NCBI GenBank assembly: GCA_036504215.1
Contig: DASXVO010000054.1
Coordinates: forward strand, 62,001 to 126,000
From: Vicinamibacterales bacterium
GTDB taxonomy: Bacteria > Acidobacteriota > Vicinamibacteria > Vicinamibacterales > Fen-181
DNA length: 64,000 nucleotides
Reading direction: 5' to 3'
The notes below the pieces were generated by a model, which saw nothing but the letters and a program-made list of their open reading frames with translations, was not told where the DNA came from and searched no databases. Each line of letters starts with the position of its first letter. Position 1 is the first letter of the stretch. Position numbers and translations under genes: made by a program. Below are positions 1 through 64,000 of this stretch, in pieces.

Positions 1-40
1 ACCAGAGGCCATCTCCCGGGAGAGATCGTCGCACCGGCAG

Positions 41-1591
41 CTATCCGCCTGTTGCCCGGCCCGCTTGCTGGATCGCCTCGAACTCGACGAGGGCGAGGTC
101 GTACGCCAGGATCGCGCCGATCTCGTTCGTCCTGGCCTGCGCGAGATCCCGCTGGGCCTGGATCACGAGGAAGCTGGTGGACATGCCGGCGTCGAACCGC
201 TTGCGCTCGGCCTCGAGCCGCTGCTCGGCGAGCTGGCGCGCGGCGCGGGCGGTCTCAATCCGCCTGGCGTTCATCTCGATCTTCCGCCAGGCGTCCCGCA
301 CCTGCAGAATGGCGCGCGACTCGGCGCTCTTCAGCCGCTCGCGCGCCTGCTGGTCCTCGAGTGTGGCGCGGGCGTGGTTCGCGTGCTCGGTGGACTGGCC
401 GATCGGGTAGTTGAAGCTGACGCCGACGAACCAGGTCGGGTAGTTGGCCGAGAACACCTGGTTCATCACGGACCCGAAGCCGGTCTCCGCGCCGGGGCCG
501 ACGATCGTGCCGGGAAATCCGCCCGTGCGCAACACCTGCGTGCCGCCGAGACCGTTGGCCTGGTAGCTGGCGTTCAGCCGGACGTCGGGGCGCCGCTGGT
601 TGTCGGTGAACCTCACGGTGAGATCGGCGTTGTCGATTTCCTTGCGCGCCCGGACGAGGTCGGTGCGGTCCTTGAGCGCGGCGGTCACGGCGGCTTCGAG
701 GTCTGGCGAGGCCAGGCCGAGCGGGGGCGAATCGGCGGGCTCGAGGCCCACGCGCCACGCGCTCCGATCGCTCGTGTCGAAGATCAGCGTCCGCAGCACG
801 TCCTCGGCTTCCTTCACCGCCGTCTCCGCGATGATGAGCTGCTCCTGGTCGGCGGCAACCTCGGCCTGCGCCGACACCAGGTCGAGGGGCGGCGACTGGC
901 CGTAGCCCACCTTGACCTTGTTCACCCGCACCAGCTCGCGGGCGAGGTCGAGCGTCGATGTGCGCGCGCCGACATTCGCGATCGCGGTGACGAGGTTCCA
1001 GTACGCGCTCTTGACGTTCGCGACGGTCTGCACGAGCGTTTCGCGAAGGCGCGTGTCGGCAATCGCGCGGTTCACGCGGCTCGACGCCAACTGCAGCCGC
1101 GCGGAGTCGATCGCGAGGTCGCGGACCAGGGGCTGCGACAGAGACACCGACAGCCCCGACTGCAGCACCGGGTTGTAGCTGTTCAGGAAGCTGTCGCTGC
1201 TCGTGTGGACGTAGTCCCACGACACGCTGTACGACGTGCCGTACCACGGCAGCCGTTGGAAGAGGCCCAGGGTTGTCGTGACGGCGTCGTTGCGCGTGGG
1301 CGTCGGCACCAGGAAACTCGACGGCGGCTCGAGCTGGTTGTTCCGCTGGAGGCCGGTGTTGAACGTCGGCCGGAAAGCTCCGGCCGCCGCCGCGATCTGT
1401 GTGTCCCCAATCTGCGGCGTGATCCGTTCGGCCGCCAGCTCGATGTTGTGATCGAGCGCCATCTTCACGGCGTCGTTCACGGTCAGGCGGAGTGTTTCGG
1501 GCTGGGCGGCGGCCGGCATCGCCGGCGCCTGCCCGGATGGCGACGCGGAAACCGCCACCCAGATGGATATCATCAACAGCGTTCGGCGCAT
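41..1591 (-). CDS. TolC-family outer membrane efflux channel
   Basis: Outer-membrane factor of a tripartite efflux pump: it would form the trimeric channel through which the RND pump upstream expels substrate. The 516-residue product starts with a signal peptide (MRRTLLMISIWVAVSASPSG) and shows the two-fold OEP repeat organisation: long helical stretches rich in Ala, Gln and Arg, separated by Tyr/Asn-rich beta segments such as SYSVSWDYVHT and VSFNYPIGQS. The length is normal for the family. It is the third gene of a minus-strand operon, 77 bp after the pump gene, and is the promoter-distal gene. The ATG at 1591 directly precedes the signal peptide. The substrate cannot be told from sequence. 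Identification as an efflux OMF is secure because adaptor and pump lie in order upstream. Confidence 0.9.
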   Translation of the reverse strand: MRRTLLMISIWVAVSASPSGQAPAMPAAAQPETLRLTVNDAVKMALDHNIELAAERITPQIGDTQIAAAAGAFRPTFNTGLQRNNQLEPPSSFLVPTPTRNDAVTTTLGLFQRLPWYGTSYSVSWDYVHTSSDSFLNSYNPVLQSGLSVSLSQPLVRDLAIDSARLQLASSRVNRAIADTRLRETLVQTVANVKSAYWNLVTAIANVGARTSTLDLARELVRVNKVKVGYGQSPPLDLVSAQAEVAADQEQLIIAETAVKEAEDVLRTLIFDTSDRSAWRVGLEPADSPPLGLASPDLEAAVTAALKDRTDLVRARKEIDNADLTVRFTDNQRRPDVRLNASYQANGLGGTQVLRTGGFPGTIVGPGAETGFGSVMNQVFSANYPTWFVGVSFNYPIGQSTEHANHARATLEDQQARERLKSAESRAILQVRDAWRKIEMNARRIETARAARQLAEQRLEAERKRFDAGMSTSFLVIQAQRDLAQARTNEIGAILAYDLALVEFEAIQQAGRATGG

Positions 1592-1668
1592 GGTCGGTCG
1601 TCAATCCTCTCGAGTTGGTGTCGTCAGCCGCGGTGACTTGGAGTCTCTGGCGTCCTCGGTGGTTCAAC

Positions 1669-4600
1669 CTAGCCGCCCGCGGTCCGCGCCTCCGCGAGTT
1701 CCGGCATCCGGGTCTCCTCCGAGCCGGACTCGCCGGCCCTGACCGCATGGCGCCGCGCCACGAGCACGTAGATCGACGGCACGACGAACAGCGTGAAGGC
1801 CGATCCGATCACCATCCCGGTGACCAGCATCATGCCGATGCTGTTGCGGGCGCCGGCGCCCGGGCCCCGCGCGAACACCAGCGGCAGATGACCCATCACG
1901 GTGGCGGCGGTCGTCATCAGGATCGGCCGAAGCCGCGTGGATGCGGCTTCGACGACGGCGTTTAGCTTGTCGCTGCCCGCCTCCTGGAGCTTGTTGGCGA
2001 ACTCCACGATCAGGATGCCGTTCTTCGACACCAGTCCGACCAGCGTGATCAAGCCGATCTGACTGTAGATGTTGAGCGTCGTCAGGCCGAGGAACGAGAA
2101 CAGCAGCGACCCGGACAGCGCGAGCGGCACGGATCCCGCCAGGATGATGAACGGATCGCGGAAGCTCTCGAACTGCGCCGCGAGCACGAGGTAGATCAGG
2201 ATTGCCGACAGGAGGAACGTGCCGAGGAAGTTGCCGCCCTCCGTCCGAAGCTGACGCGACTCGCCCGCGAAGTCCACGGCGAAGCCCTGGCCGGTCGGCA
2301 GGATGCGGCGCGCCTCGTCCTCGAGCATGCGCAGCGCGGCGTCCAGGGAGACTCCGGGCGGGATGACGCCCTGGATCCGCACGGCGTTCAACTGCTGGAA
2401 CCGCTTCAATTCCCTCGGTTCGGTCGTCGTCTTCAGCGTGGCGAAGGTGGACAGCCGCACGAGCTTGTTGCCGGCGCCGGTGACGTAGATGTCCTTCAGT
2501 TGATCCGGCGTCAGCCGATTCGCCCGCTTGATCTGCGGGATCACCTTGTAGCTCCGGCCCTGGACGCTGAAGCGGTTCACGAAATCCCCGCCGAGCATCG
2601 TCGAGAGGTCGCGGCCCGCCTGCTGGAGATCGACGCCCTGCGATCGGAGCTTGTCCCGGTCGAAGACGACCTCGGCCTGCGGCTGGTCGAACTTCAAGTC
2701 GGAGTCGGCGAACATGAACAGGCCGCTCGTGAACGCCTTCTCGACGAGCCGGTTGGCGAACTCGACGAGGCGCTGCGGCTCGGCCGTCGAGGCGACGACG
2801 AAGTCCACCGGGAAATCGCCGCCGCCAGGGAGGGCCGGCGGCGCGAGGGAGATGACGCGCACCCCCGCGATCTTCGAGAGCTGCGCCGCGGTCTCGATCT
2901 GGAGCTGTTGCGTGCTCTTGGCGCGCTCGTTCCAGGGTTTGGTGACCATGCCGCCAAACCCTCCGGTCGGCAACGTGATCTGGAAGATGCTCTCCGACTC
3001 CGGGAACGACCGGTAGATGTCGTAGACCTGCGCGGAGAAGAGCTTCGTCTGATCGAGCGTCGCATTCGGCGCGGCCTGGATGATGCCGAACACCACGCTC
3101 TGATCCTCCCTCGGCGCCAGTTCCTTCTGAGAGAAGAGGTAGAAGGGCACCATCAGCAGGGCGACGATCGCCCAGAGGACGAAGACGACCGGCCGGTACT
3201 GGAGCGTACCGGTCAACACCCTGGTGTAGAGCAGCCGCACGGCGTCGAAATGGCGGTTGATCATGCCGGCAAACCCGTGCTCGACGGCGCCCGATCGCAA
3301 CAGCCGCGACGACATCATCGGCGACAAGGTGAGCGCGACGACGCCAGAGACGATCACCGCGCCGGCCAGCGTGAAGGCGAACTCGCGGAACAGCGCGCCC
3401 GTGAGGCCGCCCTGCAGGCCGATCGGCGCGTACACGGCCGCGAGCGTGATCGTCATCGCGATGATCGGGCCGACCAGTTCGCGCGCCGCGGCAACGGCCG
3501 CGTCGAACGGGCGCTGGCCCATCCGGAGGTGGCGTTCCACGTTCTCCACCATCACGATCGCATCGTCCACGACGAGTCCGACCGACAGCACGATCGCGAG
3601 CAGCGTCAGCAGGTTGATCGTGAAACCCGCGACGAGCATCAGGAACACCGCCCCGACAAGAGAGATCGGAATGGCCAGCGCCGGGATGAGCGCCGAGCGC
3701 GCGGATCCCAGGAACAGGAAGATCACGAGGATGACGATCAGGAGGGTCTCCGTGAGCGTCTTGAACACCTCGTCGATCGCGTTCTGGATGTAGGTGGTCG
3801 AGTCGTAGGGAATGCCGACCTTCATGCCCACGGGGAGCTGCGCTTGGATCTCCCTGACCGCCTCGCGCACCCTGGCGATGACATCGAGCGAGTTCGCCGT
3901 CGGCAGCACCCACACGCCCATGAACGTGGAGTTCTGGCCGTTGAAGCGGACGTCCGAGTCGTAGTTCTCGGCGCCGAGCACGACGTCGGCAATCTCTCCG
4001 AGCCGGACGACGACGCCCTTGTCCTCCTTCACGACCAACTGCTGGAATTCCTCCGGCGTCTGGAGGTTGGTGTTGGCGATCAGGTTCACCGACACCATCG
4101 AGCCCTTGGTCCGGCCGAGGGCGGCGAGGTAGTTGTTCTTCGAGAGGGCGTCGCGCACCTGAGAGGGCGAGATGCCCAGCGCGGCCATCCGCTCGGGCTT
4201 GAGCCAGACCCGCATCGCAAACGTCCGGTCGCCGAGGATGTCGGCGCGCTGCACGCCGCTGATGGCCGAGAGCCGTGGCTGGACGACGCGCGTCAGGTAG
4301 TCGGTGATCTGGTTCTGGTCGAGGTTGGCGGACGAGAACCCGATGTACATCGCCGCGAACTGGTTGTCCGCGGTTTCGAGCTGGATGATCGGCGCCTGCG
4401 CCTCGGGCGGCATGTCGTTCCGCACCTGCGCCACCTTCGCCTGGATCTGCGTGAGCGCGGCGTTGGTGTCGTAGTTGAGCTTCAAGTGGACGGTGATCGT
4501 GCTCGCGCCCTGCGCGCTGGACGACTCGAGGTAGTCGATGCCGTCGGCGCTCGCGATGACGCGCTCGAGCGGCGTCGTGATGAAGCCTCGCACCAGGCTC

Positions 4601-4767
4601 GCGTTGGCGCCGACGTACACGGTCGTGACCCGGACGATCGCGATGTCGCTGCGCGGGTACTGACGCACCGACAGCGCGCGGACGGACTGCAGGCCGGCAA
4701 TCAGAATCACCAGGTTGACGACGACGGCGAGGATCGGCCGCTTGATGAAGAGATCGGTCAGCTTCAT
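1669..4767 (-). CDS. RND efflux pump, inner-membrane permease (AcrB/MexB type)
   Basis: Proton-driven inner-membrane pump of the hydrophobe/amphiphile efflux class. The 1032-residue length matches AcrB. The first transmembrane helix follows MKLTDLFIKRPILAVVV, the classic start of the family. TM4 carries adjacent aspartates at about 401 and 402 (GLVVDDAIVMVENVERH), the proton-relay pair, so this is a multidrug-type pump and not a heavy-metal type with a lone acidic residue. Two large periplasmic loops (about 40-330 and 560-860) and twelve TM helices are visible. Its ATG overlaps the adaptor stop codon by one base (TAATG), which suggests translational coupling. The pump is intact. Likely substrates are antibiotics, dyes or detergents, but specificity is unknown. 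Confidence 0.95.
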   Translation of the reverse strand: MKLTDLFIKRPILAVVVNLVILIAGLQSVRALSVRQYPRSDIAIVRVTTVYVGANASLVRGFITTPLERVIASADGIDYLESSSAQGASTITVHLKLNYDTNAALTQIQAKVAQVRNDMPPEAQAPIIQLETADNQFAAMYIGFSSANLDQNQITDYLTRVVQPRLSAISGVQRADILGDRTFAMRVWLKPERMAALGISPSQVRDALSKNNYLAALGRTKGSMVSVNLIANTNLQTPEEFQQLVVKEDKGVVVRLGEIADVVLGAENYDSDVRFNGQNSTFMGVWVLPTANSLDVIARVREAVREIQAQLPVGMKVGIPYDSTTYIQNAIDEVFKTLTETLLIVILVIFLFLGSARSALIPALAIPISLVGAVFLMLVAGFTINLLTLLAIVLSVGLVVDDAIVMVENVERHLRMGQRPFDAAVAAARELVGPIIAMTITLAAVYAPIGLQGGLTGALFREFAFTLAGAVIVSGVVALTLSPMMSSRLLRSGAVEHGFAGMINRHFDAVRLLYTRVLTGTLQYRPVVFVLWAIVALLMVPFYLFSQKELAPREDQSVVFGIIQAAPNATLDQTKLFSAQVYDIYRSFPESESIFQITLPTGGFGGMVTKPWNERAKSTQQLQIETAAQLSKIAGVRVISLAPPALPGGGDFPVDFVVASTAEPQRLVEFANRLVEKAFTSGLFMFADSDLKFDQPQAEVVFDRDKLRSQGVDLQQAGRDLSTMLGGDFVNRFSVQGRSYKVIPQIKRANRLTPDQLKDIYVTGAGNKLVRLSTFATLKTTTEPRELKRFQQLNAVRIQGVIPPGVSLDAALRMLEDEARRILPTGQGFAVDFAGESRQLRTEGGNFLGTFLLSAILIYLVLAAQFESFRDPFIILAGSVPLALSGSLLFSFLGLTTLNIYSQIGLITLVGLVSKNGILIVEFANKLQEAGSDKLNAVVEAASTRLRPILMTTAATVMGHLPLVFARGPGAGARNSIGMMLVTGMVIGSAFTLFVVPSIYVLVARRHAVRAGESGSEETRMPELAEARTAGG

Positions 4768-5891
4768 TAGCTGTCCTCCGGCCGAGGCGCCGGCTTGTTG
4801 GACGGTCGGACCTTGTTGTTGATCTGAACCGCGGCGCCGTTTCGGAGCTTGAAGACGCCCGAGGTGACCACCTCTTCACCGGGCTTCACGCCCGACAGCA
4901 CCGCCACCTGATCGCCCCTGGCGCTCCCGAGCTTGACGAACCGCTGCTCCACGCCGCGGTAGGTGGCGCCCTTCGGGTTCTTCATCTCCGCCACGACGAA
5001 GACCGAATCGCCGTACGGCGCGTAGTTGACGGCCGACGTCGGGAGAGACACCACCGTGTCGCCGGCGCCCACCGCCGCGTTGGCCTGCACGAACATCCCC
5101 GGGTGCAGCGCGCCGCCGGCGTTGGCGCACGTCGCCTGCACCTGGATGTTGCGGGTGGCCTCGTCCACGACCGAATCGATCGCGGTGACCCGGCCGGCAA
5201 TCTCGGCGTTCGAGTTCTCGATCGAGACACGAACGCCGGTGCCCGACCTGAGCCTGGCGACCTGCTCCTGCGGCACGGAGAAGTTCACGTAGATCGGATT
5301 GAGCGCCTGCAGCGACACGATCGGCGCGCCGCCGGCCAGGTACTGGCCGAGGTTGATCTGGCGCAGGCCGAGGACGCCCGAGAACGGCGCCCGGATGGTC
5401 TTGCGCGCGATCGTGGCCCGCGTCTCGCCAACGCTCGCCTCGGCCTGCTTCTGCGCGGCTTCGGCCTGGTCGTACTCCGCCTGGGAGATCACGCCTTCTC
5501 CTTTCAGGCCGCGCATCCGTTCCAGGTTGACGTTCGACAGGTGACGCTGCGCTTCCGCCGCCGCGAGCTGCGCCTGCTCCTGCCGCGTGTCGAGTTGCGC
5601 GAGCGTGTCGCCTTCCTTCACGCTCCGACCCGACTCGAACCCGATCGACACGACGATGCCCGGCAGGTCCGCGCTGACCGTCACGCCGCGGACGGCCGCC
5701 ACGGTGCCGATCACCGCCAGGGTTGCGGGCCATCGTTCCTCGGTGGCCATCACCGTGGTCACCGCCTCGGGCGGCGGCTGGAACGCGGAGAATTCGGCAA
5801 TGGCCGAGCGCACCTGCTTCACCTTCACGGCGCCGAGCACGCCAATGACGGCGAACGCGGCGATCAACATCAAGGTCATCCGTTTCTTCAT
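4767..5891 (-). CDS. Periplasmic adaptor (membrane fusion protein) of RND pump
   Basis: HlyD/AcrA-type adaptor linking the RND pump to the TolC-like channel. From the ATG at 5891 the product is 374 residues and begins MKKRMTLMLIAAFAVIGVLG, a single N-terminal membrane anchor. A strong GGAGG lies 10 bases upstream. An upstream in-frame start at 6014 exists but would add 41 unrelated residues before the anchor, so I reject it. Order: lipoyl/barrel-sandwich half (TVSADLPGIVVSIGFESG), alpha-hairpin (RQEQAQLAAAEAQ to QAEASVGETRAT), second lipoyl half (IRAPFSGVLGLRQINLGQYL), beta-barrel and membrane-proximal domain. It is the first gene of the efflux operon; the 225 bp upstream to the LytTR regulator should hold the promoter. 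Confidence 0.93.
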   Translation of the reverse strand: MKKRMTLMLIAAFAVIGVLGAVKVKQVRSAIAEFSAFQPPPEAVTTVMATEERWPATLAVIGTVAAVRGVTVSADLPGIVVSIGFESGRSVKEGDTLAQLDTRQEQAQLAAAEAQRHLSNVNLERMRGLKGEGVISQAEYDQAEAAQKQAEASVGETRATIARKTIRAPFSGVLGLRQINLGQYLAGGAPIVSLQALNPIYVNFSVPQEQVARLRSGTGVRVSIENSNAEIAGRVTAIDSVVDEATRNIQVQATCANAGGALHPGMFVQANAAVGAGDTVVSLPTSAVNYAPYGDSVFVVAEMKNPKGATYRGVEQRFVKLGSARGDQVAVLSGVKPGEEVVTSGVFKLRNGAAVQINNKVRPSNKPAPRPEDS

Positions 5892-6116
5892 GACAGAGAA
5901 ACCTCCGTCCTCATCGCTCGACTTCACGTCGTGGAATGCCCATTCCGCTATGACGCGGTGAGGGGCCACGCCGGTTCCCACGGATGAGTTCAACTCTGCT
6001 GCGACAGAGGTCACGACGGCCGAGCGGTCTGTCGTGATTCACGTCGAGATCGAGTGGGATTTGACGCGGTGAGAACGGTCAAAGCAAAAGTAAGGCCGGA
6101 TCGGTCGGCAATGAGG

Positions 6117-6875
6117 TCACGCCAGGATCTTCAGCAGCACGTCCCGGTATTGCTGGCCCACGGGTATCTGCAGTCCGCCGCGGGTCACGACGATCCACGA
6201 GCCCTTCGTCCAGGGCTGGGCTTCCCGTACCCGGTCCAGGTTGACGATCCAGGAGCGGTGGATCCGCAGGAATCGTTGCGGATCCAGCTTGGCTTCGAGG
6301 GCCGACAGCGTGCTGCGCAGGATGTGCTTCGCCCGTTCGCAGTGGACGCACACATAGTTCCCCGTGGCCTCGAGCGCGTGGATCTCGGTGGTGGGAACCA
6401 GGAGGTACCGTTCTCGGTCCCGCACGACGATGTGGGGGCGCACCGACTGCCTGCGCTCGTGCATGTCGAGCATGGCCTGGATGCGCCGGTCGAGGTCGTC
6501 CCGGTTCTGCCGAGCCAGGACTTCCCGCGCCCGGTCCAGCGACTCCGTGAAGCGTTCCGGGTCGATGGGTTTGGTGAGGTAGTCCAGCGCATTCAGGCGA
6601 AACGCCTCGAGGGCGAACTCGTCGAAGGCGGTCACGAAGACGACGACCGGCAGGGAACCCTCCCGGCGCCAGGTCTCCGCCACTTCCAAACCACTCACGC
6701 CAGGCATCTGGATGTCCAGGAAGACCACATCGGGCGCCAGTTCCTGGAAGGCCTCGAGGGCCGAAGGTCCGTCTCCCCGCTCGCCCACCACCTGAACATC
6801 CGCATGGGCTGCCAGCAGCGTGCGCAGCCGCTCCCTCACCAGAGGCTCGTCGTCCACGACCAGGCACCGGATCAT
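6117..6875 (-). CDS. LytTR-family response regulator
   Basis: DNA-binding response regulator of the LytR/AgrA class, 252 residues. The receiver domain (1-120) has the acidic pocket VVDDE, phosphoacceptor Asp54 in VFLDIQMPG, Thr at FVTAFDEFALEAF and Lys in LTKPID. A linker (120-150) leads to a LytTR domain (about 150-250) with the typical HALEATGNYVCVH and RIHRSWIVNLDRV segments. The ATG at 6875 overlaps the kinase stop codon (ATGA), so the two are co-translated. A longer reading frame continues upstream through the kinase gene but carries no homologous sequence. The partner is the histidine kinase immediately upstream. Targets may include the efflux operon directly downstream on the same strand; that is only suggested by position. 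Confidence 0.93.
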   Translation of the reverse strand: MIRCLVVDDEPLVRERLRTLLAAHADVQVVGERGDGPSALEAFQELAPDVVFLDIQMPGVSGLEVAETWRREGSLPVVVFVTAFDEFALEAFRLNALDYLTKPIDPERFTESLDRAREVLARQNRDDLDRRIQAMLDMHERRQSVRPHIVVRDRERYLLVPTTEIHALEATGNYVCVHCERAKHILRSTLSALEAKLDPQRFLRIHRSWIVNLDRVREAQPWTKGSWIVVTRGGLQIPVGQQYRDVLLKILA

Positions 6876-7981
6876 GACCGTTCTGCCTCCAGGGGAATCT
6901 GAATCCTGACGCGGAAGCCGCCGTTCGGTCGGGTGTCGATCTCCAGCCGGCCTCGTTCGCCGTACATGGCGTGGAGGCGTTCCCGCGTGTTGCCGATACC
7001 CACGCCGGGACGAAGCGGGAGAGTCGTTCCAAGACCGTCGTCCTCGACGGTCAGGACGAGCGAGGGCCCTTCGGACGCCGCAGAGACCTTCAGTCGCCCC
7101 GGCCCCACCTTCGGGGAGAGGCCATGACGAATGGCGTTCTCGACGACCGGGAGAAGAATGAGACTTGGCACCTGGACATCGAGCAGCGTCACGTCCACGC
7201 TCCACTCGACGCGCAGGCGGTCGTCGAATCGGGCCTGCTCGATCTCCAGGTACTTCCGGGTCAGCTCCATCTCCAGCACCAGGCCCATGGTGTGCCTGGA
7301 TGCATCGTCGAGCATGGCTCGCAGCAGGCTGGAGAGGCGCATGAGCAGCCGGTCGGCGGTCTTGGGATCGCGATGGAGCAGCGTCGAGATGGCCTGGAGC
7401 GCGTTGAAGAGGAAATGGGGATGGATCTGTCGCTGAAGCAGGGCCAGGCGGGCTTCGGAGAGCTGACCCGCCAGGCGCTCGGCCTGGACCTCCTCCTCCC
7501 GGCGAGCCCTCGCATTGCGCATGGCCGCGGCCCCGACCAGGATGAGCAGGTAGACGAACGGCACATTGATGAAGCTGCCGAGCACGTTCTTCCTGGTTGG
7601 CAGCCAGAGCGTGAGGTGGGGCGCGCTCCAGCCGGACGCATACCAGGCCCACGCGAGATTGACGCCGCGCTGGATGAACCAGTAGGGGATGAAGACCAGG
7701 ACCATGCCCAGGCAATGAGCGGCCAGGACGCGTCCCAGGCCCAGCCGCTCGATCCGGACGCGGCGGTCCATGGCGAGCACGATTGGGGCGAGGAAGGCCC
7801 AGGGCATGATGCCGACGAGCTCGCCCCAGATGAGATCCGGCCAGGCCCCGCCGAGCCCCCTCCCCTGGAGAATCCACAGCAGCGCCAGCCCCCCGAAGAC
7901 CAGGAGGCGGAAGCCCAGGCGGTCCCACGAGAGCAGGAAGTCCGCCATGCGGGGCGCGTCGGTTGCCTTGTCGGCCGTCAT
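6872..7981 (-). CDS. LytS-type sensor histidine kinase (His_kinase/PF06580 class)
   Basis: Membrane sensor kinase, 369 residues. About four to five hydrophobic segments occupy residues 12-165 (for example LLVFGGLALLWIL, IMPWAFLAPIVLAM, VLAAHCLGMVLVFIPYWF and NVPFVYLLILVGAAAM), with no large periplasmic domain, so it probably senses within the membrane. The phosphoacceptor motif is LLQRQIHPHFLFNALQ, characteristic of LytS/YehU kinases. The C-terminal ATPase domain has the N-box-like LPVVENAIRHGL, then DDGLG and GIGNTRERL. It forms a two-gene operon with the LytTR regulator through a 4-base overlap. Signal and targets are unknown. Confidence 0.92.
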   Translation of the reverse strand: MTADKATDAPRMADFLLSWDRLGFRLLVFGGLALLWILQGRGLGGAWPDLIWGELVGIMPWAFLAPIVLAMDRRVRIERLGLGRVLAAHCLGMVLVFIPYWFIQRGVNLAWAWYASGWSAPHLTLWLPTRKNVLGSFINVPFVYLLILVGAAAMRNARARREEEVQAERLAGQLSEARLALLQRQIHPHFLFNALQAISTLLHRDPKTADRLLMRLSSLLRAMLDDASRHTMGLVLEMELTRKYLEIEQARFDDRLRVEWSVDVTLLDVQVPSLILLPVVENAIRHGLSPKVGPGRLKVSAASEGPSLVLTVEDDGLGTTLPLRPGVGIGNTRERLHAMYGERGRLEIDTRPNGGFRVRIQIPLEAERS

Positions 7982-8004
7982 CGTCGAACCTGCCGGATCT
8001 CCAT

Positions 8005-8032
8005 GTCTCCTGGCCGCCGATGTTCAGGAGAC
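8005..8032. promoter_or_regulatory. 8-bp perfect inverted repeat upstream of the LytS-type kinase
   Basis: The arms GTCTCCTG (8005-8012) and CAGGAGAC (8025-8032) are perfect complements separated by 12 bases. The site ends 24 bp before the kinase start codon (7981), a position suited to a dimeric regulator operator or a 5'-UTR hairpin. It could also be chance; LytTR regulators usually bind direct rather than inverted repeats, so autoregulation by the neighbouring regulator is not implied. Confidence 0.25.
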
Positions 8033-8146
8033 GCGCGTGGCCACCCAATATATGCGATGTGCGCCGTCTGCCCACGCATTCTCGTGGAGCGAACGTCCGG
8101 CGCACAAGGCGCAGGTGTCTGGGTGGTCCTGTGGGCGCTCGTGCGG

Positions 8147-8698
8147 CTATGCCAGCTTGACCTCGACCACGCAGCGCTTACTGCCGCCGAGCTTCGATTC
8201 CTTGAGGAACACCTGGACCGGTCGTCCGAGAATGCCCTCGAACGATTCCTTCTGGTAGCCAACCGAGCAGTTGCACCAGAACGCAGGGGTCCGCTTGTTG
8301 TCCACCATCGGGCAATTGCACTCGCCTTCGGGCCCGACGATGGTGATGACGCCCTTCTGCTTGTCCCAGGTGAACTCGGTGCCCCAGTTCTTCTTCGCTT
8401 CGGCGAAGTACCCTTCAGGGTCGCCCTTGAACTTGACATGGAGCTGGCCCAGCTTGGCGCACTCCCGGCCGGTCTTCTCGATGATCCCGGCGCAGGCCTC
8501 CGCCGCCGGGCCGGCGGCCATGAAGCCGGCCATCTTGGCGATCTGGTACCGGGCGAAGGCGAGCCGCTGGTCCGGGGGCTCGGTCGCCGGCTTGTCGCCA
8601 CCTGCCGCGTGCAACAGCCCGGGCGCACCGATTAGATTCAGCGCGCATCCGCACACGCCGAGACCGCACGCGCTCTTCAGGAACTCTTTGCGATTCAC
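8147..8698 (-). CDS. Exported cysteine-containing protein of unknown function (DUF6144-like)
   Basis: A 183-residue protein with an N-terminal export signal (MNRKEFLKSACGLGVCGCAL, then hydrophobic to about residue 32). The body resembles small helical proteins that I recall as DUF6144, but that name is from memory and uncertain. The C-terminal half has clustered cysteines: GECNCPMVDN, FWCNCSVGYQ and KRCVVEVKLA, with a further CAGII and ECAKL in the helical part. CxC plus CxC suggests metal or disulfide chemistry. The start at 8698 is preceded by a purine-rich GGGAGGACAT. It stands alone between the two-component pair and the envelope block, with about 165 and 183 bp on either side. Confidence 0.7.
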   Translation of the reverse strand: MNRKEFLKSACGLGVCGCALNLIGAPGLLHAAGGDKPATEPPDQRLAFARYQIAKMAGFMAAGPAAEACAGIIEKTGRECAKLGQLHVKFKGDPEGYFAEAKKNWGTEFTWDKQKGVITIVGPEGECNCPMVDNKRTPAFWCNCSVGYQKESFEGILGRPVQVFLKESKLGGSKRCVVEVKLA

Positions 8699-8881
8699 AT
8701 GTCCTCCCTTCCGGGCGGGCCCGCGCCTCGTCCGGCCATTCGTGATGTGGCAGACCTCTCGCGAGAGTGTTCGCCACTCCTGGCCCGGGCGCAGCCGGAA
8801 TGTGCCGGAAGGCGGAGAATGCGGGACGAACGGAGTGTTTGCGGGTGTGGGCCGGCGCTACCGGTCCCGCCGCGTCGCCTG

Positions 8882-9688
8882 CTATGGGTTTCCTGGCGCC
8901 GCCGGTGCGCGCACGGGCGCGGACGACGGGCGTGGCGTGCTTCGGGGCGCGGGGAGAGAATCCCGAGAGAGCACGATCATCCGCACACCGGGCGGCAGTG
9001 ACCGGTAGAGCGATGCCGCATCCTTCGGGCCGAGCGCGATGCGCAGCCGCACGCTGTCGTGGTCCCTGCTGGAGAGGGCCGCCACGACATCGTGCCATTT
9101 CGCGCTCCACCACGCGCGGAGGCGCGCCATCCGTCCCGCGTCCCGATCGACGTCCAGCGGACGAACCTCGATCGACCGCCCGTCGTCGAACCGCACCTGG
9201 TACCGCGTCGGGATCGGGTACAGCTCTTCGGGCGTCGGTGGCACGGGCGGGGCCTCGGGCTCGGCGGCGTCCTTGGTGGGCGGCGCGGCCTGGATGACGA
9301 GCCGATCGAGCTGGCGCGGAGGATCGAGTTCACCGTGCGACCAGATGACGTCCTGCCACGGCCGCGGATCGCGGCGCGTGATCCAGGTCACCCGCGGCTG
9401 GCCCACCTGAAGGCCCACGACGCGATACCGCTGGAGCTCGGCGCCGTTCAGCATCAGCGTGAGATCGGCGGCGGCAGGGTCGAGCACGAGGTAGAACTCC
9501 TTGCCGTCGGCCAACTGGATCTGTCGCTCCAGGAGGCCGTTGAGCCGCTGAAGTCTCGCCGCCCGCGCCGAGTTGCCCGACGGGTCCGGCGTGGCCTCGT
9601 CCTTCGCACACGAGGTGGCCGCGAGGGCGGCCGTTCCGGCGACGAGCATCGCCAGCCAGGTCCGCGTGAACGCGTGGTGATGTGCCAT
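8882..9688 (-). CDS. Lipoprotein of unknown function downstream of two L,D-transpeptidases
   Basis: A 268-residue predicted lipoprotein: the signal MAHHHAFTRTWLAMLVAGT is followed by a lipobox LAATSC with the lipidated cysteine near residue 27. A short Arg/Leu-rich helix (ARAARLQRLNGLLERQIQL) precedes a beta-rich region with FYLVLDPAAADLTLMLNGAELQRY, which looks like a small strand-turn domain. The C-terminus is Pro/Ala-rich and low in complexity. No catalytic motif is visible. The 6-bp gap to the upstream L,D-transpeptidase indicates one transcript, so a role in peptidoglycan remodelling or attachment of the envelope is a fair inference. Confidence 0.75.
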   Translation of the reverse strand: MAHHHAFTRTWLAMLVAGTAALAATSCAKDEATPDPSGNSARAARLQRLNGLLERQIQLADGKEFYLVLDPAAADLTLMLNGAELQRYRVVGLQVGQPRVTWITRRDPRPWQDVIWSHGELDPPRQLDRLVIQAAPPTKDAAEPEAPPVPPTPEELYPIPTRYQVRFDDGRSIEVRPLDVDRDAGRMARLRAWWSAKWHDVVAALSSRDHDSVRLRIALGPKDAASLYRSLPPGVRMIVLSRDSLPAPRSTPRPSSAPVRAPAAPGNP

Positions 9689-9694
9689 GGCGTC

Positions 9695-10498
9695 TCAGTA
9701 GATGAAGATGTGGGTGCCGATCCGCGCGTTCGCCCAGACCTGCCGCAGGTCGTCGCGTCCGACGCGGATGCAGCCGTGCGAGACGGCACGGCCCAGCAGG
9801 CGTTCGTAGAGCGTTCCGTGGATCATGTAGCCGTTGCCGAAGTTGAGGGCGTACTCCCCGAGCGAGCCCGACTCGAGCCGGTCGGCCGGGTTGACGGGGA
9901 TCGGCTGGTTTTCCTCCACGAAGGCCCAGTCGGGCTTTGCCCACACCGGGTTGCGCCTCATCGACAGAACCTCGAACCGTCCTCGCGGCGAGTCGAACAC
10001 CCACTCTCGCTTCTTGCCGCCGGACTCCTTCAGTACCATCCCCGACCCGGCCGAGCACTTCGCCTCGAGCAGCGTGTCGTCATCGCGCTTGAGGTAGAGC
10101 CGGTTCTGCGTCTGGTCGATGACGATGTAGACGCCTCGGGGGACGGTCGCCTTGAGACGCGCGGTGAGGTCGCGGTTCCGCCGGTCGAGACGCACGGCCC
10201 CTTGCCTCAGTTCCCGTTCGGTGGTCGCCGCTTTGGCCACGATCGGAGGCGGTTGGTCGACATACGGCTCGTAGTGGTAGCCGGTGCCGGCCCAGGCGAT
10301 GCTGGCGAGCAGCGCGGCGATCCCGGCCGCGACGGCTGTCGATCGCCGGTCGAGGGGAACCGGACCGAGGCGGCGCGGCCCGCGCACGACGCTCCGAGCC
10401 TGGTCGGCCTCCGGAGGCTGGGCGGCCGGGCGAGGTTCAGGGTCTGCGGTCGGCGGCGTCCCGGCGGCGTCCCCTGGCGAACTCGGCAATGGGTCCAT
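9695..10498 (-). CDS. L,D-transpeptidase (YkuD domain)
   Basis: Peptidoglycan 3-3 cross-linking or protein-attachment enzyme. A cytoplasmic Pro-rich N-terminus, a single membrane anchor (STAVAAGIAALLASIAWAG) and an extracytoplasmic YkuD domain (from about residue 110) end in the catalytic motif HGTLYERLLGRAVSHGCIRV, where His and Cys are the active residues. I choose the ATG at 10498 because GGGAG stands 8 bases upstream; a TTG at 10516 is the alternative. Either start lies inside the 3' end of the upstream L,D-transpeptidase gene, giving a 62-bp overlap in a different frame. Two adjacent YkuD genes in one operon suggest division of labour, for example cross-linking versus lipoprotein anchoring. 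Confidence 0.9.
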   Translation of the reverse strand: MDPLPSSPGDAAGTPPTADPEPRPAAQPPEADQARSVVRGPRRLGPVPLDRRSTAVAAGIAALLASIAWAGTGYHYEPYVDQPPPIVAKAATTERELRQGAVRLDRRNRDLTARLKATVPRGVYIVIDQTQNRLYLKRDDDTLLEAKCSAGSGMVLKESGGKKREWVFDSPRGRFEVLSMRRNPVWAKPDWAFVEENQPIPVNPADRLESGSLGEYALNFGNGYMIHGTLYERLLGRAVSHGCIRVGRDDLRQVWANARIGTHIFIY

Positions 10499-11618
10499 AG
10501 GTGTCGCTCCCGACAATGGTCACGGGTGTGCCCACGCTCACGCGGCCGAACAGGTCCTCGATCTCCGGATTGGTGACCGCGACGCACCCTTCCGTCCAGT
10601 CGCGGCGACGCCCGCCTCCGCCATGGATCTCGATGAGCCCGCCGATTCGGGCCGACGCCGGGATGTCGCCGCGGCGACGAGCGCGGCCGAACTCCGCACG
10701 ATCGCCGGCGTTGGGATAGTCGATGAGCAGCGCCTTGTAGAAGTCGGACGCCAGGTGGTCCAGCCGAGCCACGACGCGGTAGCGTCCCTCGGGCGTGGAG
10801 CCGTCGCCCTCCCGGCGTTTGTCGGCAATCCAGTTGAAGCCGAGTTCGACGGTATAGGTCTTCACCGGCTCGCCGCGCACGAAGAGCGTCATCTCGTGCG
10901 CGTCCTTCACGACGACGATGGCCGCGCGCCCCTCGCGTCGGGACCAGGCAATCGTCTCGCGTTTCCAGCCCTGCCATCGCGCGATCGTCCCGGCGTCGGC
11001 GTACCGGGCCGCGAGCGCGGCGGCCCGGTCGCGGACCTGGTCGGCCAGCGCCGCCGCCACCCGGGCGCGCGCCGCGGCCGTCTCGAGATCGCCCGCGTGC
11101 TGGTAGGCACGTGCCTCGTCGAGGACGGTGCGTGAGGTCGCCAGGAGTTGTCGATCGGGTCCGAGGTAGATCGTCGCCGCGGCCGTCTCGGCGGCCGCGA
11201 CCGCCTGGCTGGCCTTGTCGATCTGCTCGCCGGCGGAGTTGGCTCCTGCGGCGCGCCGGTCGCGTGCCGACCGCTCAGCGGCGCGCGCGGAGGCTTCGGC
11301 CGCCGACCACGCGGCGACGACGGGCGCCGCGTCGGGGATTGGCCACACGCGAACCTGCTCGACGCGCTGCCGCGTGAGCGCCTCGCGCGACGCACGTTCG
11401 GCGACCGCCAACTCGTCCGGCGCCCAGTGCATCGCGTTCGCGGCTCGCGCGGCACCGACGGCGGAGCCGGCGGCGGCGGCCGCCATCTGCATCATCGCGC
11501 CGCGGCGAAGCGCCACGCCTCGCACGGCCAACGCCGCGCCGGCCAGGCACACCACACCAACGGCCACTGCGCCGGCCGTCCGCCACGCATGGCGACTACC
11601 GCGCCGCATGAGCCTCAC
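10437..11618 (-). CDS. L,D-transpeptidase-like protein (YkuD) with long helical N-terminal region
   Basis: A 393-residue protein: TM or signal segment at 11-35 (TAGAVAVGVVCLAGAALAV), a helical Ala/Arg-rich region to about residue 220, then a YkuD domain beginning AAIVVVKDAHEMTLFVRGE. The active-site stretch is EIHGGGGRRRDWTEGCVAV: His, then TEGC in place of the usual S-x-GC, with the nucleophilic Cys kept. The domain has the substrate-binding GSTPEGRY segment. It lies 31 bp after the alanine-rich lipoprotein gene and overlaps the next transpeptidase by 62 bp. The helical part could be a coiled-coil that reaches across the periplasm. The Thr for Ser change should not abolish activity. Confidence 0.85.
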   Translation of the reverse strand: MRLMRRGSRHAWRTAGAVAVGVVCLAGAALAVRGVALRRGAMMQMAAAAAGSAVGAARAANAMHWAPDELAVAERASREALTRQRVEQVRVWPIPDAAPVVAAWSAAEASARAAERSARDRRAAGANSAGEQIDKASQAVAAAETAAATIYLGPDRQLLATSRTVLDEARAYQHAGDLETAAARARVAAALADQVRDRAAALAARYADAGTIARWQGWKRETIAWSRREGRAAIVVVKDAHEMTLFVRGEPVKTYTVELGFNWIADKRREGDGSTPEGRYRVVARLDHLASDFYKALLIDYPNAGDRAEFGRARRRGDIPASARIGGLIEIHGGGGRRRDWTEGCVAVTNPEIEDLFGRVSVGTPVTIVGSDTYGPIAEFARGRRRDAADRRP

Positions 11619-11649
11619 CCCGCACGTCGTCGCTGCTCCGAGACCAGCG

Positions 11650-12240
11650 CTACTTCTTCTTGACGGCCATGGCCGCCTCGACCGAGGTCTTGACCGTCGT
11701 GGCCGCGTTCTTCGCCGACTCCGCCTTCGCCTTCACCTCGAGGAACTTCGCCGTGCCCATGGCCGCCTCGGCCTCGGTGATGGTGGTCGCCGCGTTGGTG
11801 AGGTCGGTCTTCATGGCCGCGATGTCGGCAGCCGAGCCCTTGCCCTTCGGCGCCTTGTCGAGGAGGCCCTGAGCCTCGGTGAGCGCGGCCTTCGCGTCGG
11901 CGATGGCCTGGGTGGCGTCGGCCTTCGCCTTCTCCTTGCCGGCCGCGGCGTCCGCGGCGGCCTTCTCGCCGGCGGCCTTCGCGGCGAGGGCGAGGTCCTT
12001 GGCCTTGTCGAACGACTTGAACATCTTGCCGTCCTGCGCCTTCAGTTCGGCGTCGAGCGCGGCCTGGGCGTCCTCGGCCGCCTTCAACGACGCGGCGGCG
12101 TACTCGCCCGCGCCAGCCGTGCCGGCGGCGGTGATCGCGGCCTTCGCTGCATCGATGTCGGCTGTCGGCGGCGTGCCGCAGCCGACGACTGTGACGGCCA
12201 GGCCGAGAACCAGGATGGAAAGTCCGAGACGAATGCGCAT
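11650..12240 (-). CDS. Alanine/lysine-rich helical lipoprotein
   Basis: A 196-residue lipoprotein. From the ATG at 12240 the product begins MRIRLGLSILVLGLAVTVVGCG, with the lipobox VVGC; AAAGGAGA lies just upstream on the minus strand. A start at 12330 would add 30 unrelated residues, so I reject it. The mature part is almost entirely Ala, Lys, Asp and Glu in helix-forming spacing (for example AAGEKAAADAAAGKEKAKAD), consistent with a long coiled-coil like Lpp or DUF4398 proteins, and ends in Lys-Lys-Lys. C-terminal lysines recall Braun lipoprotein, which L,D-transpeptidases attach to peptidoglycan. Two such enzymes are encoded directly downstream, so this protein is a plausible substrate. That link is inference. 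Confidence 0.8.
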   Translation of the reverse strand: MRIRLGLSILVLGLAVTVVGCGTPPTADIDAAKAAITAAGTAGAGEYAAASLKAAEDAQAALDAELKAQDGKMFKSFDKAKDLALAAKAAGEKAAADAAAGKEKAKADATQAIADAKAALTEAQGLLDKAPKGKGSAADIAAMKTDLTNAATTITEAEAAMGTAKFLEVKAKAESAKNAATTVKTSVEAAMAVKKK

Positions 12241-12420
12241 GATCTGTCTCCTTTGAACGGTGTCCCGCGACCTCACTCCGGGCCTCGGGAACGCACGGCG
12301 GATCATACTACTGCCCGACCGTGACGGCACGTGTTCCCTTCGCGCGCGGACGGGGACGGGGCCATGATGGACCCGGTTGCTTCGCCGTCGCGCCGTGGCC
12401 GATGCCGTGGGAACCCTGAT

Positions 12421-12870
12421 GTGACCTCTTCCAGCCTTCGGATCCGCATTGTCGCACTGGTGATGCTGGCGGCGAGTCCGGGCGTCGTCGTGCCCTGCTG
12501 CGCCATCGGTACCCAGCGCCGAGCTGCGCGCGAGGCATCCTCGAGGGCCTCGCCAGCCATCCTTCCATCGTGGCCCTCGACGCCACGGCGCCCAACCGCG
12601 ACTTGTTCTGCAGCTCGCTGCCCTCGCCCGGGTCCCTCAATCTCATGGACCGTGAGTACGTCAGGAGGGCGCTGGCCACCCGACAGTTCACGGTCGGGGA
12701 GTTCCGGATCGGGCGGCTCAACGGCCGACCGGTGCTGGCGTGTGCCCTGCCGCTGCTCCGTTTGCCCTGCCGCTGCTCGACGAGGCGGGCGCGCCCGCGA
12801 TCCTGATCGTCGTCCCCACCAGGAGGCGCATCGATTCGTGGGTCATGGTTGCCGCCGGTGGACGGTTGGG
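12421..12870 (+). pseudogene. Decayed N-terminal part of a Cache-domain sensor protein
   Basis: Three frames in succession read as one degraded membrane sensor. Frame one (from 12421) gives an N-terminal TM segment (SLRIRIVALVMLAASPGVVV) and QRRAAREA. A second frame (about 12532-12758) gives GILEGLASHPSIVALD, then FCSSLPSPGSLNLMDREYV, RRALATRQFTVGEF and RIGRLNGRPVLACALPLL, closely like the dCache/PDC domain of acidobacterial hybrid kinases. A third frame (from about 12764) restores ALPLLDEAGAPAILIVVPT. Much of the sensory domain between TM and GILEGL is missing, and no kinase domain follows. The last frame change is caused by a 20-bp tandem duplication. No intact copy exists in this window. 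Confidence 0.65.
12743..12778. repeat. 20-bp tandem duplication causing a frameshift
   Basis: TGCCCTGCCGCTGCTC occurs at 12743-12758 and again at 12763-12778, a direct repeat with a 20-bp period. Because 20 is not a multiple of three it shifts the frame of the Cache-domain remnant; removing one unit rejoins ALPLL to DEAGAP. It looks like a slipped-strand duplication. Confidence 0.7.
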
Positions 12871-13848
12871 TCAATGCCGCGCCGGGTACTTCATCTCGCC
12901 CGCGCGAATCGGCACCGTGAGCAGGTTCTCCTTCGGCGGAATCGGGCAGTTGTAATGAGGCGAGTAGTTGCACAGCGGGTTGGTCGCCTTGTTGAAGTCC
13001 AGCACGTAGGTGCCGCCGGCCTCCGCGCACGGGATGAACAGGTAGCGGCCAACCTCGTACGTCTCGTTGCCCGTCGTCAGGTCGCGGAATGCCACGAACA
13101 GCTCATCGCCGGCCTTGGGTGACGCGACACTCGCCAGGACCGTCAGGCGCTGCGCGGTTCGGTCGACGCTGAACTCGAAGGTTCCCACCCGAAAGTACTC
13201 CTTCCGCAGACCCCGACTCGTCGTGATCGTCACCGGCGCGGGGGTCGGGTTCGCCACGTAGCGGGCCTTCACCTGGAGTGATGGAGCGGGCGGGTACCAC
13301 TTCAGGCCTGCGTAGGCTGTTCGCGCGGGCAACTCGGGATCGAACACCCGCGCGTTTCCCGTGTCCGGCCGCGCGTACAACTCCACGAAGAACCTGCCGA
13401 TGCGGACCACCTCGCGCGGCGCGAGCTTCGTCCGTCCGGTCACGGCCGCACCCGGCAGTCCCGAGACGTCACCCTCGCCGCTCGTCTTGACCACGAGGGG
13501 AGGCGTTCCCGCCACCGGCGTCACCCAGAACGCGCCGGCGTCCAAGGTGAGTTCGATGATGTCAGGCGCCGCGGGACTCGTGCCGAACTCCGCGCCGGAG
13601 GGCCCAATCCCGAGACGCATCGCCTGCCCTGGTGAGAAGTACTGCACGGCAACCGCCGTGAACGGCGACATCGGTGCGTTCGCGTACGCGTCATCGGCTG
13701 TCTTGTGCGAAGCCAGGATCGCGGCAACCGGGTCGGTCGGCGTTGCGGCGGGCTTCTGCGCGCCGCCTTGCGCGGGTGCGACACAGGGAACCGCCAGCGC
13801 CGCCATCATCACCAGGACAATCCGTCTTCGCAGACTGTTTCCGCTCAT
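12871..13848 (-). CDS. Exported DUF1684 protein
   Basis: A 325-residue protein with a signal peptide (LVMMAALAVPCVAPAQG, cleavage around residue 27). The body matches the DUF1684 layout as I recall it: an N-terminal half with FTAVAVQYFSPGQAMRLGIGP, a middle segment GLKWYPPAPSLQVKARYV, and the conserved C-terminal core FEFSVDRTAQRLTVLAS, DELFVAFRDLTTGNETYEVG, RYLFIP, YVLDFNKATNPLCNYSPHYN and CPIPPKENLLTVPIRAGE. The Asn/Cys/His/Tyr cluster (NPLCNYSPHYNCPIPP) is the most conserved part and could form a binding site. The biochemical function of the family is not established to my knowledge. It is monocistronic and divergent from the next gene, with 208 bp between. Confidence 0.85.
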   Translation of the reverse strand: MSGNSLRRRIVLVMMAALAVPCVAPAQGGAQKPAATPTDPVAAILASHKTADDAYANAPMSPFTAVAVQYFSPGQAMRLGIGPSGAEFGTSPAAPDIIELTLDAGAFWVTPVAGTPPLVVKTSGEGDVSGLPGAAVTGRTKLAPREVVRIGRFFVELYARPDTGNARVFDPELPARTAYAGLKWYPPAPSLQVKARYVANPTPAPVTITTSRGLRKEYFRVGTFEFSVDRTAQRLTVLASVASPKAGDELFVAFRDLTTGNETYEVGRYLFIPCAEAGGTYVLDFNKATNPLCNYSPHYNCPIPPKENLLTVPIRAGEMKYPARH

Positions 13849-14056
13849 GAGTACCTACGACTTTCTGTGGGCAGCGGTGGACGCCGCCGTCGCTGATGTG
13901 AAACCGACGTTTGCGCCGGCGTGCGGACCAGGAAGCAGTATACGGCGCCGGCCGGCGTAACATACTCGGACGGTCGGCCTGCCGTGACCGGGCCAGGCGG
14001 TGGCACGATCCACCCGCGCGACCGGAAGCGATAGAGTGGGGGTGGGAGCAAACGTA

Positions 14057-14899
14057 ATGACCAAAGCGGGCAACCGGATCTCGTCGATAGGAACCACGCG
14101 CACATTTCTCGCGGTCGGGGCCTGCTCGGAGGCGCTGTTCAACGTCCTGGACCGCGCGTTCGAACACCCCTTGAAGGCCGAGGAGCACGCCGCCGTGCCC
14201 TTCGCGGGCGGAATCATGCAGCACGGCTACCAGTGCGGCATGATTTGGGGCGCGGCGCTGGCCGCAGGGGCACAGGCGTATCGACGCTTCGGTTCGGGTC
14301 CCGAAGCCGAGATGAGGGCGATCATCGCCGCACGAAGGCTCGTGGACGCCTTCCGCGCCCGCAATGGACACATCAACTGTCTCGAGATCACCGACCTGGA
14401 CCAGTCGTCGTCAACCATGAAGATGATGACCTATTTCCTCCTGAAAGGCGGGACCATCGGTTGTTTTCGCATGGCCGCGAAATATGCCCCGGTCGCGTTC
14501 AGTGAGATAGACGCGGCTCTCTCCGACGCGCACGTCGAGGCGCCCTCCGCTCCGGTGAGTTGCGCGGCGATGCTGGCGCGGAAGATGGGTGCATCCGACG
14601 TGCACGCCGTCATGGCCGCGGGACTGGCGGGCGGAATCGGCCTGTGTGGAGGTGCCTGCGGGGCGTTGGGGGCCGCGATCTGGATCATCGGGATGAGAGA
14701 CAGCAGGGAACGAGACGGCAAGGTCGGTTTCAGGGATCCCGGCGCGGCGAGGGCCATTGAAGCGTTCATGAAGTGCACCGACTACGAATTCGAGTGCTCC
14801 GAGATAGTCGGACGGAGATTCGAGAGCGTCGGCGACCACGCCGGGCACGTTTGCGCTGGAGGCTGCTCGAAGATCATCGAGACGTTGGCTGCTCAGTGA
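14057..14899 (+). CDS. Tandem C_GCAxxG_C_C-type putative redox protein
   Basis: A 280-residue protein with two copies of the small C_GCAxxG_C_C helical unit. Unit one: ACSEALFNVLDRAF, then GGIMQHGYQCGMIWGAALAAG, with CGMxxG as the signature. Unit two: SCAAMLARKM, then GLAGGIGLCGGACGALGAAIW. Extra cysteines follow in the linker (HINCLEI) and C-terminus (MKCTDYEFECSEIVG, HVCAGGCSKII). The pattern suggests a redox or metal protein, but no reaction is known for the family. I place the start at 14057, with GGTGGGAG about 8 bases before the ATG, rather than at 14000. There is no signal peptide, so it is cytoplasmic. It is a single gene transcribed away from the DUF1684 gene. Confidence 0.75.
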   Translation: MTKAGNRISSIGTTRTFLAVGACSEALFNVLDRAFEHPLKAEEHAAVPFAGGIMQHGYQCGMIWGAALAAGAQAYRRFGSGPEAEMRAIIAARRLVDAFRARNGHINCLEITDLDQSSSTMKMMTYFLLKGGTIGCFRMAAKYAPVAFSEIDAALSDAHVEAPSAPVSCAAMLARKMGASDVHAVMAAGLAGGIGLCGGACGALGAAIWIIGMRDSRERDGKVGFRDPGAARAIEAFMKCTDYEFECSEIVGRRFESVGDHAGHVCAGGCSKIIETLAAQ

Positions 14900-15027
14900 T
14901 GCCAGCGGGGGCGGGCCGACCGGGAGGAACGCGCACACCTGTGACGGAGGTTCACGGCTGCTCGCGCCCCACGCCTCGTCCTGTCAAGCACTTGCGGTAT
15001 GGCTCGAAGGTTGCTGTGGCACCGGGC

Positions 15028-16284
15028 ATGATTCAGCGCATGACACGCCTCGCCCTCGTCCTGCTCCTGTTCGTGCCCGGCGTCGCGTTCGGTCGGGGGC
15101 CGCAGGCCCCGACCAACGTCAACACTCGCTACGAGGTCGAGAGCGTCTCGGTCTCCGGCGTCTCGGACTCGACGATCAGCCGGTCGCTGCGCCGCGACAT
15201 GCAGAAGCTCGTTGGGAACAAGTACGATCCCGACGCAGCCGACCATTTCGCCCACAGACTGCGGAGCGAGCTGCAGGGCTACACGGTGACCGTCAAGGTG
15301 AAGCGCGGCGAGCGTCCCGACTGCGTCAAGGTCGTCTACGACGCGGAGCGAACCCGGAGACCCTCGTTCGACGCGCGCGTGTCGCCGCTTCTCTACACCA
15401 CCCACGACGGATTCAGCGGCGCCATCGTGCCCGGCTTCGAGACGCACCACAACTACTTCTCGTTCGGTCTCGTCAGCAGCGCCGACGAACTGCTCGAGCG
15501 CAACAATGGTGTGCTCCTGCGCTACGAGCACCGCAGGGTTGGAACCGACAAGGTGCAGGTCGGCTTCGAGTACGACTACTTCCACCCCTCCTTCGAGAGT
15601 GAGACGGAGGCGGCCCTCGTGACTGCTCCCTGGGTTCCCGGGACCTACCGCCGGCGGGAGGTCTTCTCGCCTTCGGTCTCGGTTCTTCCGATCCGGGACA
15701 TCAAGGTGACGTTCGGCGGCAGTTTCCAGACGCTGGAGATGCAGTACCCGACGCCCCACGACCAGGCCGCAAACGCATTCACCTTCGGCGTGCAGTTCCG
15801 GCGCGACGTGCGGCCGCGCCGCGGTCTCCGCCACTCGATCGGCGCCGAATACAGCGTGCGCGACGCGACATCGACGCTCGAGAGCGACTTCTCCTACACC
15901 CGACACCTGGTCGCGGCCGACTACACGCTCCGCGTGAGACGACAGTCGTTCGGGCTCCACTTCCAGGGCGGTCACCTCAGCGGCCGGGCCCCGCTGTTCG
16001 AGCGCTTCTCGATCGGCAACGCCACGACGCTGCGAGGATGGGACAAGTTCGACGTCGCCCCGCTCGGCGGCAGCCGGCTCGCCTACGGCTCGCTCGAGTA
16101 CCGATACCGTCCGTTCCAGGTGTTCTACGACTTCGGCTCGGTCTGGGAGCCGTCGCAGGGTGTGGACGTGAAACACAGCGTCGGGGTCGGGTTGGCGTGG
16201 AAGAACGGCTTCTTCATGTCGCTAGGGATCCCCCTCCGGTTCCACGGCGTGACACCCGCGTTCATGTTCGGCTTCAGGCGCTAG
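15028..16284 (+). CDS. Omp85/BamA-TamA-like outer membrane beta-barrel protein
   Basis: A 418-residue outer membrane protein. Signal peptide MIQRMTRLALVLLLFVPGVAFG, one POTRA-like domain (about 30-110: YEVESVSVSGVSDSTISRSL ... YTVTVKVKRGE), then a 16-strand-type barrel domain with alternating aromatic strands. The late signature GNATTLRGWDKFDVAPLGGS is the Omp85 loop-6 motif (usually VRGF/VRGY), here LRGW, followed by YGSLEYRYRP and VFYDFGSVW. One POTRA makes it smaller than BamA, nearer to short Omp85 or patatin-less TpsB forms. It is the first gene of a run with an exported protein and an NtrY/NtrC pair. The ATG at 15040 is an alternative start. Confidence 0.85.
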   Translation: MIQRMTRLALVLLLFVPGVAFGRGPQAPTNVNTRYEVESVSVSGVSDSTISRSLRRDMQKLVGNKYDPDAADHFAHRLRSELQGYTVTVKVKRGERPDCVKVVYDAERTRRPSFDARVSPLLYTTHDGFSGAIVPGFETHHNYFSFGLVSSADELLERNNGVLLRYEHRRVGTDKVQVGFEYDYFHPSFESETEAALVTAPWVPGTYRRREVFSPSVSVLPIRDIKVTFGGSFQTLEMQYPTPHDQAANAFTFGVQFRRDVRPRRGLRHSIGAEYSVRDATSTLESDFSYTRHLVAADYTLRVRRQSFGLHFQGGHLSGRAPLFERFSIGNATTLRGWDKFDVAPLGGSRLAYGSLEYRYRPFQVFYDFGSVWEPSQGVDVKHSVGVGLAWKNGFFMSLGIPLRFHGVTPAFMFGFRR

Positions 16285-16301
16285 TTCCGCGGGTGACTGA
16301 C

Positions 16302-16943
16302 ATGACCCAGCCATTCATCACCTGCGGCACCGACCACCCGCACCGGCGCGGCCGGCGCCGCGTCCGGGCGTTGCTCGGTGCGGCCGTGGCGCTTGCCGTG
16401 TTCTCTCACCTGTCGGCGCAGTCCGCGCTGTTGAAGGTCGAACGCGACGGTGATCGCCTCCGTCTCTCGGCTCCCCAGTTTCACGTCCTCACGGGCACGC
16501 CGCTCCAGCGCTTGCGCGATGGCAGGTCGGTGACCTACGTCTTCTCCGCATCGCTCCAGGTCGAACGCGGGGGGGCGCGAGGTGCCAGCCTCACGCGGCA
16601 GGTGATCTTCAGCTACGACCTCTGGGAAGAGCGATTCTCGGTGGCGCAGGTGGACGACCCGAAGGTGGCCAGGTCGCACCTGACGGCCGCGGCGGCAGAG
16701 GCCTGGTGCCTCGAGCTCCTGGCGCTGCCGGTCCGGGCCGCCCCGGCGGACAAAACCTTCGTGGTAAAGTTGGAATGCTCGTTGCGCGAGGAAGGCGCGC
16801 AGGCCGCCGACGCGCCTTCGGCCGCGACGTTCACGGGCTTGATCGACCTGCTCAGCCGCAAGACACGCGCGGCGCCGCCCCGCTGGGAGGCGGTTTCCCT
16901 CCCGCAGCGGCTCGCCGACATCAAGGACAAGGCGCCGAAGTGA
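16302..16943 (+). CDS. Exported protein of unknown function, DUF4390-like
   Basis: A 213-residue protein with a basic N-terminus and one signal or anchor segment (VRALLGAAVALAVFSHLSAQ). The mature part is a single beta-rich domain with LKVERDGDRLRLSAPQFHVL, TYVFSASLQVERGG and VIFSYDLWEERFSV, the layout of DUF4390 proteins, which usually sit just before an NtrY-type kinase, as this one does. The assignment is by gene order and general look rather than by strong motifs. It starts 17 bp after the Omp85 gene and ends 40 bp before the kinase, so it probably belongs to the same transcript. It could be a periplasmic ligand sensor or envelope factor for the kinase. Confidence 0.65.
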   Translation: MTQPFITCGTDHPHRRGRRRVRALLGAAVALAVFSHLSAQSALLKVERDGDRLRLSAPQFHVLTGTPLQRLRDGRSVTYVFSASLQVERGGARGASLTRQVIFSYDLWEERFSVAQVDDPKVARSHLTAAAAEAWCLELLALPVRAAPADKTFVVKLECSLREEGAQAADAPSAATFTGLIDLLSRKTRAAPPRWEAVSLPQRLADIKDKAPK

Positions 16944-16983
16944 CCGAGCGAGCACGCCGGGGTGGGGAGGGCCGACTCTCGAC

Positions 16984-18387
16984 ATGGGCGTGAATCGGCT
17001 GCGCCACAAGCTCGTCCTGGTGTTCCTGGCGGCCACACTGCTGCCGCTGGCCGCGATCCTCTGGATGAGTTCCGCCCTGATGTCGCGGAGCCTGGCCTTC
17101 GTCGCCACCGACGATGTGGCGACGCTCGCCGGCTCGCTCGAGGGCGTGGGCCGCGAGTACTACCGGCAGACCCGGCAGCACCTGAAGGACGAGGCCATCT
17201 CCGGCCGACTCGATCCGCAGCGTCTCGCCGAGTCCTCGCGGGCGGGTTGGCCGGCGCCGCTCCAGCATTTCTGGGACAGCTCCGAGGCTGAGCGCTTCAT
17301 CCTGTCCGAGCCTGACGGTGAACGCCTGCACTACGCGGTGAGGCGGGACCATCAGCTGTGGCTCTACACCACGTCCCTCGACGGCGTCCGCATGGGCGAG
17401 ATCACGCGGCAGATTCGCGAGGCGCGCGCCCGCGCCGGCGAACTCCGTCAGCGCAATCTCCCGCGCGGGTTCACGCTGGCCCTGGTGCTCTCGAGCGCGC
17501 TCGTCTGGGTCTTCTCGCTCTCTGTCGTGTTCTACCTGTCGATCCGCATCAGCCGGCCGATCCAGCAGTTGACGGCGGGGCTCGGGGACGTGGCGGCCGG
17601 CCGTTTTGGCACGCGTCTCCAGTCCACCGGGCGAGACGAGATCGGCCTCGCGATCGAGGCGTTCAACCAGACGGCCGGTCACCTGCAGCAGAGCCGGGAC
17701 CGCCTCGTGTATCTGACACAGGTGGCGAGCTGGCAACTGCTGGCGCGCAAGATGGCGCACGAGTTGAAGAACTCCCTCACGCCGATTCGGCTCACCGTGG
17801 AGGAGATCGTGGCGCGGCAGTCGTCGGCCGGCCCGGAGTTCTTCGAGCAGGCCGCCGCGATCGTGGTGGACGAGGTGACGAGCCTCGAGCGCCGCGTTCG
17901 CGCGTTCTCGGAGTTCGCCGCCGAACCCGAGGTGCATCCGGCCCGGCTCGATCTCGATGCCATCGTTCGCGAGCGCGTGCAGTTCCTGCGCGGCGGGCAT
18001 CCCGGGGTCTCCTACCAGGTCGCCTCGTCCCAGGACGCGCCGACCGGCTGGGCGGACGGAGACCACGTGAAGGGTATCGTGACCAACCTCCTGGAAAACG
18101 CCGCCGAGGCCGCCGGAGATGGTGGCGTGGTGCTGGCGGTCGCAGGCAGGTCGGGGCACGACGCGGTCGTCGAAGTGCACGACTCGGGGCCGGGCGTGAG
18201 CGGGGACGCCCGCGCGCGGCTCTTCGAGCCCTCCATCTCGTTCAAGAAGCACGGCATGGGGCTCGGCCTGGCCATCTCGCGCAAGAACGCGCTGCTCGCC
18301 GGCGGAGACCTCACCCTGATCGAGGGGCGACTCGGCGGCGCCGGGTTCAGGCTGGCGATCCCGACTTCGGAGAGAGCCGAACGATGA
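16984..18387 (+). CDS. NtrY-like membrane sensor histidine kinase
   Basis: A 467-residue kinase. TM1 (LVLVFLAATLLPLAAILWM) and TM2 (FTLALVLSSALVWVFSLSVVFYL) flank an extracytoplasmic sensor of about 120 residues. Then come HAMP (ISRPIQQLTAGLGDVAAGRF), a HisKA region with LLARKMAHELKNSLTPIRLT (phosphoacceptor His) and a C-terminal ATPase domain with the N-box NLLENAAEAA, G1 VEVHDSGPGV and G2 KKHGMGLGLAISRKN. HELKNSLTPI is typical of NtrY/NtrB kinases partnered with sigma-54 activators. The gene overlaps the next by ATGA, fixing the partner. No PAS domain is visible. Confidence 0.92.
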   Translation: MGVNRLRHKLVLVFLAATLLPLAAILWMSSALMSRSLAFVATDDVATLAGSLEGVGREYYRQTRQHLKDEAISGRLDPQRLAESSRAGWPAPLQHFWDSSEAERFILSEPDGERLHYAVRRDHQLWLYTTSLDGVRMGEITRQIREARARAGELRQRNLPRGFTLALVLSSALVWVFSLSVVFYLSIRISRPIQQLTAGLGDVAAGRFGTRLQSTGRDEIGLAIEAFNQTAGHLQQSRDRLVYLTQVASWQLLARKMAHELKNSLTPIRLTVEEIVARQSSAGPEFFEQAAAIVVDEVTSLERRVRAFSEFAAEPEVHPARLDLDAIVRERVQFLRGGHPGVSYQVASSQDAPTGWADGDHVKGIVTNLLENAAEAAGDGGVVLAVAGRSGHDAVVEVHDSGPGVSGDARARLFEPSISFKKHGMGLGLAISRKNALLAGGDLTLIEGRLGGAGFRLAIPTSERAER

Positions 18388-19736
18388 CCGCGAAGACGAT
18401 CGTGATCGTGGACGATGAGGAGAACGTCGGCGCCTCGCTTCGGCTGGTGCTGGAAGGCGCGGGTTACGTGGTGGCTGTGTGCCGCTCCGCCGCCGACTTC
18501 CGGCGGCGACTGGCCCGCTCGCACGCCGAGGCCTACCTGCTGGACGTGCGCCTGCCCGACGCCAACGGCATCGAGCTGCTCCCGCTCGTCGCCGAGCAGC
18601 GCCCGCACGCGCCGGTGATCATGATTTCGGGACACGCGACCATTGCCGACGCGGTGGCGGCGACCCGCGCGGGGGCCTTCGACTTCCTCGAGAAGCCGCT
18701 CGGGCGCGACCGGCTGCTGCTGGTATTGAAGAACGCGCTCGAGCAGGCGGCCCTGCAGCGGGAGAACGCGCGGCTGCGCGAACTGGTTGGTGACGCGCCC
18801 CGCATGATCGGATCGAGCGCGGCCTTCCAGCGTGTGCTCGAACAGGCGACACAGGTGGCGCGATCCGACGCCCGGGTGCTGCTGACGGGGGAATCGGGCA
18901 CGGGCAAGGAACTGCTGGCGGCGCACATGCACCGGAACAGTCCGTTCGCGACGGGCCCGTTCGTGAAGGTCAACTGTGCGGCCATTCCCGTGGACCTGCT
19001 CGAGAGCGAACTGTTCGGTCACGAGAAGGGCGCATTCACCGGCGCGACCTCGAGCCGGCGCGGCAAGTTCGAGTTGGCCGACGGGGGGACGATCTTCCTC
19101 GACGAAGTGCGCGACCTGCACGAGGCGTCGCAGGCCAAGCTCCTTCGGGTACTGCAGGAGGGGGAATTCCAGCGCGTCGGGGGCGAGCGCACCATGCAGG
19201 TCACCGTCCGCGTCGTCTCCGCGACCAACCAGGACCTGGCGGCGCTCGTGGCGGAGAAGAAGTTCCGCGAGGACCTGTACTATCGCCTGAGCGTCGTTCC
19301 GATTCGCGTGCCGCCGCTCAGGGAACGCCCCGAGGACATCCGCCCGCTGGCGGAGTACTTCGTCGACGAGTTCTGCCGCCGCAACAACTTCAAGCCCAAG
19401 CGGATCGACGGCGGCGTGTTCGAGGAGTTCCGCGCGTACCGATGGCCCGGCAACATTCGCGAACTGCGGAACGTCGTCGAGCGGATGGCCATTCTCGCGC
19501 CGGATCCGATCACCGCCGACGCGGTCCCGGTCGAGATCCGGCTGTCCCACCAGCCGGGCGCGCCGTCCACGCTCGAAGAGACACGCGCCCAGGCCGAGCG
19601 CGACCTGGTGCGCGAGGCGCTCGCCCACGCCGGCTGGAACATCTCGGCCGCCGCCCGCGCTCTGGGGATCGAGCGCACGCGCCTGCACAAGCGGATCCGG
19701 GCCCTCGGCCTCGAACGCGAGGGCCGGGGCCGTTGA
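18384..19736 (+). CDS. NtrC-family sigma-54 activator response regulator
   Basis: A 450-residue regulator with the start at 18384 overlapping the kinase stop. Receiver domain 1-120 (VDDEE, phosphoacceptor Asp54 in YLLDVRLP, Lys in FLEKPLG). AAA+ domain about 140-370: Walker A GESGTGKELLAAH, sigma-54 contact loop ELFGHEKGAFTGA, Walker B GGTIFLDEVRDL, arginine finger region REDLYYRLSVVPIRVPPLR. The C-terminal Fis-type helix-turn-helix is AGWNISAAARALGIERTRLH. The intact GAFTGA loop means it should drive sigma-54 promoters. FLDEV replaces the common FLDEI, with no expected effect. Likely targets are envelope genes, by linkage to the Omp85 gene; I did not find a clear -24/-12 element. Confidence 0.93.
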   Translation: MTAKTIVIVDDEENVGASLRLVLEGAGYVVAVCRSAADFRRRLARSHAEAYLLDVRLPDANGIELLPLVAEQRPHAPVIMISGHATIADAVAATRAGAFDFLEKPLGRDRLLLVLKNALEQAALQRENARLRELVGDAPRMIGSSAAFQRVLEQATQVARSDARVLLTGESGTGKELLAAHMHRNSPFATGPFVKVNCAAIPVDLLESELFGHEKGAFTGATSSRRGKFELADGGTIFLDEVRDLHEASQAKLLRVLQEGEFQRVGGERTMQVTVRVVSATNQDLAALVAEKKFREDLYYRLSVVPIRVPPLRERPEDIRPLAEYFVDEFCRRNNFKPKRIDGGVFEEFRAYRWPGNIRELRNVVERMAILAPDPITADAVPVEIRLSHQPGAPSTLEETRAQAERDLVREALAHAGWNISAAARALGIERTRLHKRIRALGLEREGRGR

Positions 19737-19767
19737 CTCGACGTCTCGATGTAGGCACAATGACCAC

Positions 19768-20055
19768 ATGGAGCGAACAGCCGTCGGCGCGCGAGAGCTG
19801 AAGACGCGGCTCGGCACGTATCTCCGCCGCGTTCGCGCAGGGCGCATCGTGCTCGTGACGGACCGCGGCGAGCCGGTAGCGGAACTGCGGCCGCTGCCTC
19901 CCGACTCCAGCGTGCCCGCGGCCCTGTTGAAACTCTCCGGCAGGCGGGCCGTGACCCTTCCCGCTCGTGAATCGATGGCGGCCTTCCGGCCGATCCGGTG
20001 CACGGGACGTTCGCTGTCCTCGGCCGTTCTCGAGGACCGGGAGGAGCGTCTCTGA
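19768..20055 (+). CDS. Phd/YefM-family antitoxin
   Basis: A 95-residue antitoxin. The N-terminal DNA-binding fold reads VGARELKTRLGTYLRRVRAG, RIVLVTDRGEPVAELRPLP, the typical Phd/YefM sequence. The C-terminal half, rich in Arg and small residues (LSGRRAVTLPARESMAAF), is the toxin-binding tail. The gene lies 31 bp after the NtrC-like gene. Its TGA stop overlaps the first codon of the toxin, so the two are translationally coupled. It should repress its own promoter together with the toxin. Confidence 0.88.
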   Translation: MERTAVGARELKTRLGTYLRRVRAGRIVLVTDRGEPVAELRPLPPDSSVPAALLKLSGRRAVTLPARESMAAFRPIRCTGRSLSSAVLEDREERL

Positions 20056-20492
20056 TCCGCTACTTCGACGCGAGCGCGTTGGTGAAGCGTTACGTCCGGG
20101 AACCTGGCGCCGCGGCGGTCCGCCGTCTGCTCGAGGCGGATTCGGCAGCTGCAAGCCGCCTCTCGGAGGTAGAGGTCTCGTCCGCGCTGGTTCGCCGCGC
20201 GCGGGAAGGCGCGTTCTCGATCGTGGATCGGGACCGGGCGCTGGCCTCGCTCGCCGACGACGTCGCGACGTGGATCGTCGTCGAGTGCACTCCGGAGGTT
20301 GCGGCCGACGCGCGAGCACTCCTGCTTCGCCATCGGCTGCGGGCCGGTGATGCCGTGCAGCTCGCGAGCTGCCTCTTCCTGCAACGCGAGGTGCGCCAGC
20401 CCGTGCCCTTCGTCGCGTTCGACGACCGGCTGACGGAGGCGGCCCGGCACGAGGGGTTGACCGTTGAATCTCTGCCGAAGGGCCGACGGTGA
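20052..20492 (+). CDS. VapC-type PIN-domain toxin
   Basis: PIN-domain ribonuclease toxin, 146 residues from 20052. The opening IRYFDASALVKRYVREPGA holds the first catalytic Asp. Further acidic residues lie in SEVEVSSALVRRA, LRAGDAVQLASCLFL and VPFVAFDDRLTEAA, so the active site is complete. The natural N-terminus falls on a CTG codon that overlaps the antitoxin stop (CTGA). The nearest upstream ATG in frame is at 19998 and would add 18 residues unlike VapC. Either a CTG start or the longer form is used. Neighbour: the Phd-type antitoxin; VapC with Phd-type antitoxins is a common pairing. Confidence 0.85.
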   Translation: MIRYFDASALVKRYVREPGAAAVRRLLEADSAAASRLSEVEVSSALVRRAREGAFSIVDRDRALASLADDVATWIVVECTPEVAADARALLLRHRLRAGDAVQLASCLFLQREVRQPVPFVAFDDRLTEAARHEGLTVESLPKGRR

Positions 20493-20555
20493 GGTCGGCG
20501 AGCGCCAGGGCATCATGGTTCGGCGGGGCTCACGACGCGCTGCGCTCCACTCGAG

Positions 20556-20770
20556 CTATCGTTTCCGTTTCGCGATGGTCGTCCTTCTCTTGAACTCGAT
20601 GCTGACGCCCGGGAGCCCCTTCACGTCGAACGTCGTTCCCTGCGCGGAGACCAGTTCCCGATCGGGCTGGCCGGGAAGCCGCGCGTCCGCATCGCCGCGT
20701 CTGCCCGCCGGGTGAAGACGGTCTGCGTCACCTTCGGCTCGAACGGAATCGCGACGCCCGTCAGATCCAT
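20556..20770 (-). pseudogene. Possible C-terminal remnant of an unidentified gene
   Basis: On the minus strand MDLTGVAIPFEPKVTQTV and FTRRADAAMRTRGFPASPIG (from 20770) appears to continue, after a one-base frame change near 20660, as SAQGTTFDVKGLPGVSIEFK to a basic C-terminus RRTTIAKRKR and a TAG stop. The composition looks protein-like and the two halves join sensibly, but I do not recognise a family and no N-terminal part exists upstream. It may be chance. It belongs to a 490-bp stretch after the toxin gene that holds no intact gene. Confidence 0.25.
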
Positions 20771-20921
20771 TCTGCGCCGATCGGCGGTCGAGGACGATCT
20801 CGACGCGGAACTGCGTGTCCACCTGCTGATTCGCGCGGAAGATCTCGAGCGAAGTGGCCTGTCGCGCGTCGAGGCGGAACGGCGGGCGCCCTTCCGGCGG
20901 TTCGGGCGTCGAGTGTCGACT
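20760..20921 (+). pseudogene. Remnant of an ADOP-family permease N-terminus
   Basis: The plus-strand frame from 20760 reads VRSILRRSAVEDDLDAELRV, HLLIRAEDLERSGLSRVEAE, RRAPFRRFG. This is the amphipathic N-terminal module of acidobacterial ADOP permeases (R-RR-x-E-x-E-L-x-E-L-x-H-L ... GLSPEEARR-A-x-RRFG). The intact ADOP gene at 47448 begins with a comparable module (RFLRRGRWDAERALELEAHL). Here it stops after FG, and neither the membrane helices nor the MacB-like core follows. It is thus a gene fragment left by deletion. Confidence 0.6.
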
Positions 20922-20985
20922 TGATGGTCGCGCTGCGGGACGAATGGCCGCCGACGCGTGTGCTACAGTGGCGTCGGCACGAGCC

Positions 20986-21636
20986 ATGGACCACGCGGTC
21001 GAGCCAATTCTCCTCGGGTTCTCGTCGGGACTGATCTGCACGGCGTCGTGCGGCGCGGTGCTCCTTCCGTTCCTGCTGTCGCGAGATCGCGGTCTTGGCG
21101 GGACCGCGGCGCTGCTCGCGCAGTTCCTGATCGGCCGGCTCGTCGGCTACGAGTTCTACGCCACGCTGGTTTGGGGCGCCGTGGTGGCGGTACCCTCCGG
21201 CCTTCGGGCGAACGCCCTCGTCTTCGGGACGGCCCATCTCGTGCTGGCGCTGATGCTCGGGTGGTACGCCGCGACGGCCGGGCGTTACTACGTGTCGTGT
21301 GGGTCCGCCCGCCGCCGGTTCTCATCCCTCCTCGTCGAACGCGCCGGCTGGCTTGGGCCCACGCTCCTCGGCCTGCTGAGCGGCGTGAACCTGTGCGGTC
21401 CCTTCGTGGCCGCGACGGTGCGCGCGGCCGAGACGCCCGGCTTGCTGTCGTCGCTGATCTTCTTCGGCCTCTTCTTCGTGGGCACGACGGTCTGGTTCCT
21501 GCCGTTTCTCGGCGCAGCCCCGCTGCGGCGCCTCCAGGGCGCGGTGCCGATCGCACGGGTGGCGATGGCAGTGGTGGCGGTCTACTACGCGTATCTGGGC
21601 ATCGTGTCCCTCGGCGCGAGGTGGTTGCATGGGTGA
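20986..21636 (+). CDS. TauE/SafE- or DsbD-like integral membrane protein
   Basis: A 216-residue protein with about six TM helices. It has Cys motifs in TM1 (FSSGLICTASCGAVLLPFLL) and a symmetric copy in TM4 (GLLSGVNLCGPFVAATVRA), which is the arrangement of CcdA/DsbD-like thiol transporters, often auto-annotated as sulfite exporter TauE/SafE. Start at 20986 (MDHAVEPILL); a longer frame upstream runs through the ADOP remnant. It overlaps the next gene by 8 bp (ATGGGTGA). It may pass electrons or handle copper or sulfur for the polyferredoxin module that follows. Exact substrate unknown. Confidence 0.75.
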   Translation: MDHAVEPILLGFSSGLICTASCGAVLLPFLLSRDRGLGGTAALLAQFLIGRLVGYEFYATLVWGAVVAVPSGLRANALVFGTAHLVLALMLGWYAATAGRYYVSCGSARRRFSSLLVERAGWLGPTLLGLLSGVNLCGPFVAATVRAAETPGLLSSLIFFGLFFVGTTVWFLPFLGAAPLRRLQGAVPIARVAMAVVAVYYAYLGIVSLGARWLHG

Positions 21637-22780
21637 TTCCGCCGTGAAGCGGTCGATCGGCCGGTCGATCGTGCTGACCGTCCCGATGTTCCTCTGGGCG
21701 CTGCTGATGTTCTCTCGGGTATTCGCGATGAACGGGCTCGCGCCGAAGCTCGGTGGGCTGGCCACGCTGATCTTCATGGTGGTGCTCTTCTTCCTGATGC
21801 TGAAGACGGGGCGGACCCATCGGTGGCGGCGCGTGTTCTTCGTGGCGATGGGCGTCCTGTTCCCGGTCGGATTCATCGCCGCGCTGGTCGCCGAGCGGGG
21901 CGCGATGTCGATCTCGGTCGAGCAGATGCTGCTCGGCAACACACCGTTCTGCTTCCTCGCGATCCCGATGATGATCGTGCCGGCCGCACTGACCCGCACG
22001 ATCATCTTCCCCGGGTCGATCCTGCCGACCGCCAGCAACCCGCACGCGATTGCCGCGATGGTCGGCCTCTGGCTCGCGGCCACGATCGTCCTCGGCAAGG
22101 GGTGGTGCGCGTTCGCGTGCTTCTTCGGCGGCATCGAGGAGGGCTGCGCGGCCATCCGCCGGAAGCCGGTGATTCGCCGGATCGCGCCGGCGTGGCGCTG
22201 GGGACCGTGGGGCGTGCTGGCCGCCATCGTGCTGTTGTCGGCAGCCACGTTCGAGCCCACCTACTGCGCGTGGCTGTGCCCGTTCAAGGCCGTGACCGAG
22301 TTCCCCGCGGTACGGTCGTTCGAGACGGCTGTACAGTTCGGGATCTTCACGACGCTGTTCGCGGGCCTGGTCGTGGCGCTGCCGGTGATGACGAAGAAGC
22401 GCACCCAATGCGCCTTCTTCTGCCCGTTCGGCGCGTTCCAGTCGGTATCGAACAAGCTGAGTGTGTTCGACATCCGCATCGACCGCAGCAAGTGCCTCGA
22501 TTGCGTCGCGTGCCGTGAGAGCTGTCCGACCCTCTCGATCGACGCCGAATCGACGGCGAAGGGCGTGACGCGGATGTCGTGCACGAAGTGCGGCGCGTGC
22601 GTGGATACGTGCAAGAAGGGCGCGGCGGTCTGGCACGTCAAGGGGACGACGGTCGGCGTGAAACCGGAACGCGCCCGCCTGCTGTATCTCTACGCGGCGT
22701 GGGCGTTCGCGACGATGTTCGGAGGGAGCATCATCGCCAACTCGGTGCAGACCATCCTGTCGTTCGGAGGCGTGCGATGA
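21629..22780 (+). CDS. NapH/NosR-like membrane polyferredoxin (4Fe-4S)
   Basis: A 383-residue integral membrane iron-sulfur protein. Several TM helices (for example SIVLTVPMFLWALLMFSRVF and LIFMVVLFFLMLKTG) carry the two CxxxCP motifs characteristic of NapH/NosR/RdxA: YCAWLCPFKAVTEF and CAFFCPFGAFQSV. A soluble C-terminal domain holds two ferredoxin motifs, CLDCVACRESCPT and CTKCGACVDTCKKG, and a final TM anchor (LYLYAAWAFATMFGGSIIA). The second motif ends CKKG rather than CP. It probably carries quinol electrons across or along the membrane to a periplasmic or metal-assembly partner. No reductase gene is nearby; partners are the overlapping genes on each side. Confidence 0.88.
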   Translation: MGDSAVKRSIGRSIVLTVPMFLWALLMFSRVFAMNGLAPKLGGLATLIFMVVLFFLMLKTGRTHRWRRVFFVAMGVLFPVGFIAALVAERGAMSISVEQMLLGNTPFCFLAIPMMIVPAALTRTIIFPGSILPTASNPHAIAAMVGLWLAATIVLGKGWCAFACFFGGIEEGCAAIRRKPVIRRIAPAWRWGPWGVLAAIVLLSAATFEPTYCAWLCPFKAVTEFPAVRSFETAVQFGIFTTLFAGLVVALPVMTKKRTQCAFFCPFGAFQSVSNKLSVFDIRIDRSKCLDCVACRESCPTLSIDAESTAKGVTRMSCTKCGACVDTCKKGAAVWHVKGTTVGVKPERARLLYLYAAWAFATMFGGSIIANSVQTILSFGGVR

Positions 22781-23301
22781 AACGCATGACGACCGTGCTG
22801 GGCTACACTGGGGCGGCGCTGACGATCGTGGCCGCCATCCTGACGCCGTTCGTCCTGCGGGGCGCGTTCACGAACGGCGTGGCGAGCCTGGGGCTGCACA
22901 TCGACCCGGTCTTCGGCGGGGGCGCCGAGGTTCGGAGCATCGTCCACGACCGCTATCGGATCGCCGTGCACGAGGTGATTCGGCCGGGCGGGCTCTGGCC
23001 CCGCGTGGGGCCGTTCGTGCAGGTGGCGTGGGCGCCGGTTGACGCGCTGCCCTCGCGCGTCTCGGACGAGGTCGACGTGGACGGTGATGGCCGCGCCGAC
23101 GCGCTGGTGTCGTTCGACGTGCCCGGGGATCCGCAGGCGCCGCTCTCGGTGGACATCGTCGCGCGGACGCGGGTGGTGCGCGGCTTCAGGACCGGTCGCG
23201 GCGCCGGCGAGTCGTTCGATGCCCTCGCGATCCGGCTCCGCGATCGAATCGTCGTGCGCATCCCGCTCGATGGGGCAGTCGCGCTGGCTGCCGCTCACTG
23301 A
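22777..23301 (+). CDS. Small membrane-anchored protein with an EF-hand-like calcium loop
   Basis: A 174-residue protein with an N-terminal TM segment (GYTGAALTIVAAILTPFVL) and an extracytoplasmic beta-rich domain. It contains DEVDVDGDGRADALVSFDV, a DxDxDG calcium-binding loop of the dockerin/FG-GAP type. The start overlaps the polyferredoxin stop (ATGA). I do not recognise a named family. Its tight coupling to a TauE/DsbD-like protein and a NapH-like polyferredoxin suggests an accessory subunit of one redox complex, acting outside the cytoplasmic membrane. Confidence 0.7.
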   Translation: MKRMTTVLGYTGAALTIVAAILTPFVLRGAFTNGVASLGLHIDPVFGGGAEVRSIVHDRYRIAVHEVIRPGGLWPRVGPFVQVAWAPVDALPSRVSDEVDVDGDGRADALVSFDVPGDPQAPLSVDIVARTRVVRGFRTGRGAGESFDALAIRLRDRIVVRIPLDGAVALAAAH

Positions 23302-23326
23302 CGCCCGCACTCAGGTCGTGACGGGC

Positions 23327-23345
23327 CTCGCCTCAGGAAGGCGAG
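23327..23345 (+). terminator. Weak terminator-like hairpin
   Basis: CTCGCCT (23327-23333) pairs with AGGCGAG (23339-23345) around a 5-base loop, just after the redox module and before the MBOAT gene. No T-tract follows, so intrinsic termination is doubtful; it may only mark the boundary between the two operons. Confidence 0.3.
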
Positions 23346-23360
23346 CGCGCTGATCTCGCC

Positions 23361-24848
23361 ATGAGGGGACTCGTCGTGTCATTTACGTCGCCGACATTTC
23401 TGTTCCTCTTCCTTCCCGTCGTACTGGCGGTCTACTGGGTCTGTCGATGGCGTCGGCCTCGCGATCTCTTCCTGCTGGTGGCCAGTCTCATCTTCTACGC
23501 CTGGGGCGAAGGACCGGTTGTCGGCCTGCTCCTCGGCTCGATTGTGGCGAACTACGCGCTCGGGCTGATGCTGGAGCAGCCTCGACTCGGCCGGTGGCGA
23601 GTGTGGGCAATCGCGGCAGCGGTGATGATCAACCTCACGCCGCTCTTGTTGATGAAATACGCGGGTTTTGTCCTCGTCAACGCCAACAGGATGCTGGCAT
23701 TCGTCGGAGGGACACCGTTCATCGTGCCCAACTGGCACGTGCCGGCCGGCATCTCGTTCTTCACGTTCATGGCGCTGACCTACGTCCTCGCCATTCACCG
23801 CCAGGAAATCGCGGCCCAGCGTGACCCGCTGAAACTGGGCCTCTTCATCGCCCTCTTCCCGACCATCATGGCGGGACCGATCCTTCGCTACCACGACCTC
23901 GCGCATCAGCTTGCCGACCGGGTGCTCACGCGTGAATCCGGGGCCGAGGGCGCGCGCCGATTCGTGTACGGCCTCGCCAAGAAGGCGCTGATCGCGGACA
24001 CCCTGGCTGGACCTGCGAACATGGTCTTCTCGCTCGGACTCCAGGACCTTTCGACAGGCGTCGCGTGGCTCGGCCTCGGGTGCTTCACACTGCAGATCTT
24101 CTTCGATTTCTCCGGCTACTCGGACATGGCCATCGGTCTTGGCAGGATGCTGGGATTCCGGTTCGCCGAGAATTTCGACCATCCGTACACTGCGTTGTCG
24201 CTGCGGGCATTCTGGACGCGCTGGCACATTTCGCTCTCGTCCTGGTTCCGCGACTACGTGTTCCTGCGCGTCGCGTACCCCGTGGGCAGGGCCTTGGAGG
24301 GATGGGGCTCCACCCGTCTCCAGGACCAGGGGGCCTACGTGGCCGCCACGCTGGTCACGATGCTCTTGATCGGCTTGTGGCACGGGGCGAGTTGGACCTT
24401 TGTGGCGTGGGGCCTTTACAACGGACTCGTGCTGGCGGTCGAACGCACGCGCGTGGGCAAGCGCATCGGGCGGCTTCCGCGGCCGGTTCAGCACATCTAC
24501 ACCATGTTCGTCGTGATGATTGGCTGGACGATCTTCAGGGCGAGTTCCGCGAGGCAGGCCGCCCGGTACCTGGCCGCGCTCGTCGGGCTCGGAGGCAGCT
24601 CCGCGCTGCCGGTCACGACTTACGGCGGGTTCGACGTCGTCCTCGCCCTGCTCGCCGGCGTGTTGTTGTCGACCAGGTTCGGAGGCCTGACCGGGACGTG
24701 GCTCCGCGTTCGGGTCCAACGTGCCGGGACAATCGGGTCGGCATTCCTGACGCTTGGAGAAATCGTCGTCGTCATGGGCCTGTTGATCGCTTCCCTGTCC
24801 TGGCTCTCTGCCGGGACGTTCACGCCGTTCATCTACTTCCGGTTCTAG
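23361..24848 (+). CDS. MBOAT O-acyltransferase (AlgI family)
   Basis: A 495-residue polytopic protein of the AlgI/DltB MBOAT family that moves acetyl groups across the membrane to exopolysaccharide. Typical start SFTSPTFLFLFLPVVLAVYW. Conserved parts include FDFSGYSDMAIGLGRMLGF, RAFWTRWHISLSSWFRDYVF and the catalytic-His region LIGLWHGASWTFVAWGLYNG. A GTG at 23376, just before SFTSP, is a possible alternative start. The next gene encodes the AlgJ-like partner 2 bp later, so the pair forms an O-acetylation module. No polysaccharide polymerase gene lies beside it, so the polymer is unknown. Confidence 0.92.
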   Translation: MRGLVVSFTSPTFLFLFLPVVLAVYWVCRWRRPRDLFLLVASLIFYAWGEGPVVGLLLGSIVANYALGLMLEQPRLGRWRVWAIAAAVMINLTPLLLMKYAGFVLVNANRMLAFVGGTPFIVPNWHVPAGISFFTFMALTYVLAIHRQEIAAQRDPLKLGLFIALFPTIMAGPILRYHDLAHQLADRVLTRESGAEGARRFVYGLAKKALIADTLAGPANMVFSLGLQDLSTGVAWLGLGCFTLQIFFDFSGYSDMAIGLGRMLGFRFAENFDHPYTALSLRAFWTRWHISLSSWFRDYVFLRVAYPVGRALEGWGSTRLQDQGAYVAATLVTMLLIGLWHGASWTFVAWGLYNGLVLAVERTRVGKRIGRLPRPVQHIYTMFVVMIGWTIFRASSARQAARYLAALVGLGGSSALPVTTYGGFDVVLALLAGVLLSTRFGGLTGTWLRVRVQRAGTIGSAFLTLGEIVVVMGLLIASLSWLSAGTFTPFIYFRF

Positions 24849-24850
24849 AC

Positions 24851-26020
24851 ATGGCAGTGACGAACACCGCACGGCGCGCCATCGCGGATATCGCCATCAC
24901 GGTCGCCCTCTTCGGGGCGCTCGTGCTTCCCGTAACAGGACCGGCACTCGGACTGGACGCGTCCCGGTCTCCGAACGAGCGGCGTGCGAAGGCGCCGCCG
25001 CCCTCCAGGCCCCGGTCCCTGCAGGCAGCGTGGGGTTTTCCGGGACAGTTCGATTCGTACTTTCGCGATCATTTCGGGTTTCGCAGCTGGCTCATTCGCC
25101 TGCACAGTCGCGCATCGCTCGCGATGGAGACCCGTCCGACCGACACGGTGCCGGTCGTTATCGGACGCGATCGATGGCTCTACTACTCAGGGGACGATGC
25201 GCTGAGGTACGTGGAGGGACGAAACCGCTTCTCCGACGAAGCGCTGCGAAACTGGGTCACGTGTCTCCAGGACCGGAGTCGCTGGCTCGCGAAGCGAGGT
25301 GCCCGTTACCTGGTTGTCATCGCTCCAGGGAAGTCATCGGTCTACCCGGAGCATCTCCCGGCCTGGATTCCTCTCACGACCGAGGGCAACCGGCTGGATC
25401 AGCTCGTGAAGGCCGTGAAGGGGGTACCCGACGTCGAACTTCTCGACCTGCGCAGCACATTGCGCGAGGCGAAGCGAGGGGCCCAGGTCTACGACACGAC
25501 GGACACGCACTGGAACGCCCTGGGCGCCCACGCCGCCTACGTCGCGATCATCGATCGTCTCGCGCGGTGGTTTCCCGGTGAGGCACCCGTGCCGCTGTCT
25601 CGGTTCGATCTCAGCTGGAGACGCGGGTCTGGCGATCTTTCGGAGATGCTGGGCCTCGGCGAGTCCATGCAGGAGACGATCCCGATCCTGGTCCGGCGCT
25701 CGCCGAACTCGTTCCAGAACGTCGACGGACGTGCGTTCGCCTCGCTGTCCCGCTTCCCGCCGATCGTCACGGAGAATCGGAAGGCTCGCATCGAGCGCGC
25801 CGTGGTCTTCAGGGATTCGTTCTCCATCGCCTTGATGCCGTTCCTGCCTGAGCACTTCGGCCGGTCCGTGTTCCTCCGGACCACGGAGTTCGAGGCCGGC
25901 GTGGTGGAGACGGAACGTCCCGTTCTCGTCATCCAGGAATACGCGGAGAGGTTTCTCTCTGTACTCAGCCCGGTGAATCAGCCGGCGATTCTCCAGGAGC
26001 TCCACCGCGGGACAAGGTGA
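24851..26020 (+). CDS. AlgJ/AlgX-like SGNH-type O-acetyltransferase
   Basis: A 389-residue periplasmic or membrane-anchored protein. N-terminal TM (IADIAITVALFGALVLPVTG), then the AlgJ/X fold: FDSYFRDHFGFRSWLIRLHS, VIGRDRWLYYSGDDALRYVE, LVVIAPGKSSVYPEHLP, the catalytic Asp-His motif YDTTDTHWNALGAHAAY, and later AVVFRDSFSIALMPFLPEHF with the nucleophilic Ser in RDSFS. All expected catalytic residues (Asp, His, Ser) are present. It would transfer acetyl groups delivered by the MBOAT protein onto an exopolysaccharide. It is the last gene of the pair; a palindromic repeat begins 9 bp after its stop. Confidence 0.9.
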   Translation: MAVTNTARRAIADIAITVALFGALVLPVTGPALGLDASRSPNERRAKAPPPSRPRSLQAAWGFPGQFDSYFRDHFGFRSWLIRLHSRASLAMETRPTDTVPVVIGRDRWLYYSGDDALRYVEGRNRFSDEALRNWVTCLQDRSRWLAKRGARYLVVIAPGKSSVYPEHLPAWIPLTTEGNRLDQLVKAVKGVPDVELLDLRSTLREAKRGAQVYDTTDTHWNALGAHAAYVAIIDRLARWFPGEAPVPLSRFDLSWRRGSGDLSEMLGLGESMQETIPILVRRSPNSFQNVDGRAFASLSRFPPIVTENRKARIERAVVFRDSFSIALMPFLPEHFGRSVFLRTTEFEAGVVETERPVLVIQEYAERFLSVLSPVNQPAILQELHRGTR

Positions 26021-26028
26021 CGGGAAGA

Positions 26029-26074
26029 GGTGACACGCTCCATTTACCGGGTCGCAAGCATGGAAGGTGTCACC
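26029..26074. repeat. Dispersed palindromic repeat, copy 1
   Basis: GGTGACAC (26029-26036) and GTGTCACC (26067-26074) are perfect inverted arms; the pairing extends imperfectly inward (GCTCCA against TGGAAG). The unit is 46 bp with a central loop. Related units of almost the same length lie at 29982 and 33050. All three are intergenic. It resembles a REP-type element spread by a RAYT transposase acting elsewhere in the genome, though no such gene is in the window. Confidence 0.6.
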
Positions 26075-26818
26075 GTTTCAGCCCGACCGTCCTCGGCGCC
26101 TTCGCGGTGCGCGACGCACTCACCAGCGTCATCGTCCTCGGGCACTCGAGCACCGTGTCGCTGCCGGAGGCCAGCTACTCGTCGGTGCTTCGCTGCCGGC
26201 GTGATGTCAGCGGCAACGTGCGCGACATCCACCAGCAGGATGGCCGGCTGAACCAGCACTCGCTGGAGTTGACGGCGTCAGCGCACGGTCCGATGCAGTC
26301 CGGCGCAGTCGTCTGCCACGGCGCGCGGGACCGCGTGTACGAGGGTTCGCTCGCCGCCTTCGTGGCGTCGAACGAGTTGACGCATTCGGTCCACCCCGGC
26401 CGTCTCGCCTGGGTGGCCGACGCAAGCCAGCGCGACCAGGTCGTGATGCAGTGCGGGGCGGCGGTGCCCGTCAGCCGCCTGCGCCGCGCTGCTCCCGCTG
26501 CTCGAGACGAGACGGGGATGGCGTTTGGCTGAAGCCATGCGCCGACCGGCGATTGCCGGCGTCGATGCCAGATTCGGACACCGACAGCCCCGCCAATCCG
26601 AGATGTTGGATTCGACGAACCGGATCCGACGGCCCTCGGAAACTGCCCGCAGATCCGCACGTTTTCCCCCGCGAAACCGATCACTTCCGAAAAGACAGCC
26701 TCGAAGATTCCCCCTAACGTGGGAAGAGCGCGGATTCACCGTGAGCGCGCTCGATGGCCCTGCGATGGGTCCGCGGCGACGCCTGCGCCCTCGGTCTTGC
26801 GGCAATCAAGGAGGCGGT
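26075..26818. other. Long intergenic stretch without a recognised gene
   Basis: This 744-bp stretch lies between the first palindromic repeat and the Oar-like receptor. A plus-strand frame stays open from 26017 to 26532 and contains protein-like pieces (SSVLRCRRDVSGNVRDIHQQ, LAAFVASNELTHSVHPGRLA), but I recognise no family and it overlaps the repeat at its 5' end. It may be an old remnant. The 3' part (about 26550-26818) should contain the promoter and leader of the receptor; AAGGAGGCGGT at 26809-26819 is its ribosome binding site. Confidence 0.4.
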
Positions 26819-29800
26819 ATGAAGTTCGGAAGGTCACTCCTGCTCGCGTTCGCGATCGCGCTCTGCGTCGCGGCGTCGAGCCTCGCCCAGCAACCGGGCG
26901 AGATCTTCGGAAAGGTCAGCGACGCGCAGGGCGGGGTCATGCCCGGCGTCACGGTCACGCTCACCGGGCCATCGCTGCTGCAGCCGGTGGCGGCGACCAG
27001 CAGTGCGACCGGCACCTATCGATTCCCCGGGTTGGGGGTCGGTGCCTACGCCGTCAGGTTCGAACTGACCGGTTTCAAGACGCTCGTGCGAGACGCCGTG
27101 CGCGTGGAGATCGGCGCCAACGTGCAGGTGAACGCCTCGCTCGAGATCTCACAGGTCCAGGAGACGGTGACGGTACAGGCGGAGACGCCCGTGGTGGACC
27201 TGAGGGACACCGGGAAGAGCTCGCGCTTCACGCAGGAGGCGCTGCAGTCGATCCCCTCGGCCCGCGATCCGTGGGTCATGATCGAGCAGACGCCGTCGGT
27301 CGCGATGGACCGGCAGAACGTCGGCGGCAGCGGGTCCGGGCAGCAGTCGAATTTCATGGCGCGCGGCGCCGCGTTCTCGCAGCAGAAGTGGAACCTGGAC
27401 GGCGTGGACATCACCGACATGGCGGCGACTGGCGGGTCGCCCGTCTACTTCGACTTCGACACGTTCGAGGAGATGCAGGTCAGCACGGGAGGCTCGGACG
27501 TCACGATGCAGTCGCCCGGCGTCGCCGTCAACGTCGTGACCAAGAGCGGGACCGATGCGCTGCGCGGCAGCACGCGGTTCTACATCACGGACCAGAAGTT
27601 CCAGTCGAACAACGTCACCGACGAGATCCGCCGGCAGGGCGCCTCCTCGGGCAACCCGATTCAGAACATCAAGGACTACGGGTTCGAGGTGGGCGGCCCG
27701 ATCAGGAAGGGGCGCGCCTGGTTCTGGGGCAGCTACGGCAAGCAGGACATCAGGGTCGGGATCAACAACTTCTTCCTGAGAACCGACGCGTGCCGGCCGG
27801 TCGCGGCCGCGCCGCTCAACTACCCGGTGGACGATGTGCGGGCCTGCCTCAACACCGACCAGACGATCCTGAACAACTACAACTTCAAGGTGGCCGTGGA
27901 GCTGTTCAAGAACAACCAGTTCTCCTGGTTCTACAACGGTGCGGAGAAGGTCCGGAACGCGCGCGGCGCCGACGACCTGCACCCGATCGAGTCCACGAAT
28001 CGCCAGATCGGCGTCGCCGACACCTCGCTCGGGTCGTCGCTCTGGAAGACCGGCATGCCGAAGACCTACAAGTGGAGCGACCGGCAGATCTTCAGCGACA
28101 AGCTGATGATGGAGTACCAGTACGCCCACGTCGGCAACAACTTCGTGATGGACTTCCACGAGGACGCCCTCTCGTCGGTCCAGGTGGCCTATGACCGCTC
28201 GAGCCGCGCCTTCATGCGCTCCTTCAGCCAGAATACCTACGTTCGTCCGACCGACAGCGTCGACGTGACGTTGAGCTACTTCCTGCCGGGCAAGCTGGGC
28301 GGCGACCACGCGATCAAGGCCGGCTTCAAATACCGCAACGACCTGGCGTTCACAAGGACGCACTGGGGCGGCAACACCCAGGCCTGGTTCGACAACTTCA
28401 CGACCATGAACGCGTCGGCCGCGCAGCTCTATCGCGACGGCACGAGCGAGGGTGGCCTGCACAACCGCTCGTTCTACGTGCAGGATGCCTACTCGCGCAA
28501 GCGCCTGACGGTCAACCTCGGTTTCCGGTTCGACTATCAGAGTGACTTCCAGCAGCCCAAGGACGTGCCGGCCAACCCGTTCTACGGCCAGGCGACGTTC
28601 AAGGGCGTGTACAACAACATGACGTATACCGGGCAGCCCTTCAACCAGCTTCCGGCCCTGTCCTTCCCCGGCGCGGACTCCGGTGTGGCGTTCAAGACCT
28701 TCTCGCCGCGCATCGGCCTGACGTACGACCTGACCGGCGACTCGAAGAACGTGTTCAAGTTCAACTTCGCGCGCTACGTCGGACAGCTTGGGACGGGTGC
28801 GCTGTCGGGCCTCTACCTCACGACCGGCTCCACGCTGATCCGCTATCCGTGGGTGGACCTGAACAACGACAAGTTCGTCCAGGCGAACGAGGTCGTGCTG
28901 ACGGCGATCCCCCAGAACTACACGCCGGGCTACGACTACACCAACCCGACCCGTGTGAGCACCACCGGGTCGGTGGACCCGAGCCTGAAGCCGGACGCCA
29001 CCAATGAGGTCATCATCGGGTTCGACCGGCAGCTCGGCCCGAATTTCGGCGTGAGCGCGAGCTACATCTATCGGAAGTACTCGAACTTCCGCTGGACCGA
29101 CGGCTTGCAGGACCCGATCCTCATCAACTCCAACCTGCCCAATGCCGGCGGCGACACGGTGGGCTTCACGGCGGCGAACTACGTGCCGGTGACCTACACG
29201 CCGCCGGCCTCGGCGTGCCCGGCAGGCGCCTACTGCCCAGCGGTGACCTACTACCAGCCGACGAGCCGAATTCCGACGACGTACGTGCTGAACAATCAGC
29301 CCGGCTACGAACGCGCCTACCAGGGCTTCGAGCTGAGCCTCCGCAAGCGGATGTCGAAGCGCTGGATGATGAGCGGCGGCTTCTCGTACAACGACGCCAC
29401 GCGCTCGTACGCCTCGGACGCCTCGTACGAGGATCCGACCAACATCGACAAGCTGGACGGCGGCCAGTTCGCGCCGCTGTCGAGCTCGAGCGGCCTCGGC
29501 AACGTCTTCCCGAACGCCAAGTGGATCTTCAGGCTGACGGGCGCCTACCAGTTGCCCCTCTGGCAGGTGGGCGTGGCCGGCTTCTACAACGTGCGCCAGG
29601 GCTATCCGTTCATCCGGACGATCAACATCGCCGACCGGCTGAACGGGGCGGGCCAGGTGTACGTGATGCTCGACAAGGTCGGCGACGTCCGGCTTCCCAC
29701 CTTCCAGCAGCTCGACGTGCGGGTGGACAAGCCATTCACGCTCTTCAAGCGGCTCAAGGTGCAGGCGAGCGTCGACATCTTCAACCTGTTCAACGCCAAC

Positions 29801-29905
29801 ACCTCGCTCTCGATCCGGGGCACCCAGAACGCGGGGAACGCGAACCAGATCAGCTCGCTGCTCGCTCCGAGGGTCATTCGGTTCGGCTTCCGGGCGACGT
29901 TCTGA
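26819..29905 (+). CDS. TonB-dependent, Oar-like outer membrane receptor with carboxypeptidase-regulatory domain
   Basis: A 1028-residue outer membrane receptor. Signal peptide MKFGRSLLLAFAIALCVAAS, then a CarboxypepD_reg-like domain at about 25-110 (GEIFGKVSDAQGGVMPGVTV, GTYRFPGLGVGAYAVRFELT), a plug at about 120-240 (VNVVTKSGTDALRGSTRFYI) and a large barrel ending in ASVDIFNLFNANTSLSIRGT and an FRATF C-terminus with terminal Phe. Strong AAGGAGG supports the ATG at 26819; the frame is open upstream to 26525 but that part has no homology. The ligand is unknown. This class is greatly expanded in Acidobacteria and is thought to import or bind oligosaccharides, peptides or other polymers. Confidence 0.9.
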   Translation: MKFGRSLLLAFAIALCVAASSLAQQPGEIFGKVSDAQGGVMPGVTVTLTGPSLLQPVAATSSATGTYRFPGLGVGAYAVRFELTGFKTLVRDAVRVEIGANVQVNASLEISQVQETVTVQAETPVVDLRDTGKSSRFTQEALQSIPSARDPWVMIEQTPSVAMDRQNVGGSGSGQQSNFMARGAAFSQQKWNLDGVDITDMAATGGSPVYFDFDTFEEMQVSTGGSDVTMQSPGVAVNVVTKSGTDALRGSTRFYITDQKFQSNNVTDEIRRQGASSGNPIQNIKDYGFEVGGPIRKGRAWFWGSYGKQDIRVGINNFFLRTDACRPVAAAPLNYPVDDVRACLNTDQTILNNYNFKVAVELFKNNQFSWFYNGAEKVRNARGADDLHPIESTNRQIGVADTSLGSSLWKTGMPKTYKWSDRQIFSDKLMMEYQYAHVGNNFVMDFHEDALSSVQVAYDRSSRAFMRSFSQNTYVRPTDSVDVTLSYFLPGKLGGDHAIKAGFKYRNDLAFTRTHWGGNTQAWFDNFTTMNASAAQLYRDGTSEGGLHNRSFYVQDAYSRKRLTVNLGFRFDYQSDFQQPKDVPANPFYGQATFKGVYNNMTYTGQPFNQLPALSFPGADSGVAFKTFSPRIGLTYDLTGDSKNVFKFNFARYVGQLGTGALSGLYLTTGSTLIRYPWVDLNNDKFVQANEVVLTAIPQNYTPGYDYTNPTRVSTTGSVDPSLKPDATNEVIIGFDRQLGPNFGVSASYIYRKYSNFRWTDGLQDPILINSNLPNAGGDTVGFTAANYVPVTYTPPASACPAGAYCPAVTYYQPTSRIPTTYVLNNQPGYERAYQGFELSLRKRMSKRWMMSGGFSYNDATRSYASDASYEDPTNIDKLDGGQFAPLSSSSGLGNVFPNAKWIFRLTGAYQLPLWQVGVAGFYNVRQGYPFIRTINIADRLNGAGQVYVMLDKVGDVRLPTFQQLDVRVDKPFTLFKRLKVQASVDIFNLFNANTSLSIRGTQNAGNANQISSLLAPRVIRFGFRATF

Positions 29906-29972
29906 GCAGGAGTCAGGAGACAGGAGACAGAAGTGAGAATCGAGAAGTGAGAACTGAGAATTGAGAAGGCAG
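29906..29972. repeat. Purine-rich short direct repeats (GAGAA/GTGAGAA)
   Basis: Right after the receptor stop the plus strand is nearly all purine, with repeats such as GGAGACAGGAGACAG and GTGAGAATCGAGAA, then GTGAGAACTGAGAATTGAGA. It is low-complexity sequence directly before the second palindromic repeat. It may be part of the same mobile unit or a relic of replication slippage. Confidence 0.55.
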
Positions 29973-29981
29973 GCACCAACG

Positions 29982-30024
29982 GGTGGCACTTTCCATCCAG
30001 GCTCGGGATATGGGAAGTGTCACC
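29982..30024. repeat. Dispersed palindromic repeat, copy 2
   Basis: Arms GGTGGCACTTTCCA (29982-29995, shifted by one G) and TGGGAAGTGTCACC (30011-30024) pair over 14 positions with two G-T-type mismatches, around a loop containing GCTCGGGA. Preceded by ACCAACGG, a sequence also found just before copy 3. The ATG at 29983 that opens the frame of the decayed receptor lies inside this repeat. Confidence 0.65.
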
Positions 30025-33009
30025 TCTGCTGCCTTCTCTCGTCAGCCGCCGACGTGCCCCACTCTGCGGGTCAGCGTGGTTCCTGCTCGTCGGAGCCGCG
30101 GTCCCCAGCCGATCTCACGCGCTCGTTGCGATCGGCCGCAGGTGGGTGCACCCGTTCCTCGAGACGTCGTTCGGTCCGGAAATACTGATTTCGTCGTAGC
30201 GTGTTGTCTGGCCTGGGGTGGAATCGCCTTCGGGCAGGGCAACACCATGGGCACACTCTCGGGGAAGGTTCTCGATCCCGATGGGTTGGCGATTCCTGGA
30301 GTGACGATCACGGCATCGTCGCCCACCATGCAGGGCGCTCGTACCATCATCTCGTCGGCGAATGGAGATTTCGTCCTGCCGTTGCTCCCGGCCGGCGACT
30401 ACCGCATCACGTTCGAACTGGCCGGGTTCTCGACCAAGACGCTGGAACAGCGCGTGTCGCCCGGCGAGACGACCGTCCTGGTCGCGGTCAAACTGGCCGT
30501 GGCCTCGGTCAGCGAATCGGTCACCGTCGTCGGGAAGACCGAGAACTTCGCGCAGACGGCCTCCGCAGCGATTAGCTACAAGTCCGACCTGGTCCAGAAG
30601 CTGCCGACCAACCGGTCGGTGACCGAGACCGTGCTGCTGGCGCCCGGCGTCAACAACACGGGGCCGAGTGCCGCGGTCACCATCTCCGGTGCGCTGTCCT
30701 ACGAGGGGCTCTACCTCCTCAATGGCGTGGTGATCAACGAGAACCTGCGCGGCCAGCCGCTCGGGCTGTTCGTCGAGGACGCCATCCAGGAAACGACCAC
30801 CACGACCGGCAGCGCGTCGCCCTGGGGCGAGCCGAAGACCAACATCACCGTGCCGACCTACACCTACACGGTTGGCGGGCCGATCCTGAGGGACAAGCCG
30901 TGGTTCTTCCACGACGGCCGGTACCGGAAGACCGCGACCTCCAACACCTTCGCGTTCTCGGCGATTCCGCACAACCAGTCCACGAAGGAATACCGCCTCG
31001 AGGAGAAGCTGACGTACGCGATCAATCCGAACCACAACATCCGCGGCACGGCCTTCCAACTGGCGACGAGCGCGAACAACTACTTCTTCAACGGCATGGA
31101 CCCGCGTCAGTTGTACAACCGGCGTCTGCCGCAGAACATGTACTCGTTCAACTACAACGCGATTCTGTCGTCGAAGCTGTTCTTCGAGGCGCAGTACTCT
31201 CAGCGCCACCTGGCGTGGGAGAACGACGGGTCGCGCTACACCGACCGGATCTACGGCACGCAGCTCACCGACCGGGCCAAGACGACGTTCTGGGCGCCGA
31301 CCTTCTGCGGTGTCTGCACCGGCGAAAGCCGCGACAACCAGGACATCCTCGCCAAGGTCAACTACTTCCTGTCCACGTCGAAGGCCGGCTCGCACAACAT
31401 CGTGGCCGGCGTCGACGTCTTCAATGACTACCGCTTCTCGAACAACCACCAGTCGGGCAGCGACTTCATCGTGTCGGTGCCGCGCTCGATCCAGAACGGG
31501 TCGACCTTCTACCCGGTGGTCACCAATACGACCGGGTCCAACCAGACCCTCATCAGCTACCGGCCGATCCTCGTGCCGACCAAGGGCACGAACATCTGGA
31601 CCTACTCCGGGTTCTTCAACGACTCGTGGCGCCTGAGCAACAACTTCAGCTTCAACCTTGGCCTCCGGTGGGACCGCAACCGCAGCATCGACAGCAGCGG
31701 CGCGGAGGTCGCGAAGGATGCGACGTTCAGTCCGCGGCTCTCGATGACGTGGGACCCGAAGGGTGACGGAAAGACGACGGTCTTCGGATCCTACGCGCGC
31801 TACGTCGCCAGCATGGCGAACAGCGTCGCCGATGCCGGTTCGGCCGGCGGTCAGCCTGCGCTCTACCAGTGGTACTACCAGGGGACGACCGTCAACGGCG
31901 CCGCGAGCGGACCGTACCTGACGCCGGATCAGGCGCTGCCGACCCTCTTCGCGTGGTGGGATGCCCAAGGCGGGGCAAACAATCCGAACCTCGTGGCGGT
32001 GACGATCCCCGGCTTGAGCACGAGGATTGGCGACAACCTCAAGGCGCAGTACATGACCGAGTACATGGCCGGCATGAGTCACAACTTCGGCCGCGTGCTG
32101 CTGCGCGTGGACGCGTCGTATCGTCCCGCGGCGAACTTCTACGGCAACTACACCAGCATCGCCACGGGCAAGGTGACCAACCCGGTCAGCGGCGCGAGGT
32201 ACGACCTCACGCTGGTGCAGAACACGGATTCGGTGTGGCGTCGCTAATGGGGTGTCAACACGCAACTGTCGTGGCGCGTCAATCGAGACCTGACCCTCTG
32301 CGGGAACTGGACGATCTCGGAGAACCGCGGCAACGTCGAAGGAGAGAACACGGGTTCCGGCCCGGTCAGAACCGCCGCCAACCAGTACATGGATTACAAG
32401 GATCCGAGCTGGAACTACCCGGAGGGGGACCTCGGATCCGATCAGCGTCATCGAGGCCGCATCTTCGCGAACGACGACATGGGCCTCGGCCGCTTCGGCA
32501 GGCTCGGCGTGGGCGTGCTGCAGATGTTGAACAGCGGCTCGCCGTATGGCGCGGTGGCCGGCATCGACATGCGGCCCTACGTGGCCAATCCCGGCTACAC
32601 GACCGCGCAGGGCGGTTCGACGGTGCAGTACTACTTCGCGGCGCGCGACGCGTACCGTGGCGACTGGATGATCCGGACGGACCTGTCCCTCAACTACTCG
32701 TATCGTGTCGGCAAGGTCGAGGCGTTCTGGCAGGGCCAGGTGCTGAACCTGTTCGATCGCGCGGCGGTAACCGGCGTCGCCAACCTGAATCAGAACGTGT
32801 TCACCGCGGCGTCGCCTGGCACCATCCGGGGGCTGGCAGCCTTCAATGCGTTCACCACGGCCCCGGTCGCCGGTGTGAACTACGTGCTGGATCCGGGCAC
32901 GACGAGCAGGGATCTGGCCGGTAACCCGGTGGCGTTCGGTCAACCGCTGTCGGCCAACGCCTACCAGACGCCGCGCACGTTCCGCATGAGCTTCGGCGTG
33001 CGCTTCTAG
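29983..33009 (+). pseudogene. Decayed Oar-like TonB-dependent receptor
   Basis: One continuous reading frame interrupted by an in-frame TAA at 32245-32247. Upstream: CarboxypepD domain (TMGTLSGKVLDPDGLAIPGV) and half a barrel. Downstream: NTQLSWRVNRDLTLCGNWTI to a proper C-terminus TFRMSFGVRF. It resembles the intact receptor at 34478-37393; there the stop position corresponds to Tyr in NSVERDYKGVSVQF. Two more lesions: about 40 codons of the plug, including the AEYGRF-GGVVN-ITKSGGN region, are missing near 30810-30830, and the signal peptide (VVACCLAWGGIAFGQ) lacks a usable start, the only ATG being within a palindromic repeat. The plug deletion alone should disable it. Fragments 29983-32247 and 32389-33009 could be mistaken for two genes. 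Confidence 0.85.
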
Positions 33010-33049
33010 GAAGGGTCACGGTAGTGACCAACGGGTGACACCAGGAGAA

Positions 33050-33095
33050 GGTGGCACTCTCCGTTCTTTCGACTCGGGAGATGGAGAGTGCCACC
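33050..33095. repeat. Dispersed palindromic repeat, copy 3
   Basis: GGTGGCACTCTCC (33050-33062) and GGAGAGTGCCACC (33083-33095) are perfect 13-bp inverted arms around a 20-bp loop containing ACTCGGGA. The 46-bp unit lies 40 bp after the decayed receptor. ACCAACGGGTGACACC just upstream (33028-33043) repeats the flank seen before copy 2. A hairpin of this size could also act as a bidirectional terminator between the convergent genes. Confidence 0.7.
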
Positions 33096-33151
33096 ATGGC
33101 AGGTGCCGCCAACCTGCACGAACGCCGCTGTGACGGGCGGCGCGACGATCA

Positions 33152-34444
33152 TCACGGCCGTGGAGGTCGTGGAGTTGCCTGTTCCGGCACGTGACGCCGC
33201 TCGCGGTCGCGGCCGTCGGCCAGCGTCGTCACGGCCAGCATGCCTGTCACATTGGCGACGGTTCGAAAGGCATTGGGAATCGGGTCGATGGCCAGTAGCA
33301 GGCCAAGCGCACCGATCGGAAGCCCCGCCGCCGCGAGCACCGGCGCCACCACGACCACCGCGCCACTCGGCACCCCGCCCACCGCGAAGCTCGTCACGAC
33401 GGCGGTCAGCACGATGGCCACCGTGTGCGAAGGGTCGATGGCGATGCCGTACAGGCGCCCGACAAAGCAGGTGACCACCACGAACCAGACGGGCGAGGAG
33501 TACTTGAAGACCGCCAGCGACAGCGGCAGCACGAACCCGGTTGCGGTTTGCGACAGGCCCAGGTGCCGCTCCGCGCCCTCCACCATCGCCGGCAACGACG
33601 CCATCGACGAGTGCGTGCTGAACGCGACGATCTGCGCCGGCGCGGCCGCACGCGCGAACCGTAGCGGCGACACGCCCGCACCTGCGAGCACCACGAGATA
33701 GAGAAACACTGTGAACACGACTTGTGCGACCGCCGACACGACGACGTAGTATGCCAGAGCGCTGACGATGCCCACGCCCACGCGAATCGCCAGGCCGACG
33801 CCGAGGGCAAACACACCATAGGGCGAGAGGGAGACGATCCAGTTCAGCACCACGGTGATCGTCGCATCGACCGACCGGACCAGCGTGACGAGCGGGTCCC
33901 GCAGTGCCTGAGGAATGCGCGCCGCACCAAGCGCGAACGCCACCGAGAACACCAGGAGGGGGACCATCGTGCCGTCGGCGGCGGCGCGAATCGCGTTGGT
34001 CGGCACCAGTTCGAGGATCCACTGGGCGGCGCTGGGATTGGGTCCTGCCATGACCGGGGCCGACACGCTCGCTCGAAGCGCCGCGGAGGTCGCTGCGTTG
34101 ATGGGCAGGCGCGCGAAGACCATTGGCATCGTGACCACCGCCAGCACCGCGGTGCCGGTCAGCAGCCCGAGGATGACCGCGCCCGCCCGCCATCCTGCCC
34201 GCCCAATCTCACGCGGGTCACCGCTGCCCGCGATGCTCCCGACAAGCTTCGAGACCACGAAGGGCAGGATGGTCATCAGGATCGCGTTGATCCAGAGCTT
34301 CCCACCGATCTCGATCGCCGCGCCGGCCGTGAGCGCGGCCGCGTGGCCGGTCGCCGCGAGCGCGGCGCCCACGGCGAGCCCGCCGGCCAGCCCGATGATG
34401 GCCTTCGTCCCGAGGTTCAGGCCCAAGGTCCGCTGTCCGGTCAC
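33152..34444 (-). CDS. Dicarboxylate/amino acid:cation symporter (DAACS/GltP family)
   Basis: A 430-residue carrier that takes up glutamate, aspartate or C4-dicarboxylates with protons or sodium. Family features: NLGTKAIIGLAGGLAVGAAL near the N-terminus, reentrant-loop serine motif AFSTHSSMASLPAM (the SSxxTLP-like hairpin), and the substrate-site helices SFAVGGVPSGAVVVVAPVL and IDPIPNAFRTVANVTGML. The usual NMDGT motif is replaced by KYSSP (AVFKYSSPVWF), as in some distant members, so substrate choice may differ from GltP. It is the last gene of the minus-strand scavenging run, 33 bp after the receptor gene, and fits uptake of glutamate released by gamma-glutamyltransferase. Confidence 0.85.
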   Translation of the reverse strand: MTGQRTLGLNLGTKAIIGLAGGLAVGAALAATGHAAALTAGAAIEIGGKLWINAILMTILPFVVSKLVGSIAGSGDPREIGRAGWRAGAVILGLLTGTAVLAVVTMPMVFARLPINAATSAALRASVSAPVMAGPNPSAAQWILELVPTNAIRAAADGTMVPLLVFSVAFALGAARIPQALRDPLVTLVRSVDATITVVLNWIVSLSPYGVFALGVGLAIRVGVGIVSALAYYVVVSAVAQVVFTVFLYLVVLAGAGVSPLRFARAAAPAQIVAFSTHSSMASLPAMVEGAERHLGLSQTATGFVLPLSLAVFKYSSPVWFVVVTCFVGRLYGIAIDPSHTVAIVLTAVVTSFAVGGVPSGAVVVVAPVLAAAGLPIGALGLLLAIDPIPNAFRTVANVTGMLAVTTLADGRDRERRHVPEQATPRPPRP

Positions 34445-34477
34445 GTGTCGCGTCCTCCGGGCCCTGTGCGCGGCCTG

Positions 34478-37393
34478 CTAGAACCGGAACCCCACGGAAA
34501 GGTTGAAGTCGCGCGGCGACTGGTAGCTGTTGGGACTGACCGCCTGCCCGAAGCTGGGGCCCTGCTTCCAGTTCACGCCCACGACGGGCGTCGTCGTGAA
34601 CGGGTTGAATGCGGTCAGCGTCGAATCCCCGCTCTTCCCGATCACGGTGGTGTTGAAGCTGGTGAGGCTCTGACTGTTGAACACGTTGTTGACCACGAAA
34701 CGGGCGAAGACCTGCGCGCGCTTCCATCCCGGAACGCCGTGGCTCCACGACAGTGACAGGTCAGTCCGCCAGGCTCCGTCGAAGCGGAAGCTACCGCGTT
34801 CGCTGATGTAGTAGATCGCCGTGGAGGGCGGGTTGAGGTAGCCGGGATTGGCGACGTACGGCCTCGAATCGAGCGCGATGTTGTAGTCGTAGGGCGTCCC
34901 GGAGTCGAATCGCTGCATGAAGCCCAACGCGAACTTCCCGGCCGCCTCGGGGACCGGCAGGTCGTAGGTGCCCCAGGCGCGCAGCTTGTGACGCTGGTCG
35001 CCGTTGAGGTAGCCGATGGGATAGTTCCAGGCCGCCTGCCGGTACTCGGGGTACGAGTTCGCACTGGCGAAGGTGGTGACGCTGGCCGAGTTCTCCGCCT
35101 CGATGTTGCCGCGGGTGTAGGAGAGCATGTAGTTTCCGCCCAGTTGCAGGGTCGTCACTGGACGATAGCTGAACTGTACGCTGACTCCCTTGTAGTCGCG
35201 CTCGACGCTGTTCGTGTTGTTGACGATGTCGAGGTTGAAGCGTTGGCCGGTCTTCGGATCGGTGACCACGCCGGTCGACATGTCGAGGAAGTCACCGTAG
35301 ACGTTGTTGAACTTGCGATAGATGAAGTCCACGCGGACCGAGCCCTTCGCCCCGAACTGGTGGGCCATGCCGAAGGTGTACTCGTCGGTGGTCGCCGGCT
35401 TGACGCCCGATGCGACGGCGGTGTTGACGCCGGGAATCGTCGGGCTCTGCCGCGGCGCGCGGCTGGGGCCGCCGGTGGAGTTCCACCAGTTGAAGAGCAC
35501 CTGCAGCGCCTGATAGGACGTCAGGTACGGCCCCGTCGCGGCGGTGTTCACGGCCGGGCCCTGGTACAGGAAGCTGTACGACGCCTGGCGGCCGGCTGCC
35601 GAGGCGGCGTCGGCCACCTGGGTGATGAACGTCCCCGTATACCTGCCGTAGCCGACGTTGGCGAGCCACTTCCCGTCGCGCTTGAGGTCGAATGTCGCCC
35701 CGAGCCGCGGGCTGTACATCGCGGCATTGGCCACCGGCTGGGCGCCCTGGTCCCTGATGCTGTTCTTGTCGTACCGAAGCCCGAGGTTGATGGTCACCGC
35801 GGGATTCAACCGCCAGACGTCATTGATGAACCCGGAATAGGTCCGCAGGTCGCTGCCCTTCGTGTCTTCGAAGACCGGCAGCCACTCGACATAGGTCGTC
35901 GACGTCTTGAAGACCGGGTAGATGTTCAGACCGTCGATGACCGCCCCAGTCGCCTGCACGCGGTAGGAACTGGCCGACGAGTTCTGGTTGTTCTTCCGCA
36001 TGTCCTTGAAGACATCGAATCCCGCGACGATGTTGTGGGATCCGAGGCTCTTCGTGGACAGGAAGTAGTTCAGCTTGGCGTAGGCGTCCCAGTTGTTCAT
36101 CTGGTTGGCGTAGTTCGGGCAGACCGCGCAGTAGGTCGGCGAGCTGAACCGGGCCTGACCGCGCGACCGATCCCAGATCGGCGTGCCGTAGATGAGGTCC
36201 ATGAAGCTCGACCCCTGGTCGAGCAGCTCCATCTTGCGGGAGGAATACTGGGCCTCGATGAACAGGTTGTTGCTGAGCACGGTCTGGTAGTTCGCGGCCA
36301 CCAGCGACTCGGGGGTGCGGTCGTCGTAAAGGCTTGCCTGATCCATGATCGTGCCGAAGCTGTTGTTGGTCGTGGCCAGGCTCTTCTTCAGGTACGACAC
36401 CTTCAGGGTGTTCTTCGCGTTGATCGCGTAGGTGAGTTTTCCCTCGCCGCGCTTGTCATCCACCACCTTCGTGTAGTTGAAGCCCGTGTAGGGAGCCGCG
36501 ACGCTCGCCGAGTTCTTCTGGAATCGGCCCGCCGAGAAGAACCACAGCTTGTCCTTGAGAATCGGGCCGCCGAACGTCAGCTCGTACGCCGGTACCACCA
36601 CGTCCAGCGTGGAGTCGCCGGGGTACGGCGTCAGCGCCCGCCACGCGTCGTTGGTGAACGTCACGCGGAAGGACCCGCTGAAGGCGTTGCCGCCCGACTT
36701 GGTGATCATGTTGACGACGCCGCCCTGAAACCGCCCGTACTCGGCGGAGATATTGCCGGCCGAGACCTTGGTCTCCTGGATCGCGTCCTCGATGAACAAC
36801 GTGCGCGCCTGCTGCCGCTGGGTCTCATTGATGTTCACGCCGTTGACGAGGTTGAGGTTGTCGTACGACAGCGCGCCTGAGATCATGATGTTCCCGCCCG
36901 GCCCGTTGTTGGTCGCGGCCGGACTGAAGAGCGTGGCGCTGTCGAGCGAACGCCCGAGTGGAAGCGCTTCGACGGTGCTCGCCTTGAGGGTCGTCGCCAC
37001 CGTGGCCGTCGGCGCCGTCTCGCTCGTCGCCGCCGTCACGTTGACCACCTCGGTCACCGACGCGAGCCCCAACTTGGCGTTGACTGGCAGCGTGTCGGCC
37101 ATCTTCAGGCTGACGGCCTGCTTGACGGTCGAGAAGCCCTGCAGCTCGAAGGTCACCGTGTAGTCGCCCGAGGGTAGGAACGGGATGATGTAGTCGCCAT
37201 TGGCGGAGGTCACCGTGGTGCGGACGCCCTGCAGGACCGGCGATGCGACGGTGACGGTCACGCCGGGCAGCGCCAGGCTGTCCGGGTCGACCACGTGGCC
37301 GGAAATGGTCCCGGTCGGATTGCCTTGGGCACACACGGTGCCAGCCAGGGCCATGAACGTCAACACCAGGATCCAGGTTCGCGAACGCCACAT
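34478..37393 (-). CDS. TonB-dependent, Oar-like receptor of the scavenging operon
   Basis: A 971-residue outer membrane receptor. Signal peptide SRTWILVLTFMALAGTVCAQ, CarboxypepD domain (TGTISGHVVDPDSLALPGVT), intact plug (ISAEYGRFQGGVVNMITKSG), barrel ending DFNLSVGFRF. The start at 37393 follows AGGGGGAATGTT. It is the intact relative of the decayed gene at 29983-33009. It has its own promoter, a 44-bp block shared with the promoter of gamma-glutamyltransferase, so both are likely under the same regulator. Expected role: import across the outer membrane of the peptide, gamma-glutamyl or N-acyl compound processed by the neighbouring enzymes. That ligand is inferred from context. Confidence 0.9.
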   Translation of the reverse strand: MWRSRTWILVLTFMALAGTVCAQGNPTGTISGHVVDPDSLALPGVTVTVASPVLQGVRTTVTSANGDYIIPFLPSGDYTVTFELQGFSTVKQAVSLKMADTLPVNAKLGLASVTEVVNVTAATSETAPTATVATTLKASTVEALPLGRSLDSATLFSPAATNNGPGGNIMISGALSYDNLNLVNGVNINETQRQQARTLFIEDAIQETKVSAGNISAEYGRFQGGVVNMITKSGGNAFSGSFRVTFTNDAWRALTPYPGDSTLDVVVPAYELTFGGPILKDKLWFFSAGRFQKNSASVAAPYTGFNYTKVVDDKRGEGKLTYAINAKNTLKVSYLKKSLATTNNSFGTIMDQASLYDDRTPESLVAANYQTVLSNNLFIEAQYSSRKMELLDQGSSFMDLIYGTPIWDRSRGQARFSSPTYCAVCPNYANQMNNWDAYAKLNYFLSTKSLGSHNIVAGFDVFKDMRKNNQNSSASSYRVQATGAVIDGLNIYPVFKTSTTYVEWLPVFEDTKGSDLRTYSGFINDVWRLNPAVTINLGLRYDKNSIRDQGAQPVANAAMYSPRLGATFDLKRDGKWLANVGYGRYTGTFITQVADAASAAGRQASYSFLYQGPAVNTAATGPYLTSYQALQVLFNWWNSTGGPSRAPRQSPTIPGVNTAVASGVKPATTDEYTFGMAHQFGAKGSVRVDFIYRKFNNVYGDFLDMSTGVVTDPKTGQRFNLDIVNNTNSVERDYKGVSVQFSYRPVTTLQLGGNYMLSYTRGNIEAENSASVTTFASANSYPEYRQAAWNYPIGYLNGDQRHKLRAWGTYDLPVPEAAGKFALGFMQRFDSGTPYDYNIALDSRPYVANPGYLNPPSTAIYYISERGSFRFDGAWRTDLSLSWSHGVPGWKRAQVFARFVVNNVFNSQSLTSFNTTVIGKSGDSTLTAFNPFTTTPVVGVNWKQGPSFGQAVSPNSYQSPRDFNLSVGFRF

Positions 37394-37459
37394 AACATTC
37401 CCCCTCTGCTGCTGATTCGGTGCAATCCGTCTCGGGATGCGCGGACCTCAGGTTGTCCG

Positions 37460-37503
37460 ACTATAGGGCAGCCTGCGCCGCCCGGATGTCCCAATGTGTA
37501 ACG
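37460..37503 (-). promoter_or_regulatory. Shared promoter/operator block upstream of the receptor gene
   Basis: On the minus strand CGTTACACATTGGGACA is followed by 21 bases (including the T after ACA block in the register used here) and then TATAGT, a good -10 hexamer 67 bp before the ATG at 37393. GTTACA and GGGACA repeat with a 10-bp period, the layout bound by OmpR/PhoB-type regulators, and sit where an activator would replace a missing -35. The same block with the same spacing occurs at 42660-42703 before ggt. Confidence 0.65.
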
Positions 37504-37513
37504 GGCGGTGCGC

Positions 37514-38656
37514 CTACAACGCCCCAGGGTCTCGAAGACATGCGCCGATGCCTCTCGAGAGGAGTTCGGTGTAATCGGGTACCTGCTCGATCGTGATGGG
37601 CCGGCCGCTGTGCAGCTCGCTGAAGATGCGTGCGAACGCTGCGAGCGCGCTGAGGTGCCGCCCCGCGCGCTCTTCCATGGGCAGCCCCTTGTCGCCGTAC
37701 GGCACGTAGAGCAGGCCGCTGTGCGCCGCGCGGACGAAGAACTCGTCCTTCCCGTCCAGAATGAGCCGCTCGCTCGTCCGGCCGTGGAGACGATCCATGA
37801 TCGGATTGGCTGACTCGAGCAGGAGCGCGAGCGTTCCGGTGTGATCCCCGAGCTCGCGGTGACTCATGCCCCGCAGGTTCTTTGGCGAGGGTTCGAGCCG
37901 GAGCTTGACCCCGCTCAGCTCCAGGTCGATCGCCCCCATCGTCGCGATCTCCTGGGCACGCTCGTGGAAGATCACGCAGTTCACGATCGGATTCATCGGC
38001 CGCGCCTCGTGCAGATCGACCGTCAGGTCCACGCGTTCCTTGCGCACCAGTTGGGTGATGCCGAAGGCGATCTTCTCGGTGAGGCCACCGTCGGGCCGGC
38101 CCGGAAACGAGCGGTCGAGGTTGCGCACATCGAAATCGGATTGCAGCTGGCCGCTCGGGTAGTGGGTGTAGACCTCGGGATCGGGCCACTGGTGCACCGG
38201 GTTGGTGAGGCGCCCCCCATACCTGAACCAACGCGTCCGGCCGCTCGCCGTTCTCACGGTGAAGCGAGTCGGAAAGCCCTCGGACGACTCGACGTGCGTG
38301 GCGGCGCTGGCGTTGGCCTGGGGGATCACGAAGAGCCGTCCGGCCGTGAGCCGGGCATTCTCCACGAGGAGCACCGCCGCCATCATGCCGGCGGGCTCGT
38401 TGGCGTGCACGCCTCCCATGACGAGCATCGTGCCGCCTGGTGTCCCGCTGTCCAGCAGGTAGACGCTCGTGTCGCCGGGCGTACCGCGCAGGCCGTCGAA
38501 GTAGGTGCTCAAGGGCACGACGCGCGAGACACCCGGCCCTCGACCAACGATCTGCGCCTCGTGCACCGACACAAAGGCCCGCCCGCTGACCAGCATCACC
38601 GACAGGGCGACGAGCCCGACCAGTACGCCGAATCGTCGTGACACGCGCTCAGGCAT
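37514..38656 (-). CDS. Exported M14-type zinc carboxypeptidase / succinylglutamate desuccinylase-like deacylase
   Basis: A 380-residue protein with an N-terminal membrane or signal segment (FGVLVGLVALSVMLVSGRAF). Zinc site: MLVMGGVHANEPAGMMAAVL supplies His and Glu (HxxE), and LTVDLHEARPMNP supplies the second His. A conserved Arg-bearing stretch is RNLDRSFPGRPDGG. This architecture is shared by M14 carboxypeptidases and the AstE/aspartoacylase deacylases; the DLHEA motif favours the deacylase side. It would release an amino acid from an N-acyl or peptide substrate outside the cytoplasm. It lies 9 bp after a 48-residue membrane protein gene. A second, cytoplasmic-looking relative lies at 62083. 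Confidence 0.85.
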   Translation of the reverse strand: MPERVSRRFGVLVGLVALSVMLVSGRAFVSVHEAQIVGRGPGVSRVVPLSTYFDGLRGTPGDTSVYLLDSGTPGGTMLVMGGVHANEPAGMMAAVLLVENARLTAGRLFVIPQANASAATHVESSEGFPTRFTVRTASGRTRWFRYGGRLTNPVHQWPDPEVYTHYPSGQLQSDFDVRNLDRSFPGRPDGGLTEKIAFGITQLVRKERVDLTVDLHEARPMNPIVNCVIFHERAQEIATMGAIDLELSGVKLRLEPSPKNLRGMSHRELGDHTGTLALLLESANPIMDRLHGRTSERLILDGKDEFFVRAAHSGLLYVPYGDKGLPMEERAGRHLSALAAFARIFSELHSGRPITIEQVPDYTELLSRGIGACLRDPGAL

Positions 38657-38665
38657 CGCCTTCCT

Positions 38666-38812
38666 CTATTTGATCAGGAGCGCACGCAGGACGAGCGGCA
38701 CCAGCAGCACAGCCGCTGCCACCCGCTCCTGGCGGGATCCTTCGGCCACGACCGCCCACGCGGCCAGCAGTGCCATGACGGCGCAGAGCACGCGGTAGGC
38801 CACGAGGATCAT
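38666..38812 (-). CDS. 48-residue membrane protein, putative small subunit of the DctM-like permease
   Basis: A short gene between the permease and the deacylase. The ATG at 38812 is preceded by a perfect AGGAGG with 8-base spacing. The product starts MILVAYRVLCAVMALLAAWA and has a second hydrophobic segment VAAAVLLVPLVLRALLIK after a charged turn (EGSRQER): two TM helices. It lies 19 bp after the permease and 9 bp before the deacylase. TRAP systems need a small membrane subunit (DctQ) beside the large one; no normal DctQ is present here, so this microprotein may take that place, although it is far shorter than the usual four-helix subunit. Function unproven; its existence as a gene is well supported. 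Confidence 0.7.
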   Translation of the reverse strand: MILVAYRVLCAVMALLAAWAVVAEGSRQERVAAAVLLVPLVLRALLIK

Positions 38813-38831
38813 CGAGTCCGCCTCCTGTCTG

Positions 38832-40139
38832 TCACCACGAGAAGCGCAACACCCCGAGGGCGTTCGCGTAGATCACCCCCAGGATGCCGGCGATCGCGAT
38901 CGTCATGGTTGGCACGGCCGAGACGCGGAGAAACGAGCCGTACGAATCGTGGCAATCGGCGAGGATCATGGCGCTCTTCCCGAGGATCGCCGTCGGCGGG
39001 GTCACGCTGGACACGCAGGCGAGCAGGCTCAGCGCCACGGTGGCCATGATGGGATCCCGGCCGAGCAGCGCGAGCATGAACGGAATGCCGAAGACCGACG
39101 CCACTGCGAACGGACCGAGCACGCCACCAAGGCAGACACAGACCACGAAGATGGCCGCGTAGAGCACATAGACCGGCACGCTGATCGACGAGATCACGAA
39201 CAGGCCGCGCACGCCGTTGGCCGCCATCACCTGCACCAGCGACCCGACCGCGATGAGAATCGCATTGACCTCCAGCGTCTCGCGGAACGTCTCGCGAGCC
39301 ACCCGCAGCAGGTCGATGCGGAATCCGGCCGAGACGAACGCCACGGCGCCGCCGACCATGAACATCAGCGGAATGCCGATTGGCGGAATCACGTGAGGGA
39401 AGGTCCGCACGAGCAGCATCAGGACCACGACGATCGTGAGCGGCAGGTAGACGCGCAGTGCCGTCATGTGCGCCGGAACGGCGGGCAGGGCGGCGAGCGC
39501 CGCGTCGCGGTCGAGCGGACCATGGATGTGCCGCCATCCCAGGTGCAGGGCTGCGTAGACGGCCAGCGGCACGGTCACGATCAGGAGCGGCCAGAAGAAC
39601 CCGATGTAGGGCATGTTGATGCCCGCCGCGATAATCATCGCCGGGATGTTCACCGGGGGCGCAAAGATGCCAATCGTCCCGCCGATCGCGATGAACGAGG
39701 CCACCTTGACGCGCGGGATGCCCATGAGCAGCAACAGGGACGAGACCACGCTGCCAAAGGCGAACTGCCCGGCCGCCCCGGGGCCGGTGAGCGCGCCAGG
39801 CAGGATCACCAGGAACATCAGCAGCACGAGCAGCAGGCGTGGTCGCGCGTGGAACCGCGCCACCAGGTCCCGCACCGTCGCGTCGAGGGCGCCGGACGCC
39901 TTCTCGATGTTGATGAAGATCTGCGCCGCGAAGATGATGAGCACGATCGGCAGGAACGTGAAGCTGCCGTCGACGAGGTGCCGAACGCTCTCGAGCGGAC
40001 CGAATCCGGCGAGCACGATGCCCGTGACCGCCGCCACGAGGATCGCGAGCGCGTCCGAGAGCCGGCCGAGGCGCATGGCCACGCCAAACGCCGTGACCAT
40101 CGCGGCGACGAGCAGACAGGCGGTGGTGGTCGCGTTCAT
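38832..40139 (-). CDS. TRAP-type large permease (DctM-like, IT superfamily)
   Basis: A 435-residue polytopic protein with about 12 TM segments. DctM-like features: LIIFAAQIFINIEKASGALD, PGALTGPGAAGQFAFGSVV, GGTIGIFAPPVNIPAMIIAA (the Gly/Pro-rich substrate loop), LIAVGSLVQVMAANGVRGLF and CVSSVTPPTAILGKSAMILA. The twofold repeat of the Pro-rich loops is clear. It would move an organic acid or acylated amino acid across the inner membrane. No DctQ gene is adjacent; the small gene downstream and the DUF6305-like exported protein upstream may be its partners. The solute-binding protein nearest to it is the TAXI protein at 45112, separated by the kinase, regulator and ggt genes. Confidence 0.8.
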   Translation of the reverse strand: MNATTTACLLVAAMVTAFGVAMRLGRLSDALAILVAAVTGIVLAGFGPLESVRHLVDGSFTFLPIVLIIFAAQIFINIEKASGALDATVRDLVARFHARPRLLLVLLMFLVILPGALTGPGAAGQFAFGSVVSSLLLLMGIPRVKVASFIAIGGTIGIFAPPVNIPAMIIAAGINMPYIGFFWPLLIVTVPLAVYAALHLGWRHIHGPLDRDAALAALPAVPAHMTALRVYLPLTIVVVLMLLVRTFPHVIPPIGIPLMFMVGGAVAFVSAGFRIDLLRVARETFRETLEVNAILIAVGSLVQVMAANGVRGLFVISSISVPVYVLYAAIFVVCVCLGGVLGPFAVASVFGIPFMLALLGRDPIMATVALSLLACVSSVTPPTAILGKSAMILADCHDSYGSFLRVSAVPTMTIAIAGILGVIYANALGVLRFSW

Positions 40140-40149
40140 CGCCGCCCCG

Positions 40150-40713
40150 CTACCGAACGACCGCTCTCAGGCCTGGCCCGATGTCCGCGACCTGTTTGAC
40201 AACGACGAGGGGAATCTTCCGGGCGGTGGTCGCCTTCGTGAACGCGCCATCCTTGTTCCCATCCTCCGTCACGAGCACGAAATCCGCTTTCGCCACCACC
40301 GGATCGATGAACTTGTCCGAAAGCGCGCCCCGGCGCGATTGCCCTCCCACGTGGACGGCGAGCACCTTGACGCCGAGTTCCCTGGCCTTCGTCAACAGTT
40401 GCCCCACCCGGGCCAGCTCGCCCTTCTCGTCGATGCCGGCCTCGCCAAGCCCCTTCGCGCTGCCCCCCATCACGACGACGAGCGTCTTGACCGCCTTGAG
40501 AGCCTCCGGTTTCAGCATATTGTCAAACGAGTGCTCGAGCCTGACGCGCTTGCTCAGCAGGCTGACGGTGTATGCGTCCGGGCTTTGTCCGCACGAGGTG
40601 ATGGCCACGGGCGGCGCCGAGGTGAAGGGCGGCTGCGCGCCGGCCGGCAGGACGACCGCGAGCGACACCGACACGCCGGCGACGAAGACTGCGATAGCAT
40701 GACGCGTGGACAT
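40150..40713 (-). CDS. Exported DUF6305-like protein
   Basis: A 187-residue protein with a signal peptide (MSTRHAIAVFVAGVSVSLAV, cleavage about residue 29). The mature domain has a Rossmann-like look: VAITSCGQSPDAYTVSLLSK, KTLVVVMGGSAKGLGEAGID, VKVLAVHVGGQSRRGALSDK, DFVLVTEDGNKDGAFTKATT, IPLVVVKQVADIGPGL. The SCGQSPDA and GGSAKGLG motifs fit what I remember as DUF6305, a family of unknown function found beside TRAP-like permeases. A much longer frame overlaps ggt but only this part is coding. It ends 10 bp before the permease gene and may be a periplasmic substrate-handling partner of it. Confidence 0.75.
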   Translation of the reverse strand: MSTRHAIAVFVAGVSVSLAVVLPAGAQPPFTSAPPVAITSCGQSPDAYTVSLLSKRVRLEHSFDNMLKPEALKAVKTLVVVMGGSAKGLGEAGIDEKGELARVGQLLTKARELGVKVLAVHVGGQSRRGALSDKFIDPVVAKADFVLVTEDGNKDGAFTKATTARKIPLVVVKQVADIGPGLRAVVR

Positions 40714-40742
40714 CGACAGTGCTCCTACGTGTTCGTGTCGGC

Positions 40743-42590
40743 TCAGTACCCCAGCGCGCACCCGCCGCGCCGTGGGTCGGCGCCGCCGGTCAGCGTGCGG
40801 AGCGCCTGGTTGACGAGGATGCCCTGCATGCCGCCGAAGACCTGGGCGAACGGCTGGTCCTCGACGCGGATCTGGTTCCCCTTCGCCTGCAGCGCCTTCC
40901 TGACCGCCTCTGGGAGGCGGGACTCGAAGCCCACGCTCACCTCGGCCCCCGGCCGGTAGAAGTCGGGCTTTGCGCGCAACTCGATCCTCGTCGCCTCGAT
41001 CGCGTCCTGGATCCCCATGCCGAACTCGACGACATTCAAGAAAACCTGCATCTGGGTCTGGCCGATGCTCTCTCCGCCGGGCGTGCCCCACACCATGAAG
41101 AGCCTGCCGTTCTTCAGGGCGATGAGCGGCGAGTTGTTGATGAGCGGCGTCTTTCCGCCCCCGATGAAGTTCACATCGTCCTTGTAGGGCGAGAAGGAGC
41201 CGTAGCGTGTCGCGTTGTGGAAGATGATGCCGGTCCGGCCGACCACCACCTTCGTCCCGAAGGTCCCAATCGTCGGCGTGCAGGCCACGGCGTTGCCGGC
41301 GGCGTCGACGATGTCGAAGTGGGTGGTGTTGGGATCGTCGTCGTACGACGCAATGGAGGTGTCGGGCGCGGCGAGACCCGTGCGCGACGCACGCGCGGTG
41401 CTCGCGGTCGTGCTGCCGGGCTTCGGGCCCGCCGACGGGTTGCCCGCTGGCGCGTAGGGGCTCGCCTGGTCGAGCCTGATGAGCCTTTGACGTTCGGCGG
41501 CGTACGCCTTCGACAGGAGGCCGTCGAGCGGGATCGTCGCGACCTTGGGATCCGCCACGTATCGATACACATCTGCGTTGACGAGCTTGATCGACTCGGC
41601 GAGCAGGTGAATGTACTCCGCGCTGTTCAACCCCACGGCCTTGAGGTCGTAGGACTCGAGCAGGTTGAGGTTCATCAGCGTCTGGATGCCGCCCCGCGAG
41701 GTCGGGCCGTTGCTGTAGACCTCGTACTCCTTGTAGGTCGTGTGAATCGGCTTCGCCCAGACCGGCTGGTAGTCGGCGAAGTCCTTGAGCGTGAACAACC
41801 CGTCGTTGACCTTGTAGAAGGCCACGAACTCCTGCGCCAGCGCACCCTTGTAGAAGAAATCGTACGCAGCCGTCAGCGCCTGGGTGCGCGTCCCGCCGGC
41901 CTTCCGCGCGCCCGCCTCGACGGCCAGGATTCGCCGGAATGTGTTGGCGAGGTCCTTCTGGACGAGCCGCTCGCCTTCCGTCGGCAGCGCCCCGTTCGGC
42001 ACGAACACGGCCGCGGTCGTCGGGAAGATCTCGAGGGCCGACCTCGAGTCGTCCAGCGTCTCGCGCAGGTAGCTGTCGACCGGAAAGCCCTGGTCCGCGT
42101 ACTGCACGGCCGTGGCGAACACGTCCGCCAGCGTCATCGTTCCGTATGTGTCGAGGAGGGTGACCCAACCGCCGAAGTTCCCGGGCACGACGCCGGCGAG
42201 GTACCCCGCCTCCTGGTCGCGCTTGTTCTTGAACCGATCCGGCGTCGCCGCGTAGGGCGCCGCTCCGGTCATCTGGAGAGAGACGACCTCGCCGGTCTTC
42301 GCGACATACAGCGTCATGAAGCCGACACCGCCCATGCCGGACCGGGAAGGCTCCACTACGTTGAGCGTCGCGGCAACGGCCACCGCCGCATCGAACGCGT
42401 TGCCACCCTTCTTGAGGATGTCGAGGCCGGCCTGCGTCGCGAGGGAGTGCGCCGAGGCCACCATGGCCCGCGTGCCGACCGCCTGGTACTGGATGCGCTG
42501 CGCCGGGAGGATCGCGCCTGACAGCGCCAGCAGGATCACGACCAGACCCATTCTCAACGACCACCGGATTCGCGGTGCGTTCATCGACAC
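40743..42590 (-). CDS. ggt: Gamma-glutamyltransferase / glutathione hydrolase
   Basis: A 615-residue exported precursor (signal LRMGLVVILLALSGAILPAQ). It hydrolyses or transfers the gamma-glutamyl group of glutathione and related compounds. The precursor cleaves itself at the conserved Thr, here Thr422 in DDDPNTTHFDIVDAAGNAVA, giving large and small subunits. Other family parts: MVASAHSLATQAGLDILKKG, GGNAFDAAVAVAATLNVVEP, PSRSGMGGVGFM (substrate Arg region) and NSPLIALKNGRLFMVWGTPG with the oxyanion GG. It begins the scavenging run, 136 bp after the response-regulator gene, with its own promoter block at 42660-42703. Product glutamate could be taken up by the symporter encoded at the end of the run. 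Confidence 0.92.
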   Translation of the reverse strand: MSMNAPRIRWSLRMGLVVILLALSGAILPAQRIQYQAVGTRAMVASAHSLATQAGLDILKKGGNAFDAAVAVAATLNVVEPSRSGMGGVGFMTLYVAKTGEVVSLQMTGAAPYAATPDRFKNKRDQEAGYLAGVVPGNFGGWVTLLDTYGTMTLADVFATAVQYADQGFPVDSYLRETLDDSRSALEIFPTTAAVFVPNGALPTEGERLVQKDLANTFRRILAVEAGARKAGGTRTQALTAAYDFFYKGALAQEFVAFYKVNDGLFTLKDFADYQPVWAKPIHTTYKEYEVYSNGPTSRGGIQTLMNLNLLESYDLKAVGLNSAEYIHLLAESIKLVNADVYRYVADPKVATIPLDGLLSKAYAAERQRLIRLDQASPYAPAGNPSAGPKPGSTTASTARASRTGLAAPDTSIASYDDDPNTTHFDIVDAAGNAVACTPTIGTFGTKVVVGRTGIIFHNATRYGSFSPYKDDVNFIGGGKTPLINNSPLIALKNGRLFMVWGTPGGESIGQTQMQVFLNVVEFGMGIQDAIEATRIELRAKPDFYRPGAEVSVGFESRLPEAVRKALQAKGNQIRVEDQPFAQVFGGMQGILVNQALRTLTGGADPRRGGCALGY

Positions 42591-42659
42591 CCCCCGCCTA
42601 CGGGCGGCCGGCTACCGCGTCTGTGACAGGCGGGTAGGTCGCGATCCCGTGGCGAACCG

Positions 42660-42703
42660 AGTATAGGAGGCGCGCCGGCTGAGCGTTGTCCCAGTTTGTA
42701 ACG
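42660..42703 (-). promoter_or_regulatory. Shared promoter/operator block upstream of ggt
   Basis: Minus-strand CGTTACAAACTGGGACA is followed, 21 bases later, by TATACT, a near-consensus -10 located 70 bp before the ggt ATG. The direct repeat GTTACA-N4-GGGACA has a 10-bp period. Sequence, order and spacing match the block before the receptor gene (37460-37503) base for base in length. The linked OmpR-type regulator, encoded 24 bp further upstream, is the obvious candidate to bind it. Confidence 0.68.
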
Positions 42704-42726
42704 CTCCACACGGCGGGAGGGATCCG

Positions 42727-43434
42727 CTATCGAGGCTGCAGAAGCGAGGCGCCCGATCGGCCCTCGGGCGTGATGGTGTACCCGTCGCCGCGGACGGTGT
42801 GCACGTAGTGGGGATTTCCGGGGTCCGGTTCGATCTTCTTGCGCAGGCGGGCGATCGCGTTGTCGACCAGACGCGTCGCGGGCATGTCCGGGTAGCCCCA
42901 GACCTCGCGCAACAGTTCGTGGCGCGAGACCACCCGTCCTCGGCGCTCGGCCAGGTACCGGAGCAGCGTGAACTCGCGGTGCGTGAAGTGCACCTCCTCC
43001 GGGCCGAGCCGCGCCGTCATCGACTGGAAGTCGATGGTCACCGGGCCGAGTGCGAGCTGTTCGACATCGGGACTCGACCGGCGCAGCACGTTGTGCACCC
43101 GGGCCATCAGTTCCTCGATGTCGAACGGCTTGGTGACGTAGTCGTCCACGCCGAGTTTCAGGCCCTTGAGCTTGTCGGTCTTCTGCCCCCTGGCGGTCAG
43201 CATGATGATTGGGGTCGGGCCGCCCTGGCGCAGGAGGCCGACAAGTTCGAAGCCGTCGCGCCCGGGCAGCATGACGTCGAGAATCACCAGATCCGGGGCG
43301 AACTCACGAGCGACATTCAACGCGAGATTGCCATCGCCGACGCACTTGACGTCGAACCCCTCGAAGGCGAGGTTGTCGGACAGCATCCACCCGAGCGCCG
43401 AGTCGTCTTCAACGACGAGAATCCGCTTCTTCAT
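42727..43434 (-). CDS. OmpR-family response regulator
   Basis: A 235-residue regulator. Receiver domain: VVEDDSALG, phosphoacceptor Asp53 in LVILDVMLPGRDGFEL, IIMLTARG, DDYVTKPFDIEEL. The winged-helix effector domain (about 130-228) has VHFTHREFTLLRYLAERRGR, VVSRHELLREVWG, TRLVDNAIARLRKKIEPD and VHTVRGDGYTI. It overlaps the kinase gene by 26 bp. It is the last gene of the TAXI-kinase-regulator operon and lies directly upstream of ggt, whose promoter carries a direct repeat suited to this type of regulator. Confidence 0.95.
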   Translation of the reverse strand: MKKRILVVEDDSALGWMLSDNLAFEGFDVKCVGDGNLALNVAREFAPDLVILDVMLPGRDGFELVGLLRQGGPTPIIMLTARGQKTDKLKGLKLGVDDYVTKPFDIEELMARVHNVLRRSSPDVEQLALGPVTIDFQSMTARLGPEEVHFTHREFTLLRYLAERRGRVVSRHELLREVWGYPDMPATRLVDNAIARLRKKIEPDPGNPHYVHTVRGDGYTITPEGRSGASLLQPR

Positions 43435-45115
43435 GCCGTCCCCCGGCCGCTGGCAACGTGAGACTGACCGTCGTGCCCGAGCCCGCTTCGCTCGTGATGG
43501 TCAACGTGCCCCCGTGATCCCGCGCGATGCGGTTCGCGATGGCGAGCCCGAGGCCGCTGCCACCGGGTCCCGCGCCGCGTCCGCGCACGAATCGTCGCGT
43601 CACCTGCGTGATCTCGTCCGGCGGGATGCCCATCCCATGATCGCTCACCTCGACGACAACCGCCTGGCCGACCGGTCGCGCGCCGATGGCGAGCCACTTG
43701 TCTTCCTTCGAGTATCGAATGGCATTGTCGACGAGGTTGTCGAGGAGGAGCGCGCAGGCCGTGCGATCGGCGCGGACGGGCGGCAGGTCGTTCGCGAGGT
43801 CCACGTGCAACTCGAACCCCGCCCCCGTGAGCGCCGCTCGGAACCCGCTCAGCACGTCATCGACGAGCGTGTGCACGTCGACCGACTCGTACGTGTAGAC
43901 CTCCGTCATGTCGGTGACCCGCGCGTAGGCCAGCAGGTTGTCCACGAGCCGGGCGAGCCGCTTCGATTCCTGGACGACCAGGTGGGCGTACGTTGCGAGC
44001 GACTCGGGACTGTTCAGGCGCCCACGCGCGATAGTGTCGCCGGCCGTGCGGATGCTCGAGATCGGCGTCTTCAGTTCGTGCGTCACGGTCTGCACGAAGT
44101 CCGATCGCAGTTCGGCGAGCCGGGCGCTGGCGCGAGTCGCCCGTGCGGTCAGGATCAAGCCGACGGCCAGTGTCGCGGTGGCGATGCCGGCCACAACGAG
44201 TGTCTCGCTGCTCCCCCGCAGCGCCTCGGTGAGCGTCGGATCGGATCCGCCGGCCGCGATCACGCTCCATTGCCTGCGTGTGAGGTCAGCCGGCGACTCC
44301 ACGGCGACGAGGCCAGCGTCGAAGAAGAACAGGGAGAAGGTGCGACGGGCGGTCGGTTCTGCGAGAACGCCCGTCAACGTTCCAGCGACTCGCTCGCCGC
44401 GGTCGTCGAGGACCGCGAGGACTTGCGCGGATCGGGCTCCACCGATGCGCGCCACCTGTCGAGTGACGTCGGGGAAGTACGAGCGCGCCACCCAGGCGAG
44501 GTTCACCGTGAAACCGAAGACCCCCTCGAGTTGCTGGCGCTCGGCATCGCGGTACAGCAGGCGCGCGACGACCTGGTACGGCGCCTCGCCGAGGCGCGCT
44601 TCAAATATCGAAAAGCGGCGGCGGCCGACGGCGTCGCGCTGGATACGGCGCATGAGCAGGTCGGCGACCGCCTGGTCGTACTCGACAATCGCCGGGAACC
44701 GGTTAGGACCAGCCGCGCCTGGCATCCATGCCGGCCGGCGATCGGAACGATTCAGGAAGACCACCGACGAGGGCGTCGCCGACCCGCGCCACGCGAAGAA
44801 CGACTCGGGGTACGGATAGCGGGCGAAGGCGCTGGCGGCGAATGTCCGCACGTCGTAGGGCGGGTCCAGCATGAACTTGTCCCACTGCGCCGAGCCCAGC
44901 ACCGTCGCCTGAACACCTCGCATGTCGCGGCCGAGTGCCGTTGCCAGCCGGTCGGCCGCTTCCGCCGCCCGCTGCGACGCCAGCAGCTTGGCGCTCTCGC
45001 GCCACCCTTCGATGGCCCGGAAGCCGAACCACGCAAACGCCACGAACGCCGCGACGACGGCGACCACCAGCGCCGAGGTCAGCAGCCGAGAGGCTCTGCC
45101 GGTGATCGCCGTCAT
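43409..45115 (-). CDS. Membrane sensor histidine kinase linked to a TAXI binding protein
   Basis: A 568-residue kinase. TM1 (LLTSALVVAVVAAFVAFAWF), a large extracytoplasmic sensor of about 270 residues (35-310), TM2 (TLVVAGIATATLAVGLIL), a HisKA motif SDFVQTVTHELKTPISSIRT, then an ATPase domain with N-box LLDNLVDNAIRYSK, VVVEVSDHGMGIPP and GPGGSGLGLAIANRIARDHG. No HAMP is obvious. ATGA overlaps the upstream gene for a TAXI solute-binding protein, so kinase and binding protein are made together. Most natural reading: the liganded TAXI lipoprotein contacts the sensor domain. Confidence 0.92.
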   Translation of the reverse strand: MTAITGRASRLLTSALVVAVVAAFVAFAWFGFRAIEGWRESAKLLASQRAAEAADRLATALGRDMRGVQATVLGSAQWDKFMLDPPYDVRTFAASAFARYPYPESFFAWRGSATPSSVVFLNRSDRRPAWMPGAAGPNRFPAIVEYDQAVADLLMRRIQRDAVGRRRFSIFEARLGEAPYQVVARLLYRDAERQQLEGVFGFTVNLAWVARSYFPDVTRQVARIGGARSAQVLAVLDDRGERVAGTLTGVLAEPTARRTFSLFFFDAGLVAVESPADLTRRQWSVIAAGGSDPTLTEALRGSSETLVVAGIATATLAVGLILTARATRASARLAELRSDFVQTVTHELKTPISSIRTAGDTIARGRLNSPESLATYAHLVVQESKRLARLVDNLLAYARVTDMTEVYTYESVDVHTLVDDVLSGFRAALTGAGFELHVDLANDLPPVRADRTACALLLDNLVDNAIRYSKEDKWLAIGARPVGQAVVVEVSDHGMGIPPDEITQVTRRFVRGRGAGPGGSGLGLAIANRIARDHGGTLTITSEAGSGTTVSLTLPAAGGRHEEADSRR

Positions 45116-46095
45116 CGCGACAACTCCCGTTCCCGGTAGTACCGCGCGGCGCCGTCGTGCAACGGGATCGGCGTGGCCGGCGCCTGGTCAACATCCATCA
45201 GCGTGAGCATCGAGAGCGACGGCAGGATCTCGAAGAAGCGCAAGGTGAACTCGTGCACCAGCGATTCGTCGAGGCTCTTGCGACAGATCAGCAGGTTGTC
45301 CACGCCAATGGTCTGGATCGGATCGGGATGGCCGGGGTAGGTTCCGCCCGGGATCACCGCGGTGCGGTAGAACGGATAGTCGTGACGCAGGCGTTCGATC
45401 GCGGGCCCGGTCAGCGGCATGAGGCGGGCACCGGCCGCGGTCGAGAGACGCACCGACGCCATCGGGTCGCCGCCGGTGACGAACATCGCATCGAGCGTGC
45501 CCGCCGCGAGCCGGCTGCCGGCCTCGACATATCGCAGTGGTTCGAGCCGCACCGCGGAGCCGTCGATGCCAAGCGCAGCGAGAACGATGTCGGCGGTCAG
45601 TGCGGAGCCGCTGCCCGGAAGGCCGACCCCGATGCGGTGGCCCCGCAGTTCGGCGGGCTCGCGAATACCGGAGTCAGCGCGGACCACGAGGTGCACAGGA
45701 GTGAGTTCCAGCACAGCGATCCCTCGGAGTTCTCCGAAGGAGTCCTCATGCCTCTCGAGCCGTCCGGCATATGCCATGTACGCCACGTCCGCGTACGACA
45801 GGCCGACGTCGGCGTCGCCCCGCTGCAGGGCTTCGACATTCGTGACCGACCCGACGCTGTCGCGGACCTGGACGTCCAGTGAGCGTGACGCCTGACTGTA
45901 CGCGCGCCCGAGCGCCTGCCCAAGAGGATAGAAGCCGGCGCCGGGCGTGCCGGTGGTCAGTCGTACCACGGAGCGTGGCGCAGCGGGCACCGTCTGGTGA
46001 CAGCCCACCGCGGCGAACGCCATCATGCCGATTGCGCCTGCAGCCAGGACACGGAACGAGCCGCTCTTTCCGCCACCTCGTCGTCCACCCACCAT
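45112..46095 (-). CDS. TAXI-family (TRAP-associated) solute-binding lipoprotein
   Basis: A 327-residue binding protein. Signal RVLAAGAIGMMAFAAVGC with lipobox AAVGC, so it is probably tethered to the membrane. TAXI hallmarks: VVRLTTGTPGAGFYPLGQAL, VRDSVGSVTNVEALQRGDAD, VGLSYADVAYMAY, HLVVRADSGIREPAELRGHR, IGVGLPGSGSALTADIVLAA, MFVTGGDPMASV. Family ligands are commonly glutamate or other organic acids. Unlike usual TAXI genes it is not next to a fused DctQM permease but overlaps a sensor kinase gene. It may be a sensory binding protein, and possibly also serve the DctM-like permease encoded 5 kb downstream. Confidence 0.88.
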   Translation of the reverse strand: MVGGRRGGGKSGSFRVLAAGAIGMMAFAAVGCHQTVPAAPRSVVRLTTGTPGAGFYPLGQALGRAYSQASRSLDVQVRDSVGSVTNVEALQRGDADVGLSYADVAYMAYAGRLERHEDSFGELRGIAVLELTPVHLVVRADSGIREPAELRGHRIGVGLPGSGSALTADIVLAALGIDGSAVRLEPLRYVEAGSRLAAGTLDAMFVTGGDPMASVRLSTAAGARLMPLTGPAIERLRHDYPFYRTAVIPGGTYPGHPDPIQTIGVDNLLICRKSLDESLVHEFTLRFFEILPSLSMLTLMDVDQAPATPIPLHDGAARYYRERELSR

Positions 46096-46161
46096 CCGCG
46101 AAGGCTACCTCCGCGGGCTTCAACGCGTCCAGCGAGAATGTCCCGCCCCCGGGCCGGCCGC

Positions 46162-46963
46162 CTACTGATCCGCCAGCTTGAACGCGGCCAGATAGCCGAG
46201 ACGCGCGATGTCGGCCATCACGTCCGGGTTGATTCGGTAGATCGTGTCCCCGAGTTGGTGGTACGCCTGGTGTGGACCGTTCGACGAGCACGTCAGCGCC
46301 GGAATCCCCTTCGCCATGAACGGCGCGAAGTCGCTGCCGCCGTCCGACGGCCGCAGCGGGCTCGAGTCCTTCAGCGTCTTTGCGACCGCCTCGGCCTCGT
46401 CCAGGATCCGCTTCACCGCGGCCGGCTCCGGGCTGAAACTGCAGGCCGCGCCCTCGCCCTCTCCGGCCATGTCGAAATTGACCATCGCCGCCGGTTTGCC
46501 GAGGTCGCCTGGCAGGTGCGTGACGAAATACTCGGATCCCTTCAGCCCCATCTCCTCGCCGCCGAACAGTGCGATCACCACCGAACGCTTCGGCTTCCTG
46601 TCGAGCAGCGCCATCGCGCGGCCGATCTCCATCGCCACCGCGGTGCCCGACGCATTGTCGTTCGCGCCCGGGTAGTAACCGGCGCCGAGTGAGCCGCAGT
46701 GGTCCATGTGGCCGCCCATCACCACGTAGTCCTGCCGCAACGCCGGATCCGATCCCTCGACGATGCCGATCACGTTGTAGCCGGTGCCGCTGGCGACGTG
46801 GGTGGACTGGACGCTGACGCGGACGGTCGATGAGGTTGTGAAGGACAGCGGCCGCTTTCATCGAGATGATGGCTGGCCTGAAGCCGGCCTGCCAGTCGCC
46901 GTTCGGGTTGGCGACGGGCCGATCGGGAATGTAGATGATGCCGGGCGCGCCGCAGTGTCGCAT
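46162..46963 (-). pseudogene. Frameshifted, 5'-truncated M28 family peptidase
   Basis: The main frame (46162-46773) gives the catalytic domain of an M28 aminopeptidase: VVMGGHMDHCGSLGAGYYPG, GANDNASGTAVAMEIG, VIALFGGEEMGLKGSEYF, FDMAGEGEG and the late His in GPHQAYHQLGDTIYRI. All five zinc ligands appear present. Upstream, another frame (to 46963) reads MRHCGAPGIIYIPDRPVANP and FRPAIISMKAAAVLHNLI, the PA-like domain of the same family. The correct frame resumes as STVRVSVQSTHVASGTGYNV after a shift near 46840. Nothing recognisable precedes MRHCG (an in-frame stop lies five codons before), so signal peptide and N-terminus are lost. Inactive unless the short form is expressed. Confidence 0.75.
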
Positions 46964-46998
46964 CTCGCCAATAGACTATCTCACTGAGACACATTCCT

Positions 46999-47054
46999 GA
47001 GATACGGCCACATTTGTCGCATAGTGAACCGAAACGCCCATGAGATCGTATCTC
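46999..47054. promoter_or_regulatory. Candidate PadR operator (inverted repeat)
   Basis: GAGATACG (46999-47006) and CGTATCTC (47047-47054) are perfect inverted 8-mers 40 bp apart, in an unusually AT-rich stretch just before the PadR gene (ATG 47090). GAGTATCG at 47075-47082 is a related half-site. PadR regulators usually repress their own operon from such sites, but the wide spacing leaves this uncertain. Confidence 0.35.
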
Positions 47055-47089
47055 TTGCAGAAGATAATCTACTGGAGTATCGTGTGTTC

Positions 47090-47443
47090 ATGCCGAAACG
47101 AGGAGCCGCCCCGCTGGACGGCGAACTGCTGCAGGGAACGCTGGACATGCTCGTGCTCAAGACGCTGATGCTCGGCCCCGCCCACGGCCACACCGTCGCC
47201 CACGCCATCGAGCAGCGCTCCGACGAGGTGCTGCAGGTCGAGTACGGGTCGCTCTACCCGGCGCTGCACCGGCTCGAGGACCGTGGATGGATCGCCTCGT
47301 TCTGGGGGACATCCGAGAACAACCGCCGCGCCCGCTACTACCGCCTCACGCCCGCCGGCCGCAAGCAACTCGTCCGGCAGGAGAGTCGCTGGGACGCGCT
47401 CGTCCAGGCGGTCAACCGCATCGTCAAGCCCGCGACGGAGTGA
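47090..47443 (+). CDS. PadR-family transcriptional regulator
   Basis: A 117-residue winged-helix regulator. From the ATG at 47090 the product starts MPKRGAAPLDGELLQGTLDM, typical of the short PadR proteins coupled to ADOP permeases. Core: LVLKTLMLGPAHGHTVAHAI, VEYGSLYPALHRLEDRGWIA (recognition helix and wing) and RARYYRLTPAGRKQL, with a short C-terminal helix. A start at 47024 would add 22 residues not found in the family. The permease gene begins 4 bp after its stop, so it surely regulates that permease, likely as a repressor. Confidence 0.92.
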   Translation: MPKRGAAPLDGELLQGTLDMLVLKTLMLGPAHGHTVAHAIEQRSDEVLQVEYGSLYPALHRLEDRGWIASFWGTSENNRRARYYRLTPAGRKQLVRQESRWDALVQAVNRIVKPATE

Positions 47444-47447
47444 TCGC

Positions 47448-50141
47448 ATGGGATGGACCCGCTTTCTCCGACGGGGCCGATGGGATGCCGAACGGGCGCT
47501 GGAACTCGAGGCCCACCTCGCGATCGAGACCGACGAGAACATCGCCCGCGGCATGGCGCCCGACGAGGCCCGATGCGCCGCGCATCGGAAGCTCGGGAAC
47601 GTGCTTCGGATTCGCGAGGACATCTACCGTATGAACACCATCGCCAGCCTGGACGCGCTCTGGCGCGACCTGCGTTACGGTGTGAGGCTCCTTCGGCGAA
47701 CGCCCGGCTTCACGGCCGTTGCCGTGCTGTCGCTCACGCTCGGGATCGGCGCCAACGCCGCGATCTTCCAGGTCATCGACGCGGTTCGGCTCCGCGTGCT
47801 CCCCGTAGGTCAGCCCCAGGAACTCGTCGAGGTGCGCATCGCCACACCTCGAAGCCGGGCCGGCAATTTCTACGGCTCGTATGCCGAGCTGACCAACCCG
47901 CAGTGGGAACAGATTCGCGCGCGCCAGCAGGCGTTCACCGGCGTGCTGGCCTGGGGGGCGGAGCGGTTCGATCTGGCACGCGGAGGAGAGGTTCGGAAGG
48001 CGCACGGACTGTACGTCAGCGGGAGTTTCTTCGAGGTGCTCGGCGTGCCGGCGGCGAGGGGCCGGGTCTTCAACGATGCCGACGATCGCCCCGGCTGTGC
48101 GGGTGCCGGCGCCGTGATCAGCCATGCGTTCTGGCAGCGGGAGTACGGCGGAGAGGACGGAGTGCTCGGCCGGAAAGTTCAGTTGGCCGGACACCCATTC
48201 GACATCATCGGCGTCACGCCTCCGACGTTCCATGGCGTCGAGGTCGGCCGATCCTACGACGTGGCCGTGCCCATCTGCGCGGCCGCCGTCCTCGAGCCCG
48301 ACGCCGGGATGATCGAGCAGTCTCACGTATGGTGGCTCTCCGCGATGGGGCGGCTGCGTCCGGCGTGGACGAGCGAGCGCGCGACGGCACATCTGCGCGC
48401 CATCTCGCCGAGCCTGTTCCAGCGCACGCTGTCCGCGTGGTTCGATCCCGAGCAGGCGAAGGACTACCTGGCGTTCAAGCTCGAGGCGGTTTCGTGCTCG
48501 GCCGGGTTTTCGTCTCTTCGCGCGGACTACGGGACGCCCCTCTGGCTCCTTTTCGCGCTGTCAGGGGTGGTGCTGCTCGCGTCGTGCGTCAATCTCGCGA
48601 ACCTCATGCTGGCGAGGGCGGGCACCCGCGAGCGTGAGGTCGGCGTGCGCCTGGCGACCGGCGCGTCGCGTTGGCGGGTCGTCCGCCAACTGTTGACCGA
48701 GAGCGTGCTGCTCGCCGCCATCGGAACGGCGTCGGGTCTTCTGCTGGCCCACGGTCTGAGCGGATTGCTCGTCGCCTCTCTGAGCACCGCACAGGACCCA
48801 GTGTTCATGGACCTCTCGATGGACTGGCGAGTGCTCGGGTTCGCGATCGCGATGGTGATGGTCACGGCGCTGGCATTCGGGCTGACGCCGGCGCTGCGCG
48901 CCACGGCCACGCCGGTCCACCGAATGATGAAGGCCGGAGGCCGGGGCGCGTCGATCGATCGCGGACGCCACGGCCTTCAGGGAACGCTGGTGGTGGTGCA
49001 GGTGGCGTTGTCGATGGTCATGGTGGGCAGTGCCGTGCTGTTTGCGTTGAGCCTGCGCAACCTGGCCACCTTCGACACAGGGCACCGCGTTGACGGGGTT
49101 CTGGCTGCCGAACTCTCGCTGGGGCGCCTGGGCGTGCCGAACGACCGGCTGCCCGCGCTCCATCGAACGCTCATCGAGCGCCTCCGCGCGGTGCCGGGTA
49201 TCGAGTCCGTTGCCCGGACGGCCATCGTGCCCATGGCCGGCATGCAGATGAACGACACCATTCGCGTCGTCAGGGGCACCAGCACCACGCAGCGGGACAC
49301 GTCCTTTCATCGGGTGGGCACTGGCTATTTTCGGACGATGGGGTTGTCCTTCGTCTCGGGCCGGGACTTCGACGATCATGACGACACCCGCTCGAAGCCT
49401 GTCGCCATCGTCAACCGGACATTCGCCGCGCGATTCCTTTCCCCGGCCACCGCGGTCGGAGGTTCGTTCGAGATCCAGACGACGCCTGGCCATTGGATGC
49501 CGTACGAAATCGTCGGCGTGGTCAAAGACGCGGTCTACTCCGACGTGCGCGACCCCGTGCCGCCCGTCGCCTACCTGGCGCTCGATCAGGACGCGGAGCC
49601 CGATCGCGACGCGCGGCTGTTGATTCACTCGCGTCTGCCGCCAACGGTCCTCAGGTCGGCCGTCGGTCGAGCCATTGCCGAGGTGGGGCCCGCGATCTCC
49701 ATCGAGTTCTCCACGCTCTCGGAGATCGTTCGCCACGCCACGCAGCGCGAGCGCATGCTGGCAGCCTTGTCGGCGTCCTTCGGGATCCTGGCAATGGCGT
49801 TGTCGGCGATCGGGATCTACGGCGTCCTGTCGTACCTCGTGGTCAGGCGGCGGCAGGAGATCGGAGTGAGACTCGCCCTTGGCGCGACGCGACTCGCGAT
49901 CGTGCAAATGGTGGCTCGCGAGTCGCTCGGCTGGCTTGGGGCCGGCATCGCACTCGGAGCCGTGCTGGCGGGGCTCGCAGCGACCGCAGCGCGCTCGTTG
50001 CTGTTTGGGTTGACGCCAACCGACCCGACGGCGATGGTCGTGGCTGGCGCGCTGCTGACGATGACCGGCGTGGTGGCCACCATCGTGCCGGCGGTTCGCG
50101 CGGCGCGCCTCCACGCGGCTGGAGCGTTGCGAGAGGAATGA
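47448..50141 (+). CDS. ADOP-family ABC transporter permease (MacB/FtsX-like)
   Basis: An 897-residue permease of the Acidobacterial duplicated orphan permease type. An N-terminal amphipathic module (MGWTRFLRRGRWDAERALEL ... EARCAAHRKLGN) precedes two tandem MacB/FtsX units. Unit one: RLLRRTPGFTAVAVLSLTLG (TM1), a periplasmic core, then LLFALSGVVLLASCVNLANL and EVGVRLATGASRWRVVRQLL. Unit two: LQGTLVVVQVALSMVMVGSA, a second core, then IGIYGVLSYLVVRRRQEIGV and ATIVPAVRAARLHAAGALRE. No ATPase is encoded nearby, as is usual for this class. It may export lipids, peptides or act as a mechanotransmitter. Regulated by the adjacent PadR protein. Confidence 0.9.
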   Translation: MGWTRFLRRGRWDAERALELEAHLAIETDENIARGMAPDEARCAAHRKLGNVLRIREDIYRMNTIASLDALWRDLRYGVRLLRRTPGFTAVAVLSLTLGIGANAAIFQVIDAVRLRVLPVGQPQELVEVRIATPRSRAGNFYGSYAELTNPQWEQIRARQQAFTGVLAWGAERFDLARGGEVRKAHGLYVSGSFFEVLGVPAARGRVFNDADDRPGCAGAGAVISHAFWQREYGGEDGVLGRKVQLAGHPFDIIGVTPPTFHGVEVGRSYDVAVPICAAAVLEPDAGMIEQSHVWWLSAMGRLRPAWTSERATAHLRAISPSLFQRTLSAWFDPEQAKDYLAFKLEAVSCSAGFSSLRADYGTPLWLLFALSGVVLLASCVNLANLMLARAGTREREVGVRLATGASRWRVVRQLLTESVLLAAIGTASGLLLAHGLSGLLVASLSTAQDPVFMDLSMDWRVLGFAIAMVMVTALAFGLTPALRATATPVHRMMKAGGRGASIDRGRHGLQGTLVVVQVALSMVMVGSAVLFALSLRNLATFDTGHRVDGVLAAELSLGRLGVPNDRLPALHRTLIERLRAVPGIESVARTAIVPMAGMQMNDTIRVVRGTSTTQRDTSFHRVGTGYFRTMGLSFVSGRDFDDHDDTRSKPVAIVNRTFAARFLSPATAVGGSFEIQTTPGHWMPYEIVGVVKDAVYSDVRDPVPPVAYLALDQDAEPDRDARLLIHSRLPPTVLRSAVGRAIAEVGPAISIEFSTLSEIVRHATQRERMLAALSASFGILAMALSAIGIYGVLSYLVVRRRQEIGVRLALGATRLAIVQMVARESLGWLGAGIALGAVLAGLAATAARSLLFGLTPTDPTAMVVAGALLTMTGVVATIVPAVRAARLHAAGALREE

Positions 50142-50211
50142 ACCCCGAACCAGCGGTCGACGGTCCTGTTGTTGCCGGCGAGGGCCGCCAGAATCCTGGC
50201 CGAGGTCCGCA

Positions 50212-50358
50212 CTACTTCCGACACAGGTCCAGGATCAGTCTCATCGCCGAGTAGCTCGCGGTATTGCAGAACCCCTGGACCGTCCTGGTGCGATCGGCGT
50301 TGTCGCTCAGCAGCGCGTCCTTGAGCATGAACACATCGTAGCCGAGATTCCAATTCAC
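50212..50358 (-). CDS. Possible 48-residue ORF or gene remnant after the MBL gene
   Basis: A GTG at 50358 overlaps the stop of the metallo-beta-lactamase gene (GTGA). The product reads VNWNLGYDVFMLKDALLSDN, ADRTRTVQGFCNTASYSAMR, LILDLCRK. The composition is protein-like and there is one Cys pair. I do not recognise it; it could be the C-terminal end of a lost gene, or a coupled small protein. It lies in the 213-bp gap between the ADOP permease and the MBL protein. Confidence 0.3.
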   Translation of the reverse strand: MNWNLGYDVFMLKDALLSDNADRTRTVQGFCNTASYSAMRLILDLCRK

Positions 50359-51269
50359 TTTCGCCCGACCTTCTTCAGATCCTCGTAGACCAGGCGCGCG
50401 AACCGTTCGGGGGGCACCGATTCCCTCCGCTTGTAGAGATCCTGCAGCGGATTGGCGGCCACCACTTCCTCCGCCGTGCGGCCGGCGTTCACGAGCGCCT
50501 GAATGCGGTCGCGGACCGTGATCAACAGCTCGCGCGCCGCGCGCACGTCGGCGATGGCGGAGACCGGTCCGTGCCCTGGGATGATCTTGGTCTGGTCGTT
50601 GACCACCGTGAGGATCCGATCGGCGGCGCGGATCATCCCGGCCACCGTTCCGCCGCCCGTGAAATGAATGAACGGGATGCTGGTGGGGAAGAGCAAGTCG
50701 CCGGTGAACAGCACGTTGGCCTTGCGGAAGTAGTAGGCCAGGTCGCCGTCCGAATGCGCGGTCGGCACGTGGATCACCGCGATCTCGTCACCGTTGAAGT
50801 AGATGGTTGTCGGCTCGGTGATGGTCACGGCCGGGAGCGCCTCCGGTTTGCAGGGCGGGACCACGAGCGCCGGGTCGAGCTCCGTGATCCGCTGCTCGAC
50901 GAGCATATGCGGGCGCGATTTTCGGTGCGCCATCACGACGGCGCCGCCGGCGGCAAACACGCCGTTGCTGTCGGCGTGATCGATGTGCCAGTTGGTGTTG
51001 AGCGCAATCTTGACGGGTCGCGGATCGAGCGCGGCAACCGCGGCCTTGACCTTCGCACTCTGCTGGACGAACCCGTTGTCGACGAGCAGAACGCCGTCGG
51101 CGCCGATGCTGACGCCGATGTTGGCGCCCGCGCCGATGAGCATCGAGATCTGGTCGGTAACCTTTACAGTCCTGACCGGGAGCTTGTCCCAATCCTGCGC
51201 CAGGACCGGAGCGCCGAGAGCCGCCGCGAGCGACGCGCACACGAGGATTCCACGGATTCGAGCGGACAT
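50355..51269 (-). CDS. Exported metallo-beta-lactamase-fold protein with altered zinc motif
   Basis: A 304-residue MBL-fold protein. I choose the ATG at 51269 because CAGGAGGTGGTTCG precedes it and a signal peptide follows (MSARIRGILVCASLAAALGA); an upstream start at 51329 has no such support. The usual HxHxDH motif reads NWHIDH (LNTNWHIDHADSN), so the first His is Asn. Other ligands are kept: His in PTAHSDGDLAYYF, Asp in LFTGDLLFP, His in IIPGHGPVS. Loss of a Zn1 ligand suggests mononuclear metal binding or weak activity. Close relatives with NTHWHxDH are often quinoprotein-relay or hydrolase MBLs of unknown substrate. Confidence 0.85.
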   Translation of the reverse strand: MSARIRGILVCASLAAALGAPVLAQDWDKLPVRTVKVTDQISMLIGAGANIGVSIGADGVLLVDNGFVQQSAKVKAAVAALDPRPVKIALNTNWHIDHADSNGVFAAGGAVVMAHRKSRPHMLVEQRITELDPALVVPPCKPEALPAVTITEPTTIYFNGDEIAVIHVPTAHSDGDLAYYFRKANVLFTGDLLFPTSIPFIHFTGGGTVAGMIRAADRILTVVNDQTKIIPGHGPVSAIADVRAARELLITVRDRIQALVNAGRTAEEVVAANPLQDLYKRRESVPPERFARLVYEDLKKVGRK

Positions 51270-51457
51270 CGAACCACCTCCTGTCGGGCCGGACGCCATG
51301 GCGGCAAGCCACAGCCGCCGCTGCCTCACCGCGCCTCCTGGCTGGCCCCACGCGCGTGGCGGACCTCCTCTCCATGTGCGCGCGCGGGCCGAAAGGTGAC
51401 AGGCAGGGAGGCCAGGCGGGTCTGACGGTCGAATCGCCCTGTGGTAGCATCCGCGCG

Positions 51458-53584
51458 ATGACGCATGCTGCGCGGATCGTGCTCACGCTTCTGCTCGGCT
51501 CCTGGGTCGGCTCCATCCTCGTGGCCGATCGCGCCGCGCCGCCCAACGCCCCGGCCCAGATTGCCGTCGAGGGCGATCACGTGACCATTCGCTACAACGG
51601 ATCGGTGGTGTTCGACGGGCGAATCAGGAATCCTGATGCGCTGCGCGTTGCCGTGCCGTCGGTCTCGCGGCGGGGCGAGGCGGTGGATCAGGTCCTGGCC
51701 CTCTTCGCCACCCGTGGTCAGCTTGAGGTGTCAGGGATCGTCACAGCCAGCGCGGAAGCGTTTCCATGCGAGAGCGATCGCGCGGTTCGCGCGCTTCCCG
51801 TCGTCAGGCACAGCTCGGGGCTGAGCCGGAGCCGCCTGAACCAGGCTGTCTACGACCGGCGATGGGACTGGGTGCTGTCGGTGGACGATCACCCTCGCAC
51901 GGCCGTCACGGTGACTCCGGTATCCGACACTGCTGACACGCGCACGTTCTCGCTCGAGGCGCGCGGCACTGAGATTGTGCTGAGGTTTCGGCCACGCTTC
52001 TACCAGCAACACCGCGGCCTTCGACACTTCGAACCCTGGACGTACGCCGTCTGGAGCCGGCCGGTGGTCGGCTGGTGCAGTTGGTTCGCCTTCTTCGACA
52101 AGGTCACCGATCAGGACGTGCGCCGGACCGCCGACGTCATGTCCGAGGTCCTCCTGCCGTACGGCTACGAGTACCTGCAGATTGACGATGGGTACCAGCG
52201 CGGGACCGGCTTGCCCGAACTCTGGCTGAAGCCGAATGACAAGTTCCCGCAGGGCATGGAAGCCACCGCCAACTACATCCGCCAGAAGGGACTCAAGCCG
52301 GGCATCTGGACCAACGCCACGTTCTCGCAAACCGACTACGCGAATCAGCACAAGGACTGGTTCGTGCGGAATGCGGCGGGCGGCGTGGCGCGCGGGAACT
52401 GGATCGATCATCCCGTGGACGCGTCGGTGCCCGGCGCGCTCGATGCGCTCGTCCGTCCCATCTACAAGGGCCTTCGAGGCATGGGCTGGGAGTATTTCAA
52501 GCTGGATGCCCTGCGCCACCTGCGGTACGAGGGCTACAACTCGTACCGCGGGCATTTCGAGAAGAAGGACCTTCAACCGGGAGACGTGCTCCGCCAATAC
52601 GTGGCGGCGGTCCGCGAGGAGGTCGGCCGCGATCACTTCCTGCTCGCGTGCTGGGGCGTGCGGCCGGAACTGGTCGGCCTGGTCGATGGCTGCCGGATCG
52701 GGACGGACGGTTTCTCCTACGCAGGGCTCGCGCAGTACAACTCGTTCAACAACGTGGTGTGGCGCAACGATCCCGATCACATCGAGCTCAGCGCGACGGA
52801 CGCGTGGCGTTCGACGATGGTGACGTCGCTGACGGGATCGCTGTTCCTCCTCACCGACAAACCCGAACGATATCGCACGGCGTTCGTCGAACCCGCCCGG
52901 CGGGCCGCGCCGGTGCTCGTCACGTCGCCCGGCCAGCTCTACGACGTCGACCCGTCGCGTTCGTCGGAACTGGCACGCGTGGACGGAGAGGTCAGCGGCC
53001 GCGATCCGAAACCGTTCGACGCCGGCCTGACGCCCGCCGCGCACCTCTACGAACTGGAGATCGCCCGACCGTTCGAATCATGGGTCGTGCTCGGCCGCAC
53101 GGGCGGCGCATTCGACGAGATCCGCTGGGAGGCGATTGGCCTCGACCCGAACAAGCGCTACACGGTATTCGAGTTCTGGGAGCGGAGGTTCATCTCCGCC
53201 GACGCGGGGTCGTTCGTGCCCGGGCCGATCTCCCCGGCGTTCAACTCGCAGGTGTTCATCATCCGCGAGCGCCTTCCTCATCCGCAGATCGTCGCGACGA
53301 GCCGCCACATCACGGGCGGGGGAGTGGATCTGCTCGACGTGTCGTGGAAGGATGGCGTGCTGTCGGGCCGAAGCCGCGTGGTGGGTGGGGAATCCTACGA
53401 GATCTTCGTGACCGAGCCCAGCGGGTGGCGGCTCGCCGACATTCGATGCGATGGGACGGCCGCCCTGCCCGTGGTCCGTCTGGGCGCGCTCGCCGTATCC
53501 GGGTGCTCGCCGAAAGCCTCTGGCGAGATCTCGTGGCGGGCGACGTTCCGCCCGCCCCCGCCCGACGAGGCGAAGCGCCGATAG
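51458..53584 (+). CDS. Exported GH36/GH27-like glycoside hydrolase (alpha-galactosidase type)
   Basis: A 708-residue enzyme with a signal peptide (ARIVLTLLLGSWVGSILVAD). An N-terminal beta-sandwich precedes a TIM barrel starting at VVGWCSWFAFFDKVTDQDV. Barrel motifs: YGYEYLQIDDGYQRG, LKPGIWTNATFSQTDYA, and the nucleophile in GWEYFKLDALRHLRYEGYN (Asp of KLD). The acid/base Asp is likely in GCRIGTDGFSYAG. C-terminal beta domains include YTVFEFWERRFISAD. It probably removes alpha-linked galactose or related sugars from plant or microbial polysaccharides. A longer frame upstream (51356) lacks signal features. It is divergent from the MBL gene. Confidence 0.82.
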   Translation: MTHAARIVLTLLLGSWVGSILVADRAAPPNAPAQIAVEGDHVTIRYNGSVVFDGRIRNPDALRVAVPSVSRRGEAVDQVLALFATRGQLEVSGIVTASAEAFPCESDRAVRALPVVRHSSGLSRSRLNQAVYDRRWDWVLSVDDHPRTAVTVTPVSDTADTRTFSLEARGTEIVLRFRPRFYQQHRGLRHFEPWTYAVWSRPVVGWCSWFAFFDKVTDQDVRRTADVMSEVLLPYGYEYLQIDDGYQRGTGLPELWLKPNDKFPQGMEATANYIRQKGLKPGIWTNATFSQTDYANQHKDWFVRNAAGGVARGNWIDHPVDASVPGALDALVRPIYKGLRGMGWEYFKLDALRHLRYEGYNSYRGHFEKKDLQPGDVLRQYVAAVREEVGRDHFLLACWGVRPELVGLVDGCRIGTDGFSYAGLAQYNSFNNVVWRNDPDHIELSATDAWRSTMVTSLTGSLFLLTDKPERYRTAFVEPARRAAPVLVTSPGQLYDVDPSRSSELARVDGEVSGRDPKPFDAGLTPAAHLYELEIARPFESWVVLGRTGGAFDEIRWEAIGLDPNKRYTVFEFWERRFISADAGSFVPGPISPAFNSQVFIIRERLPHPQIVATSRHITGGGVDLLDVSWKDGVLSGRSRVVGGESYEIFVTEPSGWRLADIRCDGTAALPVVRLGALAVSGCSPKASGEISWRATFRPPPPDEAKRR

Positions 53585-53672
53585 AGCAGGGCCGCCGGAT
53601 GAGGCATCCTCCAGTCCGCTCGAGCTCAGGGAGTGCAGATGCATCAGCAGGGGTTTCTGCAGAGGCCTGCAA

Positions 53673-53831
53673 CTACGCGGCCCCGGCGCTGGTGAGTTCC
53701 TCCGGGGGCATCGGCGTGCCGTGCTCGTCGGTCACGCTGATGCCGAGGGGGAACGCGTCGAACAGGACGGAGTACTTCGTCAGGCAGACCGTGCCGCACC
53801 GCATCGACTTCAGCACGTTCCTGCGGGCCAT
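53673..53831 (-). pseudogene. PAS-domain fragment
   Basis: The minus strand encodes MARRNVLKSMRCGTVCLTK, then YSVLFDAFPLGISVTDEHGT and PMPPEELTSAGAA before a stop. YSVLFDAFPLGISVTDEHG is the start of a PAS sensor domain (typically ALFEAFPLGI-VTDE-G). The remainder of the domain and any kinase are missing. It lies in the 342-bp gap between the convergent glycosidase and ETF-fusion genes, otherwise empty. Confidence 0.45.
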
Positions 53832-53926
53832 TGCGGTGAGCAAGACGATCCCGAAGACAACCCCAGCACCCCTACAGTATGTGAACCTCCAGCAACCGAG
53901 GGTCGGCAGATGCCGTCTCTCGTCAC

Positions 53927-56401
53927 CTACTTCGCCGGCGGCTTGGCCAGCGAGATGTCGGCGATGCCGCCCACCCGCTTCGCCATCTCGATCATGGCGG
54001 GGAAGTCCGTGTAGGCGTAGACGACCATCCGCGCGCCGTCGGGCGAGCCGCCCCCATGCATGCACCCCGGAACGCCGGCGCCCGCGGTGAGCCACTCGAT
54101 GAGCCGCGCGATGCGCATCCGTGTCTCGGCCGGCGAATTGGCCTTGAGGTACTTCTGCACGAGGTGGCCGTACCGGCTGTCCACGAGGTCCTGGTACGAC
54201 GGCATGCAGCCGGTCTCGGCGATTCCGCCAGCGATATCCAGGGTCAGCCGCTTCGTCTCGTACGGCAACGAGGCCACGTGCACCTTGTTGGCGTGCGCGA
54301 GGACGGGGTCGGGGAGCCACGCCCCCGATGGATGCTGCGTGCCCATCATCGACGCCGCCAGCCCGACGCCGAACGTCGTCTCGTTGTTGACGATCATCTG
54401 CGTGAGCTTGTCGCGGAACACCTTCTCGTCGAGGCCGTTGGCCCTGGCGATCAGGATTGCCGCGCCGACCATCACATCGCCCTGGCCGGCCACGCACGCC
54501 CCGATGGCGGATCGGTACGGCAGCGTGAAGCGGAAGACCGCCTCGCCAGCGTGGGCGTACTCGCCGCACATGAAGACGCGCGATTTCGGCACGAACACGT
54601 CCTCGAAGAAGATGTACGCCTGCGTGATGCCGCCGCGGGTCACCGGGTTGTCGAAACCGTCCTCCAGATCCCGGTCGTCCGAGGCGTGGCGCGCCTCGAC
54701 GATCGTGATGCCGGGCGCGTCCTTCGGGATGGCGAACGACACGGCGTAGTCGGCGTCCTCGCGGCGCAGCTTCACGCCGGGCATGACGAAGATCTCGTGC
54801 GCGGCGGCCGTTCCGCAGATCATCACCTTCGCCCCTCGCACGACGATGCCGTCGGGGCGGCGCTCGACGATGCGCAGGTACATGTCGGGATCGGCCTGCT
54901 TCGAGGGGCCCAGGCGGCGATTGCCCTTGGGGTCGGTCAGCGCGCCCGACAGCGTGATGTCGCGCTCCTGCGCCGCGACCAGCCATGCCTTCAGGCGCTC
55001 GTGGTAGTCGGTGCCGAGCGCGTGGTCCATGTCCCACGTGGAGGACCACATGGCATTCAGCGCGGCCCATCCCGCGCAGCGCCCTCCCGTGCACGTCCCC
55101 GTCCGCTGGAACATCAGGCGCTTCATCCGGCTGTTGGCGACCATGTCGTCGACCGACCGGATGACCGACAGGTAGCGCGAGATGCGGCGGCCCGTCAGGT
55201 GCGACGTGGTCGTCATCAGATCCTGGTGACGCGGATCGCGCGCGGCCTCGAAGATCTGCGCGTGCCCTTCGACCGTGCGTCGCGTGACGGGATCCTCGAC
55301 GGGATCCTCCACCAGGCGGCCGTGCTTGTAGAGATTGGGCCGCAGGCGGCGCAGCGCGGTCTTGAACTCCTCGGGCGTCTTCGTGTCCTCGGGCGGCTGG
55401 ATCTGCGGCGCCAGGCCTTCGCCCGTTCTCAGGTGGTGAATCAGGGCCGGGAGCACGTCGCCGAGATCTCCCACGATGCCGTAGTCGGCCATCGCGAAGA
55501 TCGGCGCCCTGGCGTCGCTGTTGATCGCCACGATGGTCTTCGCCCCGTGGATGCCGACGGCGTGGTGCATCATGCCGGAGATGCCCGCCGCGATGTACAG
55601 CCTCGGCGCGATGAACTTCCCGCTGGCACCGATCATCTGGTCGGCTCGGGCCCAGCCCTCGTCGACCGGCGGCCGCGTGGCGCCGACCACGCCGTCCAGT
55701 AACTGCGCCAACTCGTCGAGGAGCGCCCAGCGGTCCTTCGAGCCCACGCCGAACCCGCCGCCGACGACCACCTCGGCCGTGGTGAGCGACGCGCTGCCGC
55801 CGGCCGGACGGCGGCGGCGCTCGACCTCGCGCGCCGTGCGGCCGCCAGCCGCGGGGTCCACGGTTTCGCGCACGATTTCAGCCGCCTCGGTCGAAGCCAC
55901 GGGGCCGAACACACCGGCGATGACCGTGGCCATCTGGGGGCGCTGTCGCGGGCAGACGATGTTGGCCATGAGCTGGCCGCCGAAGCCGGGCACGGTCTGG
56001 ACGAGGAGCCCTCGCTCGAGCTTCAAGTCCACACAGTGGGCGCTCAGCCCGGTGCCGAGGCGCGCGGCGAGGCGTGCGGCCAGCGCGGTGTTCTCGTTGT
56101 CGGCGCCGAGCAGCAGCACCTGCGGCTGATGACGCGAGACGGCGCCGGCGAGTGCCCGCGCGTGCCGCACAGTGGAAAACGTCGCCAGCGACGGGTCGTC
56201 CAGCACGCGGATCCTAACGGCGCCGGCGTGCAGGAGCTGCGCGGCCAGCGGCTCGACCTCGTGGCCGATGACGATCGCTTCGACTGGCGCCTGCGCCTGC
56301 GCGGCGAGCTCGTGGGCCTTTCCGAGCAACTCCATCGCAACCGCGTCGATCCGCCCGCCGTGGTGCGACGCATGGACCCAGATGGCGTGGCTGTCGCTCA
56401 T
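53927..56401 (-). CDS. Fusion: ETF alpha + 4-hydroxybutyryl-CoA dehydratase-like flavoprotein
   Basis: A single 824-residue frame. Residues 1-330 are electron-transfer flavoprotein alpha: LLLGADNENTALAARLAARL, then the FAD-binding C-terminal part PRLYIAAGISGMMHHAVGIH, VAINSDARAPIFAMADYGIV. After a linker of about 10 residues, 341-824 match the 4-hydroxybutyryl-CoA dehydratase/HpaB family: LRRLRPNLYKHG, DLMTTTSHLTGRRISRYLSV, FQRTGTCTGGRCAGWAALNA, ALTDPKGNRRLGPSKQADPD. In the dehydratase as I recall it, the cluster ligands are Cys-x3-Cys, His and Cys. Here the pair is Cys437-x4-Cys442, the His site is Tyr629 and Cys636 remains. So a normal [4Fe-4S] site is doubtful. It is translated with ETF beta (ATGA overlap). 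Electrons may pass from the dehydratase-like FAD directly to the fused ETF. Confidence 0.85.
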   Translation of the reverse strand: MSDSHAIWVHASHHGGRIDAVAMELLGKAHELAAQAQAPVEAIVIGHEVEPLAAQLLHAGAVRIRVLDDPSLATFSTVRHARALAGAVSRHQPQVLLLGADNENTALAARLAARLGTGLSAHCVDLKLERGLLVQTVPGFGGQLMANIVCPRQRPQMATVIAGVFGPVASTEAAEIVRETVDPAAGGRTAREVERRRRPAGGSASLTTAEVVVGGGFGVGSKDRWALLDELAQLLDGVVGATRPPVDEGWARADQMIGASGKFIAPRLYIAAGISGMMHHAVGIHGAKTIVAINSDARAPIFAMADYGIVGDLGDVLPALIHHLRTGEGLAPQIQPPEDTKTPEEFKTALRRLRPNLYKHGRLVEDPVEDPVTRRTVEGHAQIFEAARDPRHQDLMTTTSHLTGRRISRYLSVIRSVDDMVANSRMKRLMFQRTGTCTGGRCAGWAALNAMWSSTWDMDHALGTDYHERLKAWLVAAQERDITLSGALTDPKGNRRLGPSKQADPDMYLRIVERRPDGIVVRGAKVMICGTAAAHEIFVMPGVKLRREDADYAVSFAIPKDAPGITIVEARHASDDRDLEDGFDNPVTRGGITQAYIFFEDVFVPKSRVFMCGEYAHAGEAVFRFTLPYRSAIGACVAGQGDVMVGAAILIARANGLDEKVFRDKLTQMIVNNETTFGVGLAASMMGTQHPSGAWLPDPVLAHANKVHVASLPYETKRLTLDIAGGIAETGCMPSYQDLVDSRYGHLVQKYLKANSPAETRMRIARLIEWLTAGAGVPGCMHGGGSPDGARMVVYAYTDFPAMIEMAKRVGGIADISLAKPPAK

Positions 56402-57240
56402 GACGCATGCCTCCGCGTGGCCTTCAGCTTGTCCACCAGTGCCGCCGCCATCTGGCTCGGCGAGCCCTCGAGCATGTCGCCCTTCCGGCCGAGGGACGGC
56501 GCGAAGATGTTGAGCATCTGGGTCGGGGACCCGCTCAGCCCGATCTCATCGGGCCGGAGAGCGAGGTCGGCGGCCGTCCAGCAGGTGACGCCGACCGCCC
56601 CCGACCGCATGATGCCGGTCATCGAGGGCAGGCGCGGCACGTTCACGTCCTTGTCGAAGGTCACGAGCGCCGGCAGTTCACAGTCGTAGACCGCCTCGCC
56701 GTCCTCGACCGCGCAACGCGCGCGGAGCGTGGAGCCGTCCACGGAGAGCGCGGTGACGTGGGTGAGGTCCGGCATGTCCAGCAGTTCCGCGACCTGCGGG
56801 CCCACCTGGGAGGTGCTCCCGTCGAGCGAGTAGCCGCCGCAGAACACCAGATCGACGGCGCCCAGCCTGCGGATCGCGGCGGCCAGGCAGCGGGCGGTGG
56901 CGAGGCTGTCGGCGCCGGCGAACGCCGGATCCGAGAGCAGGTACGCCCGATCGCATCCCATGGCGAGCGACTCGGCCAGCTGTTCCTCCGCGTCCTTCGG
57001 GGCCATCGAGATGACCGTGACGATCCCGTCCGCAGACGTTGCGCGGGACGGCCCCGAGCGTGGTGAAGGGCCGCCCGCGGCAGAGCGCAGGGCGATGGCC
57101 TGCTCGATTGCGTTCCGGTCGAGCGGGTTGATGACGGCCGGAACCTCGCCGCGACGGAGCAGCATCGTCCGCGGGTCGAGCTTGAGCTTGCCCCACTTGC
57201 GGGGGTCCGGCACGGGCTTCATGCAGACGACGATGTTCAT
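56398..57240 (-). CDS. Electron-transfer flavoprotein beta subunit
   Basis: A 280-residue ETF beta. MNIVVCMKPVPDPRKWGKLK, INPLDRNAIEQAIALR, AMGCDRAYLLSDPAFAGADS, LVFCGGYSLDGSTSQVGPQV (the adenine-nucleotide binding loop) and VEDGEAVYDCELPALVTFDK are family features. It pairs with the ETF alpha half of the downstream fusion (4-bp overlap) and accepts electrons from the acyl-CoA dehydrogenase encoded 15 bp upstream. An insertion around 57-70 (GGPSPRSGPSRATSADG) is low in complexity and may be a loop. No ETF:quinone oxidoreductase gene is in the window. Confidence 0.92.
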   Translation of the reverse strand: MNIVVCMKPVPDPRKWGKLKLDPRTMLLRRGEVPAVINPLDRNAIEQAIALRSAAGGPSPRSGPSRATSADGIVTVISMAPKDAEEQLAESLAMGCDRAYLLSDPAFAGADSLATARCLAAAIRRLGAVDLVFCGGYSLDGSTSQVGPQVAELLDMPDLTHVTALSVDGSTLRARCAVEDGEAVYDCELPALVTFDKDVNVPRLPSMTGIMRSGAVGVTCWTAADLALRPDEIGLSGSPTQMLNIFAPSLGRKGDMLEGSPSQMAAALVDKLKATRRHAS

Positions 57241-57255
57241 CTGATCCTCCCCGCT

Positions 57256-58389
57256 TCAGGCGAGCGCCGCGCGCGACACCACCAACTTGCCGACTTCCGT
57301 CGTCCCGCCGGCCGATACGCAGACCATCGCATCGCGGAACAGCCGCTGGACCGGGTACTCCATCATCGTCCCGCACGCGCCGTGGATTTCGATCGCCTTC
57401 TTGGCGGCCTGCACGGCGGCCTCGCTGACGTACATCTTCGCCAGTGTCGTTTCGACGCCGCAGTCCCGGCCCGAGTCCTTGAGCCACGCCGCGTGGTAGC
57501 AGAGCCACCGGGACGCCTGCAACTGCGCGAAGATGTCGGCTATGCCCCACTGGATGGCCTGCAACTGCGCGATCGGCCGGCCGTAGAGCGTGCGCTCCTT
57601 CGCGAACCGCACGGCCTCGTCGTAGCACGCCTGCAGGATGCCGAGCGCGGTGGCGGCCATCCCGGAGCGGCCGACCTCGCTGATGATCCTCAGCGCGATC
57701 GTCATCCCGTCTCCCTCATTGCCGAGCAGGTTCTCGCGCGGCACGTGGCAATCGCGGAAGATCAGCTCGCCCGTGTCGGCGCCACGCAGCCCCAGCTTGT
57801 GCTCGTGCCGGCCCGCGCAGAATCCGGCCGTGCCCTTCTCGACGACGAACGCGCTGATGCCCTTTGGGCCCTCGCCCGTCTTGACCACCGTGACCACCGC
57901 GTCGCTCAGGTGGCAGTTGGTGATGAAGCATTTCCGGCCGGTCAGCACGTAGCCGTCAGGCGCCGGGCGCGCGCTGCTGGCCATGCCGAGCAGGTCGGAG
58001 CCGCCTGTAGGCTCGGTGATCGCGCACGTCCCGAGGTAGTCGCCGCGGCAGAGCGCCGGCAGGTACTTCTCCTTCTGCGCGTCGGTCCCGAAGTCGGCCA
58101 GTGCGGCGGCGCCCATGTGGTGGACCTGCAGGCTGATGCCCACGGCGGCCGACACCCGGCTCACCTCCTCGATCGCCACCGTGCGCGCGAGGTGCCCGAG
58201 GTTCGATCCACCGTGCTCGGCGGGCGTGATGAGCCCGAGGACGCCGAGATCGCCAAGCATCCGCACGAGCGACACGGGGAACTCGTCGCGCTGCTCCATG
58301 TCCTCGACGAGCGGCGCCACGGTCTGCTCGGCGAACTCACGGACCGACCGCCTGACGAGTCTGGCTTCCCTGGGCAGATCGAAATCCAT
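57256..58389 (-). CDS. Acyl-CoA dehydrogenase
   Basis: A 377-residue flavoenzyme that oxidises an acyl-CoA and gives electrons to ETF. From the ATG at 58389 it starts MDFDLPREARLVRRSVREFA. Conserved parts: LGVLGLITPAEHGGSNLGHL, CAITEPTGGSDLLGMASSAR (FAD-binding), FITNCHLSDAVVTVVKTGEG, RTLYGRPIAQLQAIQWGIAD, IEIHGACGTMMEYPVQRLFR and DAMVCVSAGGTTEV. The catalytic-base position (usual Glu in the YxxE segment) is not clear by eye: the C-terminal SAGGTTEV resembles butyryl-CoA or glutaryl-CoA-type ends (YEGT). An upstream start at 58467 adds unrelated residues. First gene of the ETF operon. Confidence 0.9.
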   Translation of the reverse strand: MDFDLPREARLVRRSVREFAEQTVAPLVEDMEQRDEFPVSLVRMLGDLGVLGLITPAEHGGSNLGHLARTVAIEEVSRVSAAVGISLQVHHMGAAALADFGTDAQKEKYLPALCRGDYLGTCAITEPTGGSDLLGMASSARPAPDGYVLTGRKCFITNCHLSDAVVTVVKTGEGPKGISAFVVEKGTAGFCAGRHEHKLGLRGADTGELIFRDCHVPRENLLGNEGDGMTIALRIISEVGRSGMAATALGILQACYDEAVRFAKERTLYGRPIAQLQAIQWGIADIFAQLQASRWLCYHAAWLKDSGRDCGVETTLAKMYVSEAAVQAAKKAIEIHGACGTMMEYPVQRLFRDAMVCVSAGGTTEVGKLVVSRAALA

Positions 58390-58465
58390 GACGACCTCGT
58401 TCGTTGATGCGTGTTGCCGGCGTGACCGGGGGCTGGCCCGGGTGCGACGGGGATCGGACCGGCCC

Positions 58466-58471
58466 ATTATA
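58466..58471 (-). promoter_or_regulatory. Candidate -10 box for the acyl-CoA dehydrogenase operon
   Basis: TATAAT on the minus strand, a perfect -10 hexamer, 77 bp before the ATG at 58389 in an otherwise GC-rich divergent region. No good -35 stands 16-18 bases upstream, so an activator may be needed. The rest of the 257-bp gap (58390-58646) shows no clear gene. Confidence 0.4.
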
Positions 58472-58646
58472 GGCCCAGGCCACCCTACTTCTTCTGACGC
58501 GCCTGGAGCGCCCAGTCGAGCGGGATCCCGGCCGCAGATGCCCGCCCGGCCGAGGGCGTCGGCGATTCCTTGCGATAGTCGTCGAACCGGCCTACATTGC
58601 GATTACCGAGTCGTTCCCTTATTGCATCGAGTGGAGAACAGCGCGC

Positions 58647-59228
58647 ATGGACGAGAGCAAGTCCTATCCGGTTCCATTCGTCCTGATCAGGCGAGCGTTG
58701 GTCGAGCAGGACGGCGAGCCTGCCGAGAACAAGCTCGGGACGGTCGGCAACAACGGTCGCAAGGTGCTCGCTACGCGCGTTCTGCCCGAATTCGGAGAGG
58801 TCGAAGTCACCCGGCCGCAATGGACGGTGCCCGCCGTGCTTCCCACAGGTGATGGGGGCCTCGAGGTGGCGACCTTCACCGAATTCGCGGGCCAGGACCG
58901 CCACAAACACCTTCGGAGCACGGAGATCTACACGGTGCTCAGGGGTCGGCTCTCGATCTACATCGATGACGAACCGCACGTGCTCGACGCATTGGACGAG
59001 GTCGTCATTCTTCCGGGGACCGTGCACGAAGTGGTGCAGGACAAGCGCCGATCTCGTGGTGTGGGTGAAGCCTTCGAACTGCTCGTCCGCGTCCACGCGC
59101 TCAGTTGTTTCGGTGTGGATGACAAGTACGTGCAGTTCGACCGTGGTGGAGCCTGGCACCGATGGAGCGAACTCACGAGAGAGGCTCGGGCCAGGGCGTA
59201 CAAGAGGCAGGGCGATCCGGGTTCGTGA
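58647..59228 (+). CDS. Cupin-domain protein
   Basis: A 193-residue protein with one cupin barrel: FTEFAGQDRHKHLRSTEIYT supplies the His/Glu metal ligands of motif 1 (HxH-like with E), VLRGRLSIYIDDEPHVLDAL, and DEVVILPGTVHEVVQ supplies the motif 2 His. It could be a metal-dependent isomerase, dioxygenase or sugar-binding sensor; no helix-turn-helix is present. A preceding N-terminal strand region (PFVLIRRALVEQDGEPAENK) is unassigned. Single gene, divergent from the acyl-CoA dehydrogenase operon and convergent with the carrier gene. Confidence 0.78.
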   Translation: MDESKSYPVPFVLIRRALVEQDGEPAENKLGTVGNNGRKVLATRVLPEFGEVEVTRPQWTVPAVLPTGDGGLEVATFTEFAGQDRHKHLRSTEIYTVLRGRLSIYIDDEPHVLDALDEVVILPGTVHEVVQDKRRSRGVGEAFELLVRVHALSCFGVDDKYVQFDRGGAWHRWSELTREARARAYKRQGDPGS

Positions 59229-59330
59229 TCTCGTGGTGGCGAGCGGCGGCACGCGCGTCATCCTGGCTGGGATGAATCCGGCACGGACGTAGCCGCAGGA
59301 AGCGCCAGGCCGCCAGGCTCTCTTCGCCGC

Positions 59331-60758
59331 CTACTGGTACGCCAGCTTGACCGCCAGCGCGAGCAGGAGGAGCGCCGTCGGCACGTAGACGAACACCGCG
59401 AAGGTGGCGGCGGCTTTGATGTACTTGAAGAAGTTCACGCCCGCCATCGAGCAGATGGTGAAGGCGATGCCGTCCCACGGCATCCAGAAGTTGAACGCTC
59501 CGCTCGCCAGTTGGAAGGCCAGCACGACGATCTGTTTCGAGAAGTGCAGCACGTCGGCGAGCGGCGCCAGGATGGGCATGACGGTGGCGGCGGTGCCCGA
59601 GGCGCTGCCGAGAAGCGCCGCCATCACCGCGCTCGTCGCGAACATCACGTAGGCGATGACGAACTGCGGCACCTTCGTCAGATAGCCGGCGAAGAAGTTC
59701 AGGATCGTGTCGAGGATGAGGGAGTCGTGCAGGATGAAGTAGAGGATCTGCGCGGCGCTCATCATGATGACGGCGATCATCACGCTGCGCATCCCCTCGA
59801 TGTTCTTGTCGATCATCTCCTTGACATGCAGGCCGCCCGCGACCGGCACCACGATCCCCATCCAGAAGTAGAGCGCGCCGATCTCGGTGAAGCCCCAGCC
59901 GTGGCGCAGCAGCCCCACCATCAGGATGACGAACCCCACGAGCGTGAGCACCAGCGCAAGCGCGCGCCGTGGTGTCAGCGCGGCCGCGCTCGAGTTGTCG
60001 GGCGATGCCCGAAGACGCTGGCGGTTCTCGACGTCCTCGGCCGCAGACAGGGATCGTGACGGATCCCGCTTCACGCGGATCGCATAGCGCATGATCACCG
60101 CGCTCGTGATGGTCATGAAGACGACGAAGCACACGATACGAAAGCCGCTGCCGGAATAGAGCGGCACACCGGCGAGCGCCTGGCCGATGGCCACCGTATA
60201 GGGGTTCGTGATGCCGCACGCGAACCCCACGGCGATGCTCCAGTACATGACGAACACCGCCGACATCGCATCGAAGCCCATTGTCAGCATCAAGGGAGCG
60301 ATGACGAGGATGAAGGGAATGGCCTCCTCGTACATCCCGAAGGTGGCCCCGCAGGCGCCGAGTGCAAAGACGATGATCGGGATGAAGGCGATGCCGAAGC
60401 GGCCGGTCCGCCGCACGAGCGAGTGGATGCCCGCGTCGATCGCACCCGTGGCGATGATGGCGGTCATCGCGCCCGCCGACAGCATGATGACGAACGAGCG
60501 GTCCGCGCCCTCGAGCGCCCCGCGCATGAAGACCGTCCAGAGTTCGCGGAACCCCTGCGGGATCGCCGGCACGAAGTGGAAGGAGCCCGGGACGACGATC
60601 TGCCGCGCGTGTCCCATGACGTCCAGCGAGCGGCGGTCGAAGGTTCCACCCGGGATCACGAACGTGAGCAGCGAGAACAGCACACAGAGGAAGAACATGA
60701 TCACCAGGGGGCTGATGTTCCCCATGGCGTCGATGACTCGCTGGCGCAGGGTCGGCAT
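59331..60758 (-). CDS. YfcC/DcuC-like carrier (arginine or C4-dicarboxylate type)
   Basis: A 475-residue protein with about 12 TM helices. YfcC-like features: ISPLVIMFFLCVLFSLLTFV, IPGGTFDRRS, a hairpin with FALGACGATFGMYEEAIPFI and ITNPYTVAIGQALAGVPLYS, and the repeat half GSASGTAATVMPILAPLADV with WMPWDGIAFTICSMAGVNFF. I choose the ATG at 60758 since GGAG stands 6 bases before it; a GTG at 60776 is the alternative. Likely substrate is an amino acid, dipeptide or dicarboxylate. First gene of an operon with a dipeptidase, a deacylase and an aminotransferase? No: by strand order it is the last, downstream of them, 62 bp after the dipeptidase. Confidence 0.82.
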   Translation of the reverse strand: MPTLRQRVIDAMGNISPLVIMFFLCVLFSLLTFVIPGGTFDRRSLDVMGHARQIVVPGSFHFVPAIPQGFRELWTVFMRGALEGADRSFVIMLSAGAMTAIIATGAIDAGIHSLVRRTGRFGIAFIPIIVFALGACGATFGMYEEAIPFILVIAPLMLTMGFDAMSAVFVMYWSIAVGFACGITNPYTVAIGQALAGVPLYSGSGFRIVCFVVFMTITSAVIMRYAIRVKRDPSRSLSAAEDVENRQRLRASPDNSSAAALTPRRALALVLTLVGFVILMVGLLRHGWGFTEIGALYFWMGIVVPVAGGLHVKEMIDKNIEGMRSVMIAVIMMSAAQILYFILHDSLILDTILNFFAGYLTKVPQFVIAYVMFATSAVMAALLGSASGTAATVMPILAPLADVLHFSKQIVVLAFQLASGAFNFWMPWDGIAFTICSMAGVNFFKYIKAAATFAVFVYVPTALLLLALAVKLAYQ

Positions 60759-60820
60759 CTGATTCTCCAGGAACACCGTGGGCTGGCGAAGCGAGTTCGG
60801 CGGTCTCAGGCGGAGCTTCG

Positions 60821-62101
60821 CTAGAAATCCTCGTGGAACGCCAGCGTCTTCACCTCGACGAGCAGATCGTGCAGTGCGTCAATCGCCCCGGCCGCGCGCT
60901 CCCGATCGAAATCCGTCACCGCCTCGATCATGCCGGACGGGTCGAGGCCGGCCGCGCGCGCCTCCATCGCCGTCAGCGCGGGTTCCGTCTCTGCCTCGAA
61001 CGACCGCCACCGGCTGCGCACGACCTCGATGCATCGCGGGTAGTGGGCATCGACGAGCTTCGCGAGTTCCGTGAACAGCCAGTACGCCGAGTCTTGTGCG
61101 TAGCGGCCCCCGGCCGTCGCGTAGCGGGTCTCGACGTCCGCGATGCCGACGTGGAACGGCACGAACACGCCGGTCAGCGATGTCGAGAGGCAGGACCACA
61201 TCCGGTGCGCCAGTTCCGGCCGCATGCCCCGGCGCGGTTCGAGGACGGTGCAGGCCTCGGTGTTCATGCGCGCCACCGTTCGCACGGACGTGCGGAACGG
61301 CGACCCGTCGGGCCTCGTGCAGTAGAGTGGCGTGCCCTCGTAGACCTCGCGCAGCAACGTCATGAGATCCGGCACGGTCACGGTGCCGAGAGCTGACACC
61401 CGCGCCTCGAGCACGTTGTGTCGGTCGAGGTTGTAGCGGTCCGCCTGGTTCGCTGGGTCGCCGAACGCAGTGGCGAAGTCCGCGGCCGCGCCCATCGTCG
61501 CTCCATGACCTGGCTCTCCTGCGGTGCCGATGCGATAGCAATTCGCGCGAATCGACACCTCGCCATCGCCGACGCGCTCGGCGGCCCAGTGGCCGTCCCT
61601 CGCCAGTTCCACCCACCAGGCCTCGTCCGGATCCGCAACGGCCACCATCGTTCCCGAGTCGCAGCTCAGACCCTGGTGTTCACACAACTCACCGACCAGC
61701 GCCGCACCCTCTCGGGCGGAGGTCGCCCGCTCGAGCACGAGTTGCAGGAACTCGGTCCAGATGACGCCGCCCGGAATCACGTCGTACATCCGATCTTCCG
61801 GCACGCCCTTCATGATGGCCATGTTGTTGGACACCGCCACGCCGTGCTCGTTGATGCCGAAGGTGTGCTCGCCCGGGTAGTGGCGCTTGTCGAAAATCTT
61901 CGCGGCCAGGTGGCGAACCAGATGGGCGGGCTGCGACAGCGTGCCCGACGAGTGCAGCGGGAACCGCTCGTCGGGCGCGGGATCGCGGGCGGGCACAATC
62001 GTCACCTTGTGCGCCGAGTTCCGGCCCAGTTCCTCGCTGTGGGCCAGCAGAACGCATCCGGTCGCGCTACGGTTCTTCCCGACTACGATTGTCGTGCACA
62101 C
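60821..62101 (-). CDS. C69-family dipeptidase (Ntn hydrolase)
   Basis: A 426-residue dipeptidase of the PepD/C69 type. The mature enzyme needs an N-terminal Cys; here a GTG at 62101 is followed at once by the codon for that Cys (GTG TGC ACG ACA: M-CTTIVVGKNRSATG), so I place the start there, not at 62227. Other motifs: CVLLAHSEELGRNSAHKVTI, GINEHGVAVSNNMAIMKGVP, CDSGTMVAVADPDEAWWVEL, and the C-terminal GTPLYCTRPDGSPFRTSVRT. It overlaps the upstream deacylase gene by 19 bp. It should cleave dipeptides in the cytoplasm, with products feeding the aminotransferase. Confidence 0.88.
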   Translation of the reverse strand: MCTTIVVGKNRSATGCVLLAHSEELGRNSAHKVTIVPARDPAPDERFPLHSSGTLSQPAHLVRHLAAKIFDKRHYPGEHTFGINEHGVAVSNNMAIMKGVPEDRMYDVIPGGVIWTEFLQLVLERATSAREGAALVGELCEHQGLSCDSGTMVAVADPDEAWWVELARDGHWAAERVGDGEVSIRANCYRIGTAGEPGHGATMGAAADFATAFGDPANQADRYNLDRHNVLEARVSALGTVTVPDLMTLLREVYEGTPLYCTRPDGSPFRTSVRTVARMNTEACTVLEPRRGMRPELAHRMWSCLSTSLTGVFVPFHVGIADVETRYATAGGRYAQDSAYWLFTELAKLVDAHYPRCIEVVRSRWRSFEAETEPALTAMEARAAGLDPSGMIEAVTDFDRERAAGAIDALHDLLVEVKTLAFHEDF

Positions 62102-62964
62102 AACGACTCCCCGGTTGAGGCCCCGAAGAACGCGTCGATGAGCGCGACGTACAGGTCCACGCGCTCGGCGAGCGGCGGTGAATCCGGCGAGCGCAGGACC
62201 GTCTCCACCGTGAGCACGGGACTGCATCCGATGCGCACGGCAAGCAACTCGTCAACCGATCCATCCGCGCTGTCCACGATGAGGCCGTCGACGATGCCCT
62301 CCCCGAAACGGGTGACCCCCTCGCGCACCAGCGGCAGGCGCGACTGGGCCAGGAACTCCCGAACACGGCGCGTCGCCGGCTGAACCATCCCGTCGGGACC
62401 CGTGACGTAGAGGTACGTTCCCCTTCCATCGAACTGGTACCCCGATGCCTCGTAGACCGGATCCTCGTGGAGGTCGAGTACCGCTGCGCCTGGGCGAATC
62501 CTGATGCCGCGCATCACGAAGTCGGTGATCGCTGCGGCTTCGGCACACGCCGGCACCACCGCGCGCCCCAGCAGGTGGTCGCTGTCGGAGACGCTTTGCC
62601 CGGAGGGCCCGTACCGCTGATGGTGCAGGTAGCCCCAGGGATTGAGCAGCGGCAGCACCAGCAATCGGAGCGCACGCCCGCGCTCGATCATCGTCGGGAC
62701 GCCGCGCGCAAGAGCGAGCGCCCCGGCCGGTTCGCGGCCGTGAATGCCGCCAATCAAGACGGCATCCACCTCGTCCGCGTTCGCATACGCGCGAACCGGC
62801 AGCGTGCCGCCGGATGGCGCCGGCTGTGTCGCTATTTCGATCGTCCGCCACCCGGCCGATTCGAGGGCGTCGAATCCTGCGAGCACGGCGGCGAGTGGCG
62901 GGCGGCCGTCGCCCGCCGGCGGCACGACGAAACAGTCGGACGCGAGCCCGGCATGTGAGCGCAT
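62083..62964 (-). CDS. M14-type deacylase/carboxypeptidase (aspartoacylase-like)
   Basis: A 293-residue zinc enzyme without a signal peptide. Zinc ligands: VDAVLIGGIHGREPAGALAL (HxxE) and AAVLDLHEDPVYEASGYQFD (His). LLNPWGYLHHQRYGPSG is typical of the M14/AstE group. Compared with the exported relative at 37514 it is shorter and cytoplasmic. It may free amino acids from N-acylated or peptide substrates. It sits 7 bp after the aminotransferase and overlaps the C69 dipeptidase gene, so the three are co-expressed. Confidence 0.83.
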   Translation of the reverse strand: MRSHAGLASDCFVVPPAGDGRPPLAAVLAGFDALESAGWRTIEIATQPAPSGGTLPVRAYANADEVDAVLIGGIHGREPAGALALARGVPTMIERGRALRLLVLPLLNPWGYLHHQRYGPSGQSVSDSDHLLGRAVVPACAEAAAITDFVMRGIRIRPGAAVLDLHEDPVYEASGYQFDGRGTYLYVTGPDGMVQPATRRVREFLAQSRLPLVREGVTRFGEGIVDGLIVDSADGSVDELLAVRIGCSPVLTVETVLRSPDSPPLAERVDLYVALIDAFFGASTGESLCARQS

Positions 62965-62971
62965 GGAACGC

Positions 62972-64000
62972 CTAGCCGCGCGCGAGGTGTGTTCGCGCCT
63001 CGTTCAAGCTCGCCTCGAGCAGGACGAGCGCCTCCTCGACGTTCGCCTGCGACACCAGCAGCGGCGGCATGAAGCGAATCGTGCTCGCCCCGCACGACAG
63101 GAGGAGCAGGCCGTTGTGGAACGCGCGTGTCACCACGGCATCGCACAGCGCCTTGGCCGGCTGCTTCGACTGGCGATCCGTCACCAGTTCCATGCCGAGG
63201 AAGAGCCCCTTGCCGCGCACGTCGCCGATTTCCGGATGGCGTTCCTGGAGCGCCTGCAACCGTGCCAGAAGACCGAGCCCGACCTCGGCCGCGTTGGCCA
63301 TGTAGCGCTGCTCCACGAGGTCGAGCGTGGCGAGCGCCGCCGCGCAGCAGATCGGGTTGCCGCCGTAGGTGTTGCCGTGCGCCCCTCTCGGCCAGGCCCG
63401 CATCAGGCTCTTGCGTGCGGCCATCAGGCCGATCGGCATTCCGCTGCCGAGGCCCTTCGCGAGTGTGAGAATGTCCGGCTGCACGCCCCAATGCTCGCAC
63501 GCGAACATCCGGCCCGTTCTCCCGACGCCGGCCTGCACCTCGTCGAAGATCAGCAGGATGCCGTGGCGATCGCAGAGCGCACGCAGGCTGGCCAGAAATC
63601 TGTCCGGCGGCACCAGGTAGCCGCCTTCGCCCTGGAGCGGCTCCACGAGGACGGCGGCAACCTCGCCGGGCGGAACATTGCCCTGGAACAGCATCTCCTC
63701 GATGTAGCGGATGACGGCCTGTCCCTGATCCTGGCCCGCAAACAGCGGCCGGTACGGATTCGGATACGGCACGTGCGTCACCCCGGGCATCGTCGGGAAG
63801 AATCCCTTCTGCTGGGTGTACTTGCTGGACGTGAACGCCAGCGAGCCCATCGTCCTGCCGTGGAAGCCGCCGAGGAAGCCGATGAAGCGGCTCCGGCCGG
63901 TGGCGTAGCGCGCCAGCTTCAGGGCGGCTTCCACCGCCTCGGTGCCCGACTGGCAGAAGAAGCTCATCGCCGGTTCGCTCATCGGAGCGAGGCCTGCGAT
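62972..64000 (-). CDS. Class III PLP aminotransferase (4-aminobutyrate/acetylornithine type), partial
   Basis: The 5' end lies beyond the window; 342 codons are visible. Motifs: FFCQSGTEAVEAALKLARYA, GFHGRTMGSLAFTSSKYTQQ, LVEPLQGEGGYLVPPDRFLA, LLIFDEVQAGVGRTGRMFAC (Asp binding PLP nitrogen), DILTLAKGLGSGMPIGLMAA (PLP lysine) and NTYGGNPICCAAALATLDLV. The sequence is closest to 4-aminobutyrate or acetylornithine/acetyl-lysine aminotransferases. It is upstream of the deacylase in the operon, so it probably transaminates the amino acid set free by it. The exact substrate cannot be told. Confidence 0.9.
   Translation of the reverse strand: MAGLAPMSEPAMSFFCQSGTEAVEAALKLARYATGRSRFIGFLGGFHGRTMGSLAFTSSKYTQQKGFFPTMPGVTHVPYPNPYRPLFAGQDQGQAVIRYIEEMLFQGNVPPGEVAAVLVEPLQGEGGYLVPPDRFLASLRALCDRHGILLIFDEVQAGVGRTGRMFACEHWGVQPDILTLAKGLGSGMPIGLMAARKSLMRAWPRGAHGNTYGGNPICCAAALATLDLVEQRYMANAAEVGLGLLARLQALQERHPEIGDVRGKGLFLGMELVTDRQSKQPAKALCDAVVTRAFHNGLLLLSCGASTIRFMPPLLVSQANVEEALVLLEASLNEARTHLARG

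What the first reader, a model, noticed from the sequence alone, without database searches (positions are those of the whole stretch)
53927..56401. ETF alpha fused in one chain to a 4-hydroxybutyryl-CoA dehydratase-like flavoprotein
Seen: one uninterrupted 824-codon frame with a full ETF alpha (1-330) and a full dehydratase/HpaB-like domain (341-824), coupled to ETF beta and an acyl-CoA dehydrogenase. Known: ETF normally takes electrons from separate dehydrogenases, and the dehydratase performs no net redox. Inference: the fusion suggests a dehydratase-like domain that really oxidises or reduces an acyl-CoA and hands electrons straight to ETF, i.e. a new enzyme complex.
Basis: partly seen in the sequence, partly recalled or inferred. 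Interest (0 to 1): 0.82.

Follow-up and report, generated by a model that had tools for sequence, protein, structure and literature searches.

The report
ETF fused to altered dehydratase-fold flavoprotein
Four related bacterial genomes encode an electron-carrier protein fused to a relative of the enzyme 4-hydroxybutyryl-CoA dehydratase whose dehydration residues are gone but whose three cluster-binding cysteines remain, which suggests that an unusual radical-type dehydratase has been turned into a redox enzyme wired directly to an electron carrier.

Summary
The fusion is real. One 824-codon frame on the minus strand (56401..53930) joins a complete ETF alpha (1-327) by a short flexible linker to a complete 4-hydroxybutyryl-CoA dehydratase (4HBD)-fold domain (339-816). 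The same fusion occurs in three other genomes (85, 83, 73% identity), in two of them in the order ACAD - etfB - etfA::4HBD-like; the third contig is cut. It is not a sequencing error. The surprise is the active site: the domain keeps the three 4HBD cluster cysteines but has lost the cluster histidine (H292Y) and E257, Y296, K300 and E455, and has Cys for T190; nearly all of 26 cluster-bearing relatives keep these. A stand-alone relative (54%) in a distant lineage shares the altered site, which probably predates the fusion. The ETF is of the bifurcating type but lacks the arginine essential for bifurcation (R to V), and the partner ACAD lacks the usual catalytic glutamate. The 4HBD-fold domain is better conserved than the ETF part. 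Most likely this is a self-contained, non-bifurcating ACAD - ETF - flavo/Fe-S redox complex, not a dehydratase. New variant of known kinds.

The parts
53927..56401 (-). etfA::4HBD-like fusion gene, 824 codons plus stop
   Evidence: conserved in G003, G004, G006
55421..56401 (-). ETF alpha domain, residues 1-327
   Evidence: Pfam ETF and ETF_alpha; 7koe_B E 7e-65; structure match
55991..55993 (-). Val137 at the position of Thermotoga maritima EtfB Arg140, which is essential for bifurcation
   Evidence: alignments; PMC10734219
55388..55420 (-). linker, residues 328-338
   Evidence: pLDDT below 50 at 328-333; the region 326-345 is open and 70-80% identical in three other genomes
53954..55387 (-). 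4HBD-fold (HpaB_N + HpaB) domain, residues 339-816
   Evidence: Z 51-53 to 1u8v/6vjr
55076..55093 (-). CTGGRC, Cys437 and Cys442 = AbfD Cys99 and Cys103 with one extra residue between them
54815..54817 (-). Cys529 at the position of AbfD Thr190
   Evidence: 4 of 4 in the fusion clade, 0 of 26 in cluster-bearing relatives
54494..54517 (-). Tyr629 (AbfD His292) to Cys636 (AbfD Cys299): histidine ligand position replaced, cysteine kept
54062..54064 (-). Cys780, extra conserved cysteine next to the AbfD Glu455 position (which is Gly)
   Evidence: masked in G252
54206..54208 (-). Cys732, extra conserved cysteine in an insertion
   Evidence: 4 of 4 in the fusion clade, absent in others
56398..57240 (-). 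etfB, overlaps the fusion start (ATGA)
   Evidence: Pfam ETF; closest PDB CarD 6fah_B
57256..58467 (-). acyl-CoA dehydrogenase family protein; usual catalytic Glu replaced (SAGGT at 385)
   Evidence: Pfam
59331..64000 (-). neighbouring operon-like run: DcuC/YfcC carrier, C69 dipeptidase, weak AstE/AspA-like hit, class III aminotransferase (continues past the window with two CoA-transferase subunits and an aldehyde dehydrogenase); not found near the other copies of the module

Best explanation
A conserved three-gene module, acyl-CoA dehydrogenase family protein - ETF beta - (ETF alpha fused to a 4HBD-fold domain), encodes a self-contained redox complex. The 4HBD-fold domain has stopped being a dehydratase/isomerase. 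It probably still holds FAD and an iron-sulfur cluster on three (or four) cysteines and acts as a redox partner, permanently tethered to the ETF shuttle, that oxidises or reduces a CoA-linked substrate. The ETF, no longer bifurcating, passes electrons between that flavin/cluster centre and the ACAD flavin. Shown here: the fusion, its conservation, the three-gene order in three of four genomes, the residue substitutions and the strong conservation. Inferred: cofactors, substrate, direction of electron flow and the complex itself.
For: Fusion conserved in four genomes of one family, with ACAD-etfB directly upstream where the contig reaches. The fused domain belongs with the 4HBD clade, not the HpaB monooxygenases (tree; Z 51-53 against 39 or less). 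Cys99, Cys103 and Cys299 are kept while H292, E257, Y296 and K300 are replaced in all members checked and E455 in all three fused copies that reach it; 26 cluster-bearing relatives keep H292 and K300 in all 26, Y296 in 25, E257 in 24. The domain is more conserved than the ETF part (90% against 77% with G003, 82% against 61% with G006; dN 0.06 against 0.16 and 0.12 against 0.32), as expected of the working centre and not of decay. The ETF lacks the arginine without which T. maritima EtfABCX cannot bifurcate, so a dedicated non-bifurcating role is likely; the genome has a second, ordinary ETF. Precedents: an ETF carrying electrons directly between two flavoenzymes encoded in one cluster in Fusobacterium (PMC12630350, abstract), and Fe-S domains fused to ETF alpha as redox relay in CarE and Ldh-EtfAB (PMC9232219).
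Against: No biochemistry. The catalytic base of the ACAD is also missing from its usual place, so either flavoenzyme could be catalytically inert. A stand-alone member of the altered clade (G252, 54%) shows no ETF gene within about 10 kb on either side, so the domain can exist without a tethered ETF. The fourth cluster ligand is unknown, and only four sequences define the clade. The tool gives no coordinates, so the position of Cys529 relative to the cluster could not be measured.
Confidence: 0.5

Rival explanations
1. Channelling: the fused domain is still a dehydratase or double-bond isomerase that makes an enoyl-CoA and hands it to the neighbouring ACAD/ETF for reduction, as in 4-aminobutyrate fermentation.
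For: In G273 and G528 of the same phylum a canonical AbfD is encoded with a CoA-transferase-like gene, dehydrogenases, an ACAD and ETF genes. In the window genome the module lies beside an aminotransferase and CoA-transferase subunits.
Against: His292, Glu257, Tyr296 and Lys300 are replaced in all members, and Glu455 in the fused copies. The other fusion-bearing loci lack the pathway neighbours. The ACAD lacks the usual catalytic glutamate.
Confidence: 0.15
2. Relay or scaffold: the 4HBD-fold domain binds no substrate and serves as a tetrameric platform or a flavin/cluster wire between ETF and another partner, like the ferredoxin domains fused to CarE and LctC.
For: All catalytic side chains tested are gone while the cluster cysteines are kept and extra cysteines are added; Fe-S domains fused to ETF alpha are known to act as relays (PMC9232219).
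Against: The domain is better conserved than the ETF part; a stand-alone homologue with the same altered site exists; a 480-residue substrate-binding fold is a costly relay.
Confidence: 0.22
3. Cluster-free enzyme: the cysteines have another role (a Cys near the flavin, or a disulfide) and the domain is a flavin-only acyl-CoA oxidoreductase or lyase of the ACAD superfamily fold.
For: The Cys99-Cys103 spacing is changed and the histidine ligand is lost; a new Cys529 lies at the position that, from memory, faces flavin N5 in this fold.
Against: All three cluster cysteines are kept in all fusion-clade sequences, whereas cluster-free HpaB-type relatives in the same order have none of them.
Confidence: 0.1
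4. Sequencing artefact, assembly chimera or decaying gene.
For: None found. Only draft assemblies are available.
Against: The same fusion in four independent assemblies; dN below dS in both domains and in the linker region.
Confidence: 0.02

Closest known systems
4-hydroxybutyryl-CoA dehydratase AbfD, Clostridium aminobutyricum (1u8v), and the archaeal 4HBD/vinylacetyl-CoA isomerase (6vjr)
   Same: Whole fold (473-477 residues aligned, rmsd 1.5-1.7, 37-40% identity); cysteines 99, 103 and 299 present
   Different: His292, Glu257, Tyr296, Lys300 and Glu455 replaced, Thr190 to Cys, Cys99-Cys103 one residue further apart, extra conserved cysteines; fused to ETF alpha
Bifurcating ETF complexes CarCDE (6fah), Bcd-EtfAB (5ol2), EtfABCX (7koe), Ldh-EtfAB (7qh2)
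   Same: Closest solved relatives of both ETF subunits; ACAD partner as in CarC and Bcd; precedent of Fe-S domains fused to ETF alpha
   Different: The arginine next to the bifurcating flavin is Val; the fused domain is C-terminal and a whole enzyme fold, not an N-terminal ferredoxin
Ldh-ETF-Bcd shuttle of Fusobacterium nucleatum (PMC12630350)
   Same: ETF carries electrons directly between two flavoenzymes of one cluster (functional analogue)
   Different: Separate proteins; a lactate dehydrogenase, not a 4HBD-fold protein
4-hydroxyphenylacetate 3-monooxygenase HpaB
   Same: Pfam family and overall fold
   Different: More distant in structure and tree; cluster-free HpaB-type relatives lack the cysteines

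Membership tests
[quoted passage not shown]
   tree places the fusion clade beside the AbfD/VDI clade, 100/98
[quoted passage not shown]
   all three present in window, G003, G006 and G252, though spacing is CxxxxC
[quoted passage not shown]
   Tyr in 4 of 4; His in 26 of 26 cluster-bearing relatives (the 26 were chosen by having Cys99 and His292, but among all aligned sequences with the three cysteines only the fusion clade and one Desulfobacterales clade lack the His)
[quoted passage not shown]
   Gln, Ile, Val, Gly, Cys; Glu455 could not be read in G252 (masked)
[quoted passage not shown]
   needs purified protein
HpaB flavin monooxygenase | closest to HpaB oxygenases rather than 4HBD | tested here: not met
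   tree; Z 39 or less against 51-53; NCBIfam HpaB-1 score 135.8 against cut-off 480.2
ETF alpha subunit | ETF and ETF_alpha domains, paired with etfB | tested here: met
Bifurcating ETF | closest solved relatives are bifurcating ETFs | tested here: met
Bifurcating ETF | arginine in RPxFGG next to the bifurcating FAD (T. maritima EtfB R140) | tested here: not met
   Val in all four fusions; R140M/Q abolish bifurcation (PMC10734219)
Acyl-CoA dehydrogenase (57256-58467) | catalytic Glu in the C-terminal YEGT motif | tested here: not met
   SAGGT in window, G004 and G006
Acyl-CoA dehydrogenase (57256-58467) | catalytic base relocated to the other helix, as in isovaleryl-CoA dehydrogenase | tested here: inconclusive
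   Gly at the usual relocated position; an invariant Glu264 two to three residues earlier with a one-residue insertion

The most novel reading that the evidence does not exclude
A radical dehydratase fold has been converted into a genuine acyl-CoA redox enzyme that keeps its Fe-S/flavin pair, with an all-cysteine cluster, and is covalently tethered to a dedicated, non-bifurcating ETF that exchanges electrons with a second flavoenzyme, so that two acyl-CoA conversions are coupled inside one complex.
Probability: 0.35. Interest if true: 0.82.

Novelty: new variant of a known kind. Interest (0 to 1): 0.62.

Why it matters
4HBD is known for using FAD and a [4Fe-4S] cluster in a reaction without net redox change. 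A natural descendant that lost the dehydration residues, kept the cluster cysteines and is fused to an electron carrier would show how such a centre becomes a true oxidoreductase, and would be the first ETF covalently joined to an enzyme of this fold that I could find. It also offers a natural test of the bifurcation arginine, because here evolution removed it from an ETF of the bifurcating lineage. The searches of the held literature found no description of the fusion, but most subscription papers are not held.

Tried and rejected
Genome-collection scan with the whole fusion: only stand-alone Desulfobacterales relatives, because exact short peptides were needed; the own genome may be left out there, so this is weak evidence on rarity. 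Searches of the classes of G467 and G519 (311 genomes) at a strict threshold found nothing; they contain no known positive, so they show little. Class of G252: only G252 itself. Plasmids: only canonical stand-alone 4HBD relatives or EtfA alone; phages: none. The ORF 59261..58488 on the minus strand was taken at first for a gene and dropped: no family match, poor codon signal, and a cupin gene lies on the other strand. The aminotransferase / CoA-transferase neighbours were considered as the pathway of the module, but they are not near the copies in G004 and G006, so they are not claimed as parts of it. The residue roles in AbfD (which residue touches flavin N5, which is the catalytic base) are from memory; the structure paper is not held.

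Full report
Observation. The frame 56401..53927 on the minus strand encodes 824 residues without a stop. Pfam finds ETF (8-182), ETF_alpha (206-284), HpaB_N (342-611) and HpaB (619-810). By sequence the closest solved structures are 4-hydroxybutyryl-CoA dehydratase 1u8v for 342-813 and bifurcating-type ETF alpha chains for 1-325. A predicted model has mean pLDDT 83.5 with a low-confidence linker at 328-333. The C-terminal part superposes on 6vjr and 1u8v with Z 53 and 51 over 473-477 residues at 1.5-1.7 A, against Z 39 or less for HpaB monooxygenases; the N-terminal part matches ETF alpha.

Not an error. In 149 relatives the same single-frame fusion was found in G006 (another genus of the same family, 73% identity, complete, 825 aa), G003 (85%, contig starts inside the ETF part) and G004 (83%, contig ends inside the second domain). 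Three other members of the family (G001, G002, G005) gave no match in the HpaB domain at the strict threshold, two of them only 83% complete. The linker is open in all, and dN is well below dS in both domains. The second domain is more conserved than the first: 90% against 77% identity with G003 and 82% against 61% with G006.

The module. In G004 and G006 the order ACAD - etfB - fusion is the same as in the window; in G003 the contig begins inside the fusion. In the window genome the module has upstream of it a run of genes on the same strand: DcuC/YfcC carrier, C69 dipeptidase, a weak AstE/AspA-like protein and a class III aminotransferase that starts beyond the window, then two CoA-transferase subunits and an aldehyde dehydrogenase close to glutamate-semialdehyde dehydrogenases, with a divergent 3-oxoadipyl-CoA thiolase. 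Those neighbours are not near the copies in G004 and G006, so I do not count them as parts; they only suggest amino-acid and CoA-ester metabolism. The genome has one HpaB-family gene, a second, ordinary EtfBA pair and no match to the Fe-S domain of ETF-quinone oxidoreductase.

The active site. I aligned the domain with AbfD, its archaeal relative and relatives from the searches, 48 sequences in all (AbfD and VDI sequences taken from the alignments). 26 sequences carry the cluster cysteines together with His292. In the window, G003, G006 and G252 the cysteines equivalent to Cys99, Cys103 and Cys299 are kept, the first two with one extra residue between them (CTGGRC), but His292 is Tyr, Glu257 is Gln, Tyr296 is Ile, Lys300 is Val and Thr190 is Cys; Glu455 is Gly in the three fused copies and masked in G252. 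The 26 relatives have Lys300 in 26, Thr190 and Tyr296 in 25, Glu257 in 24. Two further cysteines (732, in an insertion; 780, beside the Glu455 position) are specific to the clade, the second unread in G252. The residues of 4HBD chemistry are therefore gone and the cluster site is kept in altered form. The assignment of roles to these AbfD residues is from my own knowledge, since the structure paper is not held.

Evolution. The tree joins the fusions with G252, a stand-alone gene in a distant lineage of the same phylum, at 100/100 on a long branch, as sister (100/98) to the AbfD/isomerase clade. G252 carries the same signature (where its sequence is not masked) and has no ETF or ACAD gene in about 10 kb either side. 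The altered site thus most likely came first and the fusion later. A second diverged clade in Desulfobacterales (CxxxxC, Gln at 292) is separate. The join of a long branch is to be read with care, as the tree program itself warns.

The ETF and the ACAD. The closest solved relatives of EtfB are CarD and the Bcd and other bifurcating ETF small subunits. In the large subunit the motif RPxFGG, whose arginine lies 3.1 A from the bifurcating FAD of T. maritima and is essential for bifurcation (PMC10734219), reads VPGFGG in all four fusions, whereas all ten ordinary EtfA proteins aligned have the Arg. Bifurcation is therefore unlikely. The ACAD has SAGGT where butyryl-CoA dehydrogenases have YEGT, so the usual catalytic Glu is missing in all three copies; an invariant Glu264 on the other helix is a possible substitute.

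Mechanism. The best-supported reading is a dedicated non-bifurcating electron-transfer module in which the 4HBD-fold domain is a flavin/Fe-S redox partner fixed to ETF alpha and the ACAD is the other partner. ETF shuttling between two flavoenzymes of one cluster is known from Fusobacterium (PMC12630350, abstract), and Fe-S domains fused to ETF alpha act as relays in Ldh-EtfAB (PMC9232219). Fusion, conservation and residue changes are shown; cofactors, substrate, direction and complex formation are inferred. Rivals are a channelling dehydratase, a substrate-free relay, and a cluster-free flavoenzyme.

Verdict. It is a new variant built from known parts, with unusual losses in all three components at once. 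Prior description was not found in the held papers, which is weak evidence. The distribution outside this family is unknown, because collection scans were limited.

Noticed in passing
L088, L089, L090, L091 (Desulfobacterales MAGs; L003 9524-10948, L005 10001-11425): A second diverged 4HBD clade with CxxxxC spacing, Ser at 190 and 257, Gln at 292 and Thr at 296 but Lys300 and Glu455 kept; stand-alone, in genomes that also carry canonical AbfD-like copies (L085-L087).
   Followed up: partly
L074 and L075 (G528, G273): A canonical gene cluster with AbfD, a CoA-transferase-like gene, alcohol and aldehyde dehydrogenase-like genes, an ACAD and ETF genes in the same phylum; only the AbfD, ACAD and ETF matches were checked, the others are named from their sequence starts.
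   Followed up: partly
56398-57240: The window's EtfB has an insertion of about 14 residues (SPRSGPSRATSADG region) that the EtfB proteins of G004 and G006 lack.
   Followed up: no
58647-59228: A plus-strand cupin-domain gene (PF07883, just above cut-off) lies between the ACAD and the DcuC carrier, so the module may have its own promoter.
   Followed up: no
L083 6963-8099 (G000:C54, beyond the window): A saccharopine-dehydrogenase family protein not far from the aldehyde dehydrogenase, which hints at lysine or related amino-acid metabolism.
   Followed up: no
L042-L046 (G115, G103, G111, G025, G078): HpaB-family proteins of the same order without any of the cluster cysteines, a separate cluster-free clade.
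   Followed up: partly
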